The notes below the pieces were generated by a model. That model ran no database searches, was not told where the DNA came from, and worked only from the letters and a program-made list of their open reading frames with translations. Made by a program: the position numbers and the translations under genes. A stretch of 51,942 bases of DNA from Acetofilamentum sp. GTDB lineage: Bacteria; Hydrothermota; 32-111. Below, piece by piece: positions 1 through 51,942 of this stretch. The first letter of the stretch is position 1. Each line of letters starts with the position of its first letter. Where the stretch lies: positions 1-51,942 of the forward strand of contig DYMB01000010.1 of NCBI GenBank assembly GCA_020721805.1. The letters are read 5' to 3'.

Positions 1-1
1 A

Positions 2-442
2 GATTTAGAAGATTTTTACAACGATTATGTGTCAGGTTTTATTTCAAAGGAAGAAAAAAGATACAAAAAGATAGATTCGTATACTTTTCGAAATATAAGG
101 TCAAATGTTGTGATATTTTTTACTGATTCTGTTGGTGATTCCATTATCGACAAAATAAACACAGAGATCATAATTGAAGGCAGGAAAATGATCTTTAGCG
201 AGGATGATTCAAAAAAACTTTTAGAAAGAAAAATAGATTTTATTCCATCCGAAATAGCCTGCAGTGGCGATTTACTTCTTTTTAAAATTTTAACATCAAA
301 GAATCTTAACAGAAAAATAAACGACTATATTAAAATAAATATTCAGGATGGTCTCGAATACATTTTCAGTAAAAAGGATAGGATGGATGTTAAAAGTGTA
401 ATATTTAACAGATGTGTAGAAAATATACTTGAAAACATATAA
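2..442 (+). CDS. 3' part of an unknown gene, cut by the window edge
   Basis: The reading frame is open to the first bases of the window, so the true start probably lies upstream. A GTG at 29 could serve as a start but has no Shine-Dalgarno sequence in front of it. The visible part is lysine- and isoleucine-rich, soluble-looking, without a transmembrane segment or a motif I recognise. It has one striking Cys (SEIACSGDLLLF) and an amphipathic C-terminal helix. It ends 20 bases before the hairpin at 462-492 and converges on the glutamate dehydrogenase gene. No function can be assigned. Confidence 0.6.
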   Translation, partial: DLEDFYNDYVSGFISKEEKRYKKIDSYTFRNIRSNVVIFFTDSVGDSIIDKINTEIIIEGRKMIFSEDDSKKLLERKIDFIPSEIACSGDLLLFKILTSKNLNRKINDYIKINIQDGLEYIFSKKDRMDVKSVIFNRCVENILENI

Positions 443-461
443 CACTCATATACCTCAAAAA

Positions 462-492
462 AAGAGAGAGAGTTTTAAAAACTCTCTCTCTT
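462..492 (-). terminator. Perfect hairpin terminator of the leftward gdh gene
   Basis: Arms 462-476 and 478-492 are exact reverse complements (15 nt each, GAGAGAGAG/CTCTCTCTC core); physically the AAAA/TTTT centre forms the loop. Read leftward the hairpin is followed by a run of T, as expected for intrinsic termination of the gene ending at 520. It may also stop the converging gene ending at 442, although no T-run follows in that direction. Confidence 0.8.
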
Positions 493-519
493 AAAAAAAT
501 AAATACTAAAACTTATATT

Positions 520-1866
<1,347 letters not shown>

Positions 1867-1896
1867 TTATACCTCCTTTTTTTAACGCTCATTTAC

Positions 1897-1925
1897 ATTA
1901 TAATAAATAGTTAAAAATAAATCAA
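1897..1925 (-). promoter_or_regulatory. Promoter of gdh1
   Basis: Read leftward: -35 TTGATT (1925-1920), a 17-bp spacer, then -10 TATAAT (1902-1897), about 30 bp ahead of the ATG at 1866. This is the only clear promoter in the window with a 17-bp rather than a 16-bp spacer. Confidence 0.75.
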
Positions 1926-1947
1926 TACTAACTTACCAAAACCTCTA

Positions 1948-1975
1948 TTGACTTTTTATTTTTTAGATATAAAAT
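1948..1975 (+). promoter_or_regulatory. Promoter of gdh2
   Basis: TTGACT at 1948-1953, 16-bp spacer, TAAAAT at 1970-1975 (alternative TATAAA two bases earlier). It sits back to back with the gdh1 promoter, with 22 bp between the two -35 boxes, so a single regulator bound between them could control both genes. Confidence 0.65.
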
Positions 1976-2012
1976 ACCATTTCGCATTTTATTTTTAAAA
2001 TAGGAGGATTAA

Positions 2013-3353
2013 ATGAATAGTTATGTATCGCAGGTTATAGATGAAGTAAAGCAGAGATATTACTGGGAAAAAGAGTTTATACAGGCGGTAACCGAAGTTT
2101 TTGAATCTTTATCACTTGTTATGGATAAAGAACCGAAATATAAAAAGTATAGGATTCTTGAAAGACTGGTAGAGCCTGAAAGAACAATTATTTTCAGAGT
2201 TCCCTGGACGGATGATAAAGGTGAAGTTAGAATAAACAGAGGTTATAGGATCGAATTTAATTCAGCACTTGGACCTTATAAAGGTGGATTAAGATTTCAT
2301 TCATCCGTTACACTTTCTATATTAAAATTTCTTGGATTTGAACAGATTTTTAAAAATTCTCTTACAGGACTTCCAATGGGTGGTGGAAAAGGTGGTAGTG
2401 ATTTTGATCTTAAAGGAAAGAGTGAAGGTGAAGTTATGAGATTCTGTCAATCCTTTATGAGTGAACTTTTCAGGCACATAGGTGCGGATACAGATGTTCC
2501 AGCGGGTGATATAGGAGTTGGAGCAAGAGAGATAGGCTACCTTTTCGGTCAATATAAAAAACTCAAGAACGAGTTTACAGGAGTTCTTACAGGCAAAGGT
2601 TTAAACTGGGGCGGTTCTCTGGTAAGACCGGAAGCAACAGGTTTCGGCGTTGTCTATTTTGCTGAAGAGATGCTCAAAACTAAAGGTGAATCACTGGATG
2701 GAAAGACTGTTGCTATAAGTGGTTTTGGAAATGTTGCATGGGGTGCAGCTATAAAAGCCAATCAACTCGGTGCAAAAGTCGTTACCCTTTCAGGCCCAGA
2801 TGGATACATCTATGATCCGGATGGAATTAAAGGAGAAAAGATAGATTATATGCTTGAAATGAGAGCAAGTGGAAGGGATACGGTGAAAGATTATGCAGAT
2901 AAATTTAAAGTTAAATTCTTTGAAAATAGAAGACCATGGGAAGTAAAAGTTGATGTCGTATTACCCTGTGCCACTCAAAATGAGATAGATGGTAATGATG
3001 CCAAAACACTTGTTAAAAATGGCTGTAAATTTGTTGTCGAAGGTTCAAATATGTCATCAACACCCGAGGCTGTTGAAGTTTTCCTCACAAACAAAATACT
3101 CTATTCACCAGGAAAAGCTTCAAATGCTGGGGGAGTCGCAACAAGTGGGCTTGAAATGTCCCAGAATTCGATGAGATTACAATGGACAAGAGAGGAAGTT
3201 GATAAAAGGTTAAAAGAGATAATAGTCAAGATCCATCAGTCATGCGTTGATGCCGCAAAGGATTATGGGACACCGGGAAACTATGTTAACGGAGCAAATA
3301 TAGCAGGTTTCAAAAAAGTTGCTGATGCGATGATAGATCAGGGACTTGTTTGA
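2013..3353 (+). CDS. Glutamate dehydrogenase, NAD-type (gdh2)
   Basis: Second hexameric glutamate dehydrogenase, 446 aa, with the same catalytic set (K90, K114, K126, D166). Its coenzyme domain differs from gdh1: SGFGNVAW at 236-243 and SGPDG at 260-264, followed by YIYDPDGI and MLEMRASGR. This is the pattern I know from the NAD-dependent Clostridium symbiosum enzyme, so a catabolic, deaminating role is inferred. The ATG is preceded by AGGAGG. It lies head to head with gdh1 and is monocistronic, with a terminator at 3391-3414. Residues 150-221 are encoded by DNA identical to gdh1. Cofactor choice is predicted from motif similarity only. Confidence 0.96.
   Translation: MNSYVSQVIDEVKQRYYWEKEFIQAVTEVFESLSLVMDKEPKYKKYRILERLVEPERTIIFRVPWTDDKGEVRINRGYRIEFNSALGPYKGGLRFHSSVTLSILKFLGFEQIFKNSLTGLPMGGGKGGSDFDLKGKSEGEVMRFCQSFMSELFRHIGADTDVPAGDIGVGAREIGYLFGQYKKLKNEFTGVLTGKGLNWGGSLVRPEATGFGVVYFAEEMLKTKGESLDGKTVAISGFGNVAWGAAIKANQLGAKVVTLSGPDGYIYDPDGIKGEKIDYMLEMRASGRDTVKDYADKFKVKFFENRRPWEVKVDVVLPCATQNEIDGNDAKTLVKNGCKFVVEGSNMSSTPEAVEVFLTNKILYSPGKASNAGGVATSGLEMSQNSMRLQWTREEVDKRLKEIIVKIHQSCVDAAKDYGTPGNYVNGANIAGFKKVADAMIDQGLV
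2462..2674 (+). repeat. 213-bp identical inverted repeat, copy in gdh2
   Basis: Partner of 1205-1417 in inverted orientation. Both copies begin exactly 449 nt after the A of their start codon, so the reading frame is in register. The segment between the arms is 1044 bp and contains both 5' gene halves and both promoters. Confidence 0.9.
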
Positions 3354-3390
3354 TCTAAAATTTATAAACTCTAAAACATCTTTTAACGGA

Positions 3391-3414
3391 TGGCTTTTTA
3401 AAGCCAACTGTTTT
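3391..3414 (+). terminator. Terminator of gdh2
   Basis: TGGCTT (3391-3396) pairs with AAGCCA (3401-3406) around a 4-nt loop, with weaker flanking pairing, then a T-rich tail. It sits about 40 bp after the gdh2 stop. Confidence 0.65.
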
Positions 3415-3428
3415 ATTTTAACTATCCC

Positions 3429-3456
3429 TTGACATTTTTATTTTAAAAATTAAATT
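3429..3456 (+). promoter_or_regulatory. Promoter of the Hsp20 gene
   Basis: TTGACA at 3429-3434, 16-bp spacer, TAAATT at 3451-3456, 30 bp before the start codon. No CIRCE-type inverted repeat is visible, so heat control, if any, would come from another factor. Confidence 0.65.
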
Positions 3457-3486
3457 TTATTGTGAAACAAAAAAGGAGGTGATAAT

Positions 3487-3924
3487 ATGAAAAAAGATGT
3501 TCAAAGATTTTCGCCTTTCTCAGAACTTTTCGATCTCAGAAAAGAGATAGATTCTCTTTTCGATGACAGATTTTTTGGCAAAAATTTTATTTCAGAGCCC
3601 AGCTGGATTCCTTCAATGGATGTAGTTGAGAATGAAAAAGAGTTTTTGGTAACCGTAGAGTTGCCCGGTATGAAAAAAGAGGATATAAATGTTTCCATGG
3701 AAAATAATATTTTAACCATTGAAGGAGAAAGGAAGAGCGAAAAAGAGGAGAAAAATAAAACTTTCCATAGGATTGAAAGAGCGTATGGTAAATTTTACAG
3801 ATCGGTAGTTCTTCCTAAAAAAGTTGATGAGAACAACATAAAAGCGACTTTCAAAGATGGTCTTTTGAATATTACCATCGGAAAATCTGAGAAGGAAAAA
3901 TCTAAAACCATTGAAATTTCATAA
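3487..3924 (+). CDS. Small heat-shock protein (Hsp20 / alpha-crystallin)
   Basis: 145 aa, typical of bacterial Hsp20. These cytoplasmic, ATP-independent holdase chaperones assemble into large oligomers. A short N-terminal region (FSPFSELFDLRKEIDSLFDD) precedes the alpha-crystallin domain at about residues 40-133, with VTVELPGMKKEDI and the signature FKDGLLNITI near the end, then a short charged tail. A strong ribosome site, AAGGAGGTGATA, lies directly before ATG. The gene is monocistronic and flanked by hairpins at 3391-3414 and 3925-3953. Confidence 0.96.
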   Translation: MKKDVQRFSPFSELFDLRKEIDSLFDDRFFGKNFISEPSWIPSMDVVENEKEFLVTVELPGMKKEDINVSMENNILTIEGERKSEKEEKNKTFHRIERAYGKFYRSVVLPKKVDENNIKATFKDGLLNITIGKSEKEKSKTIEIS

Positions 3925-3953
3925 AAGTAAGTGAGAGTTTTTCTCACTTACTT
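3925..3953. terminator. Shared hairpin between converging genes
   Basis: A 12-bp perfect stem, 3925-3936 with 3942-3953 (AAGTAAGTGAGA/TCTCACTTACTT), and a 5-nt loop GTTTT. It overlaps the last codons of legB on the other strand, so it probably ends both the Hsp20 transcript and the leftward amino-sugar operon. Confidence 0.7.
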
Positions 3954-4920
3954 ATATCTGATAATCCACAATTTTATCTTCTTTAATGTTTTTTTCAAAC
4001 CAATCGTAAGTTAATTTCAAACCTTCATAAAAATCTGTTTTGGGTTGAAATCCTATCAATTTTTTAGCCAGAGTATTATCTCCAAGAAGCAAATCTACTT
4101 CACACGATTTTTTTCTTATCCTTTTTTCTTCTATCTTTACATTCAATTTTTTACCAGATATTTTTTCAACCATTTGGATGATCTCTTTAATTTTATATGT
4201 TTTTCCACTGCAGATGTTAAAAGTTTTTTGAAAAGTTTTTTTATTATAAAGAATTTTTAAAAAGATGTCGGTTAAGTCATTTACAAAAGTGTAATCTCTT
4301 TTAGTGTAGAGATTCCCTATTTTTATTGTATCATTTTTTATGGCTTGAACTATTATCTGTGGTATGACAGATCTCAAGGATTGTCTTGGTCCAAAGATGT
4401 TGAAAGGTCTTACTATAGTTACGGGTAGATCGAATGCTTTAATGTATGCGTTAGCAAGTTGATCTGCTGCTATTTTTGTTGCTGCGTAAGGGGAATAAGG
4501 ATTCAAAGGATGTTCTTCGTCCATAGGGGTATATTTCGCTGAACCGTAAACTTCAGATGTTGATATAATAATAGTATGTTTTATCTTTCTTAGTTTTGTA
4601 ATCTCAAGAATATTTTTAACACCCTTTATGTTGGTTTCAATATATGAATCCACAGCCTTAAAAGAGTATGGGATCGTTATGAGTGCTGCCAGATTTACAA
4701 TAGAATCGACATCTTCCGTTATATCGTAAAGTAAAGAAAAATCTCTGATATCACCTCTTTCGATCTCTATATTTTTTAAACTTTTTAAATATTTTAAATT
4801 TCCTATATCATCAAAACTATTATAAAAAACAAGGGCTTTTATAAAATATTTTTTAGATAGTCTTTCAACAAGATGACTTCCGATGAAACCGCAACTACCG
4901 GTTATAAGAATTTTCTTCAT
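3952..4920 (-). CDS. legB: LegB-like NAD-dependent sugar-nucleotide 4,6-dehydratase
   Basis: Extended short-chain dehydrogenase/reductase of 322 aa. The N-terminal Rossmann motif GSCGFIGSH (8-16), the TSEVYG segment (121-126) and the catalytic Y145-x3-K149 (YAATK) are all present. Stretches such as LVFYNSFDDIG, LITIPYSFKAVDSYIETN and VRPFNIFGPRQS are the ones I associate with LegB. LegB dehydrates a nucleotide-activated N-acetylglucosamine on the way to legionaminic-type amino sugars. It abuts the PtmE-like nucleotidyltransferase, which would supply the GDP-sugar, and is last in a four-gene leftward operon. Its family as a sugar-nucleotide dehydratase is clear; the exact substrate is inferred. 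The later enzymes of legionaminate synthesis (LegG, LegI, LegH) are not in this window. Confidence 0.85.
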   Translation of the reverse strand: MKKILITGSCGFIGSHLVERLSKKYFIKALVFYNSFDDIGNLKYLKSLKNIEIERGDIRDFSLLYDITEDVDSIVNLAALITIPYSFKAVDSYIETNIKGVKNILEITKLRKIKHTIIISTSEVYGSAKYTPMDEEHPLNPYSPYAATKIAADQLANAYIKAFDLPVTIVRPFNIFGPRQSLRSVIPQIIVQAIKNDTIKIGNLYTKRDYTFVNDLTDIFLKILYNKKTFQKTFNICSGKTYKIKEIIQMVEKISGKKLNVKIEEKRIRKKSCEVDLLLGDNTLAKKLIGFQPKTDFYEGLKLTYDWFEKNIKEDKIVDYQI

Positions 4921-5952
4921 TTAGCCTCCGTTTATCATATTTATCAACTCATAATTTTCTTTTGTTCCAGCATCGATCCAGAATCCAGTATGTAAATAAT
5001 ATCCGACTTTCTTTTTATTTTTTATATTTTTGTCCAAAAAAAGATCCATATTTAAGAAAGTTTCCTTTAAATTTTTAACGATCTTTCTTTCAACGATGTT
5101 TAAACCTGAAAGTATGAAGAATTCGATTTCAGGTTTTTCCATTATACCGATCATTCTTCTCTTATCTATGGATACAGTTCCGTAGTTGATTTTGATCTTT
5201 CTGGGTATGAGTATCGATGTTATATCATTTTTTTGACTTCTATGATGTTTGATCACATTATGAAAATCTACATCACATAAAATGTCAGCGTTATGAACAA
5301 GAATCGTTTCTTCTTCTATATCTTTTAAAAAATGAAGTGAACCTGCGGTTCCAAGAAATTGTTTCTCATCTATGAAAGTTGAATCATCGAAAATTTCCGG
5401 ATATTTTTTTTTGAGTCTTTCTTTTATCATATCACCTTTATAGTTGATCGAAACGAAAATTTTTTTGAATCCATCAACTAAAAGTTTATCTATAATATTT
5501 TCAATTAAGCTTGTTTTCCCTATTTTTAGTAAAGGTTTTGGTTTTCTTTTTGTTAAAGGTAGAAGTCTTGTCCCTTTGCCACCTGCCATTATCAACACAG
5601 CGATGGATGAAAGATAATTTGTTTCTTTTTGAGTTTCAAAAATCTTTATAAGTCTTTTTTCTTTATCGAGAAGCGGAATATGTCTCAGATTGAACTCTTT
5701 CATCATCAATTCAGCATTATGCTTTGAATCCTGCGTTATAAATTTGAACTTCCTATTCGCAACTTTTCCAATGGCATCATTCAAAGTATAACCCGATATG
5801 AGAGCTCTTCTTATATCCCCATCGGTAACACTACCCGTTATTCTAAACTCTTTATCACAGGTAAACAGAATCTTACCACCAAGATCGTTTAGTATTTTCA
5901 AACAATCTATTATTTTTTTATTTTCATCAACGACATATTTTTTTGCATTCAT
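4921..5952 (-). CDS. PtmE/LegF-like CBS-domain sugar-1-phosphate nucleotidyltransferase
   Basis: 343 aa with two parts. Residues about 1-115 form a CBS-pair regulatory module (SVTDGDIRRALISG, then LRHIPLLDKEKRLI). Residues about 117-343 are a nucleotidyltransferase domain with the signature MAGGKGTRL and the KPLLKIG turn, plus HNADILCD in the active site. This architecture is that of PtmE/LegF, which in Campylobacter activates glucosamine-1-phosphate with GTP. The stop of this gene and the start of legB touch, and the start overlaps the upstream aminotransferase by 4 nt, so translation is probably coupled. GTP rather than UTP or CTP use is inferred from the family and the legB neighbour. Confidence 0.85.
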   Translation of the reverse strand: MNAKKYVVDENKKIIDCLKILNDLGGKILFTCDKEFRITGSVTDGDIRRALISGYTLNDAIGKVANRKFKFITQDSKHNAELMMKEFNLRHIPLLDKEKRLIKIFETQKETNYLSSIAVLIMAGGKGTRLLPLTKRKPKPLLKIGKTSLIENIIDKLLVDGFKKIFVSINYKGDMIKERLKKKYPEIFDDSTFIDEKQFLGTAGSLHFLKDIEEETILVHNADILCDVDFHNVIKHHRSQKNDITSILIPRKIKINYGTVSIDKRRMIGIMEKPEIEFFILSGLNIVERKIVKNLKETFLNMDLFLDKNIKNKKKVGYYLHTGFWIDAGTKENYELINMINGG

Positions 5953-6962
5953 ATCAACTCCAAATTAAATTTTTCTTTTATTTTTTTCATATCGTCGATA
6001 GAATATTCTTCATCGACAGGTATATTTATAATATTTTTTGAGATTGGATTTTTTGATCTCCATAGAATGGGAAGGAAAATCTTATCTTTTGTTAATGATT
6101 CTTTTAATTTATCCCTATTTTTTATTATCAAGGGAAAAGATTGAGGGACAACATCTTTTGGTAAATCTTTGAAAATAGCATAATTTTTAATTTTTTTTTC
6201 AGAAAGCAGATAAAGAAAATTCTCCCTTCTTCTTTTTACAGAGTATTCTAAATCATAGAATTTTAAAAAATTTTTTGTAAATATAGAAATTTTTTGTGGT
6301 ATATTTTCTATCAACTTTTCGCCGATCGTTGAGTGTGAAACATAGAGTTTTTCATAATATTCTTTATTTATGTTATAGTTTTCATATATGTACCTATAGA
6401 GTTTAGAAATGATTTTTTCAACATAAAAAGAGTTTTTTTTAAGATTCTTTTTAGTTATATCTTTTATACTGGTAAAAATAAATCCACCATCTGGAACGGG
6501 GAAAATCTTTCTTAAACTTCCAGTAACGATATCACAGGATTTAAAGTCAAAATTTGAAAGTAAAGAATGGGTTATATCCCTTATTGTTAAAATTTTTCTA
6601 TTAAAAGATTCTTTTATCAGTTGTTCATCTGCGAATCCAAAATAATCTGTAATAAAAATAGCAAAATGTTTTAGATTTTTTTCTTTGAAAAAAGATGTGT
6701 CGGCTTTTAAATTTTTTTTAATATGATAAAAATATATTTTGATATTTTCTTCTTTAAAGGGATTTAACATCTCTTCACAGTAAAAGTCTGGGAAAAAAAG
6801 GTTTATCCTCTTTTTTTTTAAAAACTTTGCGATGATTTTTAAAGCAGCTCTTCCAGAGGAAAAAAATAGTTTTTTGTTGAAATCAAATTTATCGAAAAGA
6901 GCATTTTTTTCGGATACATTTTTATCAAAAAATAAAACTCTTTCACTTCCCACTATCTTCAT
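5949..6962 (-). CDS. Divergent DegT-like PLP aminotransferase (probable sugar aminotransferase)
   Basis: 337 aa, fold-type-I PLP enzyme related to the DegT/DnrJ/EryC1 sugar aminotransferases but divergent. Visible landmarks: SSGRAALKI near residue 35-43 (phosphate-binding start), IRDITHS with D129 positioned to bind the pyridine nitrogen, and GSLRKIFPVPDGGF with K152 as the likely Schiff-base lysine. It overlaps the upstream gene by 20 nt and the downstream one by 4 nt. In context it would transaminate the 4-keto sugar made by the LegB-like dehydratase. It does not look like standard LegC, so substrate and even direct pathway membership remain inference. Confidence 0.7.
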   Translation of the reverse strand: MKIVGSERVLFFDKNVSEKNALFDKFDFNKKLFFSSGRAALKIIAKFLKKKRINLFFPDFYCEEMLNPFKEENIKIYFYHIKKNLKADTSFFKEKNLKHFAIFITDYFGFADEQLIKESFNRKILTIRDITHSLLSNFDFKSCDIVTGSLRKIFPVPDGGFIFTSIKDITKKNLKKNSFYVEKIISKLYRYIYENYNINKEYYEKLYVSHSTIGEKLIENIPQKISIFTKNFLKFYDLEYSVKRRRENFLYLLSEKKIKNYAIFKDLPKDVVPQSFPLIIKNRDKLKESLTKDKIFLPILWRSKNPISKNIINIPVDEEYSIDDMKKIKEKFNLELI

Positions 6963-8052
6963 TTTTGAATTTAACCTTTATGTTTACCTCTTTTAGATGA
7001 GAGATGATCTTTTCAAAAAGTTTTTGATCGAATCCCAGTATTTCAGGTGGGACTATACCTTTTAAAATATTTTCAGTTAAAAGGATGTATGAGAAGATGG
7101 CAAGAGAATAGCCTGTGGTCCTTTCCATAGCAGTATGCTTGTCATCTCCTCTGTCAACAAGTTCAAAAATTATTTTTCTTTTTTTCCTGTTAATCTTGCC
7201 TTCACCGATAACCCTCAACAAAAGAACATCCTTTATATCCCGTGTCTGAATATTTTTTAAAATTTCAATCAAAACTTCTCGAGGTTTTTTCTCATTTATA
7301 GTTTCATTGAAAAATCCAAGATCTTTTAAAAATTTAATTTTCTCTATATGTCCTTTATACCTTAAGGTTTTTTCTTCAAGGTCGTTAACATTTTTTAAGG
7401 TTTTCAATAATGTTCTTAATCCATCGGTATAGAAACCCTCAATATCTTCAAAACCTTTGAATTTTACCTTTTCAATTCCAGTTAGAGGTTCAACTATCTT
7501 TATTTTTTTATTTTTTAATATTTTGACTTTTCTTTCATATTCTGATAGTAAATCTTCAGGAGACCAGGTTATAGTGTATCCGATAGGTGGTATGTTTTTT
7601 TCCGGTATACCTCCTACATATATTTTGATTTTTTCACATCTGTCAAAACTTTTGTATATTCTACCTGCAAAAAGATTACTTATTCCGGGTGCAACTCCAG
7701 CATCCGGTATTATGGTTATCCCTGAACTGATGGCTTTGTCTTCGAGTTCAAATGGATCCTCTTTGGAATAAGAAAGATCAACAATATTTTTACCAGATAG
7801 TATAGCAGCCTGTTGCGCCATTCTTCCAAATCTTGCTGGCAAAGCACATATTATCAGATCATAACCTGAAGAAAGTTTGACGATTTTTTCTGGAATATCT
7901 ATCTTTTCTTTTATCTTTTTAAATCCAAGTTTTTCTATCATGTAAAGATTTTTTTCATCTATATCGACGAAAGTAACATCTATATTTTTTTTAAAAAGAA
8001 ATTCTCCACATGTTATACCCTGCCTTCCTCCACCCAAAATCAGGCATTTCAT
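6943..8052 (-). CDS. Saccharopine dehydrogenase-like oxidoreductase
   Basis: 369 aa. The N-terminal dinucleotide-binding motif GGGRQGITCG (8-17) and a long C-terminal catalytic domain with DAGVAPGISN place it in the saccharopine dehydrogenase-like family, which includes lysine 6-dehydrogenases and carboxynorspermidine dehydrogenases. The TERTTGYSLAIFSY-like region (MERTTGYSLAIF) near the end is also typical. It starts the leftward operon and overlaps the aminotransferase gene by 20 nt. It has a strong promoter at 8070-8097. The amino-acid or imine substrate cannot be told from sequence. A role linked to the sugar genes is suggested only by the overlap. Confidence 0.8.
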   Translation of the reverse strand: MKCLILGGGRQGITCGEFLFKKNIDVTFVDIDEKNLYMIEKLGFKKIKEKIDIPEKIVKLSSGYDLIICALPARFGRMAQQAAILSGKNIVDLSYSKEDPFELEDKAISSGITIIPDAGVAPGISNLFAGRIYKSFDRCEKIKIYVGGIPEKNIPPIGYTITWSPEDLLSEYERKVKILKNKKIKIVEPLTGIEKVKFKGFEDIEGFYTDGLRTLLKTLKNVNDLEEKTLRYKGHIEKIKFLKDLGFFNETINEKKPREVLIEILKNIQTRDIKDVLLLRVIGEGKINRKKRKIIFELVDRGDDKHTAMERTTGYSLAIFSYILLTENILKGIVPPEILGFDQKLFEKIISHLKEVNIKVKFKNEDSGK

Positions 8053-8069
8053 TTTTTCTCCTTTTTAAC

Positions 8070-8097
8070 ATTTTAAATGAATCGTTTTTTTTGTCAA
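8070..8097 (-). promoter_or_regulatory. Promoter of the amino-sugar operon
   Basis: Read leftward: TTGACA (8097-8092), 16-bp spacer, TAAAAT (8075-8070), then AAAAAGGAGA before the ATG at 8052. Confidence 0.75.
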
Positions 8098-8114
8098 CAT
8101 CAACCCCTGTTTTA

Positions 8115-8142
8115 TTGACATTTTTTACTTCAATGGTAATAT
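8115..8142 (+). promoter_or_regulatory. Promoter of the rightward envelope/recG operon
   Basis: TTGACA at 8115-8120, 16-bp spacer, TAATAT at 8137-8142, then AATAGGAGTA ahead of ATG 8165. It is divergent from the leftward promoter, with 17 bp between the two -35 boxes. Confidence 0.7.
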
Positions 8143-8164
8143 TAAATTAACAATAGGAGTATTT

Positions 8165-8650
8165 ATGAAAAGAAATGAAAATTATAAGATTTTTGTTGGT
8201 ATCATATTACTTTTTATAGGAGTGTCCATTTTTTTATCAACATATTTTAATATATCCATTCCAATTTTTAGAACATTGATTTCAATCATACTGATTCTTG
8301 GTGGCATATTTTTATTAGTGGGTAGAAATTTTTTTGTTTTTTCAAATGGTAAAATCAAAAGAGGTAAAGATGATTACCTTGTTCTATTTTCTTCCACTGA
8401 TATTGACCTTACCGATTTAAAATTTGATGGTAAAATTATAGTGGATATTATTTTTTCGGATTGTAAAATTTACTTAAAAAAGGAAAACAGGTACAAAGTG
8501 GTGGTATCATCCATAATGGCTGATGTAAAAAGTTTTGAAGAAAATATTTACTTTGGAAGTAAAGAGATTCACTTTGGAACGGATAGAGAAAATGAGTCTG
8601 TTGTGAACATAATGGCTATGTTCAGTTCAGTTAGAGTTGAGGTAAAATAA
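8165..8650 (+). CDS. LiaF-like membrane protein
   Basis: 161 aa. Two transmembrane helices lie at about 9-28 and 33-52. A soluble beta-rich C-terminal domain (about 65-161) of alternating short strands follows, with LFSSTDIDLTDL, IIFSDCKIYL and NIMAMFSSVRVEV. This layout resembles LiaF/YvqF-type proteins, which sense or modulate envelope stress, with the beta domain forming a short helix of stacked strands. A second gene of the same design follows 16 bp later, so they look like diverged tandem duplicates. First gene of a long rightward operon. Sensor function is inference. Confidence 0.65.
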   Translation: MKRNENYKIFVGIILLFIGVSIFLSTYFNISIPIFRTLISIILILGGIFLLVGRNFFVFSNGKIKRGKDDYLVLFSSTDIDLTDLKFDGKIIVDIIFSDCKIYLKKENRYKVVVSSIMADVKSFEENIYFGSKEIHFGTDRENESVVNIMAMFSSVRVEVK

Positions 8651-8666
8651 AGGAGGGAAGGAGAAA

Positions 8667-9155
8667 ATGCTTTTTATAACAATATTTTCCTTAATATTAT
8701 TGATCGCTGGAATAAAAATGATTTTCAGAACAAGAGGATGGTTGGATATTTTTTTTGATAATCTTATTGTAATTTCTATTGGTTTTTTATTACTTTTAAA
8801 CAATTATTCTAAAGGATCGGATACTTTTTTTGCTTTTGATAATGGTAAGATGATAAGTTTAAAAAATGAAAATATCTCATACACATTTCTTTTTTCAAAA
8901 CCTATTATAGATATTTCATATCTTGATGATACAACAAGATCATATCGGGTAAATTTATTATTTTCAAGTGCAAAGATAATTCAGAATAATTCTTTTCCCC
9001 TCGATCTGAAAGTTAACGGTTTCCTCTATTCTTCAGAAATTGAATCGGGAGAAGGTTATCTATCAATGAAGGATATGGATACCGTATCATTTAAAGATAA
9101 AAAAATAAAGATAAATTTTAAACTTTATCTTTCCAAGCTTAAAATTCAAAGGTGA
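8667..9155 (+). CDS. Second LiaF-like membrane protein, diverged tandem copy
   Basis: 162 aa with the same build as its neighbour: two N-terminal membrane helices (about 2-17 and 28-46), then a beta-rich domain. Matching landmarks are FFAFDNGKM here versus FFVFSNGKI there, and VNLLFSSAKII versus VDIIFSDCKIY. Ribosome site AGGAGGGAAGGAG. It overlaps the next gene by 4 nt (GTGA). Sequence similarity outside these landmarks is low, so the pair has diverged for long. Role unknown; an envelope-stress or membrane-associated scaffold is possible. Confidence 0.55.
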   Translation: MLFITIFSLILLIAGIKMIFRTRGWLDIFFDNLIVISIGFLLLLNNYSKGSDTFFAFDNGKMISLKNENISYTFLFSKPIIDISYLDDTTRSYRVNLLFSSAKIIQNNSFPLDLKVNGFLYSSEIESGEGYLSMKDMDTVSFKDKKIKINFKLYLSKLKIQR

Positions 9156-9721
9156 AAAAATTATCTTTTCTTTTTTTATTTTTTTTTATTTTCGTTTTCT
9201 CCGAAAACTCTTTTTTCAAAGAGGGTAAATTCAAATTTATAGAAAAAAACTCTGGCGAAATATTTTCTTTGGAAACAAAAAAGGTTCTTGATACATTTTA
9301 TATTTTTCTTGAAAATAAAAATTTCAAATATCTTGAAAAACTTCTTGTAGAAAAAGATTCAGTATACATACTCAAAAGATATATAAAAGGTGGTTTTTTT
9401 TCTTTTGATTTTTTTTATTATCCCAAAAGGTTAAGATTTGTATTACCCTTCGAGGATGGGAAAAGATGGTTCTATGTTGGTAAAGAAAAGTTATTTTTTT
9501 ATGAAAGAGAGTTAAGAACCGAAGGTTTTGTTATCAAAGATGGGAACAATTTACTCATATTCAATGTAACCAGAAGGGATAGCAAAATAGATACTTCCAT
9601 AACGGTCTTTGATGAATCCGGATTCATAAAAAGAATTTTCTTAACGCTTCCACAGAATTTTTTTTTAATGAATTTTCTAAAATTTAAAACAAAAAGGCTG
9701 GATTTTTCTCAATATGAATAA
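9152..9721 (+). CDS. Exported protein of unknown function
   Basis: 189 aa starting at GTG. A cleavable Sec signal peptide is evident (KK, then a Phe/Leu core, then FSEN near residue 18). The mature part alternates short basic and aromatic strands (FFYYPKRLRFVLPF, RWFYVGKEKLFFYERE), which loosely recalls the LolA/LolB or outer-membrane lipoprotein-carrier fold, but there is no decisive motif. It overlaps the LiaF-like gene by 4 nt and recG by 8 nt, so it is translationally coupled to both. Function not assigned. Confidence 0.6.
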   Translation: MKKLSFLFLFFFIFVFSENSFFKEGKFKFIEKNSGEIFSLETKKVLDTFYIFLENKNFKYLEKLLVEKDSVYILKRYIKGGFFSFDFFYYPKRLRFVLPFEDGKRWFYVGKEKLFFYERELRTEGFVIKDGNNLLIFNVTRRDSKIDTSITVFDESGFIKRIFLTLPQNFFLMNFLKFKTKRLDFSQYE

Positions 9722-11771
9722 TGGGGATCTTTTCTCTGATATAAAATTTTTAAAGGGTGTTGGACCAAAAATGGCTGAGAAACTCAACCTGCTTGGAATC
9801 TATACCAAATATGATCTTTTGATGTATCCACCTTTCAGATACATAGATAGAAAATTGATGCTGGATGAAAATTTTACTGATGGTGGATACTATACCGTTT
9901 TAGGTAAGGTTATCGATTTCGGTGAATTTTATACGAAGAGAGGAAAATATATATTTCAATCGGTTGTCGAAACATCGGCAAAAAATTACCTTTTTTTAAC
10001 ATGGTTTAACAACAGATTTATAAAAAAAAGTATAAATAAGGGAGATATCGCACTCTTCAGTGGCAAAATAAATATTAAAAGAGGATCCTACGAAATGCTG
10101 CATCCAGATTTTGAAATATTTCAGGATGATTTTATGGAACTTATCAACACAGGGAAAATAGTTCCGGTATATCATACGAAAAATGGGATCACTCAAAAAT
10201 ATTTAAGAAAAATAATTTTTTCTCTTATTAAAAGCATTGATGGTATAGAAGAGGATTTACCAGATTATCTTATAAAACAAAAAAACTTTTTATCTTTGAA
10301 GGAATCGATTACAAATCTTCATTTTCCAGAGAATGAGGATAAAAATAGACTTGGATTGAAGAGGTTAAAATATAGCGAACTCTTTTATACTGGACTTATC
10401 GTAGCAAGAAGAAAAATTGAAAACAGTTCGAAATATGTTGAAAAGAATTATGTTGAAAAAAGTTCACTCGTTGAAAATTTTCTTTCTTCACTTGATTTTT
10501 CTTTAACCGATGATCAAAAAAGATCGATAGAGGAGATAATAAAAGATATGAAGGAAACAAAACCTATGAATAGACTGCTTATGGGAGATGTTGGTGTTGG
10601 GAAGACGGTTGTTGCAACCGTTGCAATTCTTGTTGCCATAGATAGTGGTTATCAATCCGCTTTGATGGCACCTACAGAAATACTTGCCCAGCAACATTAT
10701 ATAAAAATTAAAGAATCGGTTGAGAAACTTGGTGTTAGAGTTGAACTGTTAACTTCATCAATTTCAGATAAAAAAGAAAAATATTCACGGATAAAGGAAG
10801 GTAAAATCGATCTTGTTGTGGGGACACATTCTTTGATAAGAGATGAGGTAGTCTTTAAAAATTTGAAACTTGTTATAGTGGATGAACAACACAGGTTTGG
10901 CGTTATTCATAGGTCAACGCTTAAAGAAAAGGGAAAGGATGTTGATTATCTTGTTATGACAGCAACACCGATTCCAAGATCTCTGTATTTGGCTTTATAT
11001 GGTGATATGGATCTTTCTATGATAAGGCAGAGACCTTCAATTCAGAAAGTGGTAAAAACTAAATGGGTTTCTTCTACTGGATTAAAAAAAATGTACGATT
11101 TTATAAAAAAGAGAATATTGGACGGTGAGAAAACTTTTATAGTTTGTCCGGCTATAGAAGGTGAGGATGAGGCTGATTACGATTCTGTAAAAAAAGTTTA
11201 TGATAACCTTTCAAAAACCTATCTAAAGGGTTATAGATTGGGTATGATCCATTCAAAACTTAACTATAGAGAACAGGAAAAGATTTTAAAGGATCTTAGA
11301 GATGGCTTGATAGATGTTCTTATAGGAACAACTATAGTCGAAGTTGGTCTTGATATAAAGGATGCAACCATAATGGTTATACTTTCAGCCGAAAGATTTG
11401 GACTCTCACAGTTGCATCAGTTGAGGGGAAGGGTGGGAAGAGGCGAAAGGCAATCCTTCTGTTTTGTTGTTTCATCTGAAGATATAACCGAGGAAGCTAT
11501 AAACAGATTGAAAGTCTTTTCAAGATATAATGATGGTTTTAAAATTTCAGAATACGATTTAAAATTCAGAGGCCCGGGAGAACTCTGGGGGAAGAAACAG
11601 AGTGGAATACCGATATTCAAATTTGCCAATTTTTTTGAAGATATGATTCTTATGAAAGAAGCCTTTTTCGATGCAGAAAAAATTTTAAAAAATGATATGA
11701 ATCTATTGAAAAATGAAGATAAAGTAATTAAAATCAATTTAGAAAGGAAATCGAATGAAAAGGTTGATTGA
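9714..11771 (+). CDS. recG: ATP-dependent DNA helicase RecG
   Basis: 685 aa, near the usual RecG length. It unwinds and regresses stalled replication forks and Holliday junctions. The N-terminal wedge/OB-fold region is about 1-255, with helix-hairpin-helix-like LKGVGPKMAEKL at 13-24. Then follow the helicase motifs: Walker A GDVGVGKT (291-298), motif II DEQH (390-393), motif III TATPIPRS, and motifs V-VI VEVGLDIKDA and QLHQLRGRVGRG. The C-terminal segment KFRGPGELWGKKQSG is characteristic of RecG. It overlaps the exported protein before it and the lipoprotein after it. Confidence 0.97.
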   Translation: MNNGDLFSDIKFLKGVGPKMAEKLNLLGIYTKYDLLMYPPFRYIDRKLMLDENFTDGGYYTVLGKVIDFGEFYTKRGKYIFQSVVETSAKNYLFLTWFNNRFIKKSINKGDIALFSGKINIKRGSYEMLHPDFEIFQDDFMELINTGKIVPVYHTKNGITQKYLRKIIFSLIKSIDGIEEDLPDYLIKQKNFLSLKESITNLHFPENEDKNRLGLKRLKYSELFYTGLIVARRKIENSSKYVEKNYVEKSSLVENFLSSLDFSLTDDQKRSIEEIIKDMKETKPMNRLLMGDVGVGKTVVATVAILVAIDSGYQSALMAPTEILAQQHYIKIKESVEKLGVRVELLTSSISDKKEKYSRIKEGKIDLVVGTHSLIRDEVVFKNLKLVIVDEQHRFGVIHRSTLKEKGKDVDYLVMTATPIPRSLYLALYGDMDLSMIRQRPSIQKVVKTKWVSSTGLKKMYDFIKKRILDGEKTFIVCPAIEGEDEADYDSVKKVYDNLSKTYLKGYRLGMIHSKLNYREQEKILKDLRDGLIDVLIGTTIVEVGLDIKDATIMVILSAERFGLSQLHQLRGRVGRGERQSFCFVVSSEDITEEAINRLKVFSRYNDGFKISEYDLKFRGPGELWGKKQSGIPIFKFANFFEDMILMKEAFFDAEKILKNDMNLLKNEDKVIKINLERKSNEKVD

Positions 11772-12768
11772 ATTTTCTCTGGTTATCATTTTAGTTTTTT
11801 TTATCTCAAACTGTCAGAGTAAAAAAAATGTAAAAGATTTTGCTATTGGAAAAGTTGAAGAGATAATAATCGCTGCAAGTGAAGTCGTATACTCAAATGT
11901 TGAAAAAGAGTTGCTTGACGCTCTTTATATTGATGTAGATCTCCCTGTGAAAGAGTCAGTTTTTTACACAAAGTATTCAACTCTTGAAAAACTTTATATC
12001 CATAAAAAAAATAAAAATATAGTTTTTATTACCAACATCTATAGAAATGATGAATACTCTAATCTGATCAATTCGTTTCTCACTTCTGAGGATATGGAAC
12101 TTATCAAAAAAGAAAAAGTATCCTTCTTTAAAATTTATGATGGTTTTGCTTTAGGACAAAACATTTTAATAATAGCCGGAACAGATGATTCGTTAATTGG
12201 AAATTCTATAAGATTGAACAAAGAAAAAATTCAAAAATTTTTTATAGATAATTCTTATCGTAGTGTTGAAATAATGACTTATTTTACAGGTGAGAATAAA
12301 AGGCTATCTTCTTTGATATTTGAAAAGATGAATATCAAAATAAAAGTCCCATCCGATTACAGCACCGCTTTCTATGACAAAAATCAACCAGCATATAGTA
12401 TTGTTGCAAGATATCCAGACAGATTTATAACTATAATAAAAGAGAGTGACCTTAGAAATTTTAATTATAATTTTATAATTAAAACAAAAAACAAGATTGG
12501 AAAGGAGAAATTTTACGGTGATTATATAGATACATCTTATGTAAAATTGAAAAAGGAAGAAACTCAATTTAAAGGGTATAATGCACTTTACATTTCTGGA
12601 GTTTATGCAAACAATGAAGAGAATCTCGGTGGTCCATTCTTCACATATCTTGTGAATACAGGTAAAGAACTCGTATATATCGATTGTCATATTTTTTATC
12701 CTGGAGAGAGAAAATTTTTTAAACTTATGGAATTGAAATCTATTGTGAACACTATGGAGTTTCAATGA
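11755..12768 (+). CDS. DUF4837-like lipoprotein
   Basis: 337 aa with a signal peptide ending in a lipobox-like FISNC (Cys20; Asn before Cys is unusual). The rest matches my picture of DUF4837, a lipoprotein family of the Bacteroidota and relatives: an N-terminal segment with KESVFYTKYSTLEKL, a central IKIKVPSDYSTAF, and ENLGGPFFTYLV, ending in a short strand (NTMEF). Function is unknown for the family. It overlaps the end of recG by 17 nt and the next gene by 4 nt. Family assignment is moderate. Confidence 0.65.
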   Translation: MKRLIEFSLVIILVFFISNCQSKKNVKDFAIGKVEEIIIAASEVVYSNVEKELLDALYIDVDLPVKESVFYTKYSTLEKLYIHKKNKNIVFITNIYRNDEYSNLINSFLTSEDMELIKKEKVSFFKIYDGFALGQNILIIAGTDDSLIGNSIRLNKEKIQKFFIDNSYRSVEIMTYFTGENKRLSSLIFEKMNIKIKVPSDYSTAFYDKNQPAYSIVARYPDRFITIIKESDLRNFNYNFIIKTKNKIGKEKFYGDYIDTSYVKLKKEETQFKGYNALYISGVYANNEENLGGPFFTYLVNTGKELVYIDCHIFYPGERKFFKLMELKSIVNTMEFQ

Positions 12769-13016
12769 AAAAAGTTTTGCTCCTTATCGGTAAATGGTCA
12801 AAAGAATCCGATGAGGTTAAAGAGTTCTGGATAAAGTATAGAAAGAAAAAAAATTTTATTTTGAACATCTATGATGTTTCAACCGTTGAAGGTTCTAAAA
12901 TGATGGATAGGTATGAAGTTTCAATAGTTCCGGTAACAATCATAGATGAAGAGATAAAATTTATAGGACTTCCAGATTTTAAAAAGGTGGAGGAGATTTT
13001 TGAACAAGAGGGTTAA
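12765..13016 (+). CDS. Small thioredoxin-fold protein lacking the CxxC
   Basis: 83 aa. Order beta-alpha-beta-alpha-beta-beta-alpha with VLLLIGKWSKES at the place of the active site and SIVPVTII giving the cis-proline loop typical of thioredoxins. There is no cysteine anywhere in the protein, so it cannot do dithiol chemistry; it may bind a partner or peptide. It overlaps the upstream lipoprotein by 4 nt and the next gene by 17 nt. No signal peptide, so cytoplasmic. Confidence 0.6.
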   Translation: MKKVLLLIGKWSKESDEVKEFWIKYRKKKNFILNIYDVSTVEGSKMMDRYEVSIVPVTIIDEEIKFIGLPDFKKVEEIFEQEG

Positions 13017-14583
13017 AATTTTTCTATTTTTTATTTTTCTCGCATCGCTCGTTCATTCCAACGAAAAATCTATAATAGAAGCGTTATCCTATCTTTCACT
13101 TACCACTGAAAACCTTTCCATACCTTATGAGAATTTGAAAAGGGATTCATTCAATTTTTTATTGTGTGATGATCTTTTAAAAAAACCACAGAATGTTGAA
13201 CTGGTTTCTGAAAATATAAAATATCTTATAGAAAAATTTAAATACAGTGCTCTTTTTAATTATATTGATAAAAATAGATTTTCAAAACAATCCTATAGAA
13301 TTCCAACAAATTTTAAACCTGATTTACTCTCCAGAGATTACCGAATCCCATATTTTTTGATAGATTCAACGATCGATGATTCTATCTATTATTCACAGGC
13401 TGAAATTTATCTTAACGGATGCAAAGATTTTTATAAAGAGTATAATCTTGTTTTCTTTCTAAATGAGGTTGAAAAAATTTTTTCTCTCGATTCAACTGGT
13501 ATTTTAAAATATTTTGAAGAAAATTACACTCTGTTCAAAAAACTTGGAGTTGATGTGATAATCGATTCGGTTGGAGAGAAGAGTGTTTACCGGATTGATA
13601 AACCAAATGTAATAATTGTAGATTTTGGTGGAGATGATGTTTATTTTGCGGTTAATGAGGGATCTCTTGCGACGGGTTTAAAATCGATAGGAGGAATAAT
13701 AGATTTTAAAGGTAAAGATCAATATTATGGTAAAGGGTTTGATCTCGGCTGTGGTATTTTTGGGGTTGGTTTTATGATAGATAAATCAGGTGATGATCTA
13801 TATAGTTCATCGTTTGCATCGATCGGTTCAGGTTTTTCTGGTATGGGTATACTTTTTGATGATGATGGGAACGATACCTATCTGTCAAGCGGGTTTTCAC
13901 AGGGATTCGGATTCACAAAAGGTATAGGGATAATTTTTGATCTAAAGGGTAATGATGGTTATTTTGTTGAAAATGGTATGATAGATCCCAGAGAAAAAAA
14001 TTACCATTCACATCTTTCACAGGGTTTTGGTTTTGGAATCAGAGATATAGCATCCGGTGGTGTTGGAATTCTTCTGGATCTTTCTGGAAACGATTTTTAT
14101 AAGGGAGAATATTTTGTTCAGGGATCATCCTACTGGTTCGCTTTTGGACTTCTTTACGATAGTACCGGTAGTGATGTATACTCTGCAAGAAGGTATAGTC
14201 AGGGAGCGGGAACACATTTAACTACGGGTGCTCTTTTTGACAGAGAGGGTAACGATGTTTACCTTTCCTGGGGTGTTTCACAGGGGTGCGGGCATGATCT
14301 TTCTTCAGGATTTCTGTTCGATTACTTTGGTGATGATGTTTATAAATCCGATTGGTTAAGCATTGGCGCAGGCAACGATAACGGGAATGGAATACTTATC
14401 GATTTTGAAGGTAACGATAAATATTTTTCACTGGAGGAGAATACTCTTGGATATGGAAATTTTTCAAGAAACACTTTTTCAATAGGTATACTCTTCGATA
14501 AAGATGGTAAAGATCTTTATAATGGGAAAGAACTGAAGACCCTGGTAAAATCAAATCTTGGAGTTTTGATAGATGAAAAATAA
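13000..14583 (+). CDS. Exported repeat protein with 11 G-x-D-x-Y turns
   Basis: 527 aa with a TTG start chosen because GGTGGAGG lies just upstream and a Sec signal peptide (RVKIFLFFIFLASLVHS) follows at once. Residues 21-200 look alpha-helical. From 207 to 507 there are 11 copies of a hydrophobic-D-x-x-G-[N/D/K/S]-D-x-Y motif, starting at 207, 234, 260, 286, 313, 359, 386, 413, 440, 467 and 499. Period is 26-27 residues, with one 46-residue insert. Between them recur [S/V]QGxG or SIGxG and a hydrophobic G-I-[L/I] strand. Regular strands with Asp-rich turns suggest a beta-helix or beta-roll, possibly binding calcium. I do not recognise a named family. It overlaps the genes on both sides. Confidence 0.8.
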   Translation: MNKRVKIFLFFIFLASLVHSNEKSIIEALSYLSLTTENLSIPYENLKRDSFNFLLCDDLLKKPQNVELVSENIKYLIEKFKYSALFNYIDKNRFSKQSYRIPTNFKPDLLSRDYRIPYFLIDSTIDDSIYYSQAEIYLNGCKDFYKEYNLVFFLNEVEKIFSLDSTGILKYFEENYTLFKKLGVDVIIDSVGEKSVYRIDKPNVIIVDFGGDDVYFAVNEGSLATGLKSIGGIIDFKGKDQYYGKGFDLGCGIFGVGFMIDKSGDDLYSSSFASIGSGFSGMGILFDDDGNDTYLSSGFSQGFGFTKGIGIIFDLKGNDGYFVENGMIDPREKNYHSHLSQGFGFGIRDIASGGVGILLDLSGNDFYKGEYFVQGSSYWFAFGLLYDSTGSDVYSARRYSQGAGTHLTTGALFDREGNDVYLSWGVSQGCGHDLSSGFLFDYFGDDVYKSDWLSIGAGNDNGNGILIDFEGNDKYFSLEENTLGYGNFSRNTFSIGILFDKDGKDLYNGKELKTLVKSNLGVLIDEK

Positions 14584-15469
14584 ATTTTTGTTATTTTTTA
14601 TATTCTTTTTGAGTTTAAAAATTTTCTCTTTAGATGATATTTCCTTTACCGATATAATAAAACAACTTGATTTTTATGAAGATTCCACCCAAAAAAGATT
14701 GGATTCTCTTCTTCTTACAAATTATACTGATAAAACACTGAATTATATGATAGATAAACTAAAAGGTAAAGATTGGTATTTTAAAACCATAGCTTTAAGG
14801 ATTTTAAAAAAGTATGAGGATAAAGAGAAACTTTTTTCGTTATCCAATGAAAATAATATTGAAAGGTTATACTTTTTTAAAATTTTTGAGGATAGAGTTG
14901 AGTATCTTGAATCTTTTTCAAATGATGATTTTAAGACTTACGAATTATCCTCTTATATAGATTATCTTGAAAAAAAGAAGGATATCGTAAGATTGTTTTC
15001 TTTTCTTGGAAAAAATGTGAACGATTATATTATCATAAAGGTACTGGATGGAATAACTTCTCTTTATGAGGATAGTATATCAAACCATAATGTAATAAAA
15101 AATTATGATGTTTTTAAAAATCTTATACAGAAAAAAAATATAAGAATCAATAAAAGTTTATCAAAACTTCTTTCAAAATATTTTCAAGATTCTCTTTCCT
15201 TATTTTTTGATGAAAAAAGTTTAAATGATGTTTCAAATCTCTCACTCTATATTGAAACTTTAACCTTACTTAAAAAAAAGGTTGATCTGAAACTTCTGGA
15301 AAATTTTTACAGCAAGTTTAGAACAAAAGATTATTTTTATATGGATTATGTTTTAGAAAATTATTTTAAAGTTTTGAAAAAGGAGGATCTGGAAATGATC
15401 GATAGAGATATTATAAATAAACATATAAGAGATATAATTAAAAATAGTAATGGAGAAAATAATGGATAA
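14573..15469 (+). CDS. Exported alpha-solenoid-like protein, function unknown
   Basis: 298 aa. The N-terminus is a Sec signal peptide (Phe/Leu core to about residue 18). The mature region is a series of amphipathic helix pairs, for example [20 protein letters not shown] and repeated L-x-x-x-L-x-x-Y spacing, suggesting HEAT- or TPR-like repeats. It overlaps the repeat protein upstream by 11 nt, so the two are probably made together and could form one periplasmic or surface assembly; that is inference. No catalytic motif seen. Confidence 0.6.
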
Positions 15470-15929
15470 AAGACCATCATGGGATGAATATTTTATGGAG
15501 ATAACGAAACTTGTAGCAACAAGAGCCACCTGTTTGAGAAGGAAGGTCGGTGCCATAATAGTTAAAGATAGACATATACTATCAACAGGATACAATGGAC
15601 CACCACGGGGAGTTAAACATTGTGATGAATTAGGTGGTTGTTTAAGGGATAGACTTAATGTCCCTTCCGGAGAACGGATGGAAATATCGCGTGCGGTTCA
15701 TGCTGAACAGAATGCTATAATTCAAGCAGCAAAACTTGGTGTCAGTATAGACGGTGCAGATATGTATGTGACAAACCAGCCCTGTTTTATATGTGCCAAA
15801 ATGATAATCAATGCTGGTATAAAAAGAGTTATTATAAACGAAGGATATCCAGATAAATTTGCAGAAGAAATTTTAAAGGAAGCTAAAGTGGAATTGATAA
15901 TGTTAAACAAAAAAGAGGAGGTAATATGA
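15462..15929 (+). CDS. dCMP deaminase (ComE-like cytidine deaminase family)
   Basis: 155 aa from the ATG at 15462. I prefer it to the one 12 nt upstream because GGAG lies 6 nt before it and the family starts with a K-R-P-S-W-D-E-Y-F segment. Zinc and proton-shuttle residues are visible: H80-A-E82 and P107-C108-x2-C111. It deaminates dCMP to dUMP in the pathway to dTTP; a DNA-uptake-associated (ComEB) role is named in some bacteria. It overlaps the exported solenoid gene by 8 nt and the vWA lipoprotein by 4 nt, an odd place for a nucleotide enzyme. Confidence 0.9.
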
Positions 15930-16966
15930 AAAAAAATCTTTTTGTTTTGTTTTTTTTATTACTTTTTATAGGTTGCACAATTATATCTATAAAACCTGTA
16001 AAATCAGTCTCCGTTGTTGGAACACCATATGTTCTATCATCATTTTATAGTGATGGGAAATTTGTGCTAAACATTCTTGCTCTGGATCAAGATTCAAATC
16101 CTGTTGATCTAAACTCTTCAAATGTAAAGATAATAATAGATTCTGTAGTTGAGTATGGTGGAAATGTATTAAAAAACCTTGCAGTGAAAATCTCCGATTT
16201 TCAGCAGATCAAACTTGAATATGGAGATATGGGACTTGCCATGTTGTTTGACGGTAGTGGAAGTATGTCTTCATCCGATCCGAACTGGTTAAGAAAGGAT
16301 GCAGCTATAAAGATGATAGAGTATCTTGAAACTGAAAGAGCAAATTCGATGGTTGGCATATTCGACTTTGCTGTTGGATACGATACCGCATACTATTTTA
16401 GAGTACTTCAGGATTTTGTTAAAGTTGGAACAAACAAAAATGCACTGATTTCAGCTCTCGACTCACTTCAAAATTCAGGTGCGACACCTCTTTATGATGC
16501 AATGGCTCTTGGTTGCAGAAAACTGGAAAAAGATATTGATAATTCGGTTTACAAGAGAGTATTGATGACATTGACCGATGGTGGTGATAATGATAGTTAT
16601 CTTTTAAACTCAACCGCAAGAAGCGTTCTTTCAGAAGCAAAATCCAGAGATGTTTCATTGATCAATATCGCATTTGGAGAATATGCTTATACACCCGATC
16701 TTATGATGCTTGCCGATTCAACGGATGGTATTTTTGTAAAAGCACAGGAAGCCAAGGATCTTGAAAATCTATTTTTACAACTCGGCATAGGAACGAAAGG
16801 GACAATAAATAAGGTCATCGCTCAATTTGTTGACACCATACCAGGTTATTATTCAACAATTTTTGGCAGGGTTCAAATATATAAAGGTTTGTTGCCTACA
16901 CTAAATGTTGTTGAAACCAATTTTGTTATGGGTGTATTCTCTTATAAAGGAAAACTTGAAGATTAA
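15926..16966 (+). CDS. von Willebrand factor A-domain lipoprotein
   Basis: 346 aa. The lipobox LLLFIGC gives Cys17 as the lipidation site. A beta-sandwich-like region to about residue 100 precedes a vWA domain with an intact metal-ion-dependent adhesion site: [10 protein letters not shown], then GATPLYDAM and LTDGGDND. Such domains bind protein ligands through a divalent cation. The C-terminal 60 residues are extra. GAGG lies just upstream of the start. It overlaps the dCMP deaminase gene by 4 nt. The ligand is unknown; neighbours suggest a role in the periplasm or on the cell surface. Confidence 0.85.
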
Positions 16967-16969
16967 AAT

Positions 16970-17890
16970 GTGAAGATACTGTTATTTTATATTATTTTCT
17001 CTTTTTTTTGTGTGGGGTGTTTTAAACAAGATATGGATAACGAAAAAAAAGTTTTTAGAAAATTAACGCCAGAAGAGGAGTATGTTATAATACACAAAGG
17101 GACTGAAAAACCTTTCTCTGGAGAGTATTATGATTTTTTTGAAAAAGGGGTGTATGTTTGTAAAAGATGCAATACACCCCTTTTCCTTTCCAAAGATAAA
17201 TTTAAATCGTATAGTGGGTGGCCAAGTTTTGACGATGCGATAGAAGGTGCCATAAAAAGAGTACAGGATAAGGATGGTATCAGAGTTGAAATTGTTTGTG
17301 CCAATTGTGATGCTCATCTTGGACATGTTTTTGAGAATGAAGGTTTCACAGAAAAGAATTTAAGGTACTGTGTAAATTCCATTTCATTACTTTTTATTCC
17401 AGAAAAAAATTTAAGAAGATCCTATTTTGCTGGAGGCTGTTTTTGGGGAGTTGAATTGTTATTTCAGCAAAAATATGGAGTTATTCTCGCAACAAGCGGA
17501 TATATGGGTGGCAGGGTTGAAAATCCAACATATAAAGATGTATGTTCAGGTCAAACAGGGCATTACGAAACAGTTGAGGTTACATATGATCCTTTAAAAG
17601 TTTCATATGAGGAACTGGTAAAATATTTTTTTGAGATTCATGATTTCACACAAGAGAATGGACAGGGACCGGACATAGGGCAACAGTATCAGTCTGTAAT
17701 TTTTTATAATGACGAGAACGAAAAGAATATTGTCTCAGGGATTATTGATACTTTGAAGAAAAAAGGTTATGAAGTCGCTACAATTTTGAAACCTGTAACG
17801 AAATTTTTTGTTGCAGAGGATTACCATCAGGATTATTATTTAAAAAATAATAAAAAACCTTACTGCCATATTCACAAAAAAATATTTTAA
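16970..17890 (+). CDS. msrAB: MsrB-MsrA fusion, methionine sulfoxide reductase lipoprotein
   Basis: 306 aa, GTG start. A lipoprotein signal (FFCVGC, Cys17) is followed by MsrB at about 28-145: zinc cysteines C64/C67 and C110/C113, catalytic C134 in RYCVNS. MsrA follows at about 150-300 with GCFWG (C157) and GHYETVEV. MsrB reduces the R and MsrA the S epimer of protein methionine sulfoxide. The lipid anchor puts repair of oxidised proteins outside the cytoplasmic membrane, close to the other lipoproteins of this operon. Domain order B-A is the reverse of the Neisseria A-B fusion. It needs an electron donor across the membrane, not visible here. Last gene of the operon. Confidence 0.95.
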
Positions 17891-17905
17891 TTTTTCATTT
17901 TTATA

Positions 17906-17933
17906 TTGATAAAACTCCTTTTTTTGATAAAAT
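17906..17933 (+). promoter_or_regulatory. Promoter of the carbamoyltransferase operon
   Basis: TTGATA at 17906-17911, 16-bp spacer, TAAAAT at 17928-17933, then AAAGGAGGTTAG before ATG 17959. Confidence 0.65.
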
Positions 17934-17958
17934 AATATATTTAAGTAAAGGAGGTTAG

Positions 17959-19776
17959 ATGTATATTTTGGGGTTGAATATAGGCCATGATGCGACAGCA
18001 ACTCTTTTAAAAGATGGTAGAATAGTTGCGGCTGTAGCGGAGGAAAGGGTTTCAAGGATAAAATTTCATTTTGGTTTTCCTTATGGTGCTATAAAAGAAT
18101 GTATAAGAATAGCAGGTATAGAAGGGAAGGATATAACGAGCGTGGTTCTGGCATTTGAAAATGATATTCTAAGAAGTCCATTCCATTATACCGATCTTAT
18201 AATAAAAAGAAGTGGAACCATAGACCCTTCAAATGAAATAGATAATAGAAAAAAATTTGATACCATCAGGGAAATATTTTATAGAAAGATCATAGGTGAA
18301 AAAAAATATTGGAAACTCGCATCAGAATATGCGAGGAAATCAATAACCGATGCTTTAAAAAAATGTGGGCTTGTGGATTTTACACTTGAAGCGTTCAACC
18401 ATCATCTTTGTCATGCAGCATCATGCTATTATGAGGGAGGAAAGAGTAATGCTTTGATCGTTACTATGGATGGAGCAGGTGATGGACTTTCCGCAACGGT
18501 TTCAATAGGAGAGGAAGGCAAAATAAAAAGGATACTTGAGGTTGAAGATATTTATTCTGTTGGTAGATTCTATTCTGCCATAACAAAATTTTTAGGGTTC
18601 AAAAGAAACAGACATGAAGGTAAAATAACCGGACTTGCTGCATATGGCAACCCGGAGAAACTTTACTCCCTTTTTAAAAAAATGATAGATATCACCAAGG
18701 ATGGGAAAAGTTTTTATTCACCACTTGCTGGAAATCTAAAAGGTGATTCGTTGAGATTGAAACAGTTAAAGGATTTTTTAAAAGGTAAATACTATGGCCA
18801 TAATTTTACAAACCTTTATCTTGATTTTTTGAAAAAATACTGTTCTAAGGAAACAAAAGAGGATATTGCAGCCGCAGCGCAGAAATTAACCGAAGATCTC
18901 GTAGTCAAGTTTATTCAGCCACATGTAAAAAACACCGGCATAGGTTATATAGTTCTTGCTGGAGGCCTTTTTTCGAATGTTAAGGTTAATCAGAGGGTAC
19001 TCGAGATCGATGGAGTGGATGGAGTATTCATTCATCCAAACATGGGAGATGGAGGAACATCCGCCGGAGCCTGTTATATAAAATGGGCAAAAGAACTTGA
19101 AAAGAAGAATAAAAAGTTTTTGCCTTTTACCATAGACAATGTTTATTATGGGCAGGAATACAAAGATGATGATATTTCAAAAGTTTTAAAAGAGTTTTCA
19201 GAAAAGGTTGATTTCAGAAAGAGTGATGATATAGTAAACGAAACCGCTAATATGATAAAAGATAAAGTGGTGGTTGGATGGTTTCAGGGAAGGATGGAAT
19301 ATGGACCAAGAGCACTTGGAAACAGATCCATACTTTTTGATCCATCAGACAAAAGAATAAACGATTGGTTAAACAAAAGGTTGAAAAGAACAGAATTTAT
19401 GCCATTCGCTCCTTCCTGTCTATATGAGGATGCAGAAAAGATTTTCGAAAATTTCAGCAAAGGTAGTTATCCTTCATATTTTATGACGATAACTTTTAAT
19501 GTGAAAGAGGAATGGAGAAAAAAAATCGAAGCGGTAAACCATGTTGATAATACAGCAAGGCCGCAGACCGTTAAACATGAACAGAATGCACTCTATTACG
19601 AAGTTTTAAAAAGGTATAAGGAATTGACCGGACTTCCACTCTTCGTAAACACAAGTTTCAATATGCATGAGGAACCGATCCTTTGTACCCCTTATGATGC
19701 TGTAAGATCACTTTTAAACAACTGTGTGGATGTCCTTGTGATAGGTAATTATATAGTTAAACAAAAGGAAAAATGA
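17959..19776 (+). CDS. Carbamoyltransferase of the NodU/CmcH family
   Basis: 605 aa, full length. The N-terminal Kae1/actin-like domain starts LGLNIGHDATATLL and includes FNHHLCHAASCYY with metal-binding histidines and the VTMDGAGDG turn. The ATP site region has LAGGLFSNVKVNQ. The C-terminal domain shows GRMEYGPRALGNRS, the family hallmark. These enzymes carbamoylate a hydroxyl of sugars or natural products from carbamoyl phosphate and ATP. It overlaps the following glycosyltransferase by 4 nt, so a surface-glycan substrate is likely. Confidence 0.93.
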   Translation: MYILGLNIGHDATATLLKDGRIVAAVAEERVSRIKFHFGFPYGAIKECIRIAGIEGKDITSVVLAFENDILRSPFHYTDLIIKRSGTIDPSNEIDNRKKFDTIREIFYRKIIGEKKYWKLASEYARKSITDALKKCGLVDFTLEAFNHHLCHAASCYYEGGKSNALIVTMDGAGDGLSATVSIGEEGKIKRILEVEDIYSVGRFYSAITKFLGFKRNRHEGKITGLAAYGNPEKLYSLFKKMIDITKDGKSFYSPLAGNLKGDSLRLKQLKDFLKGKYYGHNFTNLYLDFLKKYCSKETKEDIAAAAQKLTEDLVVKFIQPHVKNTGIGYIVLAGGLFSNVKVNQRVLEIDGVDGVFIHPNMGDGGTSAGACYIKWAKELEKKNKKFLPFTIDNVYYGQEYKDDDISKVLKEFSEKVDFRKSDDIVNETANMIKDKVVVGWFQGRMEYGPRALGNRSILFDPSDKRINDWLNKRLKRTEFMPFAPSCLYEDAEKIFENFSKGSYPSYFMTITFNVKEEWRKKIEAVNHVDNTARPQTVKHEQNALYYEVLKRYKELTGLPLFVNTSFNMHEEPILCTPYDAVRSLLNNCVDVLVIGNYIVKQKEK

Positions 19777-20915
19777 AATACCTTTCCGTTGTTTGTTTTG
19801 CAGGTGGTGATTGGTGGTATCATCATCCACATTCTTACAATCATCTGATGAAAGAATTTTCAAAGGAAAGGAAAGTCTTGTATGTGAACTCTCTTCCTGT
19901 TGGTATAGGTGGAGGGAAAAAAGGATTCTTAAGAAAACTGAAAAATAAACTGGTCAGTTCTTTACGTTTTTTTAAAAAAGAAAAAGAAAACCTTTATGTA
20001 TTCACTCCAGTTTTTATACCATTCAGGGAAAATAAAATTCTATCAAACATAAACACTATACTTCTCGTTTTTCAGATAAAATTGATCGAAAGATTATTCA
20101 ATTTTAAAGATGTTCTTTACTGGATAACGAATCCAAATGGTTATATTTTTATCAGAGGTGTAAAGACTAAAAAAATAGTTTATCAAATTGTTGATAGAGT
20201 TCAGGAATATAAATATTCTGGGAAAGATGTTAAAAGTTTTGATAGGGAATTATGTGAAAGAGCATCCGTAATTTTGACTCCCGGTAAGATGATGTATGAA
20301 GAGAAGAAAAAAGAATTCAAGGCTAAAGTGTTCAGGTTAAAACATGGAGTCGATTTAAAACATTTCAAAAAACATTTTGAAAATTTACCGGATGATTTTC
20401 CGAAAACTGACAAACCCGTTTTTACATACTGGGGTTCGATCGATTATAAAAAGGTCGATTATCAACTTTTAAAATTTCTTGCGAGAAATGCAAAAGATTT
20501 TTTATTTATTTTTATAGGAAAGATTTTTGATTTTAAATTTGAGGATTTTAAAAATGAAGAAAATATCTTTTTTCTTGGGGAAAAAGATTATTCCATCTTA
20601 CCTTTATACTCATCACATTCTTCAGGTTTTATAATACCCTGGGATAGTAACGATCCGATGAACAGGTATGCATCCCCGATAAAACTTAGAGAATATCTTG
20701 CAACCGGAAAACCTATTGTGTCAACATATATACCTGAATTTGATGAATTTAAAAATCTAATTTACATATCGAAAGATTATGATGAATTTTTAAAAAATTT
20801 AAAAATTTCACTTAGCGAGAATGAAAATTTGAAAAGTTTTAGAATCGATAATGTTTCAAAATATGGTTGGGAAAATGTTTATAAAGAAGTTTTATATATC
20901 ATCGATAATATTTAG
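19773..20915 (+). CDS. Glycosyltransferase, GT-B fold (GT4-like)
   Basis: 380 aa. The N-terminal half has a donor-independent Rossmann domain starting FAGGDWWYHHPHSYNHL. The C-terminal half has FTYWGSIDYKKVDYQL, followed by FIGKIFD and a late RYASPIKLREYLATGKPIV region. This is the E-x7-E-like and P-x-K-hinge section typical of GT4 retaining transferases. No signal peptide or membrane helix, so it acts on the cytoplasmic side. Coupled by a 4-nt overlap to the carbamoyltransferase; together they could decorate an exopolysaccharide or O-antigen. Donor and acceptor unknown. Confidence 0.85.
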   Translation: MKYLSVVCFAGGDWWYHHPHSYNHLMKEFSKERKVLYVNSLPVGIGGGKKGFLRKLKNKLVSSLRFFKKEKENLYVFTPVFIPFRENKILSNINTILLVFQIKLIERLFNFKDVLYWITNPNGYIFIRGVKTKKIVYQIVDRVQEYKYSGKDVKSFDRELCERASVILTPGKMMYEEKKKEFKAKVFRLKHGVDLKHFKKHFENLPDDFPKTDKPVFTYWGSIDYKKVDYQLLKFLARNAKDFLFIFIGKIFDFKFEDFKNEENIFFLGEKDYSILPLYSSHSSGFIIPWDSNDPMNRYASPIKLREYLATGKPIVSTYIPEFDEFKNLIYISKDYDEFLKNLKISLSENENLKSFRIDNVSKYGWENVYKEVLYIIDNI

Positions 20916-22200
20916 TATCCTTATACACATTATCTTTTCAGATGAAACAACACTCATTATACCTCCATTTCAACATTCAATGGGTTATTATAAAGCGAAT
21001 TCTACGATAGCAAAAATCTTTCTAAAGAAGAATGTAAATTTTGAGAGGGTATCGGGGATATCTGCCTTGAAGTTAAAACAACTTGATGATAGAACAACGA
21101 ACAAGGATGATGCGATACTTTCACTTTTTGGCCTCAACGATCACAGAATAGTTTTCAATGTTGGTTTGAAAGAATTGAAAATCTATGGAAGTAAGGGCAA
21201 CAGCGAATCCCCGGAATCGCTATATTATCCAACCGATATAGCGGTTACCCCTGATGGTGAAGTTTATGTTTCAGATACCTATAATTACAGGATATTAAAA
21301 TTTATTTACGATGATGATTCGTTATTTTTCGAATCATCTTTTGGCTCATTTGGTTTTGATTCAAACTCTTTGAATCTACCTAAAGGGATAGATTATGATG
21401 GGAAAAAGAACCTTTATATATGTGATGAAAGAAATGACAGGATCGTTGTGCTAAATGACAAAATGACTCCTTTTATGATATTCGAAAATATTGTAAAACC
21501 GCACACCGTAGCGGTTGTTGATCCAAGAAAAGGTTCTCTTAACATTGATGAAAAGTTTATAGTTGTATCATCTGCAAGAACAAGACTTTTAAAACTTGAT
21601 CTTTATGGAAATATTATCAACGAGTTTTTCTCTCATTCCATCACCGCTTATAAAAATATTGATTTTAACTTTATAGATTATGATCTTAACGGCAACATAT
21701 ATGTTACCGATACCGTAAACAGTTGTATTCATAAATTTGATAAGGATTTGAAATACATTACTAGTTTTGGAAGAGAGGGAACAGGTAAAAAACAGTTTTT
21801 TAAACCTGAAGGTATAAGTATATATAGGAAATTCGGGCAGGTTTTTATCGCTGAAAGAACAGGTTTCCAATATTACTGGATAGGAGTCGATGGATACATA
21901 AAAGAGTTTACACCCTCTTTTTTGACCGATTCTACCAAAGGCTTAACCATATCTTTATTCACCACTGAACAATGCAAGGTGACTATAAAGATTTTTAAGG
22001 ATAACAATTTTATCAGGGAACTGACGACCGATCTTAAAAGAAATATAGGACTAAATTATATAGTCTGGGATTTAAAAGACAATTTTGGAAAAAGAATAAT
22101 TGAAAAGGGAAAATATTTGTTGAGAGTGACGCTAGAACCTCTCTATTCATCAAGAGGTTATTTTAAAAAGGAGTTTAGCGATGAAATTGAAAAATATTAA
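20875..22200 (+). CDS. Exported NHL-repeat protein with FlgD-like C-terminal domain
   Basis: Start chosen at ATG 20875 (441 aa): the peptide FIKKFYISSIIFSILIHIIF is a normal signal sequence, while the in-frame ATG at 20851 would add nine polar residues. Residues about 100-350 hold NHL-type beta-propeller blades (YYPTDIAVTPDGEVYVSDTY, NLPKGIDYDGKKNLYICDE, FKPEGISIYRKFGQVFIAE). The last 90 residues form an Ig-like domain with YIVWDLKDNFGKR and GKYLLRV, as in FlgD and FCB-group surface proteins. The start overlaps the glycosyltransferase gene by 41 nt. Probably periplasmic or surface-exposed, binding protein or glycan; role unknown. Confidence 0.85.
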   Translation: MFIKKFYISSIIFSILIHIIFSDETTLIIPPFQHSMGYYKANSTIAKIFLKKNVNFERVSGISALKLKQLDDRTTNKDDAILSLFGLNDHRIVFNVGLKELKIYGSKGNSESPESLYYPTDIAVTPDGEVYVSDTYNYRILKFIYDDDSLFFESSFGSFGFDSNSLNLPKGIDYDGKKNLYICDERNDRIVVLNDKMTPFMIFENIVKPHTVAVVDPRKGSLNIDEKFIVVSSARTRLLKLDLYGNIINEFFSHSITAYKNIDFNFIDYDLNGNIYVTDTVNSCIHKFDKDLKYITSFGREGTGKKQFFKPEGISIYRKFGQVFIAERTGFQYYWIGVDGYIKEFTPSFLTDSTKGLTISLFTTEQCKVTIKIFKDNNFIRELTTDLKRNIGLNYIVWDLKDNFGKRIIEKGKYLLRVTLEPLYSSRGYFKKEFSDEIEKY

Positions 22201-22966
22201 CATATTTCTGATTCTATTTTTTTATATATCTGTTTTTTCACAAAGGATAGTTTCGCTTGCTCCAAATGTAACCGAAACACTCTTTTATCTTTCGTATGGA
22301 GACAAAATTGTGGGAAGGACATCCTATTGTGATTTCCCCCCTGAAGTTAAAAATATAAAAATAGTTGGTTCCTTTATAGAATTCAATTTTGAAGATATCC
22401 TTTCGGTTAAACCTGATATTGTTTTCTTTTCAAACAATCTAACCCCAAAAGCAAAAACTTTTTTGGAAGAGGAGAAGATAAGGTATTTTGATGTTAAGAT
22501 GGAGAATATAACACAGGTGGTTGAAGGAATGAGAGAGATCACAAAAATTCTGGATAAAGATTTTGATTCCACTAAAATTGATACGATAGTAAAAAGAATA
22601 GACAATATTAAAAAACAAAACGATTCGTTGAAAATACTTGTTGAGGTGAGTCAACAACCATTTATAGTCGCTACTGAAGAAAGTTATATTGGTTCCATTC
22701 TGAGTAGAATGGGATTTATTTTACCGAAGATCGGTTATAATGAAAAACCGTATGTTACCTTTTCATTTGAAAATGTTTTATCTTTTAAACCTGATATAAT
22801 CATCTTTATGCACGGTTATAAAAAGTCGAAAAATAAATATTCCATTTTGCCGGGGTATAAAAAAATTAAATTCATTTTTCTTGATCATCAACAGATAGAT
22901 GTATTTTCAAGACCGGGACCAAGAATACTTGAGTCGATAGATTTACTTGAAGACCTTTTATTATGA
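22181..22966 (+). CDS. ABC importer substrate-binding protein (BtuF/FecB-like)
   Basis: 261 aa. A Sec signal peptide ends at about VFSQ; there is no lipobox, so the protein is freely periplasmic, which fits a diderm. The mature part starts RIVSLAPNVTETLFYL, the cluster of the helical-backbone metal-receptor fold, then GRTSYCDFPPEVK, which is especially like BtuF (cobalamin). A second lobe has YIGSILSRMGF. Overlaps the NHL gene by 20 nt and the permease by 4 nt. Cobalamin is the best guess; haem or a siderophore is possible. Confidence 0.87.
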   Translation: MKLKNINIFLILFFYISVFSQRIVSLAPNVTETLFYLSYGDKIVGRTSYCDFPPEVKNIKIVGSFIEFNFEDILSVKPDIVFFSNNLTPKAKTFLEEEKIRYFDVKMENITQVVEGMREITKILDKDFDSTKIDTIVKRIDNIKKQNDSLKILVEVSQQPFIVATEESYIGSILSRMGFILPKIGYNEKPYVTFSFENVLSFKPDIIIFMHGYKKSKNKYSILPGYKKIKFIFLDHQQIDVFSRPGPRILESIDLLEDLLL

Positions 22967-23910
22967 AAAATAAAAATTTTTTCTTCTACCTGTTATTTTT
23001 TTTTCTGATATCCTATTTTTATCTAAATTTCAGGATGACATCGTATGTTATCGATATAAGAAGGGAGATATTTTATTTAAGATTTTTCAGATATTTTCTA
23101 TGTATTTTCACAGGTATTGTTCTTACAACATCCGGTTCGGTGATGCAGGTTATTTTCAATAATCCATTGGTGGATCCTTATGTTCTTGGGATATCCGGTG
23201 GGGCACTTTTTGGCTTCACTCTTTCCAGCATATTTTTTAGAGGCAATCTTTTTGTTTCACTACTTTTTTCTTTTATTTTCTCGATACTCGCATCCCTGAT
23301 CTCTTTGTCTTTTTCTTTATCGTTAAAAGGTGAGAAGAAAATAACAGTTCTCCTTTCAGGACTTTTAACAAACATTCTATTTTCATCACTTGTGATCCTT
23401 TTATCCATAGTTTCGAAAAACAACTCAACATCACTTTTCTATTCTATGATGGGTTCTTTAAATTATCCTTTTATAAGAACAAACTTAAACTTTTATCTTT
23501 TTGTTGGATTTTTTCTTATATTATCCATTTTTCTTATACTGATAAAATCAAAAGAACTGGATATGATTTCTATAAATGAAGAGATTGCTAAAACGAGTGG
23601 TGTTGATGTGAAAAAAAATTTTTATATTCTTCTTTTGGTAGTGATTTTCCAGACATCAATCATAGTCTCATTTACTGGAGTGATAGGATTCGTTGGTATG
23701 ATAATTCCAAATATTATCAAAATTTCCGGGCAGACGAAAAATAGAGAAATTTTTTTCAATTCTATAATCATCGGTGCGGCTCTTGTTCTTCTGGCTGATT
23801 TTATCAGTAAATACTCTTTTCAATACGAGATTCCAATTGGAGTTGTTCTTTCCCTCTTTTCATTGCCTTTACTTTTTTTGATAGTTAAAATCAATTTTGA
23901 AAATTTATGA
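22963..23910 (+). CDS. FecCD/BtuC-type ABC importer permease
   Basis: 315 aa, about 9-10 membrane helices. The family signature TTSGSVMQVIFNNPLVDPYVLG lies at about 55-75 and is the hallmark of BtuC/FecCD/FhuB permeases. The cytoplasmic coupling loop near 190-205 (SINEEIAKTSGVDVK) contacts the ATPase. The VSFTGVIGFVGMIIPNI stretch is also conserved. Start and stop overlap its neighbours by 4 nt each, so binding protein, permease and ATPase are made from one coupled transcript. Confidence 0.92.
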   Translation: MKNKNFFFYLLFFFLISYFYLNFRMTSYVIDIRREIFYLRFFRYFLCIFTGIVLTTSGSVMQVIFNNPLVDPYVLGISGGALFGFTLSSIFFRGNLFVSLLFSFIFSILASLISLSFSLSLKGEKKITVLLSGLLTNILFSSLVILLSIVSKNNSTSLFYSMMGSLNYPFIRTNLNFYLFVGFFLILSIFLILIKSKELDMISINEEIAKTSGVDVKKNFYILLLVVIFQTSIIVSFTGVIGFVGMIIPNIIKISGQTKNREIFFNSIIIGAALVLLADFISKYSFQYEIPIGVVLSLFSLPLLFLIVKINFENL

Positions 23911-24656
23911 TAAAAATAAATAATTTAAAATTTTCTTATGTTGGAAACAAAGATTTTATAGAGATTGAGAAATTTTCGATAGATGGAAATGGTATATATT
24001 CCGTGATCGGTGAAAATGGTTCAGGAAAGACTACATTTTTTAAACTGATATGTAATATCATAGATTTTAAAACTGGAGAGATTCTTCTCTTTAATAAAAA
24101 TATTAAAAAGATAAAAGATCTCTCAAGAATGATTTCGTATATACCTCAGAATATCTATCTTCATCACGATTTTCCAGTTAGAGATTTTATTAAACTTGGG
24201 AGGTATTCAAGAATGGATCTATGGGGGAATCTAAACTCTTTTGATGAAAAAGAGCTGGATGATCTGCTTGATAGTCTTGGTATTTCACATCTTAAAAATA
24301 AAACCTGCTATAGTTTGAGCGGTGGAGAATTACAACTTGTTCAACTTGCAAGAGCCATATATCAGGGTGGTAAAATACTTGTTATGGATGAACCATTTTC
24401 AAATATAGATCACAAGCACAGGAAAACTATTGTAAAGATAATAAGGGAGTTGAAAAAGGAAAAATTGATTTTGATCTCAACACACGATCTTGGCATATCC
24501 TTCAACATTTCAGATCATCTTATATGTCTGAAAAATGGAAGAATCGTTGAAATGGGAGATGCTGACACCATATCGTTAAAACTCGATTTCATCTTTGAAG
24601 CCAAAATTGAGTTTCTAAAAATAGATGGTCTATTCTATTTTAAAGAGGGAGAATAG
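23907..24656 (+). CDS. ABC importer ATPase (BtuD/FecE-like)
   Basis: 249 aa. Walker A GENGSGKTT at about 35-43, Q-loop YIPQNIYL, signature LSGGELQ, Walker B ILVMDEP and switch STHD are all intact. It drives the FecCD-type permease encoded just upstream (4-nt overlap). The C-terminal tail is short, with no added regulatory domain. The next gene, an Omp85-type barrel, begins 2 bp after the stop. Confidence 0.94.
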   Translation: MIKINNLKFSYVGNKDFIEIEKFSIDGNGIYSVIGENGSGKTTFFKLICNIIDFKTGEILLFNKNIKKIKDLSRMISYIPQNIYLHHDFPVRDFIKLGRYSRMDLWGNLNSFDEKELDDLLDSLGISHLKNKTCYSLSGGELQLVQLARAIYQGGKILVMDEPFSNIDHKHRKTIVKIIRELKKEKLILISTHDLGISFNISDHLICLKNGRIVEMGDADTISLKLDFIFEAKIEFLKIDGLFYFKEGE

Positions 24657-24658
24657 TT

Positions 24659-25969
24659 ATGAAAAAAATTTTTTTTCTTTTATTTTTTTTATCGATTCTG
24701 TTAAATGGTGAGTTTTTAAGAAATGTAACCGTAGAAAATAGAACATATACAGATAAAATGTTTATAATGAAGCAAACAACTTTTTTTAAGGATACGATTA
24801 TAGATTTTAAAGATATAGAAGAAAGTAAATATAATATTTTTGAAACAAAACTTTTCGGTGAAATCGATTTTAAAATTTTAAAAGTTGATAGTGGTCTTGT
24901 GGAAACCATTGCACCTGAATCTTTAAATGAAAAGAATCTGCATGATACTGTTGATGTTGGTATAGTTACAAAAGAGATACTCGTTTTTTTACCATCTTTT
25001 GGATTCTCAATTACAAAGCCTTATTCTGTAACTTTAGGGGCATCATATGGGAATCTTTTCAAACAGAGGCATATTGTGGATTTGTGTTTCACATTTCTTG
25101 ATGTAAGGGAAATATTCTTTACATATTCTATACCGTCAGTCTATTCAAGAAAGTATACCGCTGAATTTAAAACTTTTTATTCTCAAAAGAATAGGGATAT
25201 TATCGAGATAGTCGAGTTTCATAAGGGATTCAATTTAAAATATGGCTATTCAATTTTTAAAGATTTTTTACCACAGATAATTTTTGGTTTTGACAGGATC
25301 AGTTTTAAAGATGATACCATATCTTTATCCTATTCATACAAGGATCAAAAAGGTTATGATGAATTTTTAGAAACTGGTTTTGAAGTTGTAATTGATAAAA
25401 AAAACTCTCCATTTTTCCCAACATCCGGAAGTTATTTAAAGTTAAACTATCTTTTTCAGAAAAATTTTTGGGGAACACCTGTCGACAGGGTAAGATTGGA
25501 TTACAACTCTATAAATTTTTTGAAATTTTTTGAAGGCACGATAGCCTTGAGAAATAAAATTTTACTACAGAAGGGAACTCTGGCTTATTATAATCTTGTA
25601 GAACCAGATGACTTTGAAAACAGGGCTGTCCCTGAAAAAATAATTACAGCAAACAACAGGTACTCTGGAACAGTTGAATTAAGGTATCCATTTTTAAGAA
25701 TTCCATTCAAATGTCCCATACTTGGAAGAATAAATTTTAATTACCTTTTTACTTTCTTTTTTGATTGGACTACTGTTTCAGAAAATTACAACGAGTTAAG
25801 GTTATTCGATAAGGATGGATATCATTATGGTTTTGGCGCTGGTATAATGTTTTTCACCGAGATTTTTAATCCGGTTGGTGTGCAGATAGGTTTTTCACCG
25901 AAAGATGGAATCGATCAGTTTTATAAAAAATTGAAATACAATATTTTTATTTTTTCCTGGAATTTTTAA
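24659..25969 (+). CDS. Omp85/BamA-family outer-membrane barrel with one POTRA-like domain
   Basis: 436 aa. A Sec signal (FFLLFFLSILLNGE) is followed by a single POTRA-like domain of about 70 residues (FLRNVTVENRTYTDKMFIM ... YNIFETKLFGEIDFKIL). Then come about 300 residues of alternating amphipathic strands: SPFFPTSGSYLKL, NRYSGTVELRYPF and the final strand ending in Phe (FSWNF), all typical of the D15/BamA barrel. Proteins of this family insert or pass proteins or lipids across the outer membrane. One POTRA makes it shorter than BamA or TamA. It sits 2 bp after the ABC ATPase and converges without any gap on pheT. Shows the cell has an outer membrane. Confidence 0.8.
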   Translation: MKKIFFLLFFLSILLNGEFLRNVTVENRTYTDKMFIMKQTTFFKDTIIDFKDIEESKYNIFETKLFGEIDFKILKVDSGLVETIAPESLNEKNLHDTVDVGIVTKEILVFLPSFGFSITKPYSVTLGASYGNLFKQRHIVDLCFTFLDVREIFFTYSIPSVYSRKYTAEFKTFYSQKNRDIIEIVEFHKGFNLKYGYSIFKDFLPQIIFGFDRISFKDDTISLSYSYKDQKGYDEFLETGFEVVIDKKNSPFFPTSGSYLKLNYLFQKNFWGTPVDRVRLDYNSINFLKFFEGTIALRNKILLQKGTLAYYNLVEPDDFENRAVPEKIITANNRYSGTVELRYPFLRIPFKCPILGRINFNYLFTFFFDWTTVSENYNELRLFDKDGYHYGFGAGIMFFTEIFNPVGVQIGFSPKDGIDQFYKKLKYNIFIFSWNF

Positions 25970-28333
25970 CTACCTTAAAGTGTAACCTTTATTTTTAAGG
26001 AAGTTGATAAAATCGTTCTGAAAGGAAATGATCTCTTCACCTGTTAAAGTTCTCTGATCACTTCCTATCGTGAATCTTATAGTTATGGATTCATAACCTT
26101 CAGGTATATTTTCACCTTCATATATATCATAGATTAAAGTATCTTTTATAAGTTCATTTTTGAATTCTTTTATAGAGTTTTCAAATTCGTTAAATTTTTC
26201 TTTTTTATTCTTTAGCAATGAAAAATCAAGATTTGTTTGAGGATACATAGAAAAATGTTTGAATTTTGTAGATTTTTCATATGAACATATTTTTTCAAAG
26301 TCAATTTGAGAAAATGTTATAACAACCTTTTTATCGAGTAGAGAATTTATTCTGGGATGAATGTTACCAATATATCCTGTATAAAATGATTCTCCATTTT
26401 CATTTTTAAAATATATATTCGAGGATATCGATGGATTTATCAACTGATATTGGAAAGGTGTTTTGTATTCAGGTTCTTTACCTGTAAGAATCTCAAAAAT
26501 ATCGTTTACGATCAATTTTAACTTTAAAAAGGTTCTTTCATCCTGATTCTTTGTTTTTTTATCAACTATGATTATTCCAAGATTTTCAGTTTCAGTGTTG
26601 TTGTAAAATATTTTGCCAAATTCATAAAGGGAAAACTGATCAAAATATTTTAAATTTTCAAATGAAAATTTTAACAGGACGGGCAATAAAGATTTTTGTA
26701 AAAATCTATTATCAACAGTGATGGGATTTTTTATTTGGATTTCATCTGTGAGTTTAAAATTTATCCTTTTCAAAAATTTTTCATCATACCAGGGATGTGA
26801 ATCAACTTCATTTAATCCATATTTATAAGTCAATATCTGTTTTATAGAATTTTCTTTTTCATCTAAGATATTTTTTATAGGTGCGGTGATATGAAGTCGA
26901 GGGAGAACAGGTTTTACATTATTGAATCCATAGATTCTGACAACTTCCTCGACTATATCCTCTTTTATCGAAATGTCCTTGGTACTTCTATAGGTTGGTG
27001 CTGTAATTTTGATACTATCTTTATCTTCTTCAACATCGAATTCAAGGGAGGTTAATATATTTTTTATGGTTTCATTCTTTATTTCAATACCGATCATTTT
27101 TTTTATATAATTGTAATCGGTAACGATTGTATTCTTTTTGAATGGGTTATAATTTATGTCTGTTATGGACGAAGATATTTTAATATCCTTCTGGAAATTT
27201 TTCAAAAGGGATAGATATCTCAAAGCACCGGTAAGAGCATTTTCAGGGTCAAGAGATTTTTCAAATCTTGAACTCGAATCCGTCCTCAAACCAAGTTTTG
27301 TGCTCATCCTTCTTATATGAGAAGCATCGAAATTGGCACTTTCAAGGAATAAAGATTTTGAATCGTTCTTGATATCCGAATTCCCTCCGCCCATTATTCC
27401 AGCGATAGCAATTGGAGTGTTTAGATTTTTAATCATTAAAATTCCCGCTGGAAGTCTTCTTTCGACTTTATCGAGTGTAGTAAAATTTGTTTCCTCTTTC
27501 ATAGAGTCAACAACAATTTTTTTGATGATATCGCCATCGAAGGTATGAAGTGGTTGACCAATTTCAGTCATAACATAGTTTGTCAGATCCACTATAAGAT
27601 TTCTTGGGACATGGTCCGTATTCGCAAGCCTTATCTGAATATTTAAAGGTGATTGTTCTATTTTTATATTATCAACTTTAACTCCAACATATCTATAACA
27701 TTTTTCTCTATCATCTATTTCAACTGGAAATGGTGGTAGGTCCATTATCGTTTGCGGGTCGAAAAGTTCAGGGTTATTTTTTTCTCTTCCGAGTATTGCT
27801 TTTATCTCTCTTGAAAAACCATAGATTCCCCATAGATCTGGTCTATGTGTTAAGGATTTGTTATCTATCTCTATAACATTGTCATAAAAATCAGTGAAGG
27901 TTCCTATATCGACACCGATTTTTGTATCCTCTGGTAATTTGAACAAACCAGAATGATCGCTGTTTATCCCGAGCTCTCTACCTGACAGAAGCATTCCTTC
28001 AGAGATCTCTCCATTTATCGATTTGGTGGCTATCGTTACCCCATCTATCATTCCGGTAGGTTTTACATGAAAAGTGATAAGACCAACTTTTGTATTTGGT
28101 GCACCACTTATTACAGTATATTCTTTATCTGAAATAACCCTGCACTTAAAATATTTTTCACTGATCTTTTCGGCTTTGATGATCCTACAGGTAAAAATTT
28201 TTGAAAAATATTTCTCTTTTGAATATATTCCTTCAGTTTCCGCGGTTTTCAAAGTTAACAATCTTGCGAGTTCTTCAGCAGGCACATCGTCTATTTTTAC
28301 AAAATCGTTTAACCATTTTAATGATATCTTCAT
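25970..28333 (-). CDS. pheT: Phenylalanine-tRNA ligase beta subunit
   Basis: 787 aa, normal length. The N-terminal EMAP/tRNA-binding domain is at about 40-150 (IKAEKISEKYFKCRVI, ISGAPN). Then B3/B4 editing (FDGDIIKKIVVDSMKEETNF), B5 (YIKKMIGIEI) and the catalytic-core-like domain follow, with a C-terminal FDX-ACB anticodon-binding domain (FKHFSMYPQTNLDFSLL onward; SITIRFTIGSDQRTLTGEE). It forms the (alpha-beta)2 synthetase with PheS, encoded 3 bp upstream in the same operon. The stop codon directly abuts the stop of the converging barrel gene. Confidence 0.97.
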   Translation of the reverse strand: MKISLKWLNDFVKIDDVPAEELARLLTLKTAETEGIYSKEKYFSKIFTCRIIKAEKISEKYFKCRVISDKEYTVISGAPNTKVGLITFHVKPTGMIDGVTIATKSINGEISEGMLLSGRELGINSDHSGLFKLPEDTKIGVDIGTFTDFYDNVIEIDNKSLTHRPDLWGIYGFSREIKAILGREKNNPELFDPQTIMDLPPFPVEIDDREKCYRYVGVKVDNIKIEQSPLNIQIRLANTDHVPRNLIVDLTNYVMTEIGQPLHTFDGDIIKKIVVDSMKEETNFTTLDKVERRLPAGILMIKNLNTPIAIAGIMGGGNSDIKNDSKSLFLESANFDASHIRRMSTKLGLRTDSSSRFEKSLDPENALTGALRYLSLLKNFQKDIKISSSITDINYNPFKKNTIVTDYNYIKKMIGIEIKNETIKNILTSLEFDVEEDKDSIKITAPTYRSTKDISIKEDIVEEVVRIYGFNNVKPVLPRLHITAPIKNILDEKENSIKQILTYKYGLNEVDSHPWYDEKFLKRINFKLTDEIQIKNPITVDNRFLQKSLLPVLLKFSFENLKYFDQFSLYEFGKIFYNNTETENLGIIIVDKKTKNQDERTFLKLKLIVNDIFEILTGKEPEYKTPFQYQLINPSISSNIYFKNENGESFYTGYIGNIHPRINSLLDKKVVITFSQIDFEKICSYEKSTKFKHFSMYPQTNLDFSLLKNKKEKFNEFENSIKEFKNELIKDTLIYDIYEGENIPEGYESITIRFTIGSDQRTLTGEEIISFQNDFINFLKNKGYTLR

Positions 28334-28336
28334 AAT

Positions 28337-29374
28337 TTATCTGAACTGTTTTAAAAACCTTAAATCTCCACTGTTAAAGTATCTTATATCGTTAATTTTA
28401 TATCTCATCATTGCAAGTCTTGTAAGACCCAGACCGAAAGCGAATCCATTATATTTTTCTGGATCTATTTTCGCATATTTTAAAACATTTGGATGAACCA
28501 TTCCACATGGAACGAGTTCGAGCCATCCAGTATTTTTACAGGTTGAACAGCCCTTACCATGGCAAATTATACATTTTATATCAAGTTCAAAACCAGGTTC
28601 AACGAAGGGGAAATAACCGGGGCGTAATCTAACTTCTACATCGGATTCGGTGAATATTTCAGAAAGTAGAGTTTTCATTGTTCCGATAAGATTCGCTATG
28701 GTTATGTTTTGATCAACGAGTAAACCTTCCACTTGATAAAAAGCTGTTTCATGTGATGCGTCTATGGATTCGTATCTAAAACATTTACCTGGAGCGAATA
28801 TTCTCAAAGGAGGTTTATATTTTTCAAGTGTTCTAGATTGACAGCTTGATGTGTGTGTTCTCAGAATCATTTCATTCAAAAGAAAAAAAGTATCCTGCAT
28901 ATCTCTTGCAGGGTGAGTTGATGGAATATTTAAAGCTTCAAAATTGTAGTATTCTGATTCCATTTCGGGACCACTGACGAGTGAAAAACCCATCCCGGTT
29001 AAAATTCTATCAACATCCCTTTTGATTAAAGTTATTGGATGTAATGAACCTTTTCTTTCAACAAAAACAGGTTTTGTGAAATCAACGGAATTCTGTTTTA
29101 ATTTTTCTTCTATTTCTTTACTCTGGAAAGTTTCTTTCAAATTGTTTATTTGTGTTTCGATGTTTACTTTCAGATTGTTGATTAAATTCCCTGCTTCCTT
29201 TTTCTCTTCCGTGGTGTTCAACTGCCCGATAATTTTTAACAAAGAATGAAGTTTACTCTTCTTACCAATATATTTTATTTCAATCTCTTTCAATCTTTCC
29301 AAAGAATTCAAATCTTTTATATCCTCGTTGAATTCTTTTAAAAAATTATCAATATTTTCTTTTAAATTTTTCAT
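28337..29374 (-). CDS. pheS: Phenylalanine-tRNA ligase alpha subunit
   Basis: 345 aa. An N-terminal coiled coil (1-95) is followed by the class II catalytic core: motif 2 FRYESIDASHETAFYQVEG (199-217), motif 3 GFAFGLGLTRLAMMRY near the end. It charges tRNA-Phe together with PheT. C268-x2-C271-x4-C276-x2-C279 just before GWLELVPCGMVHP is a possible zinc knuckle, absent from E. coli PheS but seen in other bacterial PheS. The promoter at 29384-29411 leaves almost no untranslated leader, so no T-box or attenuator fits in front of it. Confidence 0.97.
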   Translation of the reverse strand: MKNLKENIDNFLKEFNEDIKDLNSLERLKEIEIKYIGKKSKLHSLLKIIGQLNTTEEKKEAGNLINNLKVNIETQINNLKETFQSKEIEEKLKQNSVDFTKPVFVERKGSLHPITLIKRDVDRILTGMGFSLVSGPEMESEYYNFEALNIPSTHPARDMQDTFFLLNEMILRTHTSSCQSRTLEKYKPPLRIFAPGKCFRYESIDASHETAFYQVEGLLVDQNITIANLIGTMKTLLSEIFTESDVEVRLRPGYFPFVEPGFELDIKCIICHGKGCSTCKNTGWLELVPCGMVHPNVLKYAKIDPEKYNGFAFGLGLTRLAMMRYKINDIRYFNSGDLRFLKQFR

Positions 29375-29383
29375 AACCTGATA

Positions 29384-29411
29384 ATTGTATATATTCGGTA
29401 AAATTTTTCAA
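29384..29411 (-). promoter_or_regulatory. Promoter of pheST, probably leaderless
   Basis: Read leftward: TTGAAA (29411-29406), 16-bp spacer, TACAAT (29389-29384). Only 9 nt separate the -10 box from ATG 29374, so transcription would start within a few bases of the start codon. Confidence 0.6.
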
Positions 29412-29419
29412 GTAAAAAA

Positions 29420-29439
29420 AGCCTCTTTCTAAAGAGGCT
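29420..29439 (-). terminator. Terminator after the AsnC-domain gene
   Basis: AGCCTCTTT (29420-29428) pairs with AAAGAGGCT (29431-29439). Read leftward it is followed by seven T, ending the kinase/AsnC operon right before the pheST promoter. Confidence 0.8.
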
Positions 29440-29445
29440 CTTTAT

Positions 29446-29685
29446 TTAATCTCCGTTTACCACAATACAGGTCACAGTTCTCTGGATACCATCTATCTTC
29501 TGAATCTTGTTGACTATTTCATCAGCAAGATGTTTTGTCGAATCAGCGTTAACAAGAGCTATGATATCATGCAAACCGGTTACAACATGTGCATTTTCAA
29601 CTTCTTTTAAATTTTTCAATTCTTTTAAGACTGTTAAAGCTTTTCCCGCTTCAGTGTTGATCAAAAGATAGGATAAGATTTTCAT
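29446..29685 (-). CDS. Stand-alone Lrp/AsnC ligand-binding (RAM) domain protein
   Basis: 79 aa, matching only the C-terminal effector domain of Lrp/AsnC regulators, with no helix-turn-helix. The beta-alpha-beta-beta-alpha-beta pattern is visible: ILSYLLINTEAGKAL, VENAHVVTGLHDIIALVNAD, and IDGIQRTVTCIVV. In Lrp proteins this domain binds amino acids at dimer interfaces, so the protein may sense an amino acid or oligomerise with a partner. It is third in a leftward operon after a response regulator and a histidine kinase, 10 bp behind the kinase gene. Confidence 0.85.
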   Translation of the reverse strand: MKILSYLLINTEAGKALTVLKELKNLKEVENAHVVTGLHDIIALVNADSTKHLADEIVNKIQKIDGIQRTVTCIVVNGD

Positions 29686-29695
29686 AATTCCTCCT

Positions 29696-31249
29696 TTAGA
29701 TTATTAGGGTTACTTTAGTTCCTTTTGGTTCTCTATCCTTTATTTCTATGTATCCTCCCATAGTTTCAAGGATCTCTTTGACTATACTCAACCCAAGCCC
29801 CGTGCCTATTTTTGAGTGAACCTTTTCATCATGCCTTTCGAATGATTCGAAAATTTTTGATTTTATTTCCTTTGGAATACCCGATCCCTCATCTTCTATG
29901 CTAATTATTTTTTTCCATTTATTTTCAACGAGTTTTGTCCCTTCATATATTATTTCGATCTTACCGCCATCAGGCGAAAATTTTATTGCGTTATCGATTA
30001 TTTGATGAAATATATGTTTTATCGCATCAGGATCACCTCTTATGAAAACATCATTTTCAAAGTTTGTTATTTTAAAAAATATATCCTTTTTTAAAATTTT
30101 CATTGTGAATATATTCCCTATCTGGATAAGAAGATCCGAGATGTTTATTTCCTCCTCTTTGAGCCCAAGGATTTCTGATGATTCTTTGAAATCTACGATT
30201 GTTGAAAATATCGTGGAAAGCCTTTCGGTTTCATTTTTCAGAATAATTAAAAACTCTCTCTGTGTAGGGGTTATTTCATTTGAATCGAAATCAGATAAGA
30301 GTATCTGGATGGAACCGAGTATCGCTGTCATAGGGGTTCTGAGTTCGTGTGAGATATTTGTGATTATCTTCTGTTTTTCATAGTTCAAATCCTCAGTGTT
30401 TACAAAATAAAATAGCACATAATGGATCATTTTTTCAGGATTAATATATTTTATTGTGAGGTTGTATATACTTTTTGAATCGTTGTTTACCCTTATGTTA
30501 TGTATCGTTTTCTCTGTTGTTTTGGTAACTATATCTTCAAATATCTCTTTTAAATTTATCTGTTCACCTGTAATCTTCGTTATCGTGATGGTGTTTAAAA
30601 TATTCTCACCGTTCAGGTCGCCGGTCTTTAAAAGTTCTTTCGTTTTTTCTGAAAAATTTTCAATTTTACCCGTTGTGTTAACAAGAAAGAATGGAAATGG
30701 AAAATTTTGTATTATACTCTTGTTTATTAGAAATAATTTTTTTTCTATAAATGGTATTCGATTCCTGTTTTCTTCAACATAGTCACCTATTTTTAAAGAA
30801 AGAGATTTTAACACTTTTAAATCTTCATCTGTAAATAGAGTATTCTTTTCCCTGTTAAATCCGATTATTCCACCTATAGGTTTTCCAGCAGACAAAAGAG
30901 GTGTTCCCACTATGGTTATGGGCATGATACTCAATGCTGATGATGAGTTTGGTTTGAAAGATTGGAATTCAACAGATTTAGAGATTATAACATCGTTGTT
31001 TTGGAAAATGTATCCTTCTACAGACTCGTTCTCAAATAATGATTGGTAAAGAAGGTTTGCATCATTTTTGCCATACGCAGCTATATAGATGAGTCTTTCT
31101 CCCATTTTTAAAAATATGCCTGAAGTTTGTGATCCGATTATTCTATTTACCACTGATAGAATAAAACTTAAATCGAACAGACTGACTATATCTGAATTTA
31201 AAATTTTGGATAATAATATTTTGGGATCGTTTTCCTGCTCAAGAATCAT
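29696..31249 (-). CDS. GAF-domain sensor histidine kinase
   Basis: 517 aa, soluble, with no membrane helix. Residues about 20-155 look like a GAF domain (IGSQTSGIFLKMGERLIYIA). Residues 175-285 look PAS-like (FFLVNTTGKIENFSEKTKEL). Then HisKA with phosphorylated H301 in NISHELRTPMTAILG, and HATPase_c with N-box DNAIKFSPDGG, DEGSGIP and GTGLGLSIV. It autophosphorylates on a cytoplasmic cue and most likely passes phosphate to the response regulator encoded just upstream (4-nt overlap). The signal is unknown. Confidence 0.95.
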   Translation of the reverse strand: MILEQENDPKILLSKILNSDIVSLFDLSFILSVVNRIIGSQTSGIFLKMGERLIYIAAYGKNDANLLYQSLFENESVEGYIFQNNDVIISKSVEFQSFKPNSSSALSIMPITIVGTPLLSAGKPIGGIIGFNREKNTLFTDEDLKVLKSLSLKIGDYVEENRNRIPFIEKKLFLINKSIIQNFPFPFFLVNTTGKIENFSEKTKELLKTGDLNGENILNTITITKITGEQINLKEIFEDIVTKTTEKTIHNIRVNNDSKSIYNLTIKYINPEKMIHYVLFYFVNTEDLNYEKQKIITNISHELRTPMTAILGSIQILLSDFDSNEITPTQREFLIILKNETERLSTIFSTIVDFKESSEILGLKEEEINISDLLIQIGNIFTMKILKKDIFFKITNFENDVFIRGDPDAIKHIFHQIIDNAIKFSPDGGKIEIIYEGTKLVENKWKKIISIEDEGSGIPKEIKSKIFESFERHDEKVHSKIGTGLGLSIVKEILETMGGYIEIKDREPKGTKVTLII

Positions 31250-31632
31250 TTTTGCTCAGGATTTAATGCTTTATTTATCCTTGAAACCAAATCTTTTAAA
31301 TTAAAAGGTTTAACAACATAGTCGTTTATCCCGATGTTAAACCCTTTATTTTTATCTTCAAGATTCGATTTTGCGGTAAGAAAAATTATAGGTAGATTTT
31401 TTGTATTTTCGTTCTTTCTTAAATTTGCGGCAAGTTCAAATCCATCCATAATAGGCATCATTATATCGGTAAGCACAAGATCCACATGCTCATTGTTTAT
31501 CGTATCTATGGCTTCCTGTCCATTATGTGCTTTTATTATTTCAAAACCATTCTGTTTTAAAGTAAAAGCCATTATATCTACAAGAAAGAGATCATCATCA
31601 ACGATCAACAATGTTTTTTTTCTTTCTTCCAT
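31246..31632 (-). CDS. Single-domain (CheY-like) response regulator
   Basis: 128 aa, receiver domain only. Acidic pocket in VDDD (11-14), phospho-acceptor D56 in LTDIMMPIMDG, conserved T86 (FLTA) and K108 (VVKPF). No DNA-binding or enzymatic output domain, so it acts by protein contact or as a phosphorelay intermediate. First gene of the leftward operon with the GAF kinase. GGGAG precedes the ATG, and the promoter at 31653-31680 is a near-perfect consensus. Confidence 0.95.
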   Translation of the reverse strand: MEERKKTLLIVDDDLFLVDIMAFTLKQNGFEIIKAHNGQEAIDTINNEHVDLVLTDIMMPIMDGFELAANLRKNENTKNLPIIFLTAKSNLEDKNKGFNIGINDYVVKPFNLKDLVSRINKALNPEQK

Positions 31633-31652
31633 TTAAACTCCCATTTTCTATA

Positions 31653-31680
31653 ATTATAAAAATCATCTATTTTTTGTCAA
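31653..31680 (-). promoter_or_regulatory. Consensus promoter of the two-component operon
   Basis: Read leftward: TTGACA (31680-31675), 16-bp spacer, TATAAT (31658-31653). Both hexamers are perfect. Confidence 0.8.
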
Positions 31681-31729
31681 CAAAATAATTATAATTTTTT
31701 TAAACATAAAAATCAATAGTCATTTACTC

Positions 31730-31757
31730 TTTACAATGGATAAAAAAATGATAATAT
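31730..31757 (+). promoter_or_regulatory. Promoter of lepA, probably leaderless
   Basis: TTTACA at 31730-31735, 16-bp spacer, TAATAT at 31752-31757, only 9 nt before ATG 31767. No Shine-Dalgarno sequence in between. Confidence 0.6.
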
Positions 31758-31766
31758 ATAAAACCT

Positions 31767-33563
31767 ATGAAAATTACAAGAAACTTTTCCATCATAGCAC
31801 ATATAGACCATGGTAAAAGTACCTTATCGGATAGATTTTTAGAACTATCTGAAAATTTTGATAAAAGGGATTTTAAAGAACAGGTTCTCGATTCGATGAC
31901 CGTTGAAAGAGAGCATGGGATAACTGTAAAAGCTCATCATGTAAGAATAAATTTTAAATGGAAGGGGAATGATGTTCAGTTCAATCTTATAGATACTCCG
32001 GGACATGTTGATTTTTCATACGAAGTTTCAAGATCACTTGCAGCATGTGAAGGTGCAATTCTACTTGTTGATGCTACGCAGGGAGTTGAGGCTCAGTCGA
32101 TAAGTCATTTGAATGAGGCTCTAAACAACAATCTTCCCGTGATTCCTGTTTTAAACAAGATAGATCTTCCCGCAGCCGATGTTGAACTTTCCGGTAAAGA
32201 GATAGTAGAACTTCTTGGATGTGAAGAAAACGATATTTTACTTATATCCGCTAAGGATGGAACCGGAATAGATGACTTGATAGATGCGATAATTGATAGA
32301 TTCCCTTCCCCAAAAATTGATCTTTTGAAACCTTTGAAGGCTTTGATATTTGACTCAACATATGATAATTACAGGGGTGCTATATCTTTTATAAGAGTTT
32401 TCGATGGAGAAATCAAAAAAGGCGATCAGATAACTTTTCTATCCACAAATAATGTCTATGAGGTTAGTGAGTTGGGAATTTTTATACCTAAGATGAAACC
32501 TGTGGAAAAACTTATAAGCGGTGATGTTGGTTATGTTGTTTGTAATATAAAAAATATCGAAGAGATACATATAGGAGATACGATAACTCTCAAAGGTGTT
32601 GATGTGGTTCCATTGAAGGGTTATAAAGAGGTTAAACCTATGGTTTATTCAGGTTTTTATCCTTCAAGCAGTGATGATTATGAAAAATTGAAAGATTCTT
32701 TAAAAAAACTTAAATTGAACGATGCAGCTTTTACTTTTACTCAGGAAAACTCTGAAGCTCTCGGGTACGGTTTCAGATGTGGTTTCCTTGGTATGCTTCA
32801 TATGAAGATAGTTCAGGAAAGACTTGAAACGGAATTTAATATAGAATTGATAGCAACCATACCAAATGTTGTTTATAAATTGTTAAATGTTAAGGCTGAA
32901 GAAATATTGATCGATAATCCTGCAAAATTGCCTGATATAACAAGAAACGAAAAGATTTTTGAGCCATATCTTGAAGTTGATATTTTTACCCCACCGGATT
33001 ATATCGGTTCCATAATGCAACTTGTTATGGAAAGAAGGGGAGTTCAAAAAAATATGGAATATATTACAAACAAAAGGGTTTTTTTGAAATACCATATGCC
33101 TATGGCTGAAGTGATATTCGATTTTTTTGATAGGTTAAAAACACTAACAAGAGGATATGCTTCGATGGATTATCAGTTCCTTGATTATAAAGAATCAGAT
33201 CTCGTCAGGCTTGATATACTTATCAACTCAGATAGGATAGATGCTCTTTCCAGTATAGTTCCCAGAGAGAAAGCATACAATGTTGGAACAAGGTTGACTC
33301 AAAAGTTAAAAAATGCAATACATAGACAACAGTTTGAGGTATCCATACAGGCAGCGATTGGTAGTAAGGTTATAGCTAAATCTATAGTTAAACCCGTTAG
33401 AAAAGATGTTCTTGCAAAATGTTATGGTGGTGATATTACAAGAAAAAGAAAATTGCTTGAAAAACAGAAGGAAGGGAAAAAGCGGATGAAGATGCTTGGA
33501 AAAGTTGAGATACCACAAGAAGCGTTCCTTTCCGCTTTAAGGATAGATGAAGATGAAAATTGA
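31767..33563 (+). CDS. lepA: Elongation factor 4 (LepA), ribosome back-translocase GTPase
   Basis: 598 aa, exact family length. GTPase motifs: G1 AHIDHGKST, G3 DTPGHVDF, G4 NKIDLP, G5 SAKDGTG. EF-G-like domains II, III and V follow, then the LepA-specific C-terminal domain with GKKRMKMLGKVEIPQEAFL. It acts on stalled ribosomes and influences ribosome assembly. It overlaps the signal peptidase gene by 17 nt, recalling the lepA-lepB operon of E. coli. No ribosome site is visible, in keeping with a leaderless mRNA. Confidence 0.98.
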   Translation: MKITRNFSIIAHIDHGKSTLSDRFLELSENFDKRDFKEQVLDSMTVEREHGITVKAHHVRINFKWKGNDVQFNLIDTPGHVDFSYEVSRSLAACEGAILLVDATQGVEAQSISHLNEALNNNLPVIPVLNKIDLPAADVELSGKEIVELLGCEENDILLISAKDGTGIDDLIDAIIDRFPSPKIDLLKPLKALIFDSTYDNYRGAISFIRVFDGEIKKGDQITFLSTNNVYEVSELGIFIPKMKPVEKLISGDVGYVVCNIKNIEEIHIGDTITLKGVDVVPLKGYKEVKPMVYSGFYPSSSDDYEKLKDSLKKLKLNDAAFTFTQENSEALGYGFRCGFLGMLHMKIVQERLETEFNIELIATIPNVVYKLLNVKAEEILIDNPAKLPDITRNEKIFEPYLEVDIFTPPDYIGSIMQLVMERRGVQKNMEYITNKRVFLKYHMPMAEVIFDFFDRLKTLTRGYASMDYQFLDYKESDLVRLDILINSDRIDALSSIVPREKAYNVGTRLTQKLKNAIHRQQFEVSIQAAIGSKVIAKSIVKPVRKDVLAKCYGGDITRKRKLLEKQKEGKKRMKMLGKVEIPQEAFLSALRIDEDEN

Positions 33564-33990
33564 GGATCTTCTCTTTTCTCTGATAGTATCCATAATATTA
33601 CTCTTTCTGATGAAGAGTTTGATAGTTTCACCCGTTATCATTAAAGGAAATTCTATGCTTTCCACATATAAAAGTGGGGATATAACCCTGTCTATTCCTG
33701 CAAAATCACTGGAATTTTTGAATCTGATAAAAAGTTATGATAATTTTTCTTTTTTGAAGAATAAAACCATCATTGTTCAGTTTAAGGGGAAAAAACTTTT
33801 AAAAAGGTGTATCGGAATACCAGGTGATACTTTGATATTCATAGATGGTATTGGTAAAAAAGATTCTTTTGTTGTTCCAAAAGATTCGATTTTTGTTATA
33901 GGTGATAACTACAGGTTTTCATACGATTCAAGAAATTTTGGTTTTATTGGTATCGATAATCTGAAGGGTATAATTTTGTTTGAAAATTAA
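33547..33990 (+). CDS. lepB: Signal peptidase I (S26 family), short form
   Basis: 147 aa. One N-terminal membrane helix (about 8-30), then the S26 boxes: catalytic Ser36 in KGNSMLSTYKSGD, general-base Lys86 in KRCIGIPGD, and box E GDNYRFSYDSRNFG (119-132). It cuts signal peptides on the outer face of the cytoplasmic membrane. The usual S-M-x-P-T of box B is S-M-L-S-T here. It lacks the second domain of E. coli LepB, as in Gram-positive-type and many compact genomes. Overlaps lepA by 17 nt. Confidence 0.92.
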   Translation: MKMKIEDLLFSLIVSIILLFLMKSLIVSPVIIKGNSMLSTYKSGDITLSIPAKSLEFLNLIKSYDNFSFLKNKTIIVQFKGKKLLKRCIGIPGDTLIFIDGIGKKDSFVVPKDSIFVIGDNYRFSYDSRNFGFIGIDNLKGIILFEN

Positions 33991-33995
33991 AAAAG

Positions 33996-34529
33996 ATGAT
34001 TCTGATACTCGATCTGGAAAATCTCAATTTAAAAAAAAGAATCGAACAGTTTAAAGATTATAAAAAGAGTGGGAAAATTTTTTTAAAGGATGATACAACA
34101 TGTTTTCTTGAGTTCCATTATGGCGAGATAGTGAATGCTTCTTTTAAAGATCTTAAAGATATTGAAAAATGTGAAAAAATTTTTTTGAATTTAAAAAGAG
34201 GTAAAATAGTTTTTAATATACAGGACGAGAAAAATGATATAGATCTGATAAACTCTTTTAAATATATTGGAAAGTTGAAAAATTATTTGATTTTCAAAGA
34301 TGGTTCATACCTTTTCTCCTATTCAGATGAAAAATTGGATATGATGAAAAACTACATACTTTTAATAAAAAAGAATAACTTTTTAAAGGGAGAAGTTTTC
34401 TTTTTTAAATTTGAAAAATCAACACTGATATTAATTTTAAACGAAAAGTTTGAAATTTTGCTTGAGTATGATCTTTTCTCATTTAACAAAATAAATATGA
34501 AGAAAATTAAAAGGATCCTTAATGAATAA
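33996..34529 (+). CDS. DUF4388 (PATAN)-like protein
   Basis: 177 aa, cytoplasmic. Residues 20-75 resemble the N-terminal DUF4388/PATAN module: SGKIFLKDDTTCFLEFHYGE, IVNASFKDL, KRGKIVFNI. In other proteins it is linked to two-component or GTPase signalling. The C-terminal half is helix-and-strand without a motif I know. It starts 5 bp after the signal peptidase gene and overlaps hemW by 8 nt. Family call is tentative. Confidence 0.5.
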   Translation: MILILDLENLNLKKRIEQFKDYKKSGKIFLKDDTTCFLEFHYGEIVNASFKDLKDIEKCEKIFLNLKRGKIVFNIQDEKNDIDLINSFKYIGKLKNYLIFKDGSYLFSYSDEKLDMMKNYILLIKKNNFLKGEVFFFKFEKSTLILILNEKFEILLEYDLFSFNKINMKKIKRILNE

Positions 34530-35580
34530 AGGCATCTATGTGCATATACCTTTTTGCGTGAGTAAATGTAAGTATTGCAGTTTTGTTTCAAGCAACTATG
34601 ATTCATCCGTTGTAAAAAAATATTTTGACACTCTATTTCTGGAAATTTATAAAAGAGAAAAATTTTTTGATAAAGTCGACACGATCTATTTTGGTGGTGG
34701 CACACCAACTTCTGTAAAAACTGATTTTATAAAAGAAACGCTCATATTTTTAAACCAGAATTATGATCTTAAAGGTTTGAAAGAAGTTACCATAGAGATG
34801 AATCCCGAATCTACAACTGAAGAGAAAATTCTAATTTATAAGGAGATGGGTTTTAATAGATTCTCAATTGGTGTTCAATCCTTTGATGATAAACTGTTAA
34901 AATTTCTTGGCAGGAGAGCCAACAGTGATATAATCTTTAAAGCACTCTCATTCTTCAAAGAAAGCGACAATCTTTCCGTTGACTTTTTATATGGGATAAA
35001 GAATTTTAAACTCGATCTTTTACCTTTAAAAAATTTTCCAATAAAACATGTTTCAGCATATATACTTTCTCTTGAGAAAGGTTCAGCTTTATATTCGTTT
35101 GATGTGGAATCGGATGATATTACAGAAGAGTATTATAAAATACTTCATGATTTAAAAAGTATGGGATTTAAAAGGTATGAAGTATCAAATTTTGCAAGAG
35201 AAGGTTTTCATTCGATTCATAATATGGCCTACTGGGATCTTGATTCCATATATATCGGTTATGGGGTCTCTTCTGCATCCTATGATAGACTCTTTAGATA
35301 TAAAAATACGGATGATATTTTTTCTTATATAACCGATTATAAAAAAGGATTTTTCAAGGAGCTAATCGATGATGAAAAAAGAAAGACCGAATATCTTATG
35401 CTTGGATTAAGAAAAACTGGCGGGATTTCATATGATGATGATCTGTTGTCCAAAGTAAACACAAAATACCTTGAAAATTACATAAATGAAGGATATCTGG
35501 CAGTTGAAAACAAGAGGTTGTATGTGACAGATAAAGGATTTTTGATTTTAAATTTGATTCTGAGGGATATTTTATCGTAG
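34522..35580 (+). CDS. hemW: HemW, radical-SAM haem chaperone
   Basis: 352 aa. Radical-SAM cluster motif C12-x3-C16-x2-C19-x-F (IPFCVSKCKYCSF), then FGGGTPT, and RFSIGVQSFDD further in. The three-cysteine form lacking the fourth Cys of HemN, and the length, point to HemW rather than coproporphyrinogen dehydrogenase. It delivers haem to target proteins. Last gene of the lepA operon; it ends 4 bp before a converging acetyltransferase gene. No haem-synthesis gene is nearby. Confidence 0.9.
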   Translation: MNKGIYVHIPFCVSKCKYCSFVSSNYDSSVVKKYFDTLFLEIYKREKFFDKVDTIYFGGGTPTSVKTDFIKETLIFLNQNYDLKGLKEVTIEMNPESTTEEKILIYKEMGFNRFSIGVQSFDDKLLKFLGRRANSDIIFKALSFFKESDNLSVDFLYGIKNFKLDLLPLKNFPIKHVSAYILSLEKGSALYSFDVESDDITEEYYKILHDLKSMGFKRYEVSNFAREGFHSIHNMAYWDLDSIYIGYGVSSASYDRLFRYKNTDDIFSYITDYKKGFFKELIDDEKRKTEYLMLGLRKTGGISYDDDLLSKVNTKYLENYINEGYLAVENKRLYVTDKGFLILNLILRDILS

Positions 35581-35584
35581 TGAT

Positions 35585-36334
35585 TTAAATTTCCAAAATC
35601 AAAGATTTAATTATTTCGAGTGTTTCTTTTTCCTTATTTTCATTGAAAAGTATCGGTATGTTGTTAAAGTATACTCCGGAGTTTGTTCCATTTACAAATC
35701 CATAATCTTCTTCAATTTCGATCTCTTCAAAATTTTTGTTAACGAGTTCTTTGAATTTGGCATATTTTGCATTTTCTAAGGGGCATAAGGGATTATATTT
35801 TATAAAAATAGTGTTTGTTCTGGTTATATTATTTTGTAAAGAGATATCGTTTATTTTATAGTTTATTTCCGTTTCGAAGGGCTTATAAAGTATTTTTATC
35901 AGTTCATCTCCAGATGGAACCTCTTTGAATCCATTTCTTATAAAGAATTCTTTATTCATCCATTCGGAATTACCAACGGAATGTGTAAAGATAACCTTTT
36001 TCCCAAGTTCTTTCATATTTTCTTCTATCTCTTTTAGAATTAGAATACCTATACCCTTTTTTCTGTGCTGTTCAAGTAGGTAAATACATTTTAAAAAGAC
36101 TCCCTCTTTGCTTTCAATAGGAGAAAAAGGTCCTTTTGCATCAAGTATTATAACATGTCCAGCGGAGATGTTATCTATGGTTACACCATAAACATAGAAT
36201 TTGTAGTCAAAGTTGTTCAAAATAAAATCTACACTTTTTTGATGAAATTTTGAACCCCATAATCCATTTTCTTTAGTACAGGAAAAACCGAGTCCAAGAT
36301 TGTTTTTGTTGAGTTTATCTATTTTTAATTCCAT
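35585..36334 (-). CDS. GNAT-family N-acetyltransferase
   Basis: 249 aa. The GNAT core is at about 55-140: VTIDNISAGHVIILD strand, VFLKCIYLLEQHRKKGIGILILKE containing the acetyl-CoA loop R-K-K-G-I-G (motif A), and NEWMNKEFFIRNGFKEV (motif B). The C-terminal 110 residues are unlike standard GNATs and contain CPLENAKYAKFKELV, perhaps a substrate-binding addition. Transcribed alone from a promoter that leaves a 6-nt leader. Substrate unknown. Confidence 0.82.
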   Translation of the reverse strand: MELKIDKLNKNNLGLGFSCTKENGLWGSKFHQKSVDFILNNFDYKFYVYGVTIDNISAGHVIILDAKGPFSPIESKEGVFLKCIYLLEQHRKKGIGILILKEIEENMKELGKKVIFTHSVGNSEWMNKEFFIRNGFKEVPSGDELIKILYKPFETEINYKINDISLQNNITRTNTIFIKYNPLCPLENAKYAKFKELVNKNFEEIEIEEDYGFVNGTNSGVYFNNIPILFNENKEKETLEIIKSLILEI

Positions 36335-36340
36335 ACTTTT

Positions 36341-36368
36341 AATTTAACTTGTAAAAAAGAAATGTCAA
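36341..36368 (-). promoter_or_regulatory. Promoter of the acetyltransferase gene, probably leaderless
   Basis: Read leftward: TTGACA (36368-36363), 16-bp spacer, TAAATT (36346-36341), then just six bases before ATG 36334. Confidence 0.65.
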
Positions 36369-36375
36369 GATTTAA

Positions 36376-37176
36376 TTATAAATATTGTAACAATTCTTCT
36401 CCTATAACACCAGCGAAAAGTTCTATATATTCTTTTACAGGGCTTGATATGATTTTTGGAAATAAAACCTCCTCTATCTGAAAGAAACCAACCGATTCTC
36501 TCATTAAAACGGTTATCCTGATAGGTTTAACATTCCCCTTCTCTATTTTTACAGTTTGAATGGCTGATGCTGAATATTTGTGCATATCTCCAACTCGCGG
36601 TTTTCTTTGAATCATTGAGGTGATCCTTGCTCTGCCTTTTTCCATATCACATCCATCGCCGATTAAAACCAATCCAGCCTCAAGTGAGTTTATGATTTTT
36701 GTCGCCATATGGCCTATTATACCTTCAAGTATGGTTGATCTTACGATAACTATTTTTTCAAGATCATCTTGATAAATCGATTTAAGTGTTCTATCAATTA
36801 TGTTTATTCCAAGAATCGATGAGTAAATTTCATGATTTTCCCTGCTTACACTCATTCCTATATCGTGTAAAAGTGATGCTATTATTACAGAGACCCTGCT
36901 ATCTTCAGCACTTCCTACACCTTCCTTTTCAAGGTTGAATTTTATTTTTGCCTGGGTTAGAAGTTCAAACATTATCAGAGAGTTTAAACAGGCTCTTTTC
37001 ATATGAACGGGTCCATGATCGTTAAATCCAAGCCTTTTTATTGAAACATTGTTTGAATGGTTCATCAAAAATTCCACCTCTTTATCCATAAAAAGAATTT
37101 TTGCAGCCAGCAAACTTTTATTTTCAAGTTTTGAAATTATAACTTTTTCAAGTTCCATCTCTTTTTTTGATTTCAT
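36376..37176 (-). CDS. HD-domain metal-dependent phosphohydrolase
   Basis: 266 aa, soluble. HD-fold ligands visible: H54 and H58 (NDHGPVH), H104-D105 in SLLHDIGMS, and H115. A following conserved-looking acidic patch, IGDGCDMEKGRARI, is typical of this subgroup. Likely hydrolyses a nucleotide or phosphoester; the exact substrate cannot be predicted. It is last in a leftward operon, 7 bp behind the hemolysin-III gene. Confidence 0.85.
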   Translation of the reverse strand: MKSKKEMELEKVIISKLENKSLLAAKILFMDKEVEFLMNHSNNVSIKRLGFNDHGPVHMKRACLNSLIMFELLTQAKIKFNLEKEGVGSAEDSRVSVIIASLLHDIGMSVSRENHEIYSSILGINIIDRTLKSIYQDDLEKIVIVRSTILEGIIGHMATKIINSLEAGLVLIGDGCDMEKGRARITSMIQRKPRVGDMHKYSASAIQTVKIEKGNVKPIRITVLMRESVGFFQIEEVLFPKIISSPVKEYIELFAGVIGEELLQYL

Positions 37177-37183
37177 AATTACC

Positions 37184-37828
37184 TCATTTTAAATTTTTTA
37201 TATATAAAAAAATTGAAAAAAAATGTGTTATAGAACCTGCGAGGACGAAAAGATGCCACACTATATGGAAAAAAAAGATTTTATCTATGATGTAAAAGAT
37301 CGTTCCGACCGTATAGGAGATCCCTCCAATTACAAGAAAAATAAAAGATATTTTTGGAATCGTTATATATAACTCTTTTATTACGAAAACGATGATCCAT
37401 CCCATAAAAATATATATAAAGGTTGAAATAAGATCTGTTTTGTTTATAAAAAAGATTTTAAAAATTATTCCCATTATTGCAAGACCCCATATGAAAATTA
37501 ATATATACCACCCACAAGAGTTTCTTAAAGGTAGCAATGCAAATGGGGTATATGTTCCAGCTATCAAAAGGTATATGGAAACATGATCAAAGAATTTGAA
37601 GATACTTTTCACTTTTCCTTCAGGGAAAGAATGGTAGAGTGTGGAACTTATGTAAAGTATTATTAGAGTTGAACCGTAAATGGTTGAAGAAATAATCGCG
37701 TATAAATTTTTTATTTTTACCGAAAAGATTATCGCAAGAACAAGTCCTGTGATACTTAGAAAAAACCCCACACCATGTGTGATAGAATTAAATATTTCCT
37801 CAATAATTGTTAATTTTCTTCTTCGCAT
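37184..37828 (-). CDS. Hemolysin III / PAQR-type membrane protein
   Basis: 214 aa with seven membrane helices. Family marks: EEIFNSITHGVGFFLS at 9-24, SSTLYHSF (about 60-67, metal-binding His), and the late HIVWHLFVLAGSITHFF with the histidines of the PAQR zinc site. Despite its name most members are membrane hydrolases or lipid-homeostasis factors rather than toxins. Overlaps the symporter gene upstream by 29 nt. Confidence 0.9.
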   Translation of the reverse strand: MRRRKLTIIEEIFNSITHGVGFFLSITGLVLAIIFSVKIKNLYAIISSTIYGSTLIILYISSTLYHSFPEGKVKSIFKFFDHVSIYLLIAGTYTPFALLPLRNSCGWYILIFIWGLAIMGIIFKIFFINKTDLISTFIYIFMGWIIVFVIKELYITIPKISFIFLVIGGISYTVGTIFYIIDKIFFFHIVWHLFVLAGSITHFFSIFLYIKNLK

Positions 37829-39197
37829 TTTTTACCATCCCATAAAAATGAATAATGGATCCACTGATAAGACCTATAAACATCGGTTCTATCATTGATA
37901 TTATTTCATTTGTAGAAAATATTTTTCTAATGAGGATCCATAAGATTGTTGTTGAAAACCCAAATATTATTTCAAAGAATACTATATTATTTTTTACTTT
38001 AAATTTTTTATAATATGCACCGATAAGTGGAAATATTAAACCTGGTATTGAAATCGAACCTATTATATACCATAACTGGACAACTGATGGAAAAAGAAAA
38101 GCAAGAAAGATCCCAAATATCCCGGAAAGGAGTATCCCTATGCTGGTCCATTTTTTTACATTTATTTTAGGGTTTATTTTTTTTACTATATCTATAGAAA
38201 AAGTTGTTCCACTTATAACAAAATAAGAGTTTAAGGTGGAGATTACAGTTGCAAGTATAGATGAATAAAAAATACCTCTTATCCCTTGAGGCATTATATC
38301 ACTTGCAAGAGAGAAATATGCCCATTGTGGAGTTTTTAAATCAGGATTGTAAACTTTTGCATAGAGTGCAGTTATGGTTGTAAGGAAATCGAAAATTATC
38401 CATAAGAGAACAGAGATAAGAATCCCCTTTTTCGCTATGTTTCCATTTTTTGCACTATAGCATCTCTGGTGAAATCCTGGATCGACGAAGGTCCATGCCG
38501 CTATAAAATACCAAACGACTATATAAAATGGGCTTAAACCACCTGTTGGGGAAAGATGTGAAGAAGGTAAATTTTTTTGAAGAATCGATATTCCACCTAT
38601 ATTTTTTAAGGAAAAGATGAAAAGGAGTATAAACCCGGCATACATTATAAAAAATTGAAAAAGATCGGTTTTTAAATCGGTTACAAAACCACCCTTTATT
38701 ATAAAGGGCAAGATCAATATAACGGAAAGCAGAGTTGAGATGAAAAAATTTATGGAAAAAAAGTTTGAAACTATTATTCCCAACATAAGAATATATGGGG
38801 CTGGAGATGAAAGTATTAAAACGATTATGGAAGTTAAAATGGATACTTTTCTCCCATATTCTTTATCCATCTTTTCAGGTAGGGTGTAAAGTGATGCTTC
38901 TCTAACCTTTGATGCGAAAAGTAATGCAAAGAGTATTGCAAAAAAATAGTATGGTAATCCCTGTGTGACCCAGTTTATAATGCCATAATTGTAAGTGAAT
39001 TCTCCAACACCAAGTATTCCACCATACCATGTTGCGACATTTGTCGATATGAAGAGAAAGAGTCCAGTTTTTCTATCATTTATAAGGAAAGACTCACTTC
39101 CCGAAACATTTTTTGAAGAAAAATATGAAATAAAAATCAGGATAAAAAAAAATAATAATACTACAAAAAGGTCTAAAAAGTTTACAATATAACTCAT
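37800..39197 (-). CDS. Sodium/solute symporter (SSS family)
   Basis: 465 aa from ATG 39197. The frame stays open to 39293, but I chose the inner start because TTGAAT-16-TATAAT lies at 39208-39235 directly before it, and the extra 32 residues are AT-rich and unlike the family. About 13 membrane helices. Landmarks: TNVATWYGGILGVGEFTY in helix 2, and GIRGIFYSSILATVISTLNSY, which includes the sodium-binding serines of the SSS core. Probably imports a small organic solute, such as an amino acid or sugar acid, with sodium. First gene of the leftward operon. Confidence 0.88.
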   Translation of the reverse strand: MSYIVNFLDLFVVLLFFFILIFISYFSSKNVSGSESFLINDRKTGLFLFISTNVATWYGGILGVGEFTYNYGIINWVTQGLPYYFFAILFALLFASKVREASLYTLPEKMDKEYGRKVSILTSIIVLILSSPAPYILMLGIIVSNFFSINFFISTLLSVILILPFIIKGGFVTDLKTDLFQFFIMYAGFILLFIFSLKNIGGISILQKNLPSSHLSPTGGLSPFYIVVWYFIAAWTFVDPGFHQRCYSAKNGNIAKKGILISVLLWIIFDFLTTITALYAKVYNPDLKTPQWAYFSLASDIMPQGIRGIFYSSILATVISTLNSYFVISGTTFSIDIVKKINPKINVKKWTSIGILLSGIFGIFLAFLFPSVVQLWYIIGSISIPGLIFPLIGAYYKKFKVKNNIVFFEIIFGFSTTILWILIRKIFSTNEIISMIEPMFIGLISGSIIHFYGMVKNAKKKINNY

Positions 39198-39207
39198 AAC
39201 AAAATTT

Positions 39208-39235
39208 ATTATAGTTAGTTTTATATAATATTCAA
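39208..39235 (-). promoter_or_regulatory. Promoter of the symporter operon, probably leaderless
   Basis: Read leftward: TTGAAT (39235-39230), 16-bp spacer, TATAAT (39213-39208), ten bases before ATG 39197. Confidence 0.65.
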
Positions 39236-39262
39236 GTAAATCATAAAAAATATTTTCAAATA

Positions 39263-39290
39263 TTGACAAGAATAAAAAAAAATATATAAT
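39263..39290 (+). promoter_or_regulatory. Strong promoter of the CAT-anticodon tRNA
   Basis: TTGACA at 39263-39268, 16-bp spacer, TATAAT at 39285-39290; both perfect. The tRNA begins 11 bp later. Confidence 0.8.
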
Positions 39291-39301
39291 CAAAACATCT
39301 T

Positions 39302-39375
39302 GGGCCCATAGCTCAGCTGGTTAGAGCGGATGACTCATAATCATCAGGTCCTAGGTTCGAACCCTAGTGGGCCCA
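39302..39375 (+). tRNA. tRNA with CAT anticodon (elongator Met, or Ile2)
   Basis: Complete cloverleaf. Acceptor GGGCCCA (39302-39308) pairs with TGGGCCC (39368-39374), then discriminator A. D-stem GCTC/GAGC, anticodon stem GATGA/TCATC with loop CTCATAA (CAT at 39336-39338), T-arm CTAGG-TTCGAAC-CCTAG. Not an initiator, which has an unpaired first base pair. Whether it is Met or lysidine-modified Ile2 cannot be decided by eye. The 3' CCA is not encoded. Confidence 0.93.
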
Positions 39376-39406
39376 TTTAAAAATCCCAAAAGATCATAGA
39401 TGGTTA

Positions 39407-39434
39407 TTGACTTATTATTTTAATATTTTAAAAT
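39407..39434 (+). promoter_or_regulatory. Promoter of the aminotransferase-obg-ugd operon
   Basis: TTGACT at 39407-39412, 16-bp spacer, TAAAAT at 39429-39434, then AATAAGGAGTA before ATG 39468. Confidence 0.65.
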
Positions 39435-39467
39435 ATTTATTCAAAATTTTAATAAGGAGTATATGCT

Positions 39468-40643
39468 ATGAAGATTTCAAAAAGGTTTGCCAATGTTGGA
39501 GATTCATCCACATTAAAAATAACATCTCTTGCAAAAAATATGAAGAGTAAAAACATAGATGTTGCCATACTTGCCGCAGGTGAACCTGATTTTGATACAC
39601 CAGATGATATCAAGAAAAAAGCCATTGAGGCTATAAAGGAAGGTTTTACAGGTTATACCCCCGTAAGAGGGACGAATGAGTTACTTGAACTCGTTTGTGA
39701 AAAGTTTAAAATTGATAACAACATTGAGTATAAACCTGAAAATATAATAGTCTCAACCGGTGCAAAACAGTCCATCTATAACATATTACAGGCGTTATGT
39801 GATGAGGATACTGAAGTTATATTGCTTGCCCCATACTGGGTTTCATACATTGAAATGGTAAAGATGACAGGTGCCACTCCAGTTGTCGTTGATACCTCGC
39901 TTGATGATTTTCGTATAAATATAGAAAGAATTAAAGGTAGTATAAATAAAAGAACGAGAATGATAATAATAAATTCTCCAAACAATCCAACAGGAATAGT
40001 TTATACTGAAAAGGAGTTGAGAGAACTTTCAGACCTTATCGTTGAGAATAATATTTACTGCATCTCTGATGAAATTTATGAAAAGATAATCTATACTCCC
40101 AACAAACATTATTCGATCGCATCATTTAATGAAAGGATAAAAGATCTTACTTTTACGGTAAACGGTTTGTCAAAAACTTATGCAATGACAGGATGGAGAA
40201 TAGGTTATGTTGGAGGTGAAAAAAAACTTATAGAAAAAGCTTTGATGGTTCAAACACATTCGACATCATGCACATCGTCAATATCCCAGAAGGCTGCCGT
40301 TGCCGCTTTGAAACTTGATAACAATATAGTTATCAGGATGACAGATGAATTTAAAAAAAGAAGAGAATTTTTGATGAAAAAGATTGAAAGGATAGATGGT
40401 TTAAAATATGTTTCCCCTCAGGGAGCATTCTATCTTTTTGTTGATTTTAGAAATTTTCTGGGTAAAAAGTTTAAAACTTCAGAAGATATTTGTACAAAAT
40501 TACTTGAGGATTATAAAGTGGCAGTGATACCCGGAGGTGCTTTTGGTGCAGAAGGTTTTGTCAGGATTTCCTATGCAGCCTCTATGCACGAAATTGAAAA
40601 GGGAATAGATAGAATAGAAAAATTTCTCAAAGAAAATATATGA
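39468..40643 (+). CDS. Class I/II aminotransferase (aspartate aminotransferase-like)
   Basis: 391 aa, fold-type-I PLP enzyme. GEPDFDTPDDI near residue 38, GYTPVRGTNEL, INSPNNPTG (Asn that contacts PLP), ISDEIYEKIIY (Asp for the pyridine N), and the Schiff-base lysine in NGLSKTYAMTGWRIGY. This is the subgroup I-gamma of thermophilic-type aspartate/prephenate aminotransferases. Likely transfers amino groups between aspartate and 2-oxoglutarate, linking it to the glutamate enzymes elsewhere in the window; exact substrate inferred. It heads a long operon and overlaps obg by 4 nt. Confidence 0.93.
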   Translation: MKISKRFANVGDSSTLKITSLAKNMKSKNIDVAILAAGEPDFDTPDDIKKKAIEAIKEGFTGYTPVRGTNELLELVCEKFKIDNNIEYKPENIIVSTGAKQSIYNILQALCDEDTEVILLAPYWVSYIEMVKMTGATPVVVDTSLDDFRINIERIKGSINKRTRMIIINSPNNPTGIVYTEKELRELSDLIVENNIYCISDEIYEKIIYTPNKHYSIASFNERIKDLTFTVNGLSKTYAMTGWRIGYVGGEKKLIEKALMVQTHSTSCTSSISQKAAVAALKLDNNIVIRMTDEFKKRREFLMKKIERIDGLKYVSPQGAFYLFVDFRNFLGKKFKTSEDICTKLLEDYKVAVIPGGAFGAEGFVRISYAASMHEIEKGIDRIEKFLKENI

Positions 40644-41614
40644 AGAGTAAATATCTTGATAGAGTAACACTCTTTCTTCGTTCAGGGAAAGGGGGTGATG
40701 GAAGTTGTTCTTTTAGAAGGGAAAAATTTGTTCCAAAAGGTGGACCCGATGGAGGAGATGGTGGAAGGGGAGGTAATGTTATTTTTCGTGTCAACAGAAA
40801 CCTTTTCACTTTAAACCATTTAAGATATAAACACCATTTCAAAGCGGAAGATGGACAGAATGGAATGTCCCAGAAAAGACATGGAAGAGATGGAAAAGAT
40901 ATTATAATAGATGTTCCACCTGGGACCGTAATCCTTGATAAAGAAGGCAACGAGTTAAATGAACTTATAGATGGTGAAATAATTTTTCTGAAGGGTGGAA
41001 GAGGTGGTAGAGGAAATGTTCATTTTAAAAGTTCTGTAAACCAAACTCCAAGAAGGTTTGAAAAGGGAAAGGAAGGAGAAGAATATGAAGTGGTACTTGA
41101 ACTCAGACTGATCGCCGATGTTGGTCTTGTGGGCTTACCAAATGCAGGGAAATCAACATTTTTGAAGGTTGTGACTAAATCGAATCCTAAAATAGCGGAT
41201 TATCCTTTTACAACTCTTGAACCAAATCTTGGTATTTTAACGAATGGAATAAAAATAATAAGGATCGCAGATATACCCGGAATAATTGAAGGGGCTTCTG
41301 AAGGTAAAGGACTTGGAAACAAATTTTTGAAACATATAAGTAGAGTCAACATTCTTGTTTTTGTAATAGATGTTTCGACAGACTATGAAAAAACCTACAG
41401 GATATTGTTAAATGAACTTGAAAAATATGATAGAAGATTATTGAAGAAAAAAAGGATAGTGCTTTTCAACAAAAAAGATCTTTTACCATTTGATAAAAAA
41501 ATAGATGTTGGTGAGATGTTTCAGGAAGTTGACTACACTTTTTCATCTTTGATAAATGGTGATACTGGAGGGATAGAGAATATAATTTTGAATAATATGA
41601 AAGAATATGTTTAA
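40640..41614 (+). CDS. obgE: GTPase Obg (CgtA), without C-terminal extension
   Basis: 324 aa. The glycine-rich Obg fold at 1-155 (SGKGGDGSCSF, GGPDGGDGGRGG, KGGRGGRGN) is followed by the G domain: P-loop GLPNAGKST, switch TTLEPNLG, DIPGIIEGA and NKKDLL. It works in late 50S ribosome assembly and growth control. It stops right after the G domain, lacking the variable acidic or TGS-like tail present in some species. Overlaps neighbours by 4 and 8 nt. Confidence 0.97.
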   Translation: MKSKYLDRVTLFLRSGKGGDGSCSFRREKFVPKGGPDGGDGGRGGNVIFRVNRNLFTLNHLRYKHHFKAEDGQNGMSQKRHGRDGKDIIIDVPPGTVILDKEGNELNELIDGEIIFLKGGRGGRGNVHFKSSVNQTPRRFEKGKEGEEYEVVLELRLIADVGLVGLPNAGKSTFLKVVTKSNPKIADYPFTTLEPNLGILTNGIKIIRIADIPGIIEGASEGKGLGNKFLKHISRVNILVFVIDVSTDYEKTYRILLNELEKYDRRLLKKKRIVLFNKKDLLPFDKKIDVGEMFQEVDYTFSSLINGDTGGIENIILNNMKEYV

Positions 41615-42560
41615 TGAAAATTTTTTAAAATACCTTGACTATCAGTTGAAACTATACAATTTAAACCATTCAGTTTTTGAAAAGAGTTTAAAATTCATTG
41701 AAAAGGAAAATATTGAGATAATTGAAACTGAAAAATATTTTTTAAAAAAGAATACTTTACTCCCTGAATACATTTTTTTAAAAGGAAACAAAGATTATTT
41801 GAAGAGATTCAAAATAGGTATGGTTGGAACGAGAAAACCTGATAACTATGGTTTAAAAAGTGTAAAAAGAATTATCGATGGTTATAGGGATAAGGATGTT
41901 GTCACAGTAAGCGGATTCGCACAGGGAGTAGACACATATGTTCATAAAACTTCACTTGAAAATGGAATAGGTAGCATAGCTGTAATTCCGTGTGGCTTTG
42001 CCATCAATTATCCTTCATCGAATATTGAACTTAAAAATAGGTTGTTTGAAAAAGGGCTTCTTCTTTCAGAATATTCTCCATTCATAAAACCATACAAACA
42101 CAATTTTATCAAAAGAAATTTTATGATCGCATTTCTTTCAGACATAATGATAATTATTCAGGGTGCGGTTAAAAGTGGAACTTTATCAACATTTTTATTC
42201 TCTTTAAAACTTAAAAAGCAGATTTTTGCCTTGCCCGGTGATACGGATAACAAACTCTCATTCGCACCTAATTTTGCTATTTTTAAAGGTGCGATACCTT
42301 TATATAAAATGGATATCCTTCCAGGTATATCAAGTGGTGAAATTGGAAATGTTTCTTTAAAAATAAATGTTCATCTTGAACCTGAGGAAAAAAAGGTTAT
42401 TGAACTTGTTAAAAAATATGGTAATCTTGAAGATATACTAAAAGAGAATATATTTGACAAGAGTAAGATTCTGTCGATAATTACACTTCTTGAAATGAAA
42501 GGGATCGTGCAAAAAGATTTTAACAATAGGATAAGACTTATGGAGGATTTTGATGGATAG
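41607..42560 (+). CDS. dprA: DNA-processing protein DprA
   Basis: 317 aa. The Rossmann-like DprA core is clear: MVGTRKPDNYG, VSGFAQGVDTYVHKTSLE, PCGFAINYPSSN and KSGTLSTFLFSLKL, then FALPGD. A short C-terminal winged-helix domain (VIELVKKYGNLEDIL to EMKGIVQK) follows. DprA binds incoming single-stranded DNA and loads RecA in natural transformation. The glycine-serine motif usually seen as G-S-R is G-T-R here. Overlaps obg and scpB. Confidence 0.94.
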   Translation: MFNENFLKYLDYQLKLYNLNHSVFEKSLKFIEKENIEIIETEKYFLKKNTLLPEYIFLKGNKDYLKRFKIGMVGTRKPDNYGLKSVKRIIDGYRDKDVVTVSGFAQGVDTYVHKTSLENGIGSIAVIPCGFAINYPSSNIELKNRLFEKGLLLSEYSPFIKPYKHNFIKRNFMIAFLSDIMIIIQGAVKSGTLSTFLFSLKLKKQIFALPGDTDNKLSFAPNFAIFKGAIPLYKMDILPGISSGEIGNVSLKINVHLEPEEKKVIELVKKYGNLEDILKENIFDKSKILSIITLLEMKGIVQKDFNNRIRLMEDFDG

Positions 42561-43107
42561 AATTATACCACAGGTTGAAGCGATACTATTCTCTTCTTCC
42601 GAACCTATAGATAAAGATGAACTCGTTAAAGCATTGGGTATAGAAAAAACACTGCTTTTTCAGGTTATTGAATTTTTAAAAGAAAAATACTCATCTTTAG
42701 ATTCGGGTATAATGATAGTTGAAGTCGCAAATGGTTATCAACTCGTAACCAAACCTCAATATGCTGATATACTTGAAAACTTTTTTGGAAACAAAAAAAT
42801 ACCCAGACTTTCAACCCCCGCTTTGGAAACACTTGCCATAATAGCGTATAAACAACCAATAACAAAACAGGAGGTTGAAGAAATAAGGGGAGTAAACTGC
42901 GATGGTGTATTTAAAACTTTACTTGAAAGGGAGTTGATCGTAAGAAGGGGTAACGCGGATCTCCCTGGAAAACCATCATTATACCATACCACGAAAAAAT
43001 TTCTATCATATTTTAAAATTTCAAGTTTGAAGGAATTACCTTCTATAGAAGATCTGGAAGTTGATACTTCCAAACAGGAGGAACTGTTTGAAAACAAGGA
43101 TCAATAG
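42553..43107 (+). CDS. scpB: Segregation and condensation protein B (ScpB)
   Basis: 184 aa from ATG 42553; TGGAGG ends 6 nt before it, while the TTG three bases earlier is poorly placed. Two winged-helix domains: VEAILFSSSEPIDKDELVKA at the start, and ALETLAIIAYKQPITKQEVEEIRGVN, the ScpB hallmark, near 92-117. ScpB is the kleisin-bound regulator of the SMC condensin in chromosome segregation. Its partner scpA is not in this window. Between dprA and the pseudouridine synthase, a familiar bacterial order. Confidence 0.95.
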   Translation: MDRIIPQVEAILFSSSEPIDKDELVKALGIEKTLLFQVIEFLKEKYSSLDSGIMIVEVANGYQLVTKPQYADILENFFGNKKIPRLSTPALETLAIIAYKQPITKQEVEEIRGVNCDGVFKTLLERELIVRRGNADLPGKPSLYHTTKKFLSYFKISSLKELPSIEDLEVDTSKQEELFENKDQ

Positions 43108-43795
43108 GTACATTTCGTCTTTGACCGGTTTATCAAGAAGAAGGGTTGATGAACTCATAAAGGAGTTCAGAGTTCTTGTAAATGGTAAGGTGGCAAAACT
43201 TGGCTTGATGGTCGAACAAGAGGATGATATTGAAATCGATGGAGTAAAATTAAAAAATAAGAAAAACAAATTTGAATATATTCTTTTATACAAACCAAAA
43301 AATTGTATAACGACCAGAAACGATGAAAAGAAAAGAAGAACAGTTATGGATTTTTTACCTAAGAGTTTACAAAAATTAAAACCAGCGGGAAGACTCGATT
43401 TTGATACGGAAGGTGCTTTAATTTTAACCGATGATGGAGATTTTATTAACAATTTAACACATCCAAAAAATCAGATTAACAAAATATACAGAGCAAAAAT
43501 TTTTGGTATTTTAACTGAAAATCAGATAAAAACTCTTCTTAAGGGTATAAAGGTTGAGGAAAGATTTCTAAAACTCGATGGAATCAAAACGATACATTAT
43601 GATGAATCTTCAGACAAATCTATCGTAGAAATTCTTCTCAAACATGGTAAACAACATGAAATAAAAGATATTTTAAAATCTCTTGGACATCCTGTGATAA
43701 CACTGGAAAGAATTTCAATAGGCAACCTTTCGATTAAAGGTTTGAAACCCGGTGAATATAAATTTTTTGAAAAAGATGATTTTAAAAATGTTTAA
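43088..43795 (+). CDS. RNA pseudouridine synthase (RsuA/RluB family)
   Basis: 235 aa starting at TTG 43088: AGGAGG lies 6 nt upstream, and translation from here begins directly with the S4 RNA-binding domain (RINRYISSLTGLSRRRVDELI). The catalytic domain has KPAGRLDFDTEGALILTDDG with the nucleophilic Asp in GRLD. KHGKQHEIKDIL and GLKPGEY near the end are family traits. It isomerises a uridine in rRNA (16S-516 or the 23S 2605 region). Overlaps scpB by 20 nt. Confidence 0.92.
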   Translation: MKTRINRYISSLTGLSRRRVDELIKEFRVLVNGKVAKLGLMVEQEDDIEIDGVKLKNKKNKFEYILLYKPKNCITTRNDEKKRRTVMDFLPKSLQKLKPAGRLDFDTEGALILTDDGDFINNLTHPKNQINKIYRAKIFGILTENQIKTLLKGIKVEERFLKLDGIKTIHYDESSDKSIVEILLKHGKQHEIKDILKSLGHPVITLERISIGNLSIKGLKPGEYKFFEKDDFKNV

Positions 43796-45737
43796 GAAAA
43801 TTTTTCTAATTTTTTTATTCCTATTTTCATTTTTGATTTCATTTCAACAGAATATAGATTATTTAAAAGATCCAGAGGGAAACGATATTTCAAATAACGG
43901 TAAAGTGGTTACACTAAACCAAAAAAATTTTCAGTTAAAATTTTTTTCGGATGGCGATTCCTGTTATTATGTTTTTTGGGGAAACGGTAAAGATACCGTT
44001 ATGATAACCCCTGATAGTTTGAAAATTTTCAGAGTTATTATTAATCCCTCAAATGTTGGAATAGGTAGCCATCATGTTGAAATTCTTGATTCTAAAAAAA
44101 ATAAAAAACTCGATTTTTATTTTAAGGTGGAAGAAGCATTTTCCATTTTTGAAATAGTTTTAAAACTCTTTTTTGGACTTGTTCTTTTTATGCTTGGTTT
44201 AAGATTCACTTCAAAAGGAATCTCAAGAATCTCTGGTTATAGGTTAAAAGAGATTCTCTGGAATCTATCCGGCTCGAATATTAAAGGTTTTTTATCAGGT
44301 ATAATTTTAACCCTGATGATGCAGTCATCAACACTTTTTTCGATAATGGTTCTCTCCTTTGTTTCGGAAGGTTTGATTTCAATTCCCGGTGCGATTTATA
44401 TGTTTGCAGGTTCAGCCATAGGCACATCGATAATAGTGCAGATAATAACCTTTAACATCTCTTTTTTCTCTTTACTTTTAATAATAATAGGTTTTTATAT
44501 TAACGATCAGGTAAAGAGTTTAAACTATCACGGTTTGATAATCATGGGTTTTGGTTTCATATTTCTGGCGATCCAGTATATGGCTAACTCCATTACCCCA
44601 ATAAAGAATACTGATTTCTTTCTCAGATTCGTCTTTCTTTTAGAGAATAATCTATGGATTCTTTTTATCTTCTTTATGATTTTGACTTTTCTTGTCCATT
44701 CGTCCGCTGTTACAGTAGCGTTTGTGATAAGTTTGTTTGCAACCGGAAGTGTGAGTTTTAAATCGGCTGTTATTATGGTGAGTGCTGCAAATCTTGGTAC
44801 TTCCTTAACACCATTCTTTGCCGCTTTACACAGTGGTAACAAGGCAAAATATTTGAACAATATCAACATCATTTCCAGAATAATAACTTCAATTGTTTTT
44901 ATAATCCTGATGTTTCAACTTGAAAAGTTTGCAGGTTATACTCTTCATAAAGAAAGGGATATCGCCAATCTCCATCTTTACTATAACATACTTTTCTCCT
45001 TTATAATTATAATAGTTCTTCCCTTGATAAATTATTTTTCTAAATTTTTGAAACTCGAAAAATTAACCGTTGACCAGAAAAAAATTATAAGAGAGAGTAT
45101 TGTTAAAAATCCCATTGTTGCTATGGGAAGAGCACAGAGGGAGATTTTAAAAATGTTTGAGACTGTTGGAAAGATGCTTGAAAATAGTATCGTTATTTTT
45201 AAAACTAACGATTCAAAACTCTTATCCGAAACGATAGCCCTTGATAATCAGGTTGATGATTATGAAAAGGAGATATCTCTATTTTTATTATCAATATATG
45301 AAGAGGAGGTTTCCGAAAATATTTCAAAAAAAGCAAGAAATTTGATCTTTGTTGTGGATGAACTGGAACATATAGGGGATGTGCTGAGTAAAAATCTGAT
45401 GCTTTCATTGAAAAAAAAGATAAATGAAAATCTATATTTTTCAGATAGTGGAGTTGATGAGATTAAAGAGTTTTATAATGAAGTCTTAAAAACCTTTAAT
45501 TTAACACTTGAGGCTTTTACACTCAACGATAAAAATCTTTCATCTGAAGTTTTAAAAAGAAGAGAATATGTTTTAAACATTTTGCTTGATCTTCAAAATA
45601 AACATCTTAAAAGATTGAAGGAAGGATATAAGGAATCCATTGAGACTTCAACTTTGCATCTGGATATTCTTAACGATTATGAGAGAATAAATTTTCATCT
45701 TTACAAGATAGCATCGAATATAGTTGAAAAAAATTAG
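43788..45737 (+). CDS. Na/Pi-cotransporter family protein with extracytoplasmic and PhoU-like domains
   Basis: 649 aa from ATG 43788 (the frame extends to 43752, but the signal-peptide-like FKKIFLIFLFLFSFLISFQQ favours the inner start; no clear ribosome site). An Ig-like extracytoplasmic domain of about 95 residues comes first. Then eight or so membrane helices with the NptA repeats: LMMQSSTLFSIMVLSFV and VHSSAVTVAFVISLF, the Q-S-S-T/S-S-A sodium-phosphate motifs. A PhoU-like cytoplasmic helical tail of about 200 residues completes it. Likely imports phosphate with sodium. Confidence 0.88.
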   Translation: MFKKIFLIFLFLFSFLISFQQNIDYLKDPEGNDISNNGKVVTLNQKNFQLKFFSDGDSCYYVFWGNGKDTVMITPDSLKIFRVIINPSNVGIGSHHVEILDSKKNKKLDFYFKVEEAFSIFEIVLKLFFGLVLFMLGLRFTSKGISRISGYRLKEILWNLSGSNIKGFLSGIILTLMMQSSTLFSIMVLSFVSEGLISIPGAIYMFAGSAIGTSIIVQIITFNISFFSLLLIIIGFYINDQVKSLNYHGLIIMGFGFIFLAIQYMANSITPIKNTDFFLRFVFLLENNLWILFIFFMILTFLVHSSAVTVAFVISLFATGSVSFKSAVIMVSAANLGTSLTPFFAALHSGNKAKYLNNINIISRIITSIVFIILMFQLEKFAGYTLHKERDIANLHLYYNILFSFIIIIVLPLINYFSKFLKLEKLTVDQKKIIRESIVKNPIVAMGRAQREILKMFETVGKMLENSIVIFKTNDSKLLSETIALDNQVDDYEKEISLFLLSIYEEEVSENISKKARNLIFVVDELEHIGDVLSKNLMLSLKKKINENLYFSDSGVDEIKEFYNEVLKTFNLTLEAFTLNDKNLSSEVLKRREYVLNILLDLQNKHLKRLKEGYKESIETSTLHLDILNDYERINFHLYKIASNIVEKN

Positions 45738-45745
45738 GAGGAGAG

Positions 45746-46201
45746 ATGATAGATGGAGTAATTTTAAAAGAATTGAAGTTTAACTGTGATGAAAGGGGAA
45801 GGGTGATGGAAATTCTAAGGGTTGACGATCCTTTTTTCACCAAGTTTGGACAGGTTTATATGACAACCAATTATCCCGGTGTTGTAAAGGCATGGCATTG
45901 TCATAAAATACAAACCGATTTTGTTTGTTGTGTTAAGGGTATGATAAAACTGGTGCTTTTTGATATGAGAAAAGAGTCAAAAACATATGAAGAACTTATG
46001 GAAATTTTTATCGGTGATCATTCACCTAAACTTGTCGTGATTCCACCCGGTGTTTACCATGGATGGAAGAACATAACTGAAAATGAAAGTATAGTTGTCT
46101 CAACGATAAGTGAACCGTATAATAGGGAAAATCCTGATGAGTTGAGGTTACCTTTCAATACTGAAAAGATACCTTATAATTGGGATATAATTTTTAGATA
46201 A
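45746..46201 (+). CDS. RmlC-like cupin sugar epimerase
   Basis: 151 aa, shorter than dTDP-4-dehydrorhamnose 3,5-epimerase (about 180). Cupin landmarks: KFGQVYMTTNYPGVVKAWHCH with the active-site His, and VVIPPGVYHGWKNITENESIV. It probably isomerises or binds a nucleotide-linked keto sugar. The ribosome site AGGAGGAG is strong. It is 8 bp upstream of UDP-glucose dehydrogenase, suggesting a shared role in surface-polysaccharide precursor synthesis. No rmlA, rmlB or rmlD here, so rhamnose is unproven. Confidence 0.82.
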   Translation: MIDGVILKELKFNCDERGRVMEILRVDDPFFTKFGQVYMTTNYPGVVKAWHCHKIQTDFVCCVKGMIKLVLFDMRKESKTYEELMEIFIGDHSPKLVVIPPGVYHGWKNITENESIVVSTISEPYNRENPDELRLPFNTEKIPYNWDIIFR

Positions 46202-46209
46202 GGAGTTAT

Positions 46210-47499
46210 ATGAAAATCTCTGTAATTGGAACAGGGTATGTTGGACTTGTTACAGGCGTTGTATTTGCAAACCTTGGACACGATGTTATCTGTATGGATA
46301 AAAATGAGGAAAAGATCGAAAAACTAAAAAACGGAATAATGCCAATATATGAACCCGGTCTTGAAGAGATGGCAAATAAAAATTATAGAGAGGGAAGACT
46401 CTACTATACTGTTTCGATAAAGGAGGCTGTTGAAAACTCAGAGATAATATTTATCGCAGTTGATACAATGCCAAAAAAAGATTGGGAAACGGATCTTTCA
46501 AGTGTTAAAAATGTTGCAAGGGATATAGGTAAATATATAAACTCTTACAAAATTATAGTCAACAAGTCGACTGTTCCGGTGGGCACTGGAGATCTTGTTG
46601 AAAAAATAATAAAAAAGAATATGAAAAAAAATATTCCTTTTGATATTGTTTCCAATCCAGAATTTTTAAGGGAAGGGGCTGCTATAAATGATACATTGCA
46701 TCCGGACAGGATAATTATCGGTGCAAAATCTGTAAAGGCTGCTACAAGGATAGTTGAATTGTATCAGGAGATGAATAGTGTAATAAAGATCACGAAGTTG
46801 AAAAGTGCAGAATTGATAAAGTATGCTTCAAACTCTTTTCTTGGTATGAAAATTTCTTTCATAAACTCTATAGCGGATATAGCGGAACTGACAGATGCTG
46901 ATATAACTGAAATAGCTGAAGGTATAGGTCTTGATAGAAGGATAGGGAAAGAATTTTTAAATGCCGGTATAGGATATGGTGGCTCCTGTTTTCCAAAAGA
47001 TATAGGTTCTCTAATTTATACATCAAAAAGTTTAAGGTATGATTTTGGTATTTTAAAAGAAGTGAAAAAAGTGAATGAACTGAGGGTAAAAAGGTTCGTT
47101 GAGAAGATTGAAAGTAAAGTTAAATTGTCAAAGAAAAGGGTATCGATACTTGGCTTATCTTTTAAACCAAACACCGATGATATAAGAGAGGCTCCATCGT
47201 TAAAATTGATAAAATTTCTTATGAAGAAAAAATGTGAGATAAAAGTTTTTGACCCAAAAGCGATGGAAAATGTAAAAAAAGTCTTTGGTAACAGTATTTT
47301 GTATTCAAAGGATGTATACGATTGTGTGAGTCAGGCTGATGTGGTCATTCTTGTAACTGAATGGGAAATATTCAAAAATGTTGATCTTAAAAAAATAAAA
47401 AATCTTATGCAAGATAAATATTTCTTTGATGGAAGAAATGTTTATGATCCGGAAATAATGAAAAATCTTGGATTCGAATATTATTCAGTCGGTAGATGA
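46210..47499 (+). CDS. ugd: UDP-glucose 6-dehydrogenase
   Basis: 429 aa. The N-terminal NAD domain starts ISVIGTGYVGLVTGV; NKSTVPVGTGD and SNPEFLREGAA follow. The catalytic cysteine lies in GYGGSCFPKDI. The C-terminal domain contains GLSFKPNTDDIREAPS and DVVILVTEW. It oxidises UDP-glucose to UDP-glucuronate, a precursor of capsular and lipopolysaccharide sugars. Last gene of the operon; its final 15 nt overlap the converging transporter gene. Confidence 0.96.
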   Translation: MKISVIGTGYVGLVTGVVFANLGHDVICMDKNEEKIEKLKNGIMPIYEPGLEEMANKNYREGRLYYTVSIKEAVENSEIIFIAVDTMPKKDWETDLSSVKNVARDIGKYINSYKIIVNKSTVPVGTGDLVEKIIKKNMKKNIPFDIVSNPEFLREGAAINDTLHPDRIIIGAKSVKAATRIVELYQEMNSVIKITKLKSAELIKYASNSFLGMKISFINSIADIAELTDADITEIAEGIGLDRRIGKEFLNAGIGYGGSCFPKDIGSLIYTSKSLRYDFGILKEVKKVNELRVKRFVEKIESKVKLSKKRVSILGLSFKPNTDDIREAPSLKLIKFLMKKKCEIKVFDPKAMENVKKVFGNSILYSKDVYDCVSQADVVILVTEWEIFKNVDLKKIKNLMQDKYFFDGRNVYDPEIMKNLGFEYYSVGR

Positions 47500-48174
47500 A
47501 ATCTTATCTTTGAAAGCAAAGGGATTGAAATTTGTCTTTGTGTCAAACCAGTCGACCCCTTCTATCCTTTTTAAAAGATTCACTATAGCATAGGTTAGGG
47601 GTGTAAATATTATTTCTACGAGTGTCTTAAATATGTAGTTGGAAATTGCTATGGCTAAAAGAACCCTTCCCCTATAAAATCCATAAAAGGCTATCAAAAC
47701 GAAAAAAGAGGAATCAAGAAACTCACCAACTATAGTTGAAGATATGGTTCTTGCAAATAAAAATTTACCTTTTGTAAAAAGTTTCAGTTTTGCGAGAATG
47801 AATGAATTTGAAAAGTTTCCGATAAGGTATGCTATCAAACTTGCAAGAACTATCCTTGGGGTTATTCCAAGAATTATATCATAGGATTCCTGAAAATTCC
47901 ATTCTGGTGAAGCAGGGATTTTACCCACAACATATATGTTGATACTCATAATAAGTGCACAGATAAAACCTATCCAGATTATTCTTCTAGCAGAAGAGTA
48001 CCCATAAACTTCTGTAAGGATATCTCCAAAAATATATGAAAGAGGGAAAAGAAATGTCCCTCCATCAAATGTGAATTTATAGAATGTAACGAGTTTTGTT
48101 GATACTATGTTTGAGACAAGTAAAATTGATATGAAGAGTCCTGATACTATATCAATCGTTTTCCAGTTTTTCAT
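47485..48174 (-). CDS. yhhQ: Queuosine precursor transporter (YhhQ/VUT family)
   Basis: 229 aa, six membrane helices. Family features: LVSNIVSTKLVTFYKFTFDGG near the start, FPLSYIFGDILTEVYGYSSARR, and FLDSSFFVLIAFYG. It imports queuine or preQ0/preQ1 for tRNA queuosine. It overlaps the flavodoxin upstream by 23 nt and the end of ugd by 15 nt. Confidence 0.92.
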   Translation of the reverse strand: MKNWKTIDIVSGLFISILLVSNIVSTKLVTFYKFTFDGGTFLFPLSYIFGDILTEVYGYSSARRIIWIGFICALIMSINIYVVGKIPASPEWNFQESYDIILGITPRIVLASLIAYLIGNFSNSFILAKLKLFTKGKFLFARTISSTIVGEFLDSSFFVLIAFYGFYRGRVLLAIAISNYIFKTLVEIIFTPLTYAIVNLLKRIEGVDWFDTKTNFNPFAFKDKISSTD

Positions 48175-48628
48175 TTAAACCCTCTTTTATTTTCTTTGTA
48201 AATTTGACAGCATCATCAAAATCCTGAATGTTGGGTCTTCCTCTGTTTATACCTCCAAAAAGTTTAAATATGCCTTTGTCATATTCGCCAAAAGTTTGAA
48301 ATTTGCCCAAATAATTAAAACCTTTAGATTTTATTTTTTCTGAAAGTTCTGTAAGATAACTTTTTTTATTTTTTCTGCTGGTGCAAAATAAAAAAAAGTA
48401 TTTATCTTTAAATCTATCGTCAAGTTTATCAATTAAATTATATAAGGATCTATGTGGTTTACCGTTGTAAATTCCAGAACCGAGTCCAATTATATCGTAT
48501 AATAATAGTTCTTTTACATAAATATCTCTAAATTTTACCAGATCGCTGTGTAATTCTCTGGCGATAATATGAGCGATTTTACTTGTATTACCTCTATGGT
48601 ATGAAAAATAAATGATTATTGATTCCAT
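48152..48628 (-). CDS. Flavodoxin-family protein
   Basis: 158 aa. The FMN phosphate loop is SYHRGNTSKIA (residues 9-19), followed by GLGSGIYNGKPHRSLYNLI, the region that packs on the isoalloxazine ring. It is the flavodoxin/menaquinone-dependent protoporphyrinogen-oxidase-like subgroup with a short, soluble chain. It carries electrons to unknown enzymes. Overlaps yhhQ by 23 nt. The promoter lies immediately upstream with an 8-nt leader. Confidence 0.87.
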   Translation of the reverse strand: MESIIIYFSYHRGNTSKIAHIIARELHSDLVKFRDIYVKELLLYDIIGLGSGIYNGKPHRSLYNLIDKLDDRFKDKYFFLFCTSRKNKKSYLTELSEKIKSKGFNYLGKFQTFGEYDKGIFKLFGGINRGRPNIQDFDDAVKFTKKIKEGLNEKLEND

Positions 48629-48636
48629 AACTTTTT

Positions 48637-48664
48637 ATATTAACATATAATTAAAAAAAATCAA
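48637..48664 (-). promoter_or_regulatory. Promoter of flavodoxin-yhhQ, probably leaderless
   Basis: Read leftward: TTGATT (48664-48659), 16-bp spacer, TAATAT (48642-48637), eight bases before ATG 48628. Confidence 0.6.
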
Positions 48665-48672
48665 TTATGAAC

Positions 48673-48700
48673 TTGACAAAATCTAAAAAATATATACTTT
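48673..48700 (+). promoter_or_regulatory. Promoter of the MFS transporter, probably leaderless
   Basis: TTGACA at 48673-48678 and an AT-rich -10 area (TATACT at 48693-48698 with a 14-bp spacer, or TACTTT at 48695-48700 with 16 bp). Only 6-8 bases remain before ATG 48707, and no Shine-Dalgarno is present. Confidence 0.5.
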
Positions 48701-48706
48701 TGATTT

Positions 48707-50095
48707 ATGGAAAAATATCTAAAAGATCCTGTTTTAAAAAAGACGGTTAAGATTTCTTATATTGATGGAAGTCTGGCACAGATATATTCCACTCTTGCTG
48801 CTCCGGGTAGTATTTTTATTACAAAATTTCTTGTTTTTTTAAACAGTTCACCACTCCATTTCGGTTTGTATTCTTCTATTGGACAACTTTCGCAAGTATT
48901 CCAACTTGTTGGGGTGATGTTAACTAAAGAGTTAAAGTCAAGAAAATCATTGGTCGTCTGGTTTGCTTTCTGGGGAAGATTTTTAACATTTTTTATCGGA
49001 TTTATTCCTTTTTTCTTTTTACCAAAATACACGATATTCATATTTCTTGTATTATTTTTTGTAAGCAATATTTTACAGGCGATAAGCGGAAATATGTGGA
49101 TCGCCTGGATATCTGATATGATTCCAATTGAAATAAGGGGAAGATTCTTTTCCAAAAGATCCCAATTGCTTATGATAGTTGGACTTGCTACAGGTTATTT
49201 TTTCTCTCTTCTTTATGATTTTTTGACCCGGGATGATTTAAAGTTTCTTAAAAATTTTTTAAATATCAAAAATAGAGGTAACGAACTTATCTTTGCAATG
49301 ATATTTTTGGTAGCAACTATTTTTGGAATTATCGGAGTTAAAGTTTTAAATCAGCAACCTGAGAAAGAAAAAGAGATTGAAAGGGAGAGTTTTAAAGAAT
49401 ATTTTTTACAACCTTTTAAGGATAAAAATTTCGTAAAATTTTTGATATATAATATATGGTGGATGGTAGCGGTTGGTGTTGGAGCACCTTTCTGGGCACC
49501 ATTTATGATAAAGAATCTAAAAATGTCTTTATTTGAAGTTCAAATATATGGAACTATAAGCACAATTTCCGCATTATATTTTTTAAAACCATGGGGAATT
49601 TTTATAGATAGATTTGGGAATAAGAGTGCTATGAGGTTTGCTATCCTGCTTGGCAGTTTAAATCCAATGGTCTGGTTATTCGCAAAAGAGAATATAAAAT
49701 GGATAATATATTTTGAAGCCTTTACATCAGGTTTAATGTGGTCTGGGGCAAACATAGTTGCAACCAATTTTGTCCTATCAATTGCACCTGATAATAAACG
49801 ACAGATATATACTGCAATTCAGGCAACGATTGCAGGCATCGCGATGGTATTTTCAATGTTTTTTTCAAGTATTTTAATACCGAAACCTATGGAGATATTT
49901 AAATTGAATTTAACAGGTGAACAGATACTTTTTGCGTTAACCGGTTTTTTAAGGTTTACAACTGAAATACCCTTAACTTTTGTAAAGGAGAGTAAGGGAA
50001 AGTCAACAAAATTTGTTTTAATGTATTTGCAGCAATCTTTAAAATTTAGAATAGAGAATCTTTTAGTTCCTTTTAGATATAAAAATAAAAAATAG
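48707..50095 (+). CDS. Major facilitator superfamily transporter
   Basis: 462 aa with 12 membrane helices (two sets of six around a charged central loop near 220-235, QQPEKEKEIERES). MFS-like loop 2-3 stretch after LVVWFAFWGRF, and WIAWISDMIPIEIRGRFFSKRS, which resembles the conserved cytoplasmic R-G-R-x-F segment of a large unassigned MFS subgroup. The second half repeats it less clearly (WGIFIDRFGNKSAMR). The substrate cannot be predicted. Monocistronic between two promoters. Confidence 0.88.
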   Translation: MEKYLKDPVLKKTVKISYIDGSLAQIYSTLAAPGSIFITKFLVFLNSSPLHFGLYSSIGQLSQVFQLVGVMLTKELKSRKSLVVWFAFWGRFLTFFIGFIPFFFLPKYTIFIFLVLFFVSNILQAISGNMWIAWISDMIPIEIRGRFFSKRSQLLMIVGLATGYFFSLLYDFLTRDDLKFLKNFLNIKNRGNELIFAMIFLVATIFGIIGVKVLNQQPEKEKEIERESFKEYFLQPFKDKNFVKFLIYNIWWMVAVGVGAPFWAPFMIKNLKMSLFEVQIYGTISTISALYFLKPWGIFIDRFGNKSAMRFAILLGSLNPMVWLFAKENIKWIIYFEAFTSGLMWSGANIVATNFVLSIAPDNKRQIYTAIQATIAGIAMVFSMFFSSILIPKPMEIFKLNLTGEQILFALTGFLRFTTEIPLTFVKESKGKSTKFVLMYLQQSLKFRIENLLVPFRYKNKK

Positions 50096-50123
50096 TTGTA
50101 AAGAAAAATTAAAATTGTATAAT
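50096..50123 (+). promoter_or_regulatory. Promoter of glnA
   Basis: TTGTAA at 50096-50101, 16-bp spacer, TATAAT at 50118-50123, then GTGGAGGTTTT before ATG 50149. The -35 box begins right at the preceding gene's stop. Confidence 0.65.
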
Positions 50124-50148
50124 AATTTAAAAAATATGTGGAGGTTTT

Positions 50149-51543
50149 ATGGATAAAAAAATATATGATAAAAATTATGAATGGATAGATTTAAAATTTA
50201 CCGATCTTATTGGCAATTTTCATCATATAACTTTACCATTTAAAAATCTTGAAGATATCAGAAAAAATGGCGTTGGTTTTGATTCTTCCAGTTGTGCTGG
50301 TTTTAAAGGTGTTGAAGGTGGTGATATGCTTTTATTCCCTGATGAAAATACAGCATTTCAGGATCCATTTTTCCCCGAACCAACTTTATCCTTTTTCTGT
50401 TATATAAAAGAGGCTGATACGAAAGGTGATTATTTAAGGGATCCAAGAGGTATAGCCTTAAAGGCTCAAAACTATATGAAAAAGGAGGGTATTGCTGATG
50501 AAATACTTTTTGGACCTGAATTCGAATTCTATATTTTTGATAGGGTTATAGTTAACAATACAAAAAATGTTTCAGAATATAAAATCGAGTCTTATGAAGG
50601 AAGACTTGGTTTTGATGGATCTTTTGTTAACGATACTGGAGAGTTTATTGGTGAAAAATCTGGCTACCATGCCATACCGCCAAAGGATAAATTCACAAGA
50701 ATAAGAGGTGAGATCTCAAAGACTATTATGGATTATGGAATAGATTTGATCTACCATCACCACGAAGTTGGTTTAGCCCAGAATGAGATTGAAATCAAAA
50801 GATATGGCATTTTAAAAAGTGGTGATAATATCCAGATAATTAAATATTTTATAAAAAACATATGTTATCAAAACGAGTTATCCGCCACATTTATGCCAAA
50901 GCCATTGTTTGGTATGCCTGGTAATGGAATGCATTTTCATCAACATCTTTTCAAAAATGGTAAGAACCTCTTTTTTGGTAATGGATATGGAGGACTTTCC
51001 AAAATTGGTGAATATTATGTGGGTGGTCTTTTAAAACATGGGAAATCTCTTCTCGCATTCACTAACCCTTCGACAAATTCTTATAAAAGGCTTGTTAAAG
51101 GTTTTGAAGCACCGATAAAACTTTTCTACTCACTTGCAAACAGATCAGCAGCGATAAGGATACCAAAATATGCAACCAGTGAAAATGAAAAAAGAATAGA
51201 GTTCAGACCACCTGATGCAACATCTAATCCTTATCTTGCTACAACCGCAATGCTTATGGCTGGTCTTGATGGAATAAAGAAAAAAATATCTTTGAAGGAA
51301 AATAATTTTGGCCCATTTGAGGGCGACCTGGAAAAGATGGATAAAAACATTGTTGAGAAAATAGATTCCTGTCCAACAAATCTGCTTGGGGCACTTGAAG
51401 AGTTGAAAAAAGATTATGATTACCTTCTTGAAGGTGATGTTTTTAATAAGGATCTTATAAAAGGTTATATAGATTATAAAGAGAAGGAAGCACTCGATAT
51501 AGAGAAGAGGCCTCATCCTTATGAGTTTGAACTTTATTTTTAA
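50149..51543 (+). CDS. glnA: Glutamine synthetase, type I
   Basis: 464 aa, normal for GSI. N-terminal beta-grasp (WIDLKFTDLIGNFHHITLP), GFDSSSCAGFKGVEGGDMLL, catalytic acids in FGPEFEFYIFD, HHHEVGLAQNEIE, GNGMHFHQHLF, NPSTNSYKRLV and the final RIEFRPPDATSNPYLA. Makes glutamine from glutamate, ammonia and ATP. The adenylylation-site motif (N-L-Y-D-L-P) of E. coli GlnA is absent, so control by adenylyltransferase is unlikely (GSI-alpha-like). With the two gdh genes 47 kb away it gives the cell both ammonia-assimilation routes. Confidence 0.97.
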   Translation: MDKKIYDKNYEWIDLKFTDLIGNFHHITLPFKNLEDIRKNGVGFDSSSCAGFKGVEGGDMLLFPDENTAFQDPFFPEPTLSFFCYIKEADTKGDYLRDPRGIALKAQNYMKKEGIADEILFGPEFEFYIFDRVIVNNTKNVSEYKIESYEGRLGFDGSFVNDTGEFIGEKSGYHAIPPKDKFTRIRGEISKTIMDYGIDLIYHHHEVGLAQNEIEIKRYGILKSGDNIQIIKYFIKNICYQNELSATFMPKPLFGMPGNGMHFHQHLFKNGKNLFFGNGYGGLSKIGEYYVGGLLKHGKSLLAFTNPSTNSYKRLVKGFEAPIKLFYSLANRSAAIRIPKYATSENEKRIEFRPPDATSNPYLATTAMLMAGLDGIKKKISLKENNFGPFEGDLEKMDKNIVEKIDSCPTNLLGALEELKKDYDYLLEGDVFNKDLIKGYIDYKEKEALDIEKRPHPYEFELYF

Positions 51544-51571
51544 TTGACTTATAATAAAAAATATATATACT
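51544..51571 (+). promoter_or_regulatory. Promoter of tRNA-Ser
   Basis: TTGACT at 51544-51549, 16-bp spacer, TATACT at 51566-51571, 14 bp before the tRNA. It begins directly after the glnA stop codon. Confidence 0.7.
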
Positions 51572-51585
51572 TCAAATAAAATTTT

Positions 51586-51678
51586 GGAGAGGTGGCCGAG
51601 TGGTCGAAGGCGGCGGATTGCTAATCCGTTGTAGTGGTAATACCGCTACCCCGGGTTCAAATCCCGGCCTCTCCGCCA
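51586..51678 (+). tRNA. tRNA-Ser (GCT), CCA encoded
   Basis: Acceptor GGAGAGG (51586-51592) pairs with CCTCTCC (51668-51674), discriminator G, then genome-encoded CCA. Anticodon GCT at 51620-51622 in loop TTGCTAA, with CGGA/TCCG in the stem. A long variable arm with its own stem (GTAGTGG/CCGCTAC region) identifies it as a class II, serine-type tRNA. Confidence 0.96.
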
Positions 51679-51942
51679 ATTTTCACTTTTTGGGTTTTGA
51701 CAGGAATTTTATCCGAAAGAGACTGCCAATTGGTATTCTATAGGGAATTTAAAAGGACTCGCCAGCCGATTTTAAATATTAAATTGAATTTTTTATCTTT
51801 GTCCTACGAGATAGAACATTACAAGCATTTTTTTTCCTTGGTTTTTAACTTTTATTTGTTATCATATACTATGATTATAGTAAAACAATTTAATGTTAGC
51901 AAATTATAGGAAATAATCAGGGAATTAAATTAGGCAAAAAAA
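51679..51942. other. Non-coding tail of the window after tRNA-Ser
   Basis: 264 AT-rich bases in which I can support no gene. A TTGACA at 51697-51702 has no good -10. A small palindrome, ACTAT-GATT-ATAGT, lies at about 51867-51880. An open frame crossing the tRNA into this area is not credible as a gene. It could hold the promoter of a gene beyond the window, the leader of one, or the start of an inserted element. Confidence 0.5.

Follow-up and report, generated by a model that had tools for sequence, protein, structure and literature searches.

The locus considered here raises the question of what fold and what function belong to a probably exported protein built largely from a regular, Asp-rich repeat. 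The window analyzed is a stretch of 51,942 nucleotides of contig DYMB01000010.1 from an Acetofilamentum species, and the gene for this protein, an open reading frame with homologues in two phyla, lies at positions 13000-14583, a span that includes the stop codon (527 amino acids; it and the parts of the locus placed between 12989 and 15469 below are on the + strand). A Shine-Dalgarno-like sequence, GGAGGAG (12989-12995), stands 4 nt ahead of a TTG start. The first 20 residues (MNKRVKIFLFFIFLASLVHS, 13000-13059) read as a probable Sec signal peptide and relatives have signal-like N-termini, so the protein would be exported by the Sec route. An N-terminal domain without a family match (13060-13605) follows and is probably helical: residues ~25-175 are helices in the AlphaFold model, at very low confidence (pLDDT mostly <50). 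Self-identity, the repeat consensus and coevolution together support a β-solenoid domain of 11 repeats (residues 203-512, 13606-14535).

The first-pass annotation had described this reading frame as carrying 11 repeats, and both its coordinates and the motif proved correct: there are 11 matches to DxxG[NDKS]Dx[YF], against a mean of 0.056 and a maximum of 2 in composition-preserving shuffles of the region. The spacings of these motifs are, in order, 27, 26, 26, 27, 46, 27, 27, 27, 27 and 32, so the proposed period of 26-27 residues holds for 8 of the 10 spacings and fails for the other two, which reflect a 19-20-residue insert after repeat 5 (46) and a longer repeat 10 (32). The main part of the insert falls at about residues 326-339 (13975-14016), within the 46-residue repeat 5, and nearly all relatives share this position. 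Self-identity is maximal at lag 27 (23.5%) and again at lag 54 (17%). The S-Q-G-x-G element, also described earlier as recurrent, is exact in 4 of the 11 repeats, and variants occur in others. Pooling 155 repeats from 24 family members gives the consensus L-I-D-x-x-G-N-D-x-Y-x-[SA]-x-x-[YF]-S-Q-G-A-G-x-x-x-G-x-G-I, in which hydrophobic positions alternate toward the end of each repeat. Motif number across the family is mostly 10-12, with a 46-47-residue step common to almost all members, and the step pattern 27, 26, 26, 27, 47, 27, 27, 27, 27, 33 recurs in the second phylum among the 11 members included.

Repeats of the window protein and its relatives have no match in Pfam, NCBIfam, PHROGs or the sequences of the PDB, and no account of the motif or of such a family turned up in a literature search. 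The claim that the repeat family is undescribed therefore holds as far as the searched libraries go; the class of fold is already known. Weak matches to type III pantothenate kinase, SBBP and DUF6329 fell below the cut-off and were discarded. A repeat-only profile finds relatives in 115 of 147 genomes and 66 of 79 genera of the organism's own phylum, and in 94 of 99 genomes of a second phylum, Zixibacteriota, which was entered through one named match, a Candidatus Zixiibacteriota genome. These profile searches covered the two phyla, and elsewhere the genome collection was covered by one narrow pattern scan; neither tblastn nor a degenerate pattern found a relative in phages, plasmids or viral contigs. 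The window's own genome holds elsewhere a second, longer copy, a long form with a helical C-terminus. Another relative (locus L053, 4890-8222) is a family member of 1110 amino acids that carries an extra region and whose branch is very long.

Information on the fold came from structure models and from coevolution. Two AlphaFold2 models, computed with the window protein and one relative as input, had mean pLDDT values of 47 and 49 and pTM values of 0.50 and 0.57, a low confidence explained by an input of just these two sequences, so the models were used as hints only and coevolution was analyzed in an alignment of 166 distinct homologues, which amount to 104 effective sequences at 80% identity. 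Couplings between the same positions of successive repeats dominate (z 22.9), while shifts of 2 give z of about 7, shifts of 4 give z 4.6 and odd shifts give z 1.5-3.1; the coevolution signal, like self-identity, is maximal at 27. Because the couplings fall at exactly one repeat distance, the repeats very probably wind into a parallel, in-register β-solenoid of stacked coils, in line with the earlier proposal of one β-helix coil per repeat. Shared repeat ancestry may partly inflate same-position couplings, for which their decay with distance serves as a control: z drops to 8.4, 4.7 and 3.6 for repeats two, three and four apart, which argues against shared ancestry as the main cause. Three Foldseek searches against PDB and BFVD gave no reliable match; the PDB matches of both weak models were mostly β-helices, none of them significant (E 0.6 or worse).

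The top Foldseek match of the full model was region IV of MpAFP (MpIBP), the Marinomonas ice-binding adhesin (PDB 3p4g), a calcium-bound β-helix (E 2.3, TM-score by target 0.43). Region IV is a solenoid whose xGTGND turn binds calcium on that one edge only (PMC6891781, PMC3492233), and the window protein likewise has a GND turn on one edge of its predicted coils. The two differ in that region IV repeats span 19-21 residues (xGTGNDxuxuGGxuxGxux), whereas those of the window protein span 26-27 and carry an extra near-invariant Asp, in the lack of any sequence match between them, and in that region IV is part of a 1.5-MDa adhesin. By analogy with the turns of RTX proteins and, more closely, of MpAFP region IV, it is plausible that the DxxGND turns bind calcium, as the first-pass annotation proposed. 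If the solenoid does use calcium turns, the calcium β-roll principle would extend to a longer coil and a different motif.

Gene linkage ties the family to HEAT-repeat proteins. Members of a long subfamily (~860-1040 amino acids) carry HEAT repeats fused at their C-terminus, recognized by Pfam HEAT (PF13646) in 7 members. In the short subfamily of the organism's own phylum, the next gene encodes an exported HEAT-repeat protein with Pfam matches in 4 relatives, and at short-form loci of the second phylum the next gene has a HEAT-profile match in 11 of 11 cases examined, several with a 4-nt overlap. Several other subfamilies that were sampled had no adjacent HEAT gene. Forms whose next gene encodes HEAT repeats cluster in a tree, where a single origin is weakly supported. 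The window solenoid protein itself contains none of these repeats. The next gene (14573-15469) overlaps the solenoid gene by 11 nt and encodes an exported protein of 298 amino acids that, from its reading frame, position and profile, is probably a diverged equivalent of the HEAT partner; the equivalent gene adjoins the solenoid gene in 5 of 5 family genomes, in one case with a contig break lying between the two. The link is moderate: hhalign with a deeper set of HEAT partners gave E 5.8e-5 and a probability of 66% over 51 columns, an earlier comparison with just four HEAT partners was not significant, and the Pfam HEAT profile has no match in this reading frame. Physical contact between the solenoid and the HEAT-repeat protein is suggested by this linkage.

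The surrounding genes show further features. A DUF4837 protein is encoded just upstream (11755-12768), and the order recG, DUF4837, solenoid, downstream partner, deaminase-like gene is kept in the family's other genomes; in one relative (L032) the recG homologue is split in two overlapping reading frames (2197-3411 and 3402-4166). A thioredoxin-like reading frame at 12765-13016 of the window (Pfam Thioredoxin_3, E 7.6e-6), which contains no cysteine, shares 17 nt with the solenoid gene. Farther away, two similar, divergently oriented genes that read as glutamate dehydrogenase-like lie adjacent to one another (520-1866 and 2013-3353).

Conservation across the 166 homologues points to where a function might reside. 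Apart from the motif and glycines, polar or aromatic residues conserved at 85% or more are restricted to repeats 4-8, and seven of them reach 97-100%: R348 (165/166; 14041-14043); Y378 and W379 in repeat 6 (163/166 each; 14131-14136); Q401 (165/166) and H406 (166/166) in repeat 7 (14200-14217); and H432 and D433 in repeat 8 (161/166 and 165/166; 14293-14298). In the low-confidence full-length model, residues 378-379, 405-406 and 432-433 form two-residue turns opposite the Asp turns, so that W379, H406 and D433 would align on neighbouring coils. This alignment suggests a functional site, and the conserved patch, most of which lies on the other edge of the coils from the Asp turns, is probably a binding or catalytic site. 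The first-pass annotation had mentioned neither this patch nor the HEAT partner, the fixed number of repeats or the spread over two phyla.

The best explanation overall, which we give a little less than an even chance of being right, is that the protein is an exported, calcium-edged solenoid with a conserved site that acts with the HEAT protein on a component of the cell envelope. After secretion through the Sec pathway, the C-terminal part would coil into a parallel, in-register β-solenoid of about eleven coils, with the DxxGND turns stacked on one edge and probably holding a row of calcium ions. Coils 6-8 would present Y378, W379, H406, H432 and D433 on their other edge, near R348, as a binding or catalytic site whose target may be an envelope molecule. 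The HEAT-repeat protein, whether encoded by the next gene or fused at the C-terminus, would work with the solenoid, probably as a scaffold or adaptor. Of this picture, the repeats, the solenoid topology (from coevolution), the conserved residues and the HEAT linkage in relatives are computed results, whereas calcium, the Sec route, a functional role of the patch, contact with the HEAT protein and the envelope ligand are inferred.

A catalytic role competes seriously with a binding one, although we consider it unlikely. Many β-helix proteins are polysaccharide enzymes, and the protein could be a β-helix enzyme such as an envelope polysaccharide lyase, hydrolase or esterase, with R348, Y378, H406, H432 and D433 as catalytic residues. 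Near-invariant polar residues clustered on neighbouring coils would suit such a role, polysaccharide enzymes occur among the non-significant Foldseek matches, and in one relative the end of the next gene reads like a lytic transglycosylase (locus L041, 5833-9925, where the solenoid gene overlaps that gene). Against it, no carbohydrate enzyme family was matched, and the conservation also suits a binding or metal site. The known right-handed parallel β-helix enzymes (pectate lyases, PL6 lyases, tailspikes) resemble the window protein in their parallel coils, with Foldseek matches at chance level and no Pfam match, and it differs from them in having Asp turns on every coil and a HEAT partner. In its most far-reaching form, which we consider speculative, the family would be a new extracytoplasmic enzyme class on a calcium-stiffened β-solenoid, HEAT-paired and responsible for an envelope function that is widely retained in at least two phyla, with R348, Y378, W379, H406, H432 and D433 forming an active site across neighbouring coils.

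It is doubtful that the protein is purely structural, that is, a calcium-stiffened rigid spacer, surface coat or adhesin in which the conserved residues serve folding. Its regular coils, predicted export and likeness to an adhesin solenoid fit such a role, whereas three observations speak against it: the number of repeats and the insert hardly vary over two phyla, unlike in adhesins of variable length; Arg, His, Trp and Asp are kept at single places in repeats 5-8 rather than in every repeat; and the HEAT partner is retained. An array of variable-number adhesin repeats was likewise rejected, and we know of no invariant catalytic-like patch in MpAFP region IV.

An antiparallel arrangement with two strands per repeat, either an outer-membrane β-barrel or a MORN-like hairpin array, is very improbable. 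It would accommodate the low-confidence models, which show each repeat as two strands joined by short turns, as well as the glycine-rich alternation and the predicted export, but antiparallel coupling patterns reach a z of at most 4.8, far below the parallel in-register value, neither a MORN nor a barrel match was found, and the PDB Foldseek matches are mostly parallel solenoids. MORN-like hairpins were rejected on the lack of a profile match and the weak antiparallel signal. Least credible of all is a divergent RTX β-roll protein that leaves the cell through type I secretion. The xxGNDxY turn does resemble the RTX and MpAFP calcium turns, and it shares with RTX (PF00353) a Gly-Asn-Asp followed by a hydrophobic residue, but there is no PF00353 match, GGxGxD occurs in 0 of the 11 repeats, the period is 26-27 rather than 9 (18 per coil in RTX) or 18-19, and a signal peptide is read at the N-terminus where RTX proteins have a C-terminal secretion signal. 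Membership in RTX was rejected on these grounds, and the first-pass view that the repeat is neither an RTX nonapeptide nor an NHL or PQQ blade agrees with the lack of any family match and the period of 27.

For the proposed solenoid, the fixed repeat number, near-invariant residues and HEAT pairing provide precise handles on function. A family that most genomes of both phyla retain, and that the searched libraries lack, marks a common and as yet unnamed function that is probably linked to the cell envelope of these bacteria.
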